Below, in pieces: positions 1 through 37,873 of a DNA stretch of 37,873 bases. Both the position numbers and the translations under genes were made by a program. Position 1 is the first letter of the stretch; each line of letters starts with the position of its first letter. The stretch is taken from positions 1-37,873 of the forward strand of contig VHBA01000022.1 in the NCBI GenBank assembly GCA_016872175.1, in the 5' to 3' direction. This DNA is from Sphingomonadales bacterium. GTDB taxonomy: Bacteria > Bacteroidota > Bacteroidia > NS11-12g > UBA955. The notes below the pieces were generated by a model. It searched no databases. It saw only the letters and a list, made by a program, of their open reading frames with translations, and was not told the DNA's origin.

Positions 1-2
1 TT

Positions 3-2132
3 GGCAATATGTTACCAGATGTGAATTCACAAGGCTCTCCTTCCAATGGTGATGTGTTGATGTATGGATTTTTAACACAGTTGAAAAGCATTGAAACCAC
101 AGGCATTGCAGTTTTTGACATGACCACTTTAAGCGATACCATTTATAAAAGAAAAGGTGCTACACATTGTCATTCCAATTCACTGCATCCCAATGATTAC
201 TTGGCCAGATGGTATGCACAAGGCTTGGCTGAATTATTCAACGATGGCAGCGCAATCAATAAAACGGCTAAAAAATATTATGTAAATACAACGGGCAACA
301 ATACGGATGGATTGAGTATTGCTTCTGCGTGGACAAGCTTGGATAAAATCAATACCAAGAATTTCAATGCTGGAGATACCATTGTTTTTGAAGGAGGAAA
401 GACTTTTGCTGGTAACCTAGAATTTGATAACAATGATGGCAATTCAGTTACAAAACCAATGATCCTAACTACTTATGGGTCTGGTCAAGCCACCATAAAC
501 ACCAATCTAACAACAAAATGTGGATTTAAAGCCACCAATATACAAGGTTTCCATATCAGTAATCTCAAATTCATAGGACCTGGAAATGGAACCCAAAAAG
601 ATATTGATGGTATGTTGTTTTTTACAACCAATCAAACCGGATATTTAAGCAATATTCAAATAAAAAACTGTGAAGTAAGTGGCTTTGGCTATTGCGGAAT
701 TCGTTTCTATTCCAACTGGGATGCAAATGTAAAAGCAGGCTATAAGGATGTCATCATAGACAATTGCAAAGTGCATGATTGTAGGGAAAACGGCATAGTG
801 ACATTTGGCTACGATGTGCAAACAACAAATTTTTACCACCACAAAAAATTCACTATAAAAAATACAGAGGTGTATAACATAACAGGTTATGCCTCTTCAA
901 CACATAAAGGAAGTGGAATGGTTTTATCGCAAATAGATTCTAGTATAATAGAACGTTGTGTTGCATACAATACAGGAACTGCAAATTCCGCATGCGGTGG
1001 TCCGGGAGGAATTTGGGTATGGGCAGCCAATGCAATAACCATCCAATATTGCGAAAGCCACCACAATTCATCAGGAACATCAACCGGTTGCGATGGATTA
1101 GGATTTGACCTTGACGGTGGTGTTACAAATTCAATAATTCAATATTGCTATGCGCATGATAATGATGGAGCCGGATACCTGTTAGGGAATTTTGCAGGAG
1201 CAAGACCATGGGGCAATAATACTGTGAGGTATTGTATTAGCGTAAACGATGCCAAAACCAACAATTCAGCGGTAACATTATTTACAGCACCTAGCACCAC
1301 ATGGAATGGACTAAAACTTTACAACAATACCATTTATGTTAGTCCATCTTCCAAAAACAAATACTCAACTTTTGGTGCTTTTCAAATGACAGATTACGGA
1401 ACAAATATGTCAGGTGTAGAATGCTACAACAATATCTTTTACACGAATGGTGGACTGCCATTGGTAACGATTCCAAACACTTTTGTAACTCAAACACCTA
1501 AGTTTATTGGCAATTTATATTATACAAACGGAGAACCTTTTTCTATAACCTATGGCAGCAAATATACTTCATTAACAGACTTTAGAAATGCAGGTACTTA
1601 TTGTGAAAAAAATGGCAGCAATAACACCGGTTTATTCGTAGATCCAATTTTAATTAACACCAATAAAAGTCCATTAACGGTTTATCCAAAACCAACAGAT
1701 TCTTTGAATGCATTTCATTTTACTCAAATGTCTCCATGCAGAAATGCAGGGTTAGACTTGAAAGCACTTTTTGGTATTAATATGGGCAATCGAGATTATT
1801 GGGGCAATACACTAAAAAACGAAAATGCTTATGACATTGGAGCTTTTGAATGGAAAAGCCAAACTTCAGGTATATTCTCGTTAAAGTTTTCAAGTATAGC
1901 GATATATCCAAATCCAATTGAAAATGAAGACTTAATCATTGATATCTCCAAAAATTACAGTCCAAATACTCACCTTGACTTATTTGATGTTACTGGCAAG
2001 TTATGCTTTTCTCAATATTTAATTGAAGGAATAAACAGAATAAATACACAATCTTTGCCAATAGGATTGTACATTGTAATAATTAGTGATGGATTAAATT
2101 CACAATCATTCAAAGTAATTAAGAGTGAGTAA
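3..2132 (+). CDS. SGNH-hydrolase end + right-handed beta-helix + T9SS sorting domain protein (5' partial)
   Basis: The reading frame is open to the left edge, so the true start lies outside the window; the first in-window ATG is at 9. The first ~75 residues end in SLHPNDYLARWYAQGL, which looks like the last block of an SGNH/GDSL esterase, where the His of HPN is catalytic. Residues ~80-560 are rich in short repeats with Asn, Gly and aromatic residues (IQYCESHHNSSG, IIQYCYAHDND) typical of a right-handed parallel beta-helix, often a polysaccharide-binding or lyase fold. The last ~75 residues begin IAIYPNPIENEDLIIDIS and match a T9SS type A C-terminal domain, so export to the cell surface is expected. 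Composition is clearly more AT-rich than the genes after 2650. Substrate is unknown; a secreted carbohydrate esterase or lyase is likely. Confidence 0.75.
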   Translation, partial: GNMLPDVNSQGSPSNGDVLMYGFLTQLKSIETTGIAVFDMTTLSDTIYKRKGATHCHSNSLHPNDYLARWYAQGLAELFNDGSAINKTAKKYYVNTTGNNTDGLSIASAWTSLDKINTKNFNAGDTIVFEGGKTFAGNLEFDNNDGNSVTKPMILTTYGSGQATINTNLTTKCGFKATNIQGFHISNLKFIGPGNGTQKDIDGMLFFTTNQTGYLSNIQIKNCEVSGFGYCGIRFYSNWDANVKAGYKDVIIDNCKVHDCRENGIVTFGYDVQTTNFYHHKKFTIKNTEVYNITGYASSTHKGSGMVLSQIDSSIIERCVAYNTGTANSACGGPGGIWVWAANAITIQYCESHHNSSGTSTGCDGLGFDLDGGVTNSIIQYCYAHDNDGAGYLLGNFAGARPWGNNTVRYCISVNDAKTNNSAVTLFTAPSTTWNGLKLYNNTIYVSPSSKNKYSTFGAFQMTDYGTNMSGVECYNNIFYTNGGLPLVTIPNTFVTQTPKFIGNLYYTNGEPFSITYGSKYTSLTDFRNAGTYCEKNGSNNTGLFVDPILINTNKSPLTVYPKPTDSLNAFHFTQMSPCRNAGLDLKALFGINMGNRDYWGNTLKNENAYDIGAFEWKSQTSGIFSLKFSSIAIYPNPIENEDLIIDISKNYSPNTHLDLFDVTGKLCFSQYLIEGINRINTQSLPIGLYIVIISDGLNSQSFKVIKSE

Positions 2133-2138
2133 AACCAG

Positions 2139-2271
2139 CTATAACAGTACCTACAAGAAATTGGCGGTACAGTAGTTAAATGAAGCTTTGCGCTTCGTAT
2201 CAAAGTTTGTTCTTAGTTGATAGTGAAGTGCTTCGAAATCGCCACCTTTTTGTAGCGGCAAACCGTTAGCG
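2139..2271 (+). repeat. attC-like folded element (integron recombination site or related intergenic repeat)
   Basis: This 133 bp segment begins 6 bp after the preceding stop codon. Seen directly: outer arms CTATAAC (2139-2145) and GTTAGCG (2265-2271) share the TAAC/GTTA core; CTACAA (2151-2156) pairs perfectly with TTGTAG (2250-2255); TGGCG (2162-2166) pairs with CGCCA (2240-2244); the middle holds a hairpin GAAGC/GCTTC (2182-2186/2192-2196). Nested imperfect arms with a 3' GTTAG core are the layout of integron attC sites (R''-L''-L'-R'), and the next ORF starts 20 bp after the element. The outer arms fit the RYYYAAC/GTTRRRY consensus only loosely and no integrase or second site is in the window, so a different dispersed repeat is possible. 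Confidence 0.4.
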
Positions 2272-2290
2272 GTAACTTGAAAGGACGACT

Positions 2291-2572
2291 GTGGCCTATA
2301 GCAGTTCGGGCACAAAACTGGTAACATGGTCGCAAGATCAGGCAGAAACAGTCGCATTATCCTACATTTTAGGATTAGGAGGAAAACTCGACTTGTCTAA
2401 AAAAATATGTTTGCTGATTAATGCAGATTTTTATGCTGCGAACGCTGATTGGGGAAATGTTAGAGAGATTAGCTTTGGCCATATAACAGGAAAAACTGAA
2501 ATAGACTACTATTACCAATATCAAAATTATAGAACGATTAATTTGAGTGCAGGTTTGGGTTTTCGATTTTAA
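2291..2572 (+). pseudogene. C-terminal fragment of an outer-membrane beta-barrel protein
   Basis: Ninety-three codons open with GTG at 2291; the frame is closed by a stop at 2273-2275, inside the attC-like element. The peptide has alternating polar/hydrophobic strands and ends INLSAGLGFRF, with the C-terminal Phe that the barrel-assembly machinery recognises in outer-membrane proteins. It lacks a signal peptide and is about half or less of the length of the smallest barrels in this group, so I read it as the 3' remnant of a longer gene, truncated at the attC-like element. It could instead be a promoterless cassette ORF. Its base composition matches the AT-rich gene to its left, not the genes to its right. 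Confidence 0.5.
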
Positions 2573-2654
2573 GTGTTCTCTTCCCGCTGAAGTGAATTGG
2601 CAGTTAAGGTAAGAGGCAATACACTCAATATCTTAACAATTCCCCCTTTTCCAA

Positions 2655-2662
2655 TAACTTTG
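2655..2662 (+). promoter_or_regulatory. Promoter -7 box TAACTTTG
   Basis: Exact match to the Bacteroidota -7 consensus TAnnTTTG, 10 nt before the ATG of the methyltransferase gene at 2673. I see no good -33 TTTG at the usual distance. The predicted leader is only a few nucleotides. Confidence 0.5.
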
Positions 2663-2672
2663 CCCTTCCATT

Positions 2673-3410
2673 ATGCTCAACTACCGCAACACCCTCTACG
2701 CTAATTACCACAGCACCCAGAGTGGCCGGGCCTCACTCACCGATGCGCGTTCCCTGTTTGAGCGCGAAAAAAGGCAGTTTGCCCGCGAGATTTTGCCCCT
2801 TCTCAATATGCCCAAAGATGCTGCCATCTTTGATATGGGCTGCGGATCGGGTAGTTTGCTGAAAGCCCTGCAGGAAGCGGGTTTTACCCATGCCACTGGT
2901 ATGGATATCAGCGAAGAACAGGTGAAAGTGGCGGTAGAAATGGGTGTGGAAATGGTAACCTTAGGTGATGCCCTGCAACATGTGAAAACTGCTGCAGCGG
3001 CCTACGATGTAATCCTTGGTGCCGATATCATTGAGCATTTCACCAAAGACGAACTCACCGAGCTGCTGCAAGGCATTCACCGTGCCCTAAAACCCGGCGG
3101 TGTGGCTGTTTTTCGCACACCCAACCTGGATGCACCCATCAGCAGCGCATTTGCCAACGGTGATTTCACCCATGAAAACTACCTCAATGCCAGCAGCTCC
3201 CAGCAAGTAATGATGGCCTGCGGATTCAACAACGTAGAAGTGAAACCCTCCGTGATGTTTATTGAAAATCCGCTGAAAGAAATGCTGAGAAAATTGCTGT
3301 GGGCGGGCCTCAAACTGAAACTGAAGCTGACCCTGTTTGCCACTGCACGCAGCAGCCGTGGCATTGTGCTTACCCCTAATGTACTGATTTTTGCGCAGAA
3401 AAACAAATGA
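2673..3410 (+). CDS. Class I SAM-dependent methyltransferase
   Basis: A 245-residue protein with the Rossmann SAM-binding motif I at residues 52-60 (IFDMGCGSG), acidic motif II in GMDISEEQ, and a motif IV-like GADIIEHF. The layout UbiG/Methyltransf_11, then LKPGGVAVFRTPN (post-motif strand), is standard for small-molecule methyltransferases. The C-terminal part has a basic, hydrophobic helix (KLLWAGLKLKLKLTL) that may lie on a membrane. The start follows a good promoter box by 10 nt. It overlaps the next gene by 4 bp (ATGA), so the two are translationally coupled. The substrate cannot be told from sequence. Confidence 0.8.
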   Translation: MLNYRNTLYANYHSTQSGRASLTDARSLFEREKRQFAREILPLLNMPKDAAIFDMGCGSGSLLKALQEAGFTHATGMDISEEQVKVAVEMGVEMVTLGDALQHVKTAAAAYDVILGADIIEHFTKDELTELLQGIHRALKPGGVAVFRTPNLDAPISSAFANGDFTHENYLNASSSQQVMMACGFNNVEVKPSVMFIENPLKEMLRKLLWAGLKLKLKLTLFATARSSRGIVLTPNVLIFAQKNK

Positions 3411-4159
3411 AAAAGACCGCTTTGATTACCGGCGCTTCCAGCGGCATTGGCCTTGCCTGTGCCGAACTGCTGGCAGCTCAGGGATATGATTTGATACTAA
3501 CCGCACGCAGGGAGGAAAGGCTGAAAGAAATTGAGTCCCAACTGACCACAACGCACCACATTTTCATAGAAACCCTTTGTCTTGATGTACGCGACAAGGC
3601 GCAGGTTAACGACGTGCTTGGAAAAATCGAGGCACCCGATGTGCTCATCAACAACGCCGGATTGGCCCTGGGACTCTCGCATTTCTACGCCGGCGATACC
3701 GATCAGTGGGATACCATGATTGATACCAACATCAAGGGTTTGCTGTTTGTGAGCCGCACCATGGCCGAGAAAATGATTGCGCGCGGTACAGGACACATTG
3801 TAAACATTGGCTCCATTGCAGGCAAAGAGGTGTATGAAAACGGCAACGTGTACTGTGCCTCTAAACATGCGGTGGATGCCCTTACCCGGGGTATGCGTAT
3901 AGAATTGGCCTCCAAAGGCATCAAGGTTACCGGTATTCATCCAGGTGCGGTAGAAACGGAATTTAGCATTGTGCGCTTCGGTGGCGATGCGGAGCGAGCC
4001 AAGAAAGTGTATGAGGGTTTTGAAAACCTGGTTGCCGCCGATATTGCAGATGCAGTGGTTTGGGCCGTTACCCGCCCCGAGCACGTAAACATCAATGACA
4101 TAATCATCATGCCCAAGGCCCAGCCTGCAGCGGGTGTCATTCACCGCAAAACTTCCTGA
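3407..4159 (+). CDS. SDR family NADP-dependent oxidoreductase (YdfG-like)
   Basis: A 250-residue classical short-chain dehydrogenase. The cofactor motif TGASSGIG is at residues 8-15, with basic residues after the second strand (TARREERL) that favour NADP(H). NNAG is at 82-85 and the catalytic set is Ser136, Tyr149 and Lys153 (YCASK). Length and the segment GAVETEFS after the active site resemble YdfG-type 3-hydroxy acid/serine dehydrogenases, which oxidise L-allo-threonine and related compounds; exact substrate unproven. It overlaps the upstream methyltransferase by 4 bp and the downstream SUI1 gene by 1 bp, so the three probably form one transcript. Confidence 0.85.
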   Translation: MKKTALITGASSGIGLACAELLAAQGYDLILTARREERLKEIESQLTTTHHIFIETLCLDVRDKAQVNDVLGKIEAPDVLINNAGLALGLSHFYAGDTDQWDTMIDTNIKGLLFVSRTMAEKMIARGTGHIVNIGSIAGKEVYENGNVYCASKHAVDALTRGMRIELASKGIKVTGIHPGAVETEFSIVRFGGDAERAKKVYEGFENLVAADIADAVVWAVTRPEHVNINDIIIMPKAQPAAGVIHRKTS

Positions 4160-4485
4160 TGAGCAACAAAAAAAAGCATAAAGACGGCATTGTGTACAGC
4201 ACCGACCCGAATTATCGCTGCCAAAGCGGGGACTCGGAGCGCGACACCCTTCCGCCGGCCCGGCAGTGCCTGTATTTGCGCCGTGAGGTACGCAACGGCA
4301 AACCCACCATTGTTATCAAAGAATTTGTGGGCAAAACCGAAGACCTAAAAGCCCTCGAAAAACAGCTCAAAAATCATTGCGGTGTAGGTGGCAGCAGCAA
4401 AGACGGCGATATCCTTATACAAGGCGAACTGCGCGATAAAATCAAGGCCTTTCTGGAGAAGCTGGGCTACAAAACCAAAGGTTAA
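4159..4485 (+). CDS. SUI1/eIF1-family translation factor (YciH-like)
   Basis: A 108-residue protein. Residues ~35-108 form the SUI1/eIF1 fold: RREVRNGKPTIVIKEFVG, then KALEKQLKNHCGVGGSSKDGDILIQG, the diagnostic loop of the family. The N-terminal part is a Lys-rich tail plus the bacterial-type linker (IVYSTDPNYRC). In E. coli YciH can modulate start-codon fidelity in vitro, but its role in bacteria is poorly defined. The start codon overlaps the SDR stop (TGATG). The stop is 1 bp from the converging ruvB stop, with no hairpin between. Confidence 0.9.
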   Translation: MSNKKKHKDGIVYSTDPNYRCQSGDSERDTLPPARQCLYLRREVRNGKPTIVIKEFVGKTEDLKALEKQLKNHCGVGGSSKDGDILIQGELRDKIKAFLEKLGYKTKG

Positions 4486-4486
4486 T

Positions 4487-5512
4487 TTAGAACAGGGAAG
4501 GGTTATTGCCCTTGTGCTGCATGCGTCCCAGGTGCTGATAGGCGAGGTGCGTGGCTTCCCGACCTCTTGCGGTGCGCATCAGATAACCTTCCTGTATCAA
4601 AAACGGCTCGTACACTTCCTCGATGGTGCCGGCATCTTCGCCCACGGCGGTAGCAATGGTGTTCAGCCCCACAGGGCCTCCCTTAAATTTATCAATTATG
4701 GTGGCGAGGATGCGGTTGTCCATTTCATCCAGTCCGTGGGCGTCTACATTGAGTGCGTTCAGCGCCACACGGGCTATTTCCAAAGTAATTGTGCCGTTGC
4801 CTTTTATCTGGGCAAAATCGCGGGTTCGGCGCAGCAAGGCATTGGCGATACGGGGTGTTCCACGGCTGCGGCGTGCAATTTCGTAAGCCGCTTGGTCCTC
4901 TATTGGCATGTTCAGAATGGCAGAACTGCGTTTGATAATGCCGCTCAAAACCTCGGCATTGTAATATTCCAGACGGAAATTAATGCCAAAACGGGCGCGT
5001 AGCGGTGATGTGAGCAAACCACTGCGCGTGGTGGCGCCTACCAGTGTAAACGGACTTAAATTGATTTGTACGCTGCGCGCATTGGGACCTGTATCAATCA
5101 TAATGTCGATGCGGTAGTCTTCCATGGCGCTGTACAAATATTCTTCCACCACCGGGCTTAAACGGTGTATTTCATCAATGAACAACACATCGCCTTCCTC
5201 CAGTCCTGTGAGCAAGCCTGCCAGGTCTCCGGGTTTCTCCAGCACCGGGCCGCTGGTGATTTTCATGCTGCTGCCCAGTTCGTTCGCTACAATATGGCTA
5301 AGGGTCGTTTTTCCAAGTCCGGGAGGGCCGTGAAGTAAAACGTGGTCCAGGGCTTCGCCGCGCATGCGTGCGGCCTGCACAAATACCTGCAGGTTTTCCA
5401 GAATCTGGGGCTGTCCGGCAAAATCCTCAAACGACTGGGGACGCAAAACCTTTTCGATTTCGCGCTCGGCCTTGTTGAGGTGGTCTTTTTCCGGATCCAG
5501 GTTGGGATTCAT
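4487..5512 (-). CDS. ruvB: Holliday junction branch-migration helicase RuvB
   Basis: A 341-residue protein of normal family length. The AAA+ ATPase core has Walker A at residues 62-70 (GPPGLGKTT), Walker B with FIDEIHRL, and sensor 1 in LVGATTRSG. The C-terminal winged helix has the family signature [20 protein letters not shown]. RuvB hexamers drive branch migration with RuvA, handing junctions to RuvC; neither partner gene is in this window. It is the last gene of a minus-strand run with dapA, 25 bp downstream of it, and converges on the SUI1 gene. Confidence 0.98.
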
Positions 5513-5537
5513 GGGTTTACTGCAATATACGAAAAAA

Positions 5538-6407
5538 TCAGCGGATTACCAAATTTCTGAGGCGTTTTTCAACGGTATCACTCACAGGCCACAGGGGCTG
5601 TCGAACCACGTTTTCGCAAAGCCCCATTTCATTCAGCATCACCTTTATGCCACCCGGACTTCCGTCGGCAAAAATAGCCAGGGCGCCTTCCAGAATTTGG
5701 TTGTGAAGTTTGCGGGCTTCGTTCCAGTTGCCTGCCAATGCGGCTTTTACCATGCCACTGAACTGTGCAGGATAGGCGTGGTTTATTACGGAAATCACCC
5801 CTGAAGTACCACAAGCCAGCATGGGGAAGGTGAGGGCGTCATCGCCGCTTATAACGAGGAAGTTGTCGGGTTTGCGTGTCATCAGCTGCATTACCTGTTC
5901 CATGTTGCCGCTTGCTTCCTTGGTGGCAACCATTTTGGGCAGTTCAGCAATACGGCACTGGGTTTCCCAGGTCATGTTGCTGCCCGTACGGCTGGGAACA
6001 TTGTAGATGATAACAGGAAGAGGCGCCACATCCGAAATGGTTTTATAGTGGTGGTAAATGCCTTCCTGGTTGGGTTTGTTGTAGTAGGGCGAAACGCTCA
6101 AAATGGCGCTGAATCCACGCAAATCTGCATGCTGCATTTTATGGCAAACGGCCGCCGTGTTGTTGCCTCCAATACCGAGTACCAGCGGCAACCGGCCATT
6201 GTTGGCCTCGTGAATAGTATCAATCACCAATTGTTTTTCGGCCTCCGATAACGTAGCGCTTTCGCCTGTTGTGCCGAGCACCACAAAATAATCCGTACCA
6301 TTGGCAATCTGATGCTCCACAATAGCAGACAAGGCTGCAGTATCAACGCTGAAATCCTTTTTAAAAGGGGTAATCAGTGCGGTTCCGGTTCCGGTAATTT
6401 CTTTCAT
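5538..6407 (-). CDS. dapA: 4-hydroxy-tetrahydrodipicolinate synthase
   Basis: A 289-residue class I aldolase of the DHDPS family. It condenses pyruvate with aspartate semialdehyde, the first committed step to diaminopimelate and lysine. The Schiff-base Lys is 163 (ATKEASGN), the proton-relay Tyr is 135 ([10 protein letters not shown]), and GTTGES at 45-50 holds the substrate-binding threonines. The Tyr of SPYYNKP, supplied across the dimer in this family, is also present. It lies 10 bp after the DUF6913-like gene and 25 bp before ruvB on the same strand, so it is probably co-transcribed from the box at 6967-6974. Confidence 0.97.
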
Positions 6408-6417
6408 GTATCTTGTT

Positions 6418-6957
6418 TTAACCGATTTTGTGCAGGTAATGTTTCAAATCGGTGATGAATACTTCTATGTTTTCAGATGCCGGATTACCCAGCAGAATAT
6501 CGTAAAAGGGGAGGGCTTTTTCGCGGTGAAACCCGATGCGGCAGGTAGCGTTGGTGAGGCCTGCGATGCTTTTTAGCGCCAGCCTTCCATCCAGATTTAA
6601 ATTGATAAAATAATCGAATCGTTTGGCCAACAGTTTTTTTACCTGCGGCGTTTTTGGCAAACCAAAGGTGTTGAAATCGTTCTTCATCAGGTGAATGTGG
6701 GTGTCCATTTCAAACAAACGGCCTTTTTCGCGCTTGTTGGCATGATGGTATACCACCGTCTCAATATTCTTGCCCTCTTTTTTTAGGAATTCCAGAAATT
6801 CGTTGATGTATCGAGCATCGGTTTCCCACTGGGCATCATCCCAGCAAACCATAATGTCGGAGGCCTTTTCGAATGAACTGATCAGCCGGATGCGTTCCTT
6901 TTCCTTGCTGCGCTTGCTCAGCAACCGAACTCCAATAGTGGTTTTAACGCCCGACAT
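6418..6957 (-). CDS. Conserved Bacteroidota protein of unknown function (DUF6913-like)
   Basis: A 179-residue soluble protein without signal peptide or membrane segments. It starts with a basic stretch (RLLSKRSKEKERIRL) followed by alternating strands and helices (ASDIMVCWDDAQWE, FDYFINLNLDGRLALKSIAG, CRIGFHREKALPFYDILL). The LNLDGRL...ATCRIGFH pattern recalls the nucleotide-binding half of glycosyltransferase-9 folds, but it is too short to be a full enzyme. From memory it resembles the family labelled DUF6913 found next to dapA in Bacteroidota. It is the first gene of the run to dapA (10 bp gap), behind an exact promoter box. Confidence 0.6.
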   Translation of the reverse strand: MSGVKTTIGVRLLSKRSKEKERIRLISSFEKASDIMVCWDDAQWETDARYINEFLEFLKKEGKNIETVVYHHANKREKGRLFEMDTHIHLMKNDFNTFGLPKTPQVKKLLAKRFDYFINLNLDGRLALKSIAGLTNATCRIGFHREKALPFYDILLGNPASENIEVFITDLKHYLHKIG

Positions 6958-6966
6958 AAGTTAACG

Positions 6967-6974
6967 CAAATCTA
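6967..6974 (-). promoter_or_regulatory. Promoter -7 box TAGATTTG (minus strand)
   Basis: On the minus strand this reads TAGATTTG, an exact TAnnTTTG match, 9 nt before the ATG at 6957. A TTG lies 18 nt upstream of it (6993-6995), an acceptable -33 element. It likely drives the DUF6913-like gene, dapA and ruvB. Confidence 0.55.
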
Positions 6975-7012
6975 ACAAAAAGGAAAACCAAACAATAGAC
7001 GCTTTATCCCCA

Positions 7013-9091
<2,079 letters not shown>

Positions 9092-9092
9092 T

Positions 9093-9100
9093 CAAAAATA
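9093..9100 (-). promoter_or_regulatory. Promoter -7 box TATTTTTG (minus strand)
   Basis: Exact TAnnTTTG match on the minus strand, 7 nt before the ligA ATG (9083-9085). The very short predicted leader is common to several genes in this window. Confidence 0.5.
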
Positions 9101-9167
9101 CGCACGAAAACCCCGATATTGTTGTCATTTTGGCGGTAATGTGGATTATTTTACCCAAGCTTGCAGC

Positions 9168-9665
9168 ATGAAAATCTCCCCCGATACCGTGGTGAGTGTT
9201 ACCTACACCCTCACCCTTGACAACGGTGCCATTGCCGATGAGGCCGATGCACAACAGCCCTTTTTGTTTATTCATGGCATTGGCCAGACCCTGCCCGCAT
9301 TTGATGATGCCTTGAGCGGCCTTGCTGCCGGTGATGCATTTCAGTTTTCGCTCACAGCCGATCAGGCATATGGAAATCCAAACGCAGACTGGCTTATAAG
9401 CATTCCCCGTTCGGTGTTTTCAGGAGAGGATGTACCGGCCGATATACTGCATATTGGCGCTATTCTTCCCATGCAAGATCAAAACGGGAATCCCATGGAT
9501 GGTAAAGTGGTAGAGATTACGGACGAGAACGTAAAAATGGATTTCAATCATCCCCTGGCCGGTGAGGCGTTGCATTTTAAGGGTACGGTGGTTGAAGTGC
9601 GCGCTGCCAGTGCTGAAGAGCTGGATCATGGCCATGTGCATGGTCCGGGTGGACATCACCACTGA
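9168..9665 (+). CDS. slyD: FKBP-type peptidyl-prolyl isomerase, SlyD type
   Basis: The frame is open from 9024, but that extension overlaps ligA and is Cys-rich nonsense; the ATG at 9168 begins the family N-terminus (MKISPDTVVSVTYTLTLDNG), giving 165 residues. The FKBP half-sites (PFLFIHGIGQTLPAFDDAL and the closing strands) flank the chaperone insert-in-flap domain (~70-125, with AYGNPNADWLISIPRSVF). The C-terminus is His-rich (ELDHGHVHGPGGHHH), a metal-binding tail as in E. coli SlyD, which feeds nickel to hydrogenase and assists folding. The converging porin gene ends 3 bp away. Confidence 0.93.
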   Translation: MKISPDTVVSVTYTLTLDNGAIADEADAQQPFLFIHGIGQTLPAFDDALSGLAAGDAFQFSLTADQAYGNPNADWLISIPRSVFSGEDVPADILHIGAILPMQDQNGNPMDGKVVEITDENVKMDFNHPLAGEALHFKGTVVEVRAASAEELDHGHVHGPGGHHH

Positions 9666-9668
9666 TTT

Positions 9669-10907
9669 TTAAAAGTTCATCTGTGCCTGTATGCGCAGGA
9701 GTTGGCCTTTTTGTCTGTAATCTTGTAAAGCATAATCCTCAAAACGGCGGTCTGAGATGGTGTACATCAATACCAGTTCGAAATTCTTACTGGGTTGCCA
9801 CTCTGCGCCTACTTCAAACTCCTTTACACGATAGCTCCTTGCATCAATTTCATGCTTTTTCCCACCGTCATATGCATGATAACGGACAAATGGGATAAGT
9901 GTTTGATGTTTTCCTTTCATCATGTATGATAATGTTACATAACCGCCTTTAAGCCTTCGGTTTTCAACAGAATCAGTAATTTTGTTGAATTCTGGTCCCG
10001 TTCCCACATTGTATTCTGCTGCTATTCCAAAAGGTTTAGGGTACATGATAAATGATGCAGCTGTGCGCTGATCTAAGTATTCGTTACTGGCTACTTTTTT
10101 TGTTTTTGAATTTGTAGATAGCAGCACGAATTTACCTGTATATGCTTGAATGCCTGGCTCAATTATCTGATTGCCTATACTGAAGGGATAGGATAATCGT
10201 CCAACAAGGTGAGGGCTATTATTTCTTTCAGTTTGGTTAGCTGTTTGACCGTTATAAGCTCCAAAAGCAAATACGCCGTAATCGCCTGAGCCTTTGTAGC
10301 CGTCACGAACCAGATCTGAAAATACTTTGCGGGTTTTTGTTGGTGCCCAGTAGAAAAACGCCCCAAGGTCACGTTCGTTGGAAACAGCGCTGTTCAATGC
10401 ATCATTACGATCCAGCGGAAGACGATTCTGGCTGGATTGCATGTTTTCAAAGCCATACGGAACTTTGCTTTGCCCTATTCTAAGTCTGAACTCATTCTCT
10501 TTGTCAAATCCAACATCAAAATAAGCATCACGCAATTGAGCCACGTGGCCAGTTGTTCCGGCAGAAGAGGCAAAATCGGGCTGAACATAAAAATATACCT
10601 GTTTGGATAGTTGTCCGAAGAAAATGATTCGCATCCGCCTGATGAAAAAGCCGCCGTCTTTGCCCCATGAGCGATCACACTGTTCGCATTTTAACTGGCC
10701 ATTGGTTTCCAGCAGACGGTTGTAACGAACCTGCATGTATCCGCGGATACTTACCTTATCTGCCCAGTTGACGGTTTTAGTGGCTGTTTTAAGCAAATTG
10801 CCGGTGTCTTTAGATGTTTTGTCTGATTGTGCAGTTACGTTTGCAGTTGCCATCAAACCTGCGGCTATTAAGCAAACATTTATAATATATTTATATAATG
10901 TTAACAC
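9669..10907 (-). CDS. Outer-membrane porin of the phosphate-selective O/P family
   Basis: A 412-residue protein. The signal peptide runs to about residue 27 (INVCLIAAGLMATANVTAQ). The mature part opens with the family motif VSIRGYMQVRYNRLLE and continues with IRRMRIIFFGQ, YFYVQPDF and LRIGQSKVPYGFENMQSS, characteristic of OprO/OprP-type porins, which form anion-selective trimers in the outer membrane. The chain ends in Phe (RIQAQMNF), as barrels do. A CEQC pair near residue 53 may bridge a loop. The start codon is GTG; no ATG upstream is in frame and the signal peptide needs this start. GTTAA repeats with 10-11 bp spacing lie 26-51 bp upstream. Phosphate specificity is not proven by the family name. 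Confidence 0.85.
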   Translation of the reverse strand: MLTLYKYIINVCLIAAGLMATANVTAQSDKTSKDTGNLLKTATKTVNWADKVSIRGYMQVRYNRLLETNGQLKCEQCDRSWGKDGGFFIRRMRIIFFGQLSKQVYFYVQPDFASSAGTTGHVAQLRDAYFDVGFDKENEFRLRIGQSKVPYGFENMQSSQNRLPLDRNDALNSAVSNERDLGAFFYWAPTKTRKVFSDLVRDGYKGSGDYGVFAFGAYNGQTANQTERNNSPHLVGRLSYPFSIGNQIIEPGIQAYTGKFVLLSTNSKTKKVASNEYLDQRTAASFIMYPKPFGIAAEYNVGTGPEFNKITDSVENRRLKGGYVTLSYMMKGKHQTLIPFVRYHAYDGGKKHEIDARSYRVKEFEVGAEWQPSKNFELVLMYTISDRRFEDYALQDYRQKGQLLRIQAQMNF

Positions 10908-10932
10908 AACTGCAAAGAAATGTTTGGCAATT

Positions 10933-10963
10933 GTTATGTAATGTTAAGTAAAAGTTAACATTA
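10933..10963 (-). promoter_or_regulatory. Candidate operator: GTTAA repeats at 10-11 bp spacing upstream of the porin
   Basis: On the plus strand GTTAA occurs at 10943-10947 and 10954-10958 (11 bp apart), with GTTAT at 10933-10937 (10 bp before). Equally, TAATGTTAA (10939-10947) and TTAACATTA (10955-10963) form a perfect 9 bp inverted repeat with a 7 nt spacer. Direct repeats with an 11 bp period are what PhoB/OmpR-family regulators bind, and the gene is a phosphate-type porin; the link is inference. It is too AT-rich and lacks a U-tract, so I do not read it as a terminator. Confidence 0.4.
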
Positions 10964-11024
10964 AATTATTGATGTGTAAACAAGAGGGTAAAGCAATGCC
11001 TGTGTAGGTTTGTATTGCCAAGTT

Positions 11025-14000
11025 TTACTCATACCTCGGATCTGCCATATATGGCAGCTTTTCCATCTGTGAAACAGCTACACTGTAAACCCCAAAATCG
11101 TCCGTGACAATGCCGGTAATTCGGTAAATGCCGCGGCCTTTGAAGGGGAAACGCTTCAGTACATCCGGAAAGTGAAGCGTGTCAAAAAAATGCCCCGATG
11201 CATCCAGCCAGGTACCAAAGTTCATTTCCTGCCCTTTGATGGTGCGTGTGGGTTTGATGGTTACCAGGTATCCGAGAATCTGTACTGTCTTTTCCTGCAT
11301 GCCCGGCAGATGTTTGCTCAGAATGGGTTTTTCGGGCAGGATGCAGGGCGCCAGCAGGTCAAACGGGCTGCATAGCGGAAATCCCAGCAGTTCTGTTTGT
11401 TCGTAGGCGTCTTCCAATGTGCTGTGGCTGAGTGTAGGCAATACAAAATCTTTGGGCGTTTCCCTGAAAAGTTTTTCGGTTGCCGCCACCGGTTTTTTGC
11501 GGTTTACCAGCCAGTGGGCTTCCCACATCAGTTCCTTGCGGTTTTTGCCGGTGAAGCGCAATGCCCCAATGCGGATGAGAATTTTCAACTGCTCCAGTCC
11601 GGGTTCCACGCGCTCTTTAAAGTCAAGCAAACCTATGTAAGGACCGTTTGTGTTTCGCTCGGACACGATGCGTGCTGCCAGTTTTTGTTCGAGTGAAGCC
11701 ACGTGCACAAATCCGAGGTATACCTTGCTGCCATTTATATTAGTAAGGTAATCGCTGTGGTTGATGCAGGGTGGCTGTATCTCGGCGCCGCACATGCGGG
11801 CACCATGCAGGTAAAATTCCGTGCGGTAAAATCCGCCGAAGTTGTTGATGACGCCCACATAAAACTCCAGCGGATGGTATGCCTTCAGATACAAACTCTG
11901 GTAGCTTTCCACGGCATAGCTGGCGCTGTGGCCCTTGGCAAAACTGTAGCCGGCAAAACTTTCAATCTGGTGCCACACCTCGGCCGATAACTTTTCAGGA
12001 TGGCCTTTCTCTTTGCAAAGTGCAAAAAAGCGGTCTTTCACTTTCTGAAACTCTTCTCGGCTGCGAAACTTGCCGCTCATGCCGCGCCGCAGCACATCGC
12101 TTTCGGCCAGTCCCAGCCCGGCAAAATGGTGGGCCACTTTTATCACATCTTCCTGATATACCATAATGCCGTAGGTGTCGGGCATAATCTGCTGCAAAAC
12201 CGGATGGGCCTCTTTTCGTTTATCTGGATTGATGTGCCGCTCAATGAAACTGCGCATCATGCCGCTGCGAGCCACCCCGGGACGAATTACGCTGCTTGCC
12301 GCCACCAGGGTAAGGTAGTCGCTGCATTTGAGTTTGCGCAGCAGTTGCCGCATGGCCGGACTCTCCACATAGAAACAGCCCATGGTGTGTCCGCTGCCAA
12401 TTATCCGCTTTATTTTCTCATCGGCCTTGAAATCCTGTATGCGGTGGATGTCGATGTCTTCGCCTTTGTTTTTCTTCACCAGTACTACGGCATCCTTGAT
12501 GTGCCCGAGCCCGCGCTGGCTGAGGATGTCGAATTTGGCGAGTCCCAGGTCTTCGGCTTCCAGCATGCTCCATTGCACGGTGGGAAATCCTTTTGGGGGC
12601 ATGTCCAGCGCGGAGTAGTGGTAAATACTTTTTTCGCTGATGAGTATGCCGCCCGCGTGAATGCTGCGGTAATTGGGCAGTTCGTGCAGGCGCAGCGCAT
12701 GCCGCATAATTTGCCCGGCCAGCGTGTCGCGCTGCTGTGGCCGCACCGATTTTGACAACGTTGCCCTTTCGCCAATGCCCGGCGAGGCATACACCGCCTT
12801 GCCGTCGCGGATTTTGTGGCCTGCCTGTTCTTCCAGCATGGAAGGAGAGAAGTAGGTGGGTTTTTCCATCAGGTGGTCTATTTCTTCCTTGGGCAGCCCG
12901 AAAACCTTACCCAGCTCGCGTACCACGGCATTCGACTGAAAGGTATTATAGGTGGCCAGCAGGGCGGTGTGCTCCCGGCCGTGTTTTTTAAAGATGTAAT
13001 CCGTAACGGCATCGCGGTCCTGCCAACTGAAATCCAGGTCGAAATCGGGTGGCGAAGTGCGGTAGGGATTGATGAACCGCTCGAAGTAAAGGTCCAGGTC
13101 TATGGGATCTACGTCTGTAATGCGCAGGCAATAAGCCACCATGCTGTTGGCACCGCTGCCCCGGCCCACGTAGAAAAACCCCTGTTCGCGTGCAAAACGA
13201 CAAATATCCCAGCTTATGAGGAAGTAGGCGGTAAAGCCCAGTTCGTAGATGAGTTTCATTTCGCTCTCCAACCGCTGTTTGTTGGCATACGTGTATTTGG
13301 GGTAGCGGTAGCGCAGTCCGTCCATGGCCAGGTCGGTCATAAGCCGGAAATCCTCGTCGGCATTGCCGGTAAAGGTTTTCTTATTTTGGTTGCCGCCAAA
13401 GGTGGGACGAAAAGTGCAGCGCTGCATGAGCTGCAGGGTGTTTTCCACCAGGAAAGGCGCGTCGGCATATTGGTGCAGCCATGCATCAGTGTTTATCCAG
13501 CAGTCTTTTGGCTGTCCGGTTTCGCCGGGGGGCAGTTTGCTCAGCAGGCAGTTGTTGGCAATACAGCGCAGCAACCTGTGGCTCTCAAAGTCTTCCGCAT
13601 GTCGCAAGGTCATGGGTTGCATGGCCAGCACTTTGTGCCGCAGTCTTTGTCGTGAAGAAAGTCGCAGTTTACCCAGTTGTCCGGCACGCACCCCAATCCA
13701 TTGGTTTGGGCTGAGACTTTCGGGAAAATCTTTTTCCTGCGTGCGTTCGAAAGGGAAAATAAAGTGTACGTTTTGCAGTTCAGGGGGCCAGGGTGGCAGT
13801 TTTTTGCCGGCCAGCCGATATTGGGAGAGGAATCGGTTCATTTCTGCAAACCCGGTTTCGTTCTCGGCCAGTGCCACATACAGGCATTTGCCTCCGGTTT
13901 CGCCGTCTCTGAAATCGATGCCGGCGCAGGGTTGCAGCTGGGGGTATTGTACGGCTTCGCGAAAAAAATCAGGGATGCCGCTTGCGTTGTTGATGTCGGT

Positions 14001-14123
14001 AAGGCAAACGGGACAAGGTTTCGGACTTGTTTTGCCCAGAGAGGCAGCCATCTGCAGCAAAAGGTCTTTGGGCGAGAGTATTCCATATCGCAAACTGAAG
14101 AATGAATGGCATTGTAAAAACAT
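11025..14123 (-). CDS. DNA polymerase III alpha subunit-like polymerase (DnaE2/short DnaE type)
   Basis: The frame opens at 14165, but the family N-terminus begins at the Met at 14123 (1032 residues). This start removes an AT-rich, unrelated 14-residue lead. The C-family core is intact: GRGSGANSMVAYCLR, PDFDLDFSW with catalytic Asp362 and Asp364, and GLAKFDILSQRGLGHIK with the third Asp. Tandem HhH elements and an OB fold (TVQILGYLVTIKPTRTIKG) follow; there is no tau-binding tail or exonuclease domain. The PHP domain starts QCHSFFSLRYG, where replicative DnaE has HxHSxYSxxDG, so its metal site looks dead. Length ~1030 and these losses fit the accessory DnaE2/ImuC group used in mutagenic repair. 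No imuA/imuB partner is adjacent. Confidence 0.88.
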   Translation of the reverse strand: MFLQCHSFFSLRYGILSPKDLLLQMAASLGKTSPKPCPVCLTDINNASGIPDFFREAVQYPQLQPCAGIDFRDGETGGKCLYVALAENETGFAEMNRFLSQYRLAGKKLPPWPPELQNVHFIFPFERTQEKDFPESLSPNQWIGVRAGQLGKLRLSSRQRLRHKVLAMQPMTLRHAEDFESHRLLRCIANNCLLSKLPPGETGQPKDCWINTDAWLHQYADAPFLVENTLQLMQRCTFRPTFGGNQNKKTFTGNADEDFRLMTDLAMDGLRYRYPKYTYANKQRLESEMKLIYELGFTAYFLISWDICRFAREQGFFYVGRGSGANSMVAYCLRITDVDPIDLDLYFERFINPYRTSPPDFDLDFSWQDRDAVTDYIFKKHGREHTALLATYNTFQSNAVVRELGKVFGLPKEEIDHLMEKPTYFSPSMLEEQAGHKIRDGKAVYASPGIGERATLSKSVRPQQRDTLAGQIMRHALRLHELPNYRSIHAGGILISEKSIYHYSALDMPPKGFPTVQWSMLEAEDLGLAKFDILSQRGLGHIKDAVVLVKKNKGEDIDIHRIQDFKADEKIKRIIGSGHTMGCFYVESPAMRQLLRKLKCSDYLTLVAASSVIRPGVARSGMMRSFIERHINPDKRKEAHPVLQQIMPDTYGIMVYQEDVIKVAHHFAGLGLAESDVLRRGMSGKFRSREEFQKVKDRFFALCKEKGHPEKLSAEVWHQIESFAGYSFAKGHSASYAVESYQSLYLKAYHPLEFYVGVINNFGGFYRTEFYLHGARMCGAEIQPPCINHSDYLTNINGSKVYLGFVHVASLEQKLAARIVSERNTNGPYIGLLDFKERVEPGLEQLKILIRIGALRFTGKNRKELMWEAHWLVNRKKPVAATEKLFRETPKDFVLPTLSHSTLEDAYEQTELLGFPLCSPFDLLAPCILPEKPILSKHLPGMQEKTVQILGYLVTIKPTRTIKGQEMNFGTWLDASGHFFDTLHFPDVLKRFPFKGRGIYRITGIVTDDFGVYSVAVSQMEKLPYMADPRYE

Positions 14124-14195
14124 TTGATAAAAATAATGACAATAAAAAGTCATTAAATATAGCAAAAAAGGATCAAATAATCGCAGGTTTGTGAT

Positions 14196-14203
14196 TAGTT
14201 TTG
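14196..14203 (+). promoter_or_regulatory. Promoter -7 box TAGTTTTG
   Basis: Exact TAnnTTTG match 16 nt before the ATG at 14220. It sits in the ~96 bp divergent region between the polymerase and the methyltransferase genes and supports the ATG start of the latter over the TTG at 14208. Confidence 0.5.
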
Positions 14204-14219
14204 AGCATTGGCATTCTTC

Positions 14220-14861
14220 ATGTTGTTATTGCGCAAAATATGGTATGGTTTTAAAGTGCTTTTTGTATCTTTTCAGCAACCCGGCTTCGCCATTCGCCGT
14301 GGCTATCTGCACCGCAAAAGTGTAACCGACTTCATAGACCAAGGCAATACCGATGAGTATCAGAAAGAAGTATATGTATTTGCACGCAGATTATTCGATG
14401 AAAAAGAGCTGAGTGGCGTTCTCGATATCGGCTGTGGTTCGGCATTCAAACTGCTGGCAAATTTTGATAATGTGCCCAAAGCAGGTGCGGAACTAAGCAC
14501 AGACTGGCTAAAACAAAAATACCCAAGCGAGATCTGGTTTGCCTTTTCAGATAAAGAATGGAAGCAATTTCCGGCCCAGCTGATTATTTGTGCGGATGTA
14601 ATTGAGCATGTGCCGAATCCGGATGCATTTATTGCGGATTTGCTGGAGCAGGCGCACGCCAAGTATTTTGTTTTCAGCACACCCGACAGAAACCTGGATA
14701 CCTCGCCATGGATATTTGGCCCGCCCAACAACGAGTCGCATTACCGGGAATGGACGTTTGAGGAGTTCGCATCCTATATATCAAGGCACTTTCAAATCGT
14801 TCACCATACCATCAGCAAACGAGAACAAAGAACCCAGATGCTTGTGGCGGAGCGCAAATAA
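14220..14861 (+). CDS. Class I SAM-dependent methyltransferase
   Basis: The frame is open from a TTG at 14208; I choose the ATG at 14220, giving 213 residues, because of the promoter box at 14196-14203. Motif I is at residues 67-74 (VLDIGCGS), followed by an acidic strand end (AGAELSTDW) and ICADVIEHVPNP for motif IV. The N-terminal ~40 residues are basic and hydrophobic (LLLRKIWYGFKVLFVS, IRRGYLHRKSV). The pattern resembles methyltransferases of glycan or lipid biosynthesis clusters, but no such cluster surrounds it. It is divergent from the polymerase gene and 51 bp upstream of the hydrolase gene. Confidence 0.8.
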   Translation: MLLLRKIWYGFKVLFVSFQQPGFAIRRGYLHRKSVTDFIDQGNTDEYQKEVYVFARRLFDEKELSGVLDIGCGSAFKLLANFDNVPKAGAELSTDWLKQKYPSEIWFAFSDKEWKQFPAQLIICADVIEHVPNPDAFIADLLEQAHAKYFVFSTPDRNLDTSPWIFGPPNNESHYREWTFEEFASYISRHFQIVHHTISKREQRTQMLVAERK

Positions 14862-14912
14862 CAACGGTGAATTTTGGTATTCGCAGAGGGATATTGTAAC
14901 ATTGAAGCCAAA

Positions 14913-16091
14913 ATGAGCAAAGCACTGACATTTATCACATTTATAATAGGGTTTTCGGCCATTCATCTGACAGCGCAGCCTTATGCCGTAGGCCATACAA
15001 CGCTCTCGCTCACAGATGCATCCCGCAGCAACCGAAGTGTACCAGTAGAAGTGTATTATCCGGCTGCCACGGCTGGTGACAATGTTCCCGTTACCGGAAA
15101 CAAAAAATTCCCGGTTATTTCATTTGGGCATGGGTTTGTCATGACCTGGGATGCCTATAAAAACGTGTGGAATGCCCTGGTTCCCGGAGGAATCATTGTC
15201 GCGTTTCCCAAAACGGAAGGTTCCGCTTCGCCCTCTCACGGCGAATTTGGAAAAGACCTGGCCTTTGTTATTGCAGCCATGGATTTGCAGGGAAAAAACG
15301 CAACGTCCATTTTCTACAACAAAGTAGATACCATGAACTGTGTGATGGGACACAGCATGGGCGGGGGAGCGGCGTTTATTGCCACATCGGTTTCATCGCA
15401 GATAAAATGTATAGCAACCTTGGCCGCAGCAGAAACGAATCCGTCAGCCATAAAAGCGGCATCTACACTTAAGATCCCATCGCTGGTCGTAGCGGGCGGT
15501 AACGATTGTGTAACGCCACCATCTGCCTATCAGATTCCCATGTACGATTCCCTGAAAAGTGCCTGCAAAGCATATGTGAGTATCAACGGTGCTAGTCATT
15601 GTCAAATGGGAGAAGATAATTTTTTATGCAATTTTGGCGAAGCTACCTGCAATCCCAAACCCACCATTTCACGTGCAGTTCAGCATCAAACGCAGTTTCG
15701 GTTTTTGATTCCATGGTTGCGGTTTCATTTGTTGAATGATTGTCGCTCCGGACAAACCTTCGATTCGCTGGCCGCCAAGGATGTGGCGGTTTCCGTGCGC
15801 AAGACATGCGAACTTTGCCCTGTAAACCAAGCAACCCGCATATCTTCGTTTACTGTTTCGACTTTCCCTATACCTGCGGACGATATTCTTAATCTATCGG
15901 TGGCAAAGGCTGCCATTATGGGGTGTGATTTGCTATCAGCGGCAGGTAAATATTTGTACCACTGGGATTTTACAGTTCCTGTAACCCAAAGCACAACGCT
16001 GGATTTGCCGCAAGGCTTAACCCCCGGAATTTACCTGCTGCACATCAATGGCAGTGGGGGAGACCTTGTAATGCGGATTGTGAAGCGCTGA
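14913..16091 (+). CDS. Secreted alpha/beta hydrolase with T9SS sorting domain (polyester-hydrolase/cutinase-like group)
   Basis: The ATG at 14913 starts a clean signal peptide (residues 1-22, ending LTAQ), so I prefer it to the GTG at 14874; this gives 392 residues. The hydrolase domain has nucleophile Ser148 in GHSMGG, Asp198 in GGNDCVTPP and His229 in GASHCQMG, with FGHGF as a likely oxyanion loop. The segments KVDTMNCVMGHSMGGG and PMYDSLKSACKAY...INGASH resemble bacterial cutinase/PET-hydrolase-like and chlorophyllase-like esterases. Paired cysteines around the His could form disulfides. Residues ~310-392 (FPIPADDILNLS to the end) are a T9SS C-terminal domain. It ends flush against the converging adaptor gene. 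Substrate unknown. Confidence 0.8.
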   Translation: MSKALTFITFIIGFSAIHLTAQPYAVGHTTLSLTDASRSNRSVPVEVYYPAATAGDNVPVTGNKKFPVISFGHGFVMTWDAYKNVWNALVPGGIIVAFPKTEGSASPSHGEFGKDLAFVIAAMDLQGKNATSIFYNKVDTMNCVMGHSMGGGAAFIATSVSSQIKCIATLAAAETNPSAIKAASTLKIPSLVVAGGNDCVTPPSAYQIPMYDSLKSACKAYVSINGASHCQMGEDNFLCNFGEATCNPKPTISRAVQHQTQFRFLIPWLRFHLLNDCRSGQTFDSLAAKDVAVSVRKTCELCPVNQATRISSFTVSTFPIPADDILNLSVAKAAIMGCDLLSAAGKYLYHWDFTVPVTQSTTLDLPQGLTPGIYLLHINGSGGDLVMRIVKR

Positions 16092-17411
16092 TTACTTCTT
16101 TTCGTAAACCTTGTCCTTATCGGTTTTTACTACCTTATCGCCGTCATACAGCGTTTTGGCAATGGCGATGCCGGGGGCGGAAACCACTTCATCACCGGGT
16201 TTCAGGCCTTCGGTAATTTCAAAATAGTCCAAATCCTGCAAGCCGGTTTTTACCTTCACCGATTTCAAAACGCCGTTGTTGTACAGCAATACCCATGTGC
16301 CTTTGTCTTCTTTCTCGGGTTCCTCGGTCTGTGTCTTACCATTTTTACCACCCGTATCTGATTTTTTCGCAGGATTGCGGGTAGTTACAGCTGAAATGGG
16401 TACACAAAGGGCGTTGTTTTTAGAAACTGTTTTTATATCAACAGTAGCGGTCATGCCCGGTCTAAAAGGCTGATTTCTGCCCATTCCCAGGTCAGCATAG
16501 CTTTCTGCCAGAATGCGCACCTTCACCACAAAATTGGTAACCTGATCGGTCAATAACTGCGCACTATTGAATTTAGCACTGTTGGCAATCTGGGTTACCA
16601 AGCCTTTAAAAACCCTATCGGGATAGGCATCCACTTTTATGTCCGCGCTATCGCCGTTTTTAATCCGCACGATATCATTCTCATTTACATTCACCTCTAC
16701 TTCCATCACATTCAAATTGCTGATGCGCATGATTTCGGTGCCTGCCATCTGCGCTGTTCCTACCACGCGTTCGCCTTTTTCGCTGTTCATTTGGGTAACA
16801 ATACCGCTGGCAGGGGCAAATATGGAAGTTCTGCCCAGGTTTCTTCTGCCCTCTTCAAGTCTGGCAGCAGCACTGGCAGTGGTGTATTTTGCCGCAAGGG
16901 CATTCTTTTCGGCAGAAATGGCATCGGCCTTGGCAACTTCATATTGCACACGGGCCTGGTCCCATTCCTGTTCGCTAATTACCTTTTGTTCATGCAACTG
17001 TTTTTGTCTTCTGTAATTGGCCTCTGCCTGAATCAAGGAAGCCGCGGCTCTGGCTTTCTGGGCTTCGCTTCCGGCCATACCTGCGCGGGCATTATCGAGG
17101 TTGGCGCTCAGCTGGCTGATGGTAGTTTCATACAATTCAGGGTTGATGCGCAACAACAGCTGACCTTGCCTTACACTGTCGCCTTCCAGCACGGCCATTT
17201 CAATAATCTCACCACTTACATCGGCGCTTATTTTCACTTCGCTTTCAGGCTGGATTTTTCCACTCACACTCACTATTTCAGTGATGGTGCGGGTTATTAC
17301 CTTGTCGGTGCTTACCCGTGTTTCAGCCTTTCCACCACGGAAAATGGCTATCAGCAACAGCAGCAGCACAACAGAACCTATGGAAATCCAAACGATTTTT
17401 TTCTTTTTCAT
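16092..17411 (-). CDS. Periplasmic adaptor (membrane fusion) subunit, HlyD/MacA type
   Basis: A 439-residue protein anchored by one N-terminal membrane helix (residues ~7-25, VWISIGSVVLLLLLIAIF). A split biotinyl-lipoyl domain flanks a long coiled-coil hairpin (residues ~100-185, rich in Ala, Gln and Glu). A beta-barrel domain follows (VEVNVNENDIVRIKNGD), and the C-terminal domain carries a Lys/Glu-rich low-complexity insertion (~345-375). Such adaptors join an inner-membrane pump to a TolC channel. It follows the tolC-like gene by 1 bp. No ABC or RND pump gene comes after it; the next gene converges with no gap. Confidence 0.92.
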   Translation of the reverse strand: MKKKKIVWISIGSVVLLLLLIAIFRGGKAETRVSTDKVITRTITEIVSVSGKIQPESEVKISADVSGEIIEMAVLEGDSVRQGQLLLRINPELYETTISQLSANLDNARAGMAGSEAQKARAAASLIQAEANYRRQKQLHEQKVISEQEWDQARVQYEVAKADAISAEKNALAAKYTTASAAARLEEGRRNLGRTSIFAPASGIVTQMNSEKGERVVGTAQMAGTEIMRISNLNVMEVEVNVNENDIVRIKNGDSADIKVDAYPDRVFKGLVTQIANSAKFNSAQLLTDQVTNFVVKVRILAESYADLGMGRNQPFRPGMTATVDIKTVSKNNALCVPISAVTTRNPAKKSDTGGKNGKTQTEEPEKEDKGTWVLLYNNGVLKSVKVKTGLQDLDYFEITEGLKPGDEVVSAPGIAIAKTLYDGDKVVKTDKDKVYEKK

Positions 17412-17412
17412 T

Positions 17413-18861
17413 TTACAGTGTTAAAGGTTTGCCCAGGTAAAAATCCAGTACCATTTTTCTAAACATATACTCATACCGAACCGAAGTGAGGTTATTTCTG
17501 GCTGTGGTTTCATTGGTTTGTGCTAATTGCAACTCAAATGCATTGGCTTGTCCGGCTTCGAAACGTTTATTTACAAAATCCATGTTTCTTTTTTGCGCCT
17601 CAATAGCCCTGATGGCTGACTGATAGCGTTCCATGGCCGATGAGAAATTATTGTATGCCGAAACCACCTCTGTGTAAAGGTTTTGAACCGCCCTTTCCGC
17701 ACTCAGCTTTGCCCTAACTTCGTCAAGGCTGGCACGCTGCGCGGTATTGCGGGCCTGCAGTTTGCCATATACAGGTACAGAAAGGTTAAATCCAAGCGAT
17801 TGGCCAAAGTTGTCTTTTACCTGCTTGCTGAAATCAATGGTTTGCAGCGTGTATTGAATGCTGGGCGCTTCCACAATATCGTTGGTTCCCTGCACACGGC
17901 CAATGGGCTCAAAGCCTGAAAAGGTGATTCCTGAAATTGATTTCGCATTGCTAGAATATACGGTGCTTAGATTGCCGCCAACCGACAAAACCGGCAGCAT
18001 GCCGCCCCTTGCAGCTTTGCGGGCATAAATGGCTGCTTTGTGCCTGAATACAGCCGCTTGCAAATCCGGCCTTCTTTTCATGGCGCTATCGAAAAGATCT
18101 TGCTGGCTTGTCGGATAAGTTTCAGGCTTGTATAGGCTTATTTCAGGACGCAGTATATCGAATGCGTTTTCGGCAGGCAGTCTCAGCAACATTTTCAGGT
18201 TGGTAAGCGCCAGTATTTCCTGATTTGTGGCATTAGTCAATGATGTCTGGTCGTTTGCTTTCTGGGCTTCCAGGTTCAGCACCTGACCTTCATTGACTAC
18301 GCCGGCAACAAACAGTTTGCGGGACCTTTGAAGTTGTAAATCGGTGTTTTTTAAGGTCTCTTCCGCACTGGCCTTGAGTTCTTTAGCCTGAATAATCTGC
18401 AGAAACAGATTGGCCACGTTCAAAGCCGTGTTTTGTTCCATGTTTCTCAAATCGCTTTCACCGGCAAGCCAGAGGTATTTGCTTTGGTGAATGCTGTTGC
18501 GGATTTGGCCACCTGCGTAGAGAAGCACGCTGCTTTGCAGTTGCAGGTTGTTGCTGCTTACGGTGGTTTGAACAAACTGGTTGGTAAAACGGTCAATACT
18601 TCTGCCTGACTGGAAAAACTGACCTGCATTTACGTTTGCATCCGGAGTGGCTGCAGCTATGCTGTTTCTCCAGTTTTGCTGAGCCTGTTGGGCTGAAACA
18701 CCGGCAAGTTGTACGTCGATATTGCTTTTGAGGGCTTGTTCAATGCACTGTTCGAGGGTCCAAGTGCCGGTTTGGGCAGAAAGTACCCCAGGCATTAAAA
18801 ATCCCAGCATCAGGGTTATGGCAGACCGCATACCGCAAAAATACTGATATCTCCGCGACAT
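17413..18861 (-). CDS. TolC-family outer-membrane efflux channel
   Basis: A 482-residue protein. A signal peptide ends near residue 29 (MLGFLMPGVLSAQ); Met11 is an equally good start. The mature part opens WTLEQCIEQALKSNIDV, the family's typical first helix, and two Ala/Gln/Asn-rich long-helix repeats follow (around 150-240 and 365-460). The second repeat contains NKRFEAGQANAFELQLAQ, a strong TolC/OEP signature. The protein forms the outer-membrane duct of tripartite exporters. It is the first gene of a two-gene unit with the adaptor (1 bp gap) and divergent from the B12 locus, ~100 bp from that locus's promoter box. Confidence 0.93.
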   Translation of the reverse strand: MSRRYQYFCGMRSAITLMLGFLMPGVLSAQTGTWTLEQCIEQALKSNIDVQLAGVSAQQAQQNWRNSIAAATPDANVNAGQFFQSGRSIDRFTNQFVQTTVSSNNLQLQSSVLLYAGGQIRNSIHQSKYLWLAGESDLRNMEQNTALNVANLFLQIIQAKELKASAEETLKNTDLQLQRSRKLFVAGVVNEGQVLNLEAQKANDQTSLTNATNQEILALTNLKMLLRLPAENAFDILRPEISLYKPETYPTSQQDLFDSAMKRRPDLQAAVFRHKAAIYARKAARGGMLPVLSVGGNLSTVYSSNAKSISGITFSGFEPIGRVQGTNDIVEAPSIQYTLQTIDFSKQVKDNFGQSLGFNLSVPVYGKLQARNTAQRASLDEVRAKLSAERAVQNLYTEVVSAYNNFSSAMERYQSAIRAIEAQKRNMDFVNKRFEAGQANAFELQLAQTNETTARNNLTSVRYEYMFRKMVLDFYLGKPLTL

Positions 18862-18960
18862 AGCTATGTTTTAGGCCATATTATCGTGGAACGGGTGCAA
18901 TCGGTGGATAAATTATGTATAAATATGAATTTTTGGGCTAAAAAATTTACACAAAAGCCG

Positions 18961-18968
18961 TAGTTTTG
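18961..18968 (+). promoter_or_regulatory. Promoter -7 box TAGTTTTG of the B12 locus
   Basis: Exact TAnnTTTG match just before the riboswitch. Transcription is expected to start around 18975, so the aptamer would be at the very 5' end of the transcript. Confidence 0.55.
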
Positions 18969-18971
18969 TAG

Positions 18972-19165
18972 TGCATCTGGTTCTCTAGTAACAAACATTT
19001 GTTGCAGGAGATGAAAAGGGAACTCCGGTGAAAAACCGGGACTGTACCCGCAGCTGTAACCCCGGCCCGCAAGGGCTTCGGCATTCTTAGCCACTGTTGA
19101 TGATACCAATGGGAAGGCGCCGAAACAAACAGGGGAAGTCAGAAGACCTGCCAGGCGCAAAACAA
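18972..19165 (+). promoter_or_regulatory. Cobalamin (vitamin B12) riboswitch
   Basis: The conserved core is easily read: GGGAACTCCGGTGAAAAACC at 19020-19039, then GGGACTGTACCCGCAGCTGT (19040-19059), a variable GC stem (GGCCCGCAAGGGCTTCGGC region), GCCACTG at 19090-19096, GGGAAGGCGC at 19111-19120, and the B12 box GAAGTCAGAAGACCTGCC at 19135-19152. It binds adenosylcobalamin or a related form and lowers expression of the downstream uptake genes when B12 is plentiful. The ~85 nt between the B12 box and the btuB-like start would hold the regulatory arm; I see no clear U-tract terminator there, so control of translation initiation is more likely. End points are approximate. Confidence 0.95.
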
Positions 19166-19250
19166 AGAGCTTGCTTTCGGGAAGAAAAGCGCACTGAATT
19201 GGGGAAACCCGGTCTATTGCATTTTTCACGTCAAAGGCGGCATTGTAAAC

Positions 19251-21077
19251 ATGACAGGCATCGTATGCTGCATATCGCTTCTGCTGTCCGCGCCCGATAC
19301 ATTTCCGGCTGCCGATACCATTTTTATTCATGAGAAACGCCAGCAACTGGCCTCCGTTGGGAAAAATGTGCTGCATTTCGAGCCGGGTAGCGGCAACCTG
19401 CTCAGTCAGGATTTGGCTTCTGCCGGACTCAGCATCCGTCAATACGGGCCTTCCGGTATTGGCACCCTCAGCCGCCGCGGAGCCGATCCTTCACAGTTGC
19501 AAATATTGTGGAACGGCATTGTACTCAACAATCCCATGCTGGGAATGACAGATCTGGGTTTGCTGCAGAATGATGCGCAATCCCGCATCGCGCTTACTGA
19601 AGGTAGCAGCGGCTCTTTTTACGGCAGCGGCAGTGTGGGAGGAACCTTGTCTATGCAGCATGTGCAGCCCGAAAAAATAGGGGAATCGCTTGCATCATCG
19701 TTTACTGCCGGCAGCTTTGGCCGAATACAGGCAAACGCAGATTGCCGGATTAAAAGTAGCAAAAGCTTCTTCATTTGGGACAATCAGTGGCTCAATGTGA
19801 AAAACAATTTTCCCTATAAAATTGAAAATACATCCAATGCCAATATGCAATATGCTGAACGTGAGCAGAACAAAAGCCGCATTTCTTCCGGTTTGCATTA
19901 TAGAAAATGGGATGTAGCCCTTCATTCCGAATGGCAAAAAGGAGAACGCGGTTTGGGAACATCCGCCGGTGGTACTAGCTCGCTGGGCTGGCAGGCCGAT
20001 GAAAATAAGCGAATAGCGCTGCTTGCCAATTACCAGTCTTCCAAAGTAAAATGGGTACAAAGGCTCGGTTTTATTCAGGATAATTTTGTTTTTCAGCCAT
20101 TGGCAAACCAATACAAAGACAGCAGCCGTTCCCAGAGCCTTCAGTACCAGCAGGAATGGCATTTTACAGTTGGTGGCTGGAATGTTATTGTGGGAGCTGA
20201 TTTGTGGCAGGTGTCAGGAAAAACGCGGGCATACACTAAACAGGCGCAACAATTATTTCCCGCGCAGTTTCTCTCGTTGTTCAAACAAAACAAAAAATAC
20301 CGCATAGCGGCCAGCAGCCGTTGGGAGTGGCACGAGCAGATTTTAGTAAATGCTGTTTCGGGGGAATATGCGCTGGGTAAGGTTATTAACTTTAAAAGCT
20401 TTGTCAGCAATAGTTTTAGGCGGCCAACGCTGAACGATCAATACTGGAGCTTGGGCGGGAATGCAAACATAAAGCCGGAAAGAGGCGGCAACGCAGAAGC
20501 CGGACTTGCGGCCAAATGGATGCAAGGCAATGTGAAGGCAGATATTGCTGCAACTTTGTGGGCGCGTTACCTCAACAATCCCATCGTATGGCTGCCGGAA
20601 AATAATATCTGGACGGCTTCCAATATGCAGCGTGGTGATTATTACGGAACCCAGTTTTCTGCTGTTCTTTCCGGCTTGATTGGCCAAACCCAATGGCAAT
20701 GTCATACTACTGCTGAATGGTGCCGGGCAGAAATGTTGAAAAACGATGTGCAATTCAGGGCACTGTTTGTACCTGCTTTTTCGGGTGCATGTTTCTTGAA
20801 GTTGCAGCGAAACAAGTGGTTTATGAATACCGGCTGCAACTGGCAGACTATGCGCTATACAAGCACAGATAATTTGTCGTCATTGCCCGGCTACACGCTG
20901 TTTTCAGTCCAAACAGGAAAGGAGCTGCGTTTCAAACAACACAATCTTTCATTGTCAGCAGGTGCGGACAATATTTTTAACCGAAGCTATGAAGTAATGC
21001 CTGGAAGGCCTATGCCCCTGAGCAGTTTCTGGCTGAAAGCAATGATTCAAATAAACAATTACAAAAATAAACCATGA
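19251..21077 (+). CDS. btuB: TonB-dependent vitamin B12 receptor, BtuB-like
   Basis: A 608-residue outer-membrane receptor. A short signal-like start (IVCCISLLLSAPDTFPAADT) is followed by the plug domain (residues ~35-145: GTLSRRGADPSQLQILWNGI, SGSFYGSGSVGGTLSM). A ~22-strand barrel follows, ending in the family-typical SLSAGADNIFNRSYEVMPG and a final strand WLKAMIQI. The cobalamin riboswitch directly upstream identifies the substrate as B12 or a related cobamide. It overlaps the next gene by 4 bp (ATGA). The inner-membrane BtuCDF transporter and TonB are not in the window. The short N-terminus leaves little room for a signal peptide, and I could not find a better upstream start. Confidence 0.9.
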   Translation: MTGIVCCISLLLSAPDTFPAADTIFIHEKRQQLASVGKNVLHFEPGSGNLLSQDLASAGLSIRQYGPSGIGTLSRRGADPSQLQILWNGIVLNNPMLGMTDLGLLQNDAQSRIALTEGSSGSFYGSGSVGGTLSMQHVQPEKIGESLASSFTAGSFGRIQANADCRIKSSKSFFIWDNQWLNVKNNFPYKIENTSNANMQYAEREQNKSRISSGLHYRKWDVALHSEWQKGERGLGTSAGGTSSLGWQADENKRIALLANYQSSKVKWVQRLGFIQDNFVFQPLANQYKDSSRSQSLQYQQEWHFTVGGWNVIVGADLWQVSGKTRAYTKQAQQLFPAQFLSLFKQNKKYRIAASSRWEWHEQILVNAVSGEYALGKVINFKSFVSNSFRRPTLNDQYWSLGGNANIKPERGGNAEAGLAAKWMQGNVKADIAATLWARYLNNPIVWLPENNIWTASNMQRGDYYGTQFSAVLSGLIGQTQWQCHTTAEWCRAEMLKNDVQFRALFVPAFSGACFLKLQRNKWFMNTGCNWQTMRYTSTDNLSSLPGYTLFSVQTGKELRFKQHNLSLSAGADNIFNRSYEVMPGRPMPLSSFWLKAMIQINNYKNKP

Positions 21078-22057
21078 AACATTTACAAAAATTAGCATTC
21101 ATTATGCTAATAATCTCGACTTCAGCGCTACATGCGCAAATTTCCGAAGGCTTTGAAAAAATAACCCTCGACTCAGGCAAAATACTTAATGGGAGTGAAG
21201 GAACAGTGATGCATTCTTTTGCCACAGGCGAATTGAATTTTCCTGTAAGCTGGGATACAACTTATAAATACTGGGCAAGCGGCTGGGCTTTATCCAAAAT
21301 CATCTACAATAAAGTAGAACCTTCCAATTATGCCGAACATTTATATGCTTCTGCTGCGGGTTATGGTGTTGAAAATGGCAAAGGCAAAACCTTTATGGTG
21401 GGGCAGAGCGGTAGTTTTTTCAATATTAAAAGAAAAATTACCAGTGATTACCCGATAAGAGGTTTCTATGTGAGCAATTCTACTTACGCCTACAACAGTA
21501 TGATGTTTGGTGACTTTGTAGCCAAAAAATTTGGCGGTAAATCAGGTAAGGATGCCGATTCATTCGTGCTTATCATCCGTTGCTACAAGAAAAATAAGCC
21601 TGTTGACAGCCAGCGTGTGGTTTTAGCAGATTTTCGTTTTGCAGATTCTACCAAAGACTACATCCTCAACCAATGGGAGTTTGTAGCAATAAAAGACGCT
21701 TACACAGATAGCGTTTCATTTGATTTGATAAGTTCAGATAACGGGCAGTTTGGTATGAATACACCTGCTTTTTTTACACTGGATGGTGTTGAGTTTTACG
21801 GATTGAGTTCTGTGAAAAAATCACAGCCACAGTGCAATATTTATCCCATTCCTGCTAATAATATTTTGAATATCAATGCAGAATTTTCGATGGTTTCCTT
21901 GAAAATTATGGATTATTCGGGGCGTTTGAAATCGGTGGGTGTTGTGAATGATAAAAACGGCAGTGTTGAAGTAAGCCAATTGCCACAAGGCTATTACATC
22001 GTGCAGGTTCAAACCACAGGAGGTCTCCTTTCACGCACCATTCAGATAGTTAGATAA
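21074..22057 (+). CDS. DUF4465-type secreted protein with T9SS sorting domain, B12 locus
   Basis: A 327-residue protein with a signal peptide (residues 1-22, ending SALHAQ). The N-terminal segment ISEGFEKITLDSGKILNGSEG and the later NSTYAYNSMMFGDFVAKKFGG, DSFVLIIRCYKK and FDLISSDNGQFGMNTPAFFTLDGVEF match my memory of DUF4465, a jelly-roll-like family seen beside cobalamin receptors in Bacteroidota. The last ~75 residues (CNIYPIPANNILNINAEF to TIQIVR) are a T9SS C-terminal domain. It is translationally coupled to btuB (4 bp overlap) and to the BtuG-like gene (1 bp overlap). A surface role in cobamide capture is likely but is inferred from position. Confidence 0.8.
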   Translation: MKHLQKLAFIMLIISTSALHAQISEGFEKITLDSGKILNGSEGTVMHSFATGELNFPVSWDTTYKYWASGWALSKIIYNKVEPSNYAEHLYASAAGYGVENGKGKTFMVGQSGSFFNIKRKITSDYPIRGFYVSNSTYAYNSMMFGDFVAKKFGGKSGKDADSFVLIIRCYKKNKPVDSQRVVLADFRFADSTKDYILNQWEFVAIKDAYTDSVSFDLISSDNGQFGMNTPAFFTLDGVEFYGLSSVKKSQPQCNIYPIPANNILNINAEFSMVSLKIMDYSGRLKSVGVVNDKNGSVEVSQLPQGYYIVQVQTTGGLLSRTIQIVR

Positions 22058-23061
22058 TGCGTTTATTATCGGCAGTTTTGTTGGTTACAGTTTCTCTTTT
22101 CGCTTGTCGAAAAGAGAAACCTCTGCCTGCAGCCGTTGATGCCGGTTCCAATACCGTGCTGGTTTTAAATGAAGGCAATTACATGTGGGCCAATGCCTCG
22201 CTGGATTTGTTTAACATAGATTCCGGTACGCTGCGTTCTGATGTTTTTAAAACCATAAACCAAAAGCCGCTGGGAGATGTGCTGCAAAGTGGCAGTATCA
22301 TTAATGGAGATGTATGGTTAGTTGTAAATAATTCAGGCAAAATTTTGGTGCTGGACAGCCAAACGCTGAAAGAAAAATATAGCATTACAGGTCTGGGTTC
22401 CCCAAGGTATGCGGTCAAAGCCGGAAGCCATATTTGGGTTTCAGATTTGTATTCAAGGAAAATACAGGTTCGGGATGCGACAGGTAAGCAGCTTTTCAAA
22501 CAAATACATACTGGTGCCTGGACCGAACAAATGGTCTTCAGCGGCAGCCACGTGTGGGTGGCCTGCTATGATGGCTGGCTAAGGAAATATCATGCTGCTG
22601 ATTTCAATATAATTGACAGCTGCTATGTGGGAAAAGGCCTTCGCTGGATTGTCTCGGATAAAAAGAATAATATTTGGGCGCTGGCATCCGATAATGACAG
22701 TGCTTACAGCCGACTTCAGCAATGGACACCAGATGGCAAAAGGCTGAAGAGCTTTACCATGCCGTTATCCGGTTATGCTTCATCACTTTGCATGAATCCG
22801 GGAAAAGACAGTCTTTATTACCTGGCAAACGGTGTATACAGCTTATCAATTGAAGATGTGCAACTGCCTGTAAAGCCTGTATTTACTATAACCGGAGCCA
22901 ATTTATATAATATTGCCTGTCATCCACGTAAAAATGTACTTTTCATCTCCGATGCTGCCGATTATGTGTCAAGGGGAAAGATTTATATCGTTGGATCCGC
23001 AGGAAATGAAATTGGATCACTCACAGCAGGTATCATTCCTTCAGGTTTTGTGTTTTATTGA
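22057..23061 (+). CDS. Surface lipoprotein beta-propeller, BtuG-like (cobamide capture)
   Basis: A 334-residue lipoprotein: the lipobox LFAC places the lipidated Cys at residue 17. The mature protein is a beta-propeller with repeated blades (VLVLNEGNYMWANASLDLFN, DVWLVVNNSGKILVLDS, HIWVSDLYSRKIQVRD, HVWVACYDGWLRKYHA, NIWALASDND). The opening VLNEGNYMWANASL is characteristic of the DUF5074/BtuG-like group. In Bacteroides, BtuG binds B12 very tightly at the cell surface and sits on BtuB. Its place in a riboswitch-controlled operon with BtuB supports the same role here. I rely on pattern and context; no direct search was made. Confidence 0.75.
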   Translation: MRLLSAVLLVTVSLFACRKEKPLPAAVDAGSNTVLVLNEGNYMWANASLDLFNIDSGTLRSDVFKTINQKPLGDVLQSGSIINGDVWLVVNNSGKILVLDSQTLKEKYSITGLGSPRYAVKAGSHIWVSDLYSRKIQVRDATGKQLFKQIHTGAWTEQMVFSGSHVWVACYDGWLRKYHAADFNIIDSCYVGKGLRWIVSDKKNNIWALASDNDSAYSRLQQWTPDGKRLKSFTMPLSGYASSLCMNPGKDSLYYLANGVYSLSIEDVQLPVKPVFTITGANLYNIACHPRKNVLFISDAADYVSRGKIYIVGSAGNEIGSLTAGIIPSGFVFY

Positions 23062-23089
23062 ACAAACCGCATAGTCGGCCCGAAATATG

Positions 23090-23097
23090 TAACTTTG
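23090..23097 (+). promoter_or_regulatory. Promoter -7 box TAACTTTG
   Basis: Exact TAnnTTTG match 34 nt before the ATG at 23132. The predicted leader contains a small hairpin, ATATCC (23103-23108) pairing with GGATAT (23114-23119), whose role is unclear. Confidence 0.5.
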
Positions 23098-23131
23098 AAG
23101 CGATATCCAAACCGGATATTTAACAGAGAAC

Positions 23132-24670
23132 ATGGCAGTGAAAAGAACCCTGGTAAAACGCATTGACCTACTGGTGCTCAGATCCTATATCGGGCCCTTT
23201 TTGGCAACGTTTGTCCTGAGCATGTTTCTGTTTTTAATGCAGTTCTTGTGGAAATACATTGATGAGCTGGTGGGAAAGGGAATTGAGCCACTGATTCTCA
23301 TGAAACTCATTTTCTATTCACTGGCCGATTTGGTTCCCATGGCTTTGCCGCTTACCGTAATGGTAGCCGGTTTGATGACATTTGGCAACCTTAGTGAAAG
23401 TTTTGAACTGGTCGCCCTCAAAGCCAATGGAATTTCATTGTTCAGAATCCTGCGCCCCGCGTTTCTGCTGATGCTGGGCCTTGCAATGGTCAATTTCTTT
23501 TTTATGAATATCGTAATCCCCAAGGCTAATCTCGAAGCAAAGGCTTTACTCTGGGATTTGAGGCAGAAAAAACCGGCATTTAATATTCAGGAAGGTGTGT
23601 TCTATCAGCAAATTGAGGGTTTTTCCATTCGCATCGGTAAAAAACTCGCCGACAATGAGAGCGTAGAGAATGTGCTCATTTATGAATACAAAGGCGATGA
23701 AAGCAAGCGGCTTAACGTTATTAGAGCTGAAAAGGGAAGTATGGTGCTTTCACCGGATAAAAGAACATTGTTCTTTACCTTGTTCAACGGTGTGCGCTAT
23801 GATGAAATGACCAAGAATCCTGATTATTCGCGCACAGCGCCCTTCAACCAGATGCGGTTCGAGAAACAAAAGATGATTATTGATCTCAGCAGCCTTGATT
23901 TAAAATTTACGGAGCGCGACGCCTACAAAGGCGATTACAGGCTCATGAATATAAGAGAGCTGGGTTGTGAGCTTGATACAGCAGAACAGAAGATTCAAAA
24001 GCAAAAAAATGAGAATGCAGGTTTTCTGGCCAGATACATTCATCTTCCGGGGATATTTGGAAATAAATCAAGACCGGAATTAAATAAAAGCAGACCTTCT
24101 AAAGTTCGCCTTATCATGCCGCGGAATCAAGAAAAACCTGCAGGCAAGCAGGGTGATATAATTGCCGCTTCCATTAATAATGCCAGGGGATTCAAAGGCA
24201 CACTAGACGGCCTTATTACAGGCTTAAAATATGAGGAAGAACAGCTTGCTCCTTACAAAGTGGAGTGGCATAAAAAGTTTACATTATCCGTATTGCTAAT
24301 TATGCTATTTCTCATTTCAGCACCACTGGGAGCCATTATTCGCAAGGGAGGAATAGGTATGCCGCTGGTAATTAGTGTTTTGTTGTTTGTACTTTTCTAT
24401 GCCATAAACCTGGTTGGTGAGAAAATAGGGAAGGAGGGCTTATTGCCAATATGGGGCGGTATGTGGATGAGCAGTCTCATATTGTTTCCGATAGGTATTT
24501 ATATAACCATTAAAGCCGCTTCTGACAGTGCCATACTGAGCCTTGAAGCATATCAGAAATTCTTTAATCGACTATTTTGGGTAATACCTAAGAACGAAAA
24601 CGGCGAATTGGATAATACGGCTAAAAAACAATTGAGACTGCTGGTATTCCTCAAAAGAAACAAGTCATGA
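23132..24670 (+). CDS. LptF/LptG-family (YjgP/YjgQ) permease
   Basis: A 512-residue inner-membrane protein. Three N-terminal membrane helices (residues ~15-40, 60-90, 100-130) and three or more C-terminal helices (~385-475) bracket a periplasmic jellyroll-like domain, with VENVLIYEYKGDESKRLNVIRAEKG typical of the family. It forms part of the ABC system that pulls lipopolysaccharide from the inner membrane into the Lpt bridge. Bacteroidota often carry one long LptF/G-like protein. The segment from 290 to 345 is charged and low in structure, making the protein longer than the ~360 residues of E. coli LptF/G. It overlaps the glycosyltransferase gene by 4 bp. Confidence 0.9.
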   Translation: MAVKRTLVKRIDLLVLRSYIGPFLATFVLSMFLFLMQFLWKYIDELVGKGIEPLILMKLIFYSLADLVPMALPLTVMVAGLMTFGNLSESFELVALKANGISLFRILRPAFLLMLGLAMVNFFFMNIVIPKANLEAKALLWDLRQKKPAFNIQEGVFYQQIEGFSIRIGKKLADNESVENVLIYEYKGDESKRLNVIRAEKGSMVLSPDKRTLFFTLFNGVRYDEMTKNPDYSRTAPFNQMRFEKQKMIIDLSSLDLKFTERDAYKGDYRLMNIRELGCELDTAEQKIQKQKNENAGFLARYIHLPGIFGNKSRPELNKSRPSKVRLIMPRNQEKPAGKQGDIIAASINNARGFKGTLDGLITGLKYEEEQLAPYKVEWHKKFTLSVLLIMLFLISAPLGAIIRKGGIGMPLVISVLLFVLFYAINLVGEKIGKEGLLPIWGGMWMSSLILFPIGIYITIKAASDSAILSLEAYQKFFNRLFWVIPKNENGELDNTAKKQLRLLVFLKRNKS

Positions 24671-25860
24671 AAATTCTTGTGGTGGGCAGTAGAATTCCCT
24701 GGCCATTATGCGATGGAGGTGCCATTGCAACCTATCAGCTATTGAAAGAACTGTCAGCGCTGGGCGCTGAGGTGGTTTATTTTAGTTTTAATACAACAAA
24801 GCATTTTGTTGATCAAAAAACGATTGAAAAACAATTTTCATTTTGCCGGGTAATTACTGCACCCCTTAATGCCAACCCAACAGTAATGGGTGCTCTAAAA
24901 GCACTTTTTACAGGCAGAAATTATAATATTTCCCGGTTTGATGATGATGATGCCAAGAAGCAGCTTTCAGTTTTGCTCAATAACGAAAAGTTCGACCTGG
25001 TTCAGCTGGAAGGTTTGTATGCCAGCCCGTTCCTGAACACCATTAGACAAGCAGGTTTGACGGTATCGCTTAGGCAACACAATGCCGAATTTCAAATTTG
25101 GAATCGCCTGGCAGATACAACACTAAATCCCCTGAAAAAACTATATTTCAGGTTGCTATCCACTCAGCTTAAACAATACGAAACAGCGGTGTTGAATAAC
25201 GTGGATGCTATTATCCCCATCACCAACACGGATATGGATCTGTTTGCGAAGCTTGCACCCGGTAAGCCTATGTTTCTTCTGCCTGTTGGACAAATCAATC
25301 AGCCTGCAACCCAAAAAGAACTTAAAGCCAATACTTTTTTTCACCTGGGAAGCATGGAGTGGATGCCCAATGTGGAGGCAGTGAAGTGGCTCGTAAAAGA
25401 AGTTTGGCCTCGGGTGATGAAAAAACAGCCGAAAGCATCGCTGCACCTGGCCGGAAAAGGTATGCAGAAAAACGATGAGCGCTTTTTGGGAGGAGGAATC
25501 GTAGTGCATGGCGAAATTGAAAATGCACAGGACTTTATGCAACTCCACGGAGTAATGCTGGTGCCCGTATTTGCCGCAGGAGGTATTCGGGTGAAAATGC
25601 TGGAGGCTTTCGCTGGGGGAATACCGGTTATCAGCACAACTCTTGGCGTTCAGGGAATTCCGGCTTTACATGAGCGTCAATTGCTTATTGCCGATACCCC
25701 TGAAGCATTCGCTGCAGCCATGCTGCGTTTGCAGTCTGAACCTGTTTTGGGTAAAGAACTGTTGCTAAATGCCCAAAATCTTATTGCAGAGCACTTCGAA
25801 GCCCGTGCACTGATAAAGGGTTTGATGTCATTTTATGAGGACTTCAAATGCATAAAATAA
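24667..25860 (+). CDS. Glycosyltransferase, GT4-like (GT-B fold)
   Basis: A 397-residue protein without membrane segments. The N-terminal half opens KILVVGSRIPWPLCDGGAIATYQLL, the Gly-rich acceptor-side loop of GT-B enzymes. The C-terminal half carries FFHLGSMEWMPNVEAVKWL, HGEIENAQDFMQLHGVMLVP and GIRVKMLEAFAGGIPVIST, the nucleotide-sugar side, with the EAFAGGIPV segment equivalent to the family's E-x7-E region. It most likely adds a sugar to a lipid- or surface-linked glycan; donor and acceptor are unknown. Translation is coupled to the LptF/G-like gene (ATGA), which suggests an envelope role. Confidence 0.85.
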   Translation: MKILVVGSRIPWPLCDGGAIATYQLLKELSALGAEVVYFSFNTTKHFVDQKTIEKQFSFCRVITAPLNANPTVMGALKALFTGRNYNISRFDDDDAKKQLSVLLNNEKFDLVQLEGLYASPFLNTIRQAGLTVSLRQHNAEFQIWNRLADTTLNPLKKLYFRLLSTQLKQYETAVLNNVDAIIPITNTDMDLFAKLAPGKPMFLLPVGQINQPATQKELKANTFFHLGSMEWMPNVEAVKWLVKEVWPRVMKKQPKASLHLAGKGMQKNDERFLGGGIVVHGEIENAQDFMQLHGVMLVPVFAAGGIRVKMLEAFAGGIPVISTTLGVQGIPALHERQLLIADTPEAFAAAMLRLQSEPVLGKELLLNAQNLIAEHFEARALIKGLMSFYEDFKCIK

Positions 25861-25888
25861 AGTTACACAATTTTAACGAAATTTGCAA

Positions 25889-27415
25889 ATGAAAGTGCGT
25901 TACCTTATAATTTTTACCTTAACACTTGGCCTTTTTGCCTGCGGTGGCAATAAAGAATCCGGCGAAGTAATTGATGAAGCGCTGGTAAAACAGGCTGACT
26001 CTGTAGAAGCCACGGTGAAAGCTGTTTGCAGCTCCTGTCATATGTGGGTTCCGCCCGATAAGCTGGATAAATATACCTGGAAAGATAAAGTGCTACCGGT
26101 AATGGCGGCTAAAATGGGTATTTATGAGCTTGACGGTATCACGTTTTACAGTGAAAAAAATGATCCCCAAGTTCCTTCGGGTATTTACCCTGAAAAGCCC
26201 ACCATAGAGCCGGCTCTGATGCGTAAAATATTTAACTATTTTAATGTTAAAGCCCCGGAAACCCTGCCTGCTCAACAGCGTAGCCTGCCAATTGGAGAAG
26301 AAACCCGGCTGTTTGATGCAATGATACCTTCTGTGCAGCAAAATGGACCTCCTATCGCAACTTTTGTAAAAGTATTGTCGGAAAAACAACAGATAATGGC
26401 AGGTATATCAGGTGCCTCCAATCAGTTGGTGGTGTTGAATAAAGATCTGTCTGCCAAATGGATTTTAGATGTTCCAAGCGCCCCGGTGTGGTGCGATGTC
26501 TCCCGGGCTGATCAGTGGCTGCTGACCTGCATGGGCTCAGTATTTCCCAATAATGACAGGTCTGGACAATTGCTTGGTATAAATCCTGCTTCGCAAAAGG
26601 CCGGTACACCTTTAATTGATAAACTGGCCCGCCCAGTGCAGGCGCATCGCTCTGGCAATGATTATCTGGTGAATAATTTTGGTCATCTGGCGGGTGATTT
26701 GTCAATCTACAATGCAAATGGCTCAGTATCAAAAGTGCTCCGCAAGGAACCGGGCTGTATTCGTTCGCTGCTTTTTGATTGGAACAAAGATGGTATGAAG
26801 GATGTGTTGGCCATGTTTGCGCAGGGTGTAGAAGGAATTTATCTCTATACCAATAAAGGAAGCGGGAATTATGTAGAGAAGCGTCTGATGCAGTTTATGC
26901 CGGTAAACGGTTCTTCATGGTTTGAAATAGAGGATGTAAATAAAGACGGTCATCCCGATATTATTTATGCCTGCGGTGATAATGCAGACTATTCCGTAAT
27001 TCTTAAACCTTATCATGGAATTTATATATACCTGAATGATGGGGCTGATAATTTTAAACAATCCTGGTTTTATCCCATCAATGGTGCATACCGATTCATG
27101 CTCAGGGATTTTGACAAAGACGGAGATATGGATATGGTGAGTATTTCATTCTTTGCTGATTACCTGCAACAACCAGAAGAGGCGCTATTGTATTTTGAAA
27201 ATACAGGAAATCTCAATTTTAAACCCTCAAGAATCAAAGGATATAATATTGGCAGATGGCTTACCATGGATGCCGGTGACGTTGATGGTGACGGAGACGA
27301 TGATGTAGTGTTGGGTAATTTTAGCCAGGGCCCTCAAAGTTTTATGAGTACCGATGATGCATCTCGTTTTGCCAATGGCAAACCCCTTATTATGCTGGTA
27401 AACAGAACCAAATAA
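25889..27415 (+). CDS. Lipoprotein with cytochrome c motif and FG-GAP/VCBS calcium-binding repeats
   Basis: The frame is open from a TTG at 25883, but ATG at 25889 begins a clean lipoprotein signal with lipobox LFAC (Cys18), giving 508 residues. CSSCH at residues 47-51 is a c-type heme-binding site, near the start of a ~100-residue helical region. The rest is a propeller-like array with four calcium loops: DWNKDGMKDV, DVNKDGHPDI, DFDKDGDMDM and DVDGDGDDDV (FG-GAP/VCBS type). Together they suggest a heme-bearing, lipid-anchored protein of the periplasm or surface. It is followed after 3 bp by a TMEM220-family gene, so the two probably act together. No enzymatic function can be assigned. Confidence 0.8.
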   Translation: MKVRYLIIFTLTLGLFACGGNKESGEVIDEALVKQADSVEATVKAVCSSCHMWVPPDKLDKYTWKDKVLPVMAAKMGIYELDGITFYSEKNDPQVPSGIYPEKPTIEPALMRKIFNYFNVKAPETLPAQQRSLPIGEETRLFDAMIPSVQQNGPPIATFVKVLSEKQQIMAGISGASNQLVVLNKDLSAKWILDVPSAPVWCDVSRADQWLLTCMGSVFPNNDRSGQLLGINPASQKAGTPLIDKLARPVQAHRSGNDYLVNNFGHLAGDLSIYNANGSVSKVLRKEPGCIRSLLFDWNKDGMKDVLAMFAQGVEGIYLYTNKGSGNYVEKRLMQFMPVNGSSWFEIEDVNKDGHPDIIYACGDNADYSVILKPYHGIYIYLNDGADNFKQSWFYPINGAYRFMLRDFDKDGDMDMVSISFFADYLQQPEEALLYFENTGNLNFKPSRIKGYNIGRWLTMDAGDVDGDGDDDVVLGNFSQGPQSFMSTDDASRFANGKPLIMLVNRTK

Positions 27416-27418
27416 ACC

Positions 27419-27748
27419 ATGAAGAAAATAATTCTCATTCTGCTTTTTTTAATCATGCTTGGATTTGCCGCAGTGCAATACAACGATCCCGATGCCTGGT
27501 TTTGGATTGCGGTTTATCTTGTTTATGCCATGGTGATATTTTCTGCTATTATTAGGCCGCTCAATACCATTTGGTATCTTGTTGCTATGATTGTTCCATT
27601 GATTTTTGCCTACTTTCAGTGGCCGGAAAGTTGGGAAGGTATAGGAGAAACCATGATGAACGAAAATACGGAGCGCGCGCGGGAAAGCCTCGGGCTTATT
27701 ATCTGCGCCTTGTCATCCTGGTTATCTGTCAAGTTGAAATCTGAATAA
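27419..27748 (+). CDS. TMEM220-family small membrane protein
   Basis: A 109-residue protein with four predicted membrane helices (residues ~3-17, 26-44, 50-66 and 90-104). The family signature is AAVQYNDPDAWFWIAVYLVYA, from which I recognise the TMEM220 group (PF15071), widespread in Bacteroidota and of unknown function. The polar loop GIGETMMNENTERARESLG between helices 3 and 4 is also conserved in the group. The gene starts 3 bp after the cytochrome/FG-GAP lipoprotein, pointing to a shared transcript and perhaps a shared complex. Confidence 0.75.
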   Translation: MKKIILILLFLIMLGFAAVQYNDPDAWFWIAVYLVYAMVIFSAIIRPLNTIWYLVAMIVPLIFAYFQWPESWEGIGETMMNENTERARESLGLIICALSSWLSVKLKSE

Positions 27749-27755
27749 TCTTTCG

Positions 27756-27763
27756 TATATTTG
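27756..27763 (+). promoter_or_regulatory. Promoter -7 box TATATTTG with upstream TTG
   Basis: Exact TAnnTTTG match with a TTG 19 nt upstream (27734-27736), a good -33/-7 pair. The box overlaps the first in-frame TTG of the ABC exporter frame (27761), so a start further in is more likely if the promoter is real. Confidence 0.5.
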
Positions 27764-29518
27764 TTGAAACAAACATTGAAGCTGCTGTTTCAATATATCA
27801 GGCCACAATCAGGAACGGTTTTGCTGGCGCTTTTCTTGGCATCCATCTCTCAGGTCTTTTCCATGCTGGATCCCTGGGTGGGCAGAAATATCATTGATCA
27901 GTATTTACTGAAACATACCGGCTACACCCAGTCAGATTTTGCCTACGGTGTAATGGGGTGGCTGCTTTTGGGGATTTCATTTGCTATGGTGAGCCGCATA
28001 GCCAAAAACCTGCAGGATTATTTTATCAATGTGGCTATGCAACAGGTTGGTGCAGGTCTGTTTATGGACGGCATCAGGCATACTATGGAATTGCCTTTTG
28101 AAGTATTTGAAGACCGCCGTAGCGGAGAAACCTTAAATGTTTTACAGAAGGTGCGCACCGATACAGAGAAACTGATGACCATGGCGGTAGGACTTCTGTA
28201 TGCAAGTGTAGTGGGCGTTTGTGTTGTTTTTGTGGCAAGTTTTATGGTTCACTGGCTTATTGCTCCCGCATTTTTATTTGCCATGCTGGTTGTGGGTGTT
28301 TCCAGTTCTTTCCTCAGTAAAAAGATTAAATCTGTTCAAAGGAATATTGTAGCTGAAACCGGCGCACTGGCGGGCACTACCACAGAAAGCCTTAGAAATA
28401 TTGAGCTTGTAAAAAGTCTGGGTCTGATTGGTCAGGAGATTCGCCGAATTCGGATAAATACACTGAAAATTCTGGGATTAGAGCTTATTAAAGTAAAAAA
28501 AATCAGAACACTGGGGTTTGTGCAGGGCACAACCGTGAACCTGATGCGTAACTTACTGCTGCTGTTCCTTAGCTGGATGGTTTTTACGGGGAGAATAACC
28601 CCGGGCATGTATATACAGTTTTTATTCTACACGTTTTTCATTTTCAATCCGTTGCAGGAACTGGGGACATTTATTCAAACATGGCGTGAGGCCCAGGTAA
28701 GCCTGGGGCGCTACCAGGAATTACTGAATACGCCCACAGAGCCGGAGCCGGCCAATCCAAGGTTGCCGGGCAATATCGAGAAAGTAGCATTTGAGCAAGT
28801 TTCATTTCGCCACCGTTCTTCTTCTAGGCTGGCGCTGGATAACATAAATATTACCCTTAAAAAGGGAGAAACCATCGCGGTGGTTGGTCCCAGTGGCAGC
28901 GGCAAAAGTACGCTGGTAAAACTGCTGGTGGGTTTATACAAACCCGAAAGTGGGCAGCTGCAATATAATAACATACCTGCAAACCAAATTCCTTTGGCAG
29001 ATCTTCGTCTAAAACTGGGCGTAGTGAGCCAGGAAAGTCAGTTGTTTAGCGGTACACTGAGGGAAAACCTACAATTTGTAAATCCCGATGCCACGGATGA
29101 AGAAATGCAGCAGGCATTGAAAAAATCGGCAGCGCAAAATTTATTGCAACGTTGTGAAAACGGGCTTGACACTACCATAGGCGAGAGTGGTATCAAGGTT
29201 TCAGGCGGTGAGAAACAGCGTATTTCCATTGCCAGAGCGCTGCTGAGAAATCCGGATGTAATGGTGTTTGATGAGGCTACCAGTGCACTGGATAGTTTGA
29301 CAGAAAAAGAAATAACAAAAACCATCCGCGAAATAAGCAGCCAGAAAGATAGAATCAATGTGATGATTGCCCACCGGCTAAGCACGATCATGCATGCAGA
29401 TTGTATCTATGTGCTCGAAAAGGGCCTGATTACTGAACAGGGTACCCACGAAGAACTTTTGGCATCAAAAGGCCTTTACTACGCTATGTGGCGCCAACAA
29501 ATCGGCGAAGCTGACTAA
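27761..29518 (+). CDS. ABC exporter, fused permease and ATPase (MsbA-like)
   Basis: The coordinates give the longest open form, 585 residues from a TTG; no ATG occurs near the N-terminus. TTG starts at 27764 or 27776 are possible, and 27776 (580 residues, beginning MKLLFQYIRPQ) fits the promoter box best. Six membrane helices fill residues ~15-310. The ATPase domain has Walker A (GPSGSGKST, ~375-383), the ABC signature SGGEKQR (~480), Walker B (VMVFDEATSALD) and the H-loop (AHRLST). Homodimeric exporters of this type move lipids, LPS precursors or drugs outward. The start lies 12 bp after the TMEM220 gene. It ends overlapping the converging GNAT gene by 4 bp. Confidence 0.92.
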   Translation: MLKQTLKLLFQYIRPQSGTVLLALFLASISQVFSMLDPWVGRNIIDQYLLKHTGYTQSDFAYGVMGWLLLGISFAMVSRIAKNLQDYFINVAMQQVGAGLFMDGIRHTMELPFEVFEDRRSGETLNVLQKVRTDTEKLMTMAVGLLYASVVGVCVVFVASFMVHWLIAPAFLFAMLVVGVSSSFLSKKIKSVQRNIVAETGALAGTTTESLRNIELVKSLGLIGQEIRRIRINTLKILGLELIKVKKIRTLGFVQGTTVNLMRNLLLLFLSWMVFTGRITPGMYIQFLFYTFFIFNPLQELGTFIQTWREAQVSLGRYQELLNTPTEPEPANPRLPGNIEKVAFEQVSFRHRSSSRLALDNINITLKKGETIAVVGPSGSGKSTLVKLLVGLYKPESGQLQYNNIPANQIPLADLRLKLGVVSQESQLFSGTLRENLQFVNPDATDEEMQQALKKSAAQNLLQRCENGLDTTIGESGIKVSGGEKQRISIARALLRNPDVMVFDEATSALDSLTEKEITKTIREISSQKDRINVMIAHRLSTIMHADCIYVLEKGLITEQGTHEELLASKGLYYAMWRQQIGEAD

Positions 29519-29934
29519 ACGGTTCTCCACATTTTAAAGTGTGGAATTTCACATTCCCAAAATCTTTCACCAACCGGTTCAAAACCATGTTTTGCATAAA
29601 ATTCAAGCGCATGTTCCTGGGCATGCATGTAGGCATATGTACCTGATTCCAGTCGTTGAAGGCAATTATCGACAAGGGCGGCACCTATGCCTTTACCCCT
29701 GTAGGCGGCCAACACGGCAAAACGTTCCAGCTTGGTGCCGTTTTCTGTTTTGCGAATTCTTGCCGTTCCGCATGGAACCCCTCCAAGTTTTGCCAGCAGG
29801 TGTGTGCAGGTGTTTTCATACTCGTCATATTCTTCAGCCGGATCTACTTTTTGCTCTATTACAAATACCTGACGGCGTATCTCAAAGGCCTGTTCCATAT
29901 CCTTTGCGGTTAAAATTGGGGTTACTTCTGTCAT
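29515..29934 (-). CDS. GNAT-family N-acetyltransferase
   Basis: The frame is open from 30000, but that extends into the promoter region of the next gene; the Met at 29934 starts the domain, giving 139 residues. The family opening is FEIRRQVFVIEQKVDPAEEYDEYE, a variant seen in ElaA/YjdJ-like and phosphinothricin-type acetyltransferases. The acetyl-CoA pyrophosphate loop is AAYRGKGIGAALVD, and LEFYAKHGFEPVGE is the closing strand pair. The substrate is unknown. Its TAG stop shares the bases CTAA (29515-29518) with the TAA stop of the converging ABC exporter. Confidence 0.9.
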   Translation of the reverse strand: MTEVTPILTAKDMEQAFEIRRQVFVIEQKVDPAEEYDEYENTCTHLLAKLGGVPCGTARIRKTENGTKLERFAVLAAYRGKGIGAALVDNCLQRLESGTYAYMHAQEHALEFYAKHGFEPVGERFWECEIPHFKMWRTV

Positions 29935-29940
29935 TTTGCG

Positions 29941-29948
29941 TATTTTTG
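29941..29948 (+). promoter_or_regulatory. Promoter -7 box TATTTTTG
   Basis: Exact TAnnTTTG match 39 nt before the aldolase ATG at 29988. It lies in the short divergent gap with the GNAT gene. Confidence 0.45.
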
Positions 29949-29987
29949 CCGTGAATTTGTACAAAAATACCGCAAAAAGCACTAAAC

Positions 29988-31046
29988 ATGGCCAATTCAA
30001 ATATTATCTCCCTGCTCGGCAATGATGCCGACAACCTACTGAACCACACCTGCAAGGCTATTGCTAAGGAACACTTGCATTTGCCCGGTCCCGATTTTAT
30101 TGACAGGGTTTTTGCTCAATCCAACCGCAGTCCGCAGGTATTGCGCAGCATACAAAATATTTATAACACAGGTCGCCTTGCCGGTACCGGCTACATGAGC
30201 ATTTTGCCCGTAGACCAGGGTATTGAGCACAGCGGAGGTGCATCATTTGCACCCAATCCCATTTATTTTGATCCTGAAAACATCATTAAACTGGCTGTAG
30301 AGGGCGGTTGCAATGCAGTTGCTTCTACTTTCGGTGTGCTGGCTGCCAATTCACGCAAATACGCGCACAAAATTCCTTTTATTGTGAAAATAAACCACAA
30401 TGAGATTCTAAGCTACCCAAATAAGTTTGATCAGATTATGTACGGAAGCATTCAGGAAGCCTGGAACCTGGGAGCTACCGCCGTTGGCGCCACCATATAT
30501 TTTGGTAGTGAAGAAAGTGCCCGCCAGATTCAGGAAGTTTCTACCGCCTTTGAAATGGCCCATGAGCTGGGCATGAGCACCATTCTGTGGTGTTACCTGC
30601 GCAACAACGGATTCAAGAAAGATGGTATAGATTACCATGCAGCAGCCGATCTTACCGGACAGGCCAATCACCTAGGTGTGACCATTCAGGCTGATATCAT
30701 CAAACAAAAATTGCCTACCAACAATGGCGGTTATACTGCCATTAACTTTGGTAAAACCCACCCTAAGGTATACAGTGAATTGACCACCGATCACCCGATT
30801 GATTTGTGCCGTTACCAGATAGCCAATTGCTACATGGGCCGCGCTGGTCTGATTAACAGTGGTGGCGAAAGCAAAGGAGCAGGTGATATGGCAGAAGCGG
30901 TTAGCACAGCCATTATCAACAAACGTGCCGGAGGAGCCGGTCTTATCAGCGGACGTAAGGCATTCCAAAAGCCCATGGGCGAAGGCGTTTCACTGCTTAA
31001 TGCCATTCAGGATGTATATCTTGATAACAGCATTACCATTGCTTGA
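29988..31046 (+). CDS. fbaB: Class I fructose-bisphosphate aldolase (DhnA/FbaB type)
   Basis: A 352-residue TIM-barrel protein of the archaeal-type class I group. Family landmarks are [20 protein letters not shown], where the DQG.EH block is diagnostic, then [38 protein letters not shown] and [11 protein letters not shown]. It cleaves fructose 1,6-bisphosphate to two triose phosphates by a Schiff-base lysine, without a metal; I cannot firmly say which Lys. Glycolysis/gluconeogenesis is its pathway. The gene stands alone behind its own promoter; accD follows after 25 bp. Confidence 0.9.
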
Positions 31047-31071
31047 TTTTTTTGCGTAAAATTGCCTTCGC

Positions 31072-31983
31072 ATGATCGAATACGAAGAGGACGAATTTTC
31101 TACCGAAAGTACCAAATGGTACCAAAGGAGATTATCGGGTATCCTCACCAAAACAAAAGATAAAAAAGCCACACCCGACGGGCTTTGGGAAAAATGTGGA
31201 AGGTGCAAGGCCATTGTGCCCAGCAAAGACTGGATGAACAACCATTATGTTTGTCCGCAGTGTGATTTTCACGATCGGATTGGTTCTCATGAGTATTTCG
31301 AAATCCTATTTGATAAAGGAAAGTTTACCGAAATCGCCAAAGACCTGACCAGCGGTGATCCTTTGGAATTTACAGATACAGCACCCTACAAAGACCGCAT
31401 AAAAGTTGCCCGTAAAAAAACGGGACTCAATGACGCGGTTCGCACGGCCACCGGGAAAATCAACGACCAGAAAATTGTAATTTCCTGTATGGATTTTGCC
31501 TTTATCGGCGGAAGCATGGGTAGTGTGGTTGGAGAGAAGATAGCGCGTGGGATAGACTATGCGCTGGAGTATAAAATTCCATTTCTGATGATTTCCAAAA
31601 GCGGTGGTGCGCGTATGATGGAGGCGGCTTTCAGTCTGATGCAGATGGCCAAAACCAGTGCTAAACTCGCATTGCTGCACAAAGCCGGTGTTCCATACAT
31701 ATCCCTCATGACAAATCCTACCACAGGTGGTGTTACCGCATCTTTTGCCATGCTGGGCGATTTTAACATTGCTGAACCCGAAGCCCTTATTGGTTTTGCA
31801 GGCCCACGTGTTATTCGAGAAACCATAGGAAAAGACTTGCCCAAAGGATTCCAGAGTTCTGAGTTTTTGCTCGAGCATGGATTCCTCGATTTTATCGTAC
31901 CCAGAACCCAGCTGAAAGAAACCCTCAGCAATCTACTGCAGCTGATATGGGATAAAAAAACTAACAAAAAAGAAACAACCTGA
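31072..31983 (+). CDS. accD: Acetyl-CoA carboxylase carboxyltransferase subunit beta
   Basis: A 303-residue protein of normal length. The N-terminal zinc ribbon has Cys42, Cys45, Cys61 and Cys64 (CGRC and CPQC). The crotonase-like transferase core carries [58 protein letters not shown] and [12 protein letters not shown], all standard AccD blocks. With AccA it transfers carboxyl from biotin to acetyl-CoA, starting fatty acid synthesis. accA is not in the window. A TAAAATTG box (7 of 8 to consensus) precedes the start by 9 nt; gcvH follows after 2 bp. Confidence 0.97.
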
Positions 31984-31985
31984 AT

Positions 31986-32366
31986 ATGAACTTTCCAGAA
32001 AACCTTAAGTACACCAAAGATCACGAGTGGATCAGCGTGGAAGGCGATGTAGCCACTGTTGGCATTACTGATTTTGCTCAGTCAGAGCTGGGTGACATTG
32101 TGTTTGTAGACATTTCAACCCAAGGTGAAAACCTTGGCCAAAATGATGTGTTCGGCACTGTTGAGGCCGTAAAAACCGTAAGTGACCTGTATATGCCTGT
32201 AAGTGGTGAAATTTTGGAGATTAACTCCGGACTTGACAGCGCACCTGAAAGCGTAAACAGCGATGCCTATGGCAGCGGCTGGATGGTGAAGGTTAAGTTC
32301 AGTGATGCCTCGCAGGTTGATGCGCTTATGTCTGCTGCCGATTATAAGGCTATGATTGGTGCATAA
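31986..32366 (+). CDS. gcvH: Glycine cleavage system H protein
   Basis: A 126-residue lipoyl carrier. The lipoylated Lys is residue 63, in [20 protein letters not shown], the family's signature hairpin; the N-terminal [20 protein letters not shown] is also typical. It shuttles the aminomethyl group between the P, T and L proteins in glycine oxidation. No gcvP or gcvT is adjacent; the dispersed arrangement is common in Bacteroidota. It begins 2 bp after accD and ends 23 bp before a strong terminator, so it is the last gene of this transcript. Confidence 0.97.
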
Positions 32367-32389
32367 CTTAAATCACCTTAAATAATACT

Positions 32390-32418
32390 AAAAAACACCC
32401 TTTTTAAGGGTGTTTTTT
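32390..32418 (+). terminator. Rho-independent terminator after gcvH
   Basis: A perfect 13 bp stem, 32390-32402 with 32406-32418 (core ACACCCTT/AAGGGTGT), loop TTT, ending in a run of eight T (32413-32420). The A-run on the left makes it able to work on both strands. Confidence 0.9.
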
Positions 32419-32451
32419 TTAAGAACTTCGTGCTGCCAAAATCTCTCCATA

Positions 32452-32480
32452 AAAAAATACTCCTGAAGGAGTATTTTTTA
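32452..32480 (-). terminator. Rho-independent terminator after tRNA-Cys
   Basis: Stem 32452-32463 with 32468-32479 (core ATACTCC/GGAGTAT), loop TGAA, ending in a T-run on the minus strand (A-run 32451-32457 on plus). It starts only 4 nt after the tRNA 3' end and sits back to back with the gcvH terminator. Confidence 0.85.
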
Positions 32481-32483
32481 CTG

Positions 32484-32554
32484 AGGTCGGAACCGGATTC
32501 GAACCGGTGTAGAGGGTTTTGCAGACCCGTGCCTAGCCTCTCGGCCATCCGACC
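32484..32554 (-). tRNA. tRNA-Cys (anticodon GCA)
   Basis: Read on the minus strand, all arms can be laid out: acceptor GGTCGGA/TCCGACC, D stem GCC/GGC, anticodon stem CGGGT/ACCCT with loop CTGCAAA (anticodon GCA at 34-36), variable loop CTAC, T stem ACCGG/CCGGT with loop TTCGAAT, and discriminator U73, an identity element of tRNA-Cys. The length is 71 nt. The 27-43 pair is a C-U mismatch. CCA is not encoded (TCA follows), so it must be added by a nucleotidyltransferase. Confidence 0.95.
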
Positions 32555-32622
32555 TTTAGAGGTGCAAATATACAGAAAAAAGGCACACTTGTGCAGAAAA
32601 TCAGATCATATACCCAGACAGA

Positions 32623-33354
32623 TTAAGACTGGTTTTTTAGGAAATCTATTGCCTTTTCTAGATCCTCAGGCGTATCTACTGCAGGGCTCTGCCATTGGGT
32701 TTCAGCCACGGCAATATGATATCCATTCTCCAGCCAGCGCAATTGTTCCAGTTTTTCTGTCAATTCTAATATAGAAGGCTTTAGTAGCGTGATTTTATGC
32801 AATACGTCTGCCTTGTAGGCATACATGCCAATATGCCTGTAGTAGGGGGGGGTAGAATCGTTTTCTCTGGAAAACGGTATTTGGCTGCGGCTAAAATACA
32901 ATGCTTTGTCGTGAATGTCGGTAACCACTTTTACCACATTGGGATTCTCTACCTCTGTTGCACTTAATATAGCTTTTTTTAACGTGGCAATCTCAACATC
33001 TGGATTCTCAAACATGGAAACAAGCGCCTTGATTTGTTCAGGCCTGATAAAAGGTTCATCGCCCTGTAAATTGACAATGATATCTGCCTCAAAGCCTGAT
33101 TTTTCAAAGGCTTCCATGCAGCGATCCGTTCCACTTGGATGTTGCGCATTTGTTAGTATGGCCTTTCCAAATATATTCACGTGTGCTTCAATGCGGGCAT
33201 CATCTGTAGCTACGGCAATACCTGAATTTCCGGAACATGAAGCGGCCACATTCCATACTCTCTGAATCATACTCATTCCTCCCAAATCAGCCAATGGTTT
33301 GCCCGGAAACCGGGTGCTGCCATATCTGGCAGGGATGAGAACACAGAATTTCAT
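32623..33354 (-). CDS. kdsB: 3-deoxy-manno-octulosonate cytidylyltransferase
   Basis: A 243-residue protein from the ATG at 33354; a TTG codon precedes it in frame. The N-terminal nucleotide-binding loop is LIPARYGSTRFPGKPLADLGG, with NLQGDEPFIRPEQI and HIGMYAYKADVL as further CMP-Kdo synthetase blocks. It activates Kdo with CTP for the inner core of lipopolysaccharide, so this organism makes a Kdo-containing LPS or lipid A. It lies 14 bp after the alkaline phosphatase gene on the same strand. A run of eight G (plus strand 32845-32852) encodes the Thr-Pro-Pro in NDSTPPYYR. Confidence 0.96.
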   Translation of the reverse strand: MKFCVLIPARYGSTRFPGKPLADLGGMSMIQRVWNVAASCSGNSGIAVATDDARIEAHVNIFGKAILTNAQHPSGTDRCMEAFEKSGFEADIIVNLQGDEPFIRPEQIKALVSMFENPDVEIATLKKAILSATEVENPNVVKVVTDIHDKALYFSRSQIPFSRENDSTPPYYRHIGMYAYKADVLHKITLLKPSILELTEKLEQLRWLENGYHIAVAETQWQSPAVDTPEDLEKAIDFLKNQS

Positions 33355-33368
33355 CAAGCGAAAATAGG

Positions 33369-34430
33369 CTATTTGTCCGTCTGCAAATTAAGCAGTTTCA
33401 TCATTTTAAAGTAAATCGCTGTATTTTGATAAACGCCACTAAAAAGCTCTGCTCCGGGCCCGAATGCATAAACAGGCACTGGCTCGGCTGTGTGATGACC
33501 CGAACTGAAATGCATCACCGGACGTTTGTTTTTAGCGTCATAGCCATGCAGGGTAAGTCCACCGCATTCGTGGTCTGCTGTAATGACAACAAGGGTGTTT
33601 TTATCTTTTTTAGCCCATGCCAGCACTTCTCCGGCGGCATTATCAAAATCAATGGCTTCAGCGATGGTATGCGCGCTGTCATTATTGTGTGCTCCCCAAT
33701 CAATCTGACTTCCCTCTATCATCAGAAAAAAACCTTTTTTGTTTTTCGATAGTTTTGAAATGGCATGCATAGAACCTGTTTCAAGCGCTGGTCCACGGCT
33801 TGGTGCAGGTAAAGGCTCCTTCAGGGTATCAATGAAACAAATCTGCCTTGCTCCCGTATTTTGTTGCATGGCATTGATGCCAATTGAAACACAGTAACCG
33901 GCTTTTTTAAGCGCATTGGTATCAAAATAGGGAAGTCCTCCGCCAACCATTATAGTTGCTGCAGGATTTTGGGTAATATCAGCTGCTATCGCCTTGTATT
34001 TCTTCCTCGATGGCTGATGGGCATAAAATGAAGCAGGCGTTGCGTGCGGCAATTCACAGGTCACAACAACCCCCGTACTCATGCCATTTTCATATGCCGA
34101 TTCAGCAATTGTTTTAAGGGTAGTACTGTCAGATCCCATGCCTATAATGCCGTTGTTGGTTTTTTGCCCTGTTGAAAAGGCAGTTGCACCTGCTGCACTA
34201 TCGGTAATATAGTCATTTAGCGAAGCGGTAATGCTAATGCCTACCGCTTTTGCATAATCAAAGATATTAAGCTGCCCGCCTTTGGCTGTGTAGGCAGCAT
34301 ACAAATGCACCAAACCTGTTCCATCGCCAATCATCAGTATGATGTTTTTAGGTTTTCGCGGTTTTAAATTACCTGCGGCAACGCTGTTGAATACCAAAAC
34401 GAATGGCAAAACAATTCCCCATAATTTCAT
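33369..34430 (-). CDS. Alkaline phosphatase, PhoA superfamily
   Basis: A 353-residue protein with a signal peptide (residues 1-20, IVLPFVLVFNSVAAG). The metal-binding Asp36 is in MIGDGTG and the nucleophile is Ser78 in TDSAAGATAF. Other metal ligands are seen in the Glu/Asp/His segments GSQIDWGAHNND, ITADHECGG and SGHHTAEPVPV. It hydrolyses phosphate monoesters outside the inner membrane. The protein is shorter than E. coli PhoA (~450) but near the length of many Bacteroidota forms. It has its own promoter box at 34435-34442; kdsB follows after 14 bp. Confidence 0.95.
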   Translation of the reverse strand: MKLWGIVLPFVLVFNSVAAGNLKPRKPKNIILMIGDGTGLVHLYAAYTAKGGQLNIFDYAKAVGISITASLNDYITDSAAGATAFSTGQKTNNGIIGMGSDSTTLKTIAESAYENGMSTGVVVTCELPHATPASFYAHQPSRKKYKAIAADITQNPAATIMVGGGLPYFDTNALKKAGYCVSIGINAMQQNTGARQICFIDTLKEPLPAPSRGPALETGSMHAISKLSKNKKGFFLMIEGSQIDWGAHNNDSAHTIAEAIDFDNAAGEVLAWAKKDKNTLVVITADHECGGLTLHGYDAKNKRPVMHFSSGHHTAEPVPVYAFGPGAELFSGVYQNTAIYFKMMKLLNLQTDK

Positions 34431-34434
34431 ACTT

Positions 34435-34442
34435 CAAATGTA
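34435..34442 (-). promoter_or_regulatory. Promoter -7 box TACATTTG (minus strand)
   Basis: Exact TAnnTTTG match, 4 nt before the alkaline phosphatase ATG. The distance is so short that the transcript would be nearly leaderless. No GTTAA repeats like those before the porin are visible here. Confidence 0.4.
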
Positions 34443-34522
34443 TGTTTTAATTGTTTATATCTATGGGTCTATTCATTCATCTGTACGCTTATTTATTTGA
34501 TATGTTCCCCGTGTTTTTATCT

Positions 34523-34530
34523 TAAATTTG
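34523..34530 (+). promoter_or_regulatory. Promoter -7 box TAAATTTG with upstream TTTG
   Basis: Exact TAnnTTTG match 10 nt before the pruA ATG at 34541, with a TTTG at 34496-34499 as a possible -33 element. Confidence 0.5.
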
Positions 34531-34540
34531 CAATTACTTT

Positions 34541-36169
34541 ATGAACGGATTTTTTAAAATTCCCTTTCCGGCCAATGAGCCTGTGAATGAATATGCTCCT
34601 GGAACCAAAGAGCGTGTTGCACTTAAAATTGCTTTGCAAAATGCCAGAAGTAGGGTAGAGGATATACCTATGTACATAAATGGTTCGGAAATACGTACCG
34701 GTAATATTTTTGATATTTACCCGCCCCATGACAGAGCCCACAAAATTGGATTTTATCACCGTGGTAATAAAGACCATGTTCAGCAAGCCATAGATGCGGC
34801 TTTGAATGCCAAGGAGTCTTGGGAGAACATGCCATGGGAGCAACGTGCTGCCATTTTTCTAAAGGCTGCCGAATTACTGGCCGGCCCCTACCGTTATGAA
34901 ATTAATGCTGCTACCATGCTGGCGCAAAGTAAAAATGCCTATCAGGCTGAAATTGATGCTGCATGTGAAATGATTGACTTCCTGCGCTTTAATGTACATT
35001 ATATGGCAGAGATATACGGTGAACAGCCCACTGCCAACAGCAAAGGAATCTGGAACCGCCTGGAATACCGTCCGCTGGAGGGTTTTGTGTTTGCATTAAC
35101 CCCCTTCAATTTCACAGCTATTGCAGGTAATTTACCAACCAGCGCAGCCATGATGGGTAATGTGGTGGTATGGAAATCCGCTGATACACAAATCTACAGC
35201 GCCAATGTGCTAATGAAAGTGTTTAAAGAAGCGGGTTTGCCTGATGGTGTAATAAATCTGGTATACGTTTCCGGACCCGATGCTGGCGATATTATTTTTA
35301 ACCATCCTGAGTTTGCCGGTATTCACTTTACCGGTAGTACAGGTGTATTCCGGCACATCTGGAATACCATTGGTCAGAATATTTCTAAATACAAAAGCTA
35401 TCCCCGCATAGTAGGCGAAACCGGAGGTAAAGATTTTATTCTTGCCCATAATAGTGCAGATGTAGATGTTTTGGTGGCTGCCATTGTTCGCGGAGCATTT
35501 GAGTTTCAGGGACAAAAATGTTCGGCAGCTTCAAGGGTTTACATTCCGCAAAGTATCTGGCCTGCTGTAAAGGAAAAACTAGTCAGTGAAATGGCCAGCC
35601 TGAAAGTGGGTCCCACCGAAGATTTCAGCAATTTCGTTAATGCAGTTATCGATGAAAAAGCCTTTGATAAAATCAGCGGTTACATTGATCAGGCTATAAA
35701 AGATGGGGTAGAAGTTTTGTGGGGTGGAACCTATGATAAATCCAAAGGATTTTTTATACAACCTACCATCCTTATGGCGCCGCGTGCCGATTATACCACC
35801 ATGTGCGAAGAAATCTTCGGTCCGGTCCTCACCATTTGGATTTATGCCGACAGCGAATGGCCGTCCATTTTCAAAACCGTAGACCAAACCGGAGAATACG
35901 CACTTACCGGCGCTGTGATTGGCCAGAATCGCAATGAAATTGCCAAAGCTACACACGCTTTGAGACATGCAGCAGGTAATTTCTATATCAATGATAAACC
36001 AACAGGTGCCGTGGTAGGCCAGCAGCCATTTGGCGGTGCCAGAGGCAGTGGCACAAATGACAAGGCCGGCAGTAAAGTAAATTTACTTCGCTGGGTAAAT
36101 CAGCGTACCATCAAGGAAACATTTGTGCCGCCCAAAGATTATCGCTATTCATTTCTTTCCGAAGAATAA
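34541..36169 (+). CDS. pruA: L-glutamate gamma-semialdehyde (1-pyrroline-5-carboxylate) dehydrogenase
   Basis: A 542-residue aldehyde dehydrogenase of the PutA/PruA group. The catalytic Cys is residue 327 (GQKCSAASRVY) and the general-base Glu is 293 (VGETGGKDF). The cofactor segments are FALTPFNFTAIAGNLPT and ITFTGS-like IHFTGSTGVF. The C-terminus has QQPFGGARGSGTNDKAGS, the family's anchor-loop motif. It oxidises glutamate semialdehyde to glutamate with NAD in proline catabolism. Proline dehydrogenase is not adjacent. Its stop overlaps the next start by 1 bp (TAATG). Confidence 0.95.
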   Translation: MNGFFKIPFPANEPVNEYAPGTKERVALKIALQNARSRVEDIPMYINGSEIRTGNIFDIYPPHDRAHKIGFYHRGNKDHVQQAIDAALNAKESWENMPWEQRAAIFLKAAELLAGPYRYEINAATMLAQSKNAYQAEIDAACEMIDFLRFNVHYMAEIYGEQPTANSKGIWNRLEYRPLEGFVFALTPFNFTAIAGNLPTSAAMMGNVVVWKSADTQIYSANVLMKVFKEAGLPDGVINLVYVSGPDAGDIIFNHPEFAGIHFTGSTGVFRHIWNTIGQNISKYKSYPRIVGETGGKDFILAHNSADVDVLVAAIVRGAFEFQGQKCSAASRVYIPQSIWPAVKEKLVSEMASLKVGPTEDFSNFVNAVIDEKAFDKISGYIDQAIKDGVEVLWGGTYDKSKGFFIQPTILMAPRADYTTMCEEIFGPVLTIWIYADSEWPSIFKTVDQTGEYALTGAVIGQNRNEIAKATHALRHAAGNFYINDKPTGAVVGQQPFGGARGSGTNDKAGSKVNLLRWVNQRTIKETFVPPKDYRYSFLSEE

Positions 36170-36996
36170 TGATTGTAACCAGGAAATATGCATTGGTAAC
36201 GGCAATTAATGCCTTACTTTTCATTTTTCCTGATAAGCTCTTTTCTCAATGGTATGCAGGGGCAGAATATCGCTTTGGTACAGATAAAAGATCATTGTCG
36301 GACCTGGAAATGGCACAAACAGATGTTTCAGGGGCAAAGTCTGTTCCTTACACGCTGGGTGGGTATACTTTTTCTTCCGGCTATACCTATCGTCCTGACA
36401 GTATTAATGTAGCTTTCTCAGCCGGAATATCATACCTTAAAAGCAATTCGGGCAATATTCTTTATAATTATCGGCCCATTTATCCAACCTATGCAACCCT
36501 AAAACATGATGCATTAACCTTTGATTTAGGTATGTCGTTTGAATTTAAAATAAAAGCAGTTCATGGTTCAAGCGGTTTTGATTTGCTGATGCCTGTTTAC
36601 ATGAGAGGTTTTGAATTGCAGCATACAGAAACCCAATTTGTTTTGATAGAGAAGCGCCGTGAGATAACCTACAATAAGGCTCCAGGTATTAGATTTCATC
36701 AGGAATTCTCTGTTTGGTCGCGTGGAAATATGTTGTTTTACACGGGCGTCAGTGCTGGATGGATTTCGGCACTTAGGAAGAGCCGTACCTTGATTTTGGG
36801 AGATATGTCAACACCTGTATCTCAGCGTGAAATGCAATATCTTACCGACCGTCAGGTCAATGAAAAAGGGAAAATCAATGATCCTTCACTATCGGGATTT
36901 GATACCAGTTTGCCTATGGAAACAAAAACTTATAATGAACCTATATCTTATGTAGCACTGAAAATGGGCCTTGTATATTACCTTAGAAGGAAATGA
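36169..36996 (+). CDS. Unrecognised outer-membrane-like beta-strand protein
   Basis: A 275-residue protein I do not recognise. It has a signal peptide (residues 1-27, INALLFIFPDKLFSQ) and then alternating aromatic/hydrophobic strands (WYAGAEYRFGTD, YRPDSINVAFSAGISYL, ALTFDLGMSFEFKIKA, MLFYTGVSAGWISALRK), ending ISYVALKMGLVYYLRRK. This is the pattern of an 8- to 12-strand outer-membrane barrel, though the Lys end is unusual. It overlaps pruA by 1 bp and the DUF486 gene by 4 bp, so it is in the same transcript. A function linked to proline use is possible only by position. Confidence 0.65.
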   Translation: MIVTRKYALVTAINALLFIFPDKLFSQWYAGAEYRFGTDKRSLSDLEMAQTDVSGAKSVPYTLGGYTFSSGYTYRPDSINVAFSAGISYLKSNSGNILYNYRPIYPTYATLKHDALTFDLGMSFEFKIKAVHGSSGFDLLMPVYMRGFELQHTETQFVLIEKRREITYNKAPGIRFHQEFSVWSRGNMLFYTGVSAGWISALRKSRTLILGDMSTPVSQREMQYLTDRQVNEKGKINDPSLSGFDTSLPMETKTYNEPISYVALKMGLVYYLRRK

Positions 36997-37364
36997 GAAC
37001 CTTATACACCATCATTCTTTTAAGTCTTTCCAATGTGTTTATGACCTTTGCCTGGTATGGGCGCCTGAAGTGGAAATCATTTTCAGGTTTGGAGCGGTGG
37101 GGACTTGCCGGCGTAATTGTTTTTAGCTGGGGTATAGCTTTTTTTGAATATGTTCTGATGATTCCTGCCAACCGGCTCGGTAGCCGTGAAACCGGCGGAT
37201 CTATGGATATGTTTCAGTTAAGGCTGCTTCAGGAGGTAATTTCCATGCTAATTTTTACGCTTGTTGTGATGTTCGTATTTAAGGGCGAAGCACTTCACTG
37301 GCGCTATGCACTGGCATTTTGCCTCATGATTATTGCCATTTGGCTAGTATTGGGCAAATCTTGA
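36993..37364 (+). CDS. DUF486 (DMT-like) small membrane protein
   Basis: A 123-residue protein with four membrane helices (residues ~3-20, 37-56, 79-100 and 104-120). The family landmarks are SNVFMTFAWYGRLKW, WGIAFFEYVLMIPANRLG and LRLLQEVISMLIFTLVVMFV, which I recognise as DUF486, a relative of drug/metabolite transporters of half size. Substrate unknown. The start overlaps the upstream gene by 4 bp. It ends flush against the converging aminotransferase gene. Confidence 0.85.
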   Translation: MRTLYTIILLSLSNVFMTFAWYGRLKWKSFSGLERWGLAGVIVFSWGIAFFEYVLMIPANRLGSRETGGSMDMFQLRLLQEVISMLIFTLVVMFVFKGEALHWRYALAFCLMIIAIWLVLGKS

Positions 37365-37873
37365 TTACAGGCCAATAAAAGGGTTGTTCAGTAATTCTGA
37401 TAATTTCCCGGATGTGGCGTTTTTATAAGTTTTTCCGCCGTATTCACCAACCCACTGAATTCCTTTCACTGCGTTGCTGATAAAAATTTCATCGGCTGTA
37501 CTCAGGGAAATCTCCGTAATAGGATTCTCCTGAATCGAGTATCCATAGGCTCCTGCAAGCTGCATCACCACTTTGCGCATAACACCATCCACACAATATT
37601 CGCTGAGTGGGGGCGTAGTGATGAATTCTCCGTTAACCGTAAAAATATTGCTCGAAACCGTTTCGGCAATTCTGCCGCTGTCATTGATGATTACACATTC
37701 ATCCCACTTGTTTTCGGCAGCATGTATCCCGGCCATTACATAGGTGAGGGCACTGTTGGTTTTAATGGTGCTGGTATAATTGGCATTTTTACTCAATTCG
37801 CTGAACATGCCCAGCGTAAGTCCTTTTTCATTGAGCGGATAACCCCTGAACTCAGTTGCCTTAACTTCAGTAA
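37365..37873 (-). CDS. Class IV aminotransferase (partial, runs off the right edge)
   Basis: The frame stays open to the window end, past the internal Met at 37808, so the N-terminal part is missing. The visible ~169 residues include the PLP Lys region (TIKTNSALTYVMAG), the cofactor segment GRIAETVSSNIFTV, TPPLSEYCVDGVMRKVV, and the closing SLSTADEIFISNAVKGIQWV. These are class IV aminotransferase blocks shared by branched-chain, D-amino acid and aminodeoxychorismate lyase enzymes. The shape is closest to the Bacteroidota IlvE/PabC-like forms; I cannot separate them. It converges with the DUF486 gene with no gap. Confidence 0.85.
   Translation of the reverse strand, partial: TEVKATEFRGYPLNEKGLTLGMFSELSKNANYTSTIKTNSALTYVMAGIHAAENKWDECVIINDSGRIAETVSSNIFTVNGEFITTPPLSEYCVDGVMRKVVMQLAGAYGYSIQENPITEISLSTADEIFISNAVKGIQWVGEYGGKTYKNATSGKLSELLNNPFIGL

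Follow-up and report, generated by a model that had tools for sequence, protein, structure and literature searches.

Vitamin B12 capture at the cell surface of Bacteroidota has been defined in gut species, raising the question of whether a riboswitch-headed, three-gene locus in a relative from outside the gut works as an uptake operon of the same kind, and by which routes its surface proteins would be delivered. The locus occupies positions 18961-23061 (+ strand) of a 37,873-nt stretch of DNA that was analysed in full, hereafter the window. The initial annotation had proposed a cobalamin riboswitch at the head of a transcript encoding a receptor and two surface partners, one lipidated and one sorted by T9SS. 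We found that the locus is a genuine vitamin B12 uptake operon in a non-gut relative of gut Bacteroides, with parts that are all of known kinds. The lineage is probably from freshwater, as the name K_DeepCast_35m of a single related Bacteroidetes MAG record (VGGQ01000043.1) suggests.

A riboswitch-headed operon

A covariance search (cmscan) placed a cobalamin riboswitch aptamer (RF00174) at 18961..19169 (+), matching the full model (1-189) with 104.1 bits against a gathering score of 31.5 (E 3.3e-25), and no second cobalamin riboswitch was found in the 2.26-Mb, 98.7% complete genome. ORF coordinates and Pfam domains order the genes on one strand, as initially annotated, from btuB through a DUF4465 gene to btuG, with btuB ending at 21077 and the DUF4465 gene starting at 21074 (a 4-bp ATGA overlap), and with the DUF4465 stop codon and the btuG start sharing position 22057 (TAATG, a 1-bp overlap). 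The same order was intact in all 30 untruncated loci of the window's family fetched with full flanks, a count drawn from L036-L075 with L073, a different 879-aa protein, left out; recurrence in loci whose proteins are about 20-86% identical to those of the window argues that the arrangement is not due to chance. Within the order, 77 of 108 genomes had DUF4465, compared with 11 of 392 genomes sampled across the phylum. The 879-aa protein (L073:466-3105) carries a DUF4465 domain and is encoded outside a BtuB operon; the same genome has a normal operon as well. Upstream, the riboswitch is bordered by a divergent efflux pair (16092-18861) comprising a TolC-like OEP and a membrane-fusion-type protein, and the TolC-like gene is conserved beside the riboswitch in most relatives.

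The Bacteroidota −7 promoter element has the form TAnnTTTG. A candidate box of this form, TAGTTTTG, abuts the aptamer (18961..18968, +) and was invariant in seven same-genus leaders; across loci, such a box lay a few bases from the aptamer 5′ edge in 32 of 37 compared with 1.3% of background 30-nt windows, suggesting that transcription probably starts at or just within the aptamer, in agreement with the transcript end first proposed. A −33 element was inconsistent, being found in 7 of the 37 loci.

Directly 3′ of the aptamer lies a hairpin, GCUUU-CGGGAAGA-AAAGC (19173..19190, +), which by its sequence, place and loop is of the P13-L13 type and would be expected to kiss L5. A similar loop, CUUCGGG, in the T. 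tengcongensis switch of known structure is a lead towards this assignment. The CTTTCGGG hairpin was seen in nearly all leaders examined, and CTTTCGGG occurred at similar spacing after the aptamer 3′ box AGACCTGC in 104 of 392 Bacteroidota genomes, with the reversed-pattern control rare, so that it was rejected as a novelty and regarded as generic in the phylum; searching the literature for CTTTCGGG returned nothing relevant. An 8-nt stretch at 19222-19229 that is exactly complementary to L5 (shuffle p about 0.006, with only the window considered) was also weighed as L13 and set aside, as it is not kept in relatives and the CTTTCGGG hairpin is the better L13. RNAfold and RNAalifold on the seven leaders predicted a hairpin at 19184..19227 (+) that takes up the P13 3′ arm in its stem and is mutually exclusive with P13, a weakly supported candidate for the ligand-free state. 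Few double-sided changes were found in it among the seven leaders, a number with which a covarying ligand-free structure is suggestive at most. As no terminator-like poly-U was seen between the aptamer and the start codon, the predicted riboswitch control probably acts at translation.

Downstream, an LptF/LptG-family permease gene (23132..24670, +; PF03739, 242 bits) followed BtuG in 26 of the 30 untruncated loci. We rejected it as a member of the B12 operon because it is preceded by a candidate TAnnTTTG box of its own (TAACTTTG, 23090..23097, +, picked out by sequence) and in some loci is missing downstream or split off by an additional gene; it probably lies outside the B12 system. In one relative, a 672-aa T9SS-tailed protein is inserted between BtuG and LptF/G (L045:7863-9881).

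The receptor and its two surface partners

The first gene, btuB (19251..21077, +), encodes a 608-aa TonB-dependent cobalamin outer-membrane transporter with a Plug domain (PF07715), whose PDB matches were solely B. theta BtuB2, BtuB3 and BtuB1 (best E 1.1e-29). By sequence, we assign it to the Bacteroidota BtuB proteins, as a TonB-dependent receptor nearest BtuB; it scored far below the equivalog cut-off of TIGR01779 (47.5 versus 599.7 bits), a model that fits other BtuB proteins.

The third gene (22057..23061, +) encodes a 334-aa surface lipoprotein with the lipobox SLFAC17, in which the C17 column was invariant among 23 aligned members. It matched DUF5074 (PF16819) at 43 bits and BtuG (8bmy) by phmmer (E 1.8e-34), and its AF2 model (pLDDT 91) is a seven-bladed propeller with a TM score of 0.87 to the B. 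theta BtuG-cobalamin structures. The 13 best PDB matches of the model were all BtuG structures, most with bound cobalamin, rather than the unrelated propellers that would have spoken against the initial annotation. The NEGN blade-1 motif and Y316 of BtuG2 were retained and the W272 position stayed aromatic (Tyr here), while the W194 and Y239 positions fell in alignment gaps, reflecting shorter loops. Sequence and modelled fold thus identify the protein as BtuG, predicted to bind cobamides and to form a lid on BtuB, as BtuG caps BtuB in B. theta (PMC10404256).

The middle gene (21074..22057, +) encodes a 327-aa DUF4465 protein (PF14717, 100.4 bits versus 25) with a Sec signal peptide and no lipobox, a predicted cobalamin binder. 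Work from 2025-2026 established DUF4465 as the cobalamin-binding BtuJ family and includes several structures with bound B12 (PMC12751083, PMC13398666), which corrects the initial view of the protein as a mere surface partner; eight divergent members bind B12, one of which comes from Fluviicola taffensis, a non-gut member of the Bacteroidota (PMC13398666). The nine best PDB matches of the AF2 model, an augmented jelly-roll fold, were all DUF4465/BtuJ structures, and its tail also resembled the T9SS CTDs 8qb1 and 8glk_D. Given that the model was of only moderate quality (pLDDT 78), single-residue geometry was left uninterpreted.

That tail is a T9SS type A C-terminal sorting domain (21839..22042, +; PF18962, 39.4 bits; TIGR04183, 33.5 bits), which the protein combines with an AQ-type signal peptide where BtuJ has a lipoprotein anchor, bearing out the proposed pairing of one T9SS-sorted and one lipidated partner. 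A T9SS tail was detected at E <= 0.001 in 26 of 27 DUF4465 members scanned. The genome itself encodes T9SS, with 80 T9SS tails and SprA, the gene of which is split in the assembly. A 20-bp tandem duplication on contig C19 (L003:7750-7789) splits this translocon gene; it could be an assembly error, whereas a real duplication would abolish T9SS export in this strain.

Variations on this layout were observed in relatives. Most DUF4465 proteins of the sister family (L006-L035, L107-L111) consist of two DUF4465 domains and a T9SS tail, and in one sister-family genus (L107, L108) the tandem gene stands directly behind the riboswitch, without BtuB. Between DUF4465 and BtuG, three sister-family loci (L109:7379-8347; L110:3365-4303, −; L111:4908-5867, −) and one genus of the window's family (L112:7981-8982) carry an extra gene for a secreted protein of ~320 aa with a QFDPAGGxxGS start, a T9SS tail and 40-47% identity. 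Apart from the tail, Pfam, NCBIfam and PDB gave nothing informative for this protein, which we regard as a candidate for a further component of the B12 system.

The binding site of the DUF4465 protein was compared with that of BtuJ1. Five of the six contacts examined were kept, with W78, Y97, Y146, N241 and T242, cobalamin contacts in BtuJ1 (PMC12751083), corresponding to W67, Y86, Y138, N229 and T230 in the alignment. Tyr245 in the HI-loop of BtuJ1, termed universally present (PMC12751083) and conserved in 97% of homologues (PMC13398666), aligned with Phe233, for which reason we call the protein BtuJ-like rather than BtuJ. The substitution would remove one hydrogen bond and may weaken cobalamin binding. 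Phe occupied this position in 38 of 46 loci of the window's family, and Phe and Tyr were exchanged at least four times on a gene tree of 238 columns (the Tyr/Phe column included, at a negligible share) but were otherwise stably inherited, arguing that Phe is neither a sequencing slip nor the mark of a decayed copy.

B12 dependence, proposed uptake and rival readings

The genome encodes two B12-dependent enzymes, MetH (1559.7 bits, cut-off 1497) and IcmF (1736.7 bits, cut-off 1500); MetE had no match in the genome, and CobQ, taken as the single marker of B12 biosynthesis, had none over the cut-off, suggesting that the organism is probably an obligate B12 scavenger for which uptake is essential. 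A BtuF-like and FecCD pair was found on another contig, FecCD being the only such permease found.

Taking these observations together, we consider it very likely that the riboswitch, BtuB, BtuG and the T9SS-exported DUF4465 protein form a single cobalamin-repressed uptake operon. At low cellular cobalamin, the riboswitch would keep the transcript on and the three outer-surface proteins would be produced together. Cobalamin would be caught both by BtuG, sitting on BtuB as a lipoprotein lid, and by the DUF4465 protein, either released or attached on the outer face of the outer membrane; BtuG would pass it to the BtuB barrel, TonB energy would draw it into the periplasm, and the ABC system of the BtuF-like and FecCD pair would complete import. 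Cobalamin bound to the aptamer would let L5 kiss L13, lowering expression, probably at translation. This proposal is supported by all three proteins being nearest to characterised cobalamin proteins, while the low TIGR01779 score of BtuB, Phe233 and the split sprA count against it.

The same structural relationships bear on whether the trio imports another ligand, such as heme or a siderophore, with the riboswitch merely coordinating it with B12. BtuG and BtuB are distant from the characterised B. theta proteins, BtuG being about 30% identical, which leaves some room for a different substrate, but the best structural relatives of all three are cobalamin proteins, with no heme or siderophore protein among them, making this reading highly improbable. 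Less easily dismissed, though still not the reading we favour, is the possibility that the DUF4465 protein is untethered and released by T9SS into the medium as a soluble B12 equivalent of a siderophore, to be reclaimed by BtuG and BtuB. B. theta BtuJ acts at a distance on vesicles (PMC12751083), and the protein here has a type A T9SS tail and no lipobox. Close co-operon conservation with a lidded BtuB, however, also suits a tethered capture protein, and type A tails usually lead to cleavage and LPS attachment.

Within an operon for B12 uptake, the Tyr-to-Phe change might mark a DUF4465 subgroup with weakened or altered recognition, for example one preferring other cobamides. The prevalence of Phe in the window's family, its repeated exchange and its stable inheritance are consistent with such a shift, as are the sister-family tandem proteins, which hold Phe mostly in domain 1 (Phe-Tyr in five proteins, Tyr-Phe in one); given that the position stays aromatic, the remaining contact residues are kept and many BtuJ contacts run through main-chain atoms (PMC12751083), we regard it as unlikely. 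Similarly doubtful is a wider scenario in which a free-living Bacteroidota lineage re-tooled B12 capture, with DUF4465 proteins delivered by T9SS (carrying two domains in the sister family), Phe in place of Tyr and an extra T9SS protein making up a secreted or LPS-anchored system whose cobamide preferences would be unlike those of gut BtuJ.

Relation to characterised cobamide systems

The initial annotation had described a non-gut BtuG with a T9SS-delivered partner as little described, a claim that stands in part. Cobalamin binding by DUF4465, its BtuB/PF16819 neighbourhood and its T9SS-type tails (PMC12751083, PMC13398666), as well as the BtuG lid (PMC10404256), are already published. Given that a T9SS-type sorting tail was counted in 229 of 824 DUF4465 members (PMC12751083) and that DUF4465 stands beside PF16819 and TonB-receptor genes family-wide (PMC13398666), the novelty is below that claim. 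The T9SS route itself is under-discussed rather than unknown, since non-lipoprotein members were described with periplasmic targeting signals and T9SS went unmentioned (PMC13398666). The additions made here are modest, namely the Phe-bearing clade, conservation across an order of non-gut Bacteroidota, the tandem DUF4465 proteins and the extra T9SS protein. They carry the BtuB-BtuG-BtuJ scheme, defined in the gut, over to Bacteroidota that have small genomes with a single cobalamin-riboswitch locus and probably live in freshwater, offer natural Tyr/Phe pairs for probing the role of a hallmark B12 contact, and present one binding domain with anchoring routes that differ by lineage, lipid or T9SS.

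Compared with BtuG2 and BtuG3 (BT1954, BT2095; PDB 8bmy, 8okv, 8bmx), the window BtuG shares the seven-bladed propeller lipoprotein architecture and cobalamin-face motifs at 30% identity, and differs by the W272-to-Tyr replacement and the gaps at W194 and Y239. B. theta BtuB1-3 were the only solved relatives found of the window BtuB, which is shorter (608 versus about 690 aa) and of low identity to them. BtuJ1, BtuJ2 and D5EK51 (DUF4465, IPR027828; PDB 9fct, 9i2l, 9hmu) have the same domain and fold as the window DUF4465 protein, which carries a T9SS tail in place of the lipid anchor and the HI-loop NTPAFF in place of NTPSYF. At the level of the locus, B. thetaiotaomicron cobamide loci 1-3 (btuB-btuG-btuH-btuJ, riboswitch-regulated) likewise group a riboswitch, BtuB, BtuG and DUF4465, with matching BtuG and DUF4465 folds. 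B. theta, however, has several loci, a lipidated BtuJ, BtuH/BtuK/BtuL proteins and BtuFCD linked in locus 2, whereas the window has one three-gene locus with a T9SS-sorted DUF4465 protein and the ABC genes elsewhere.
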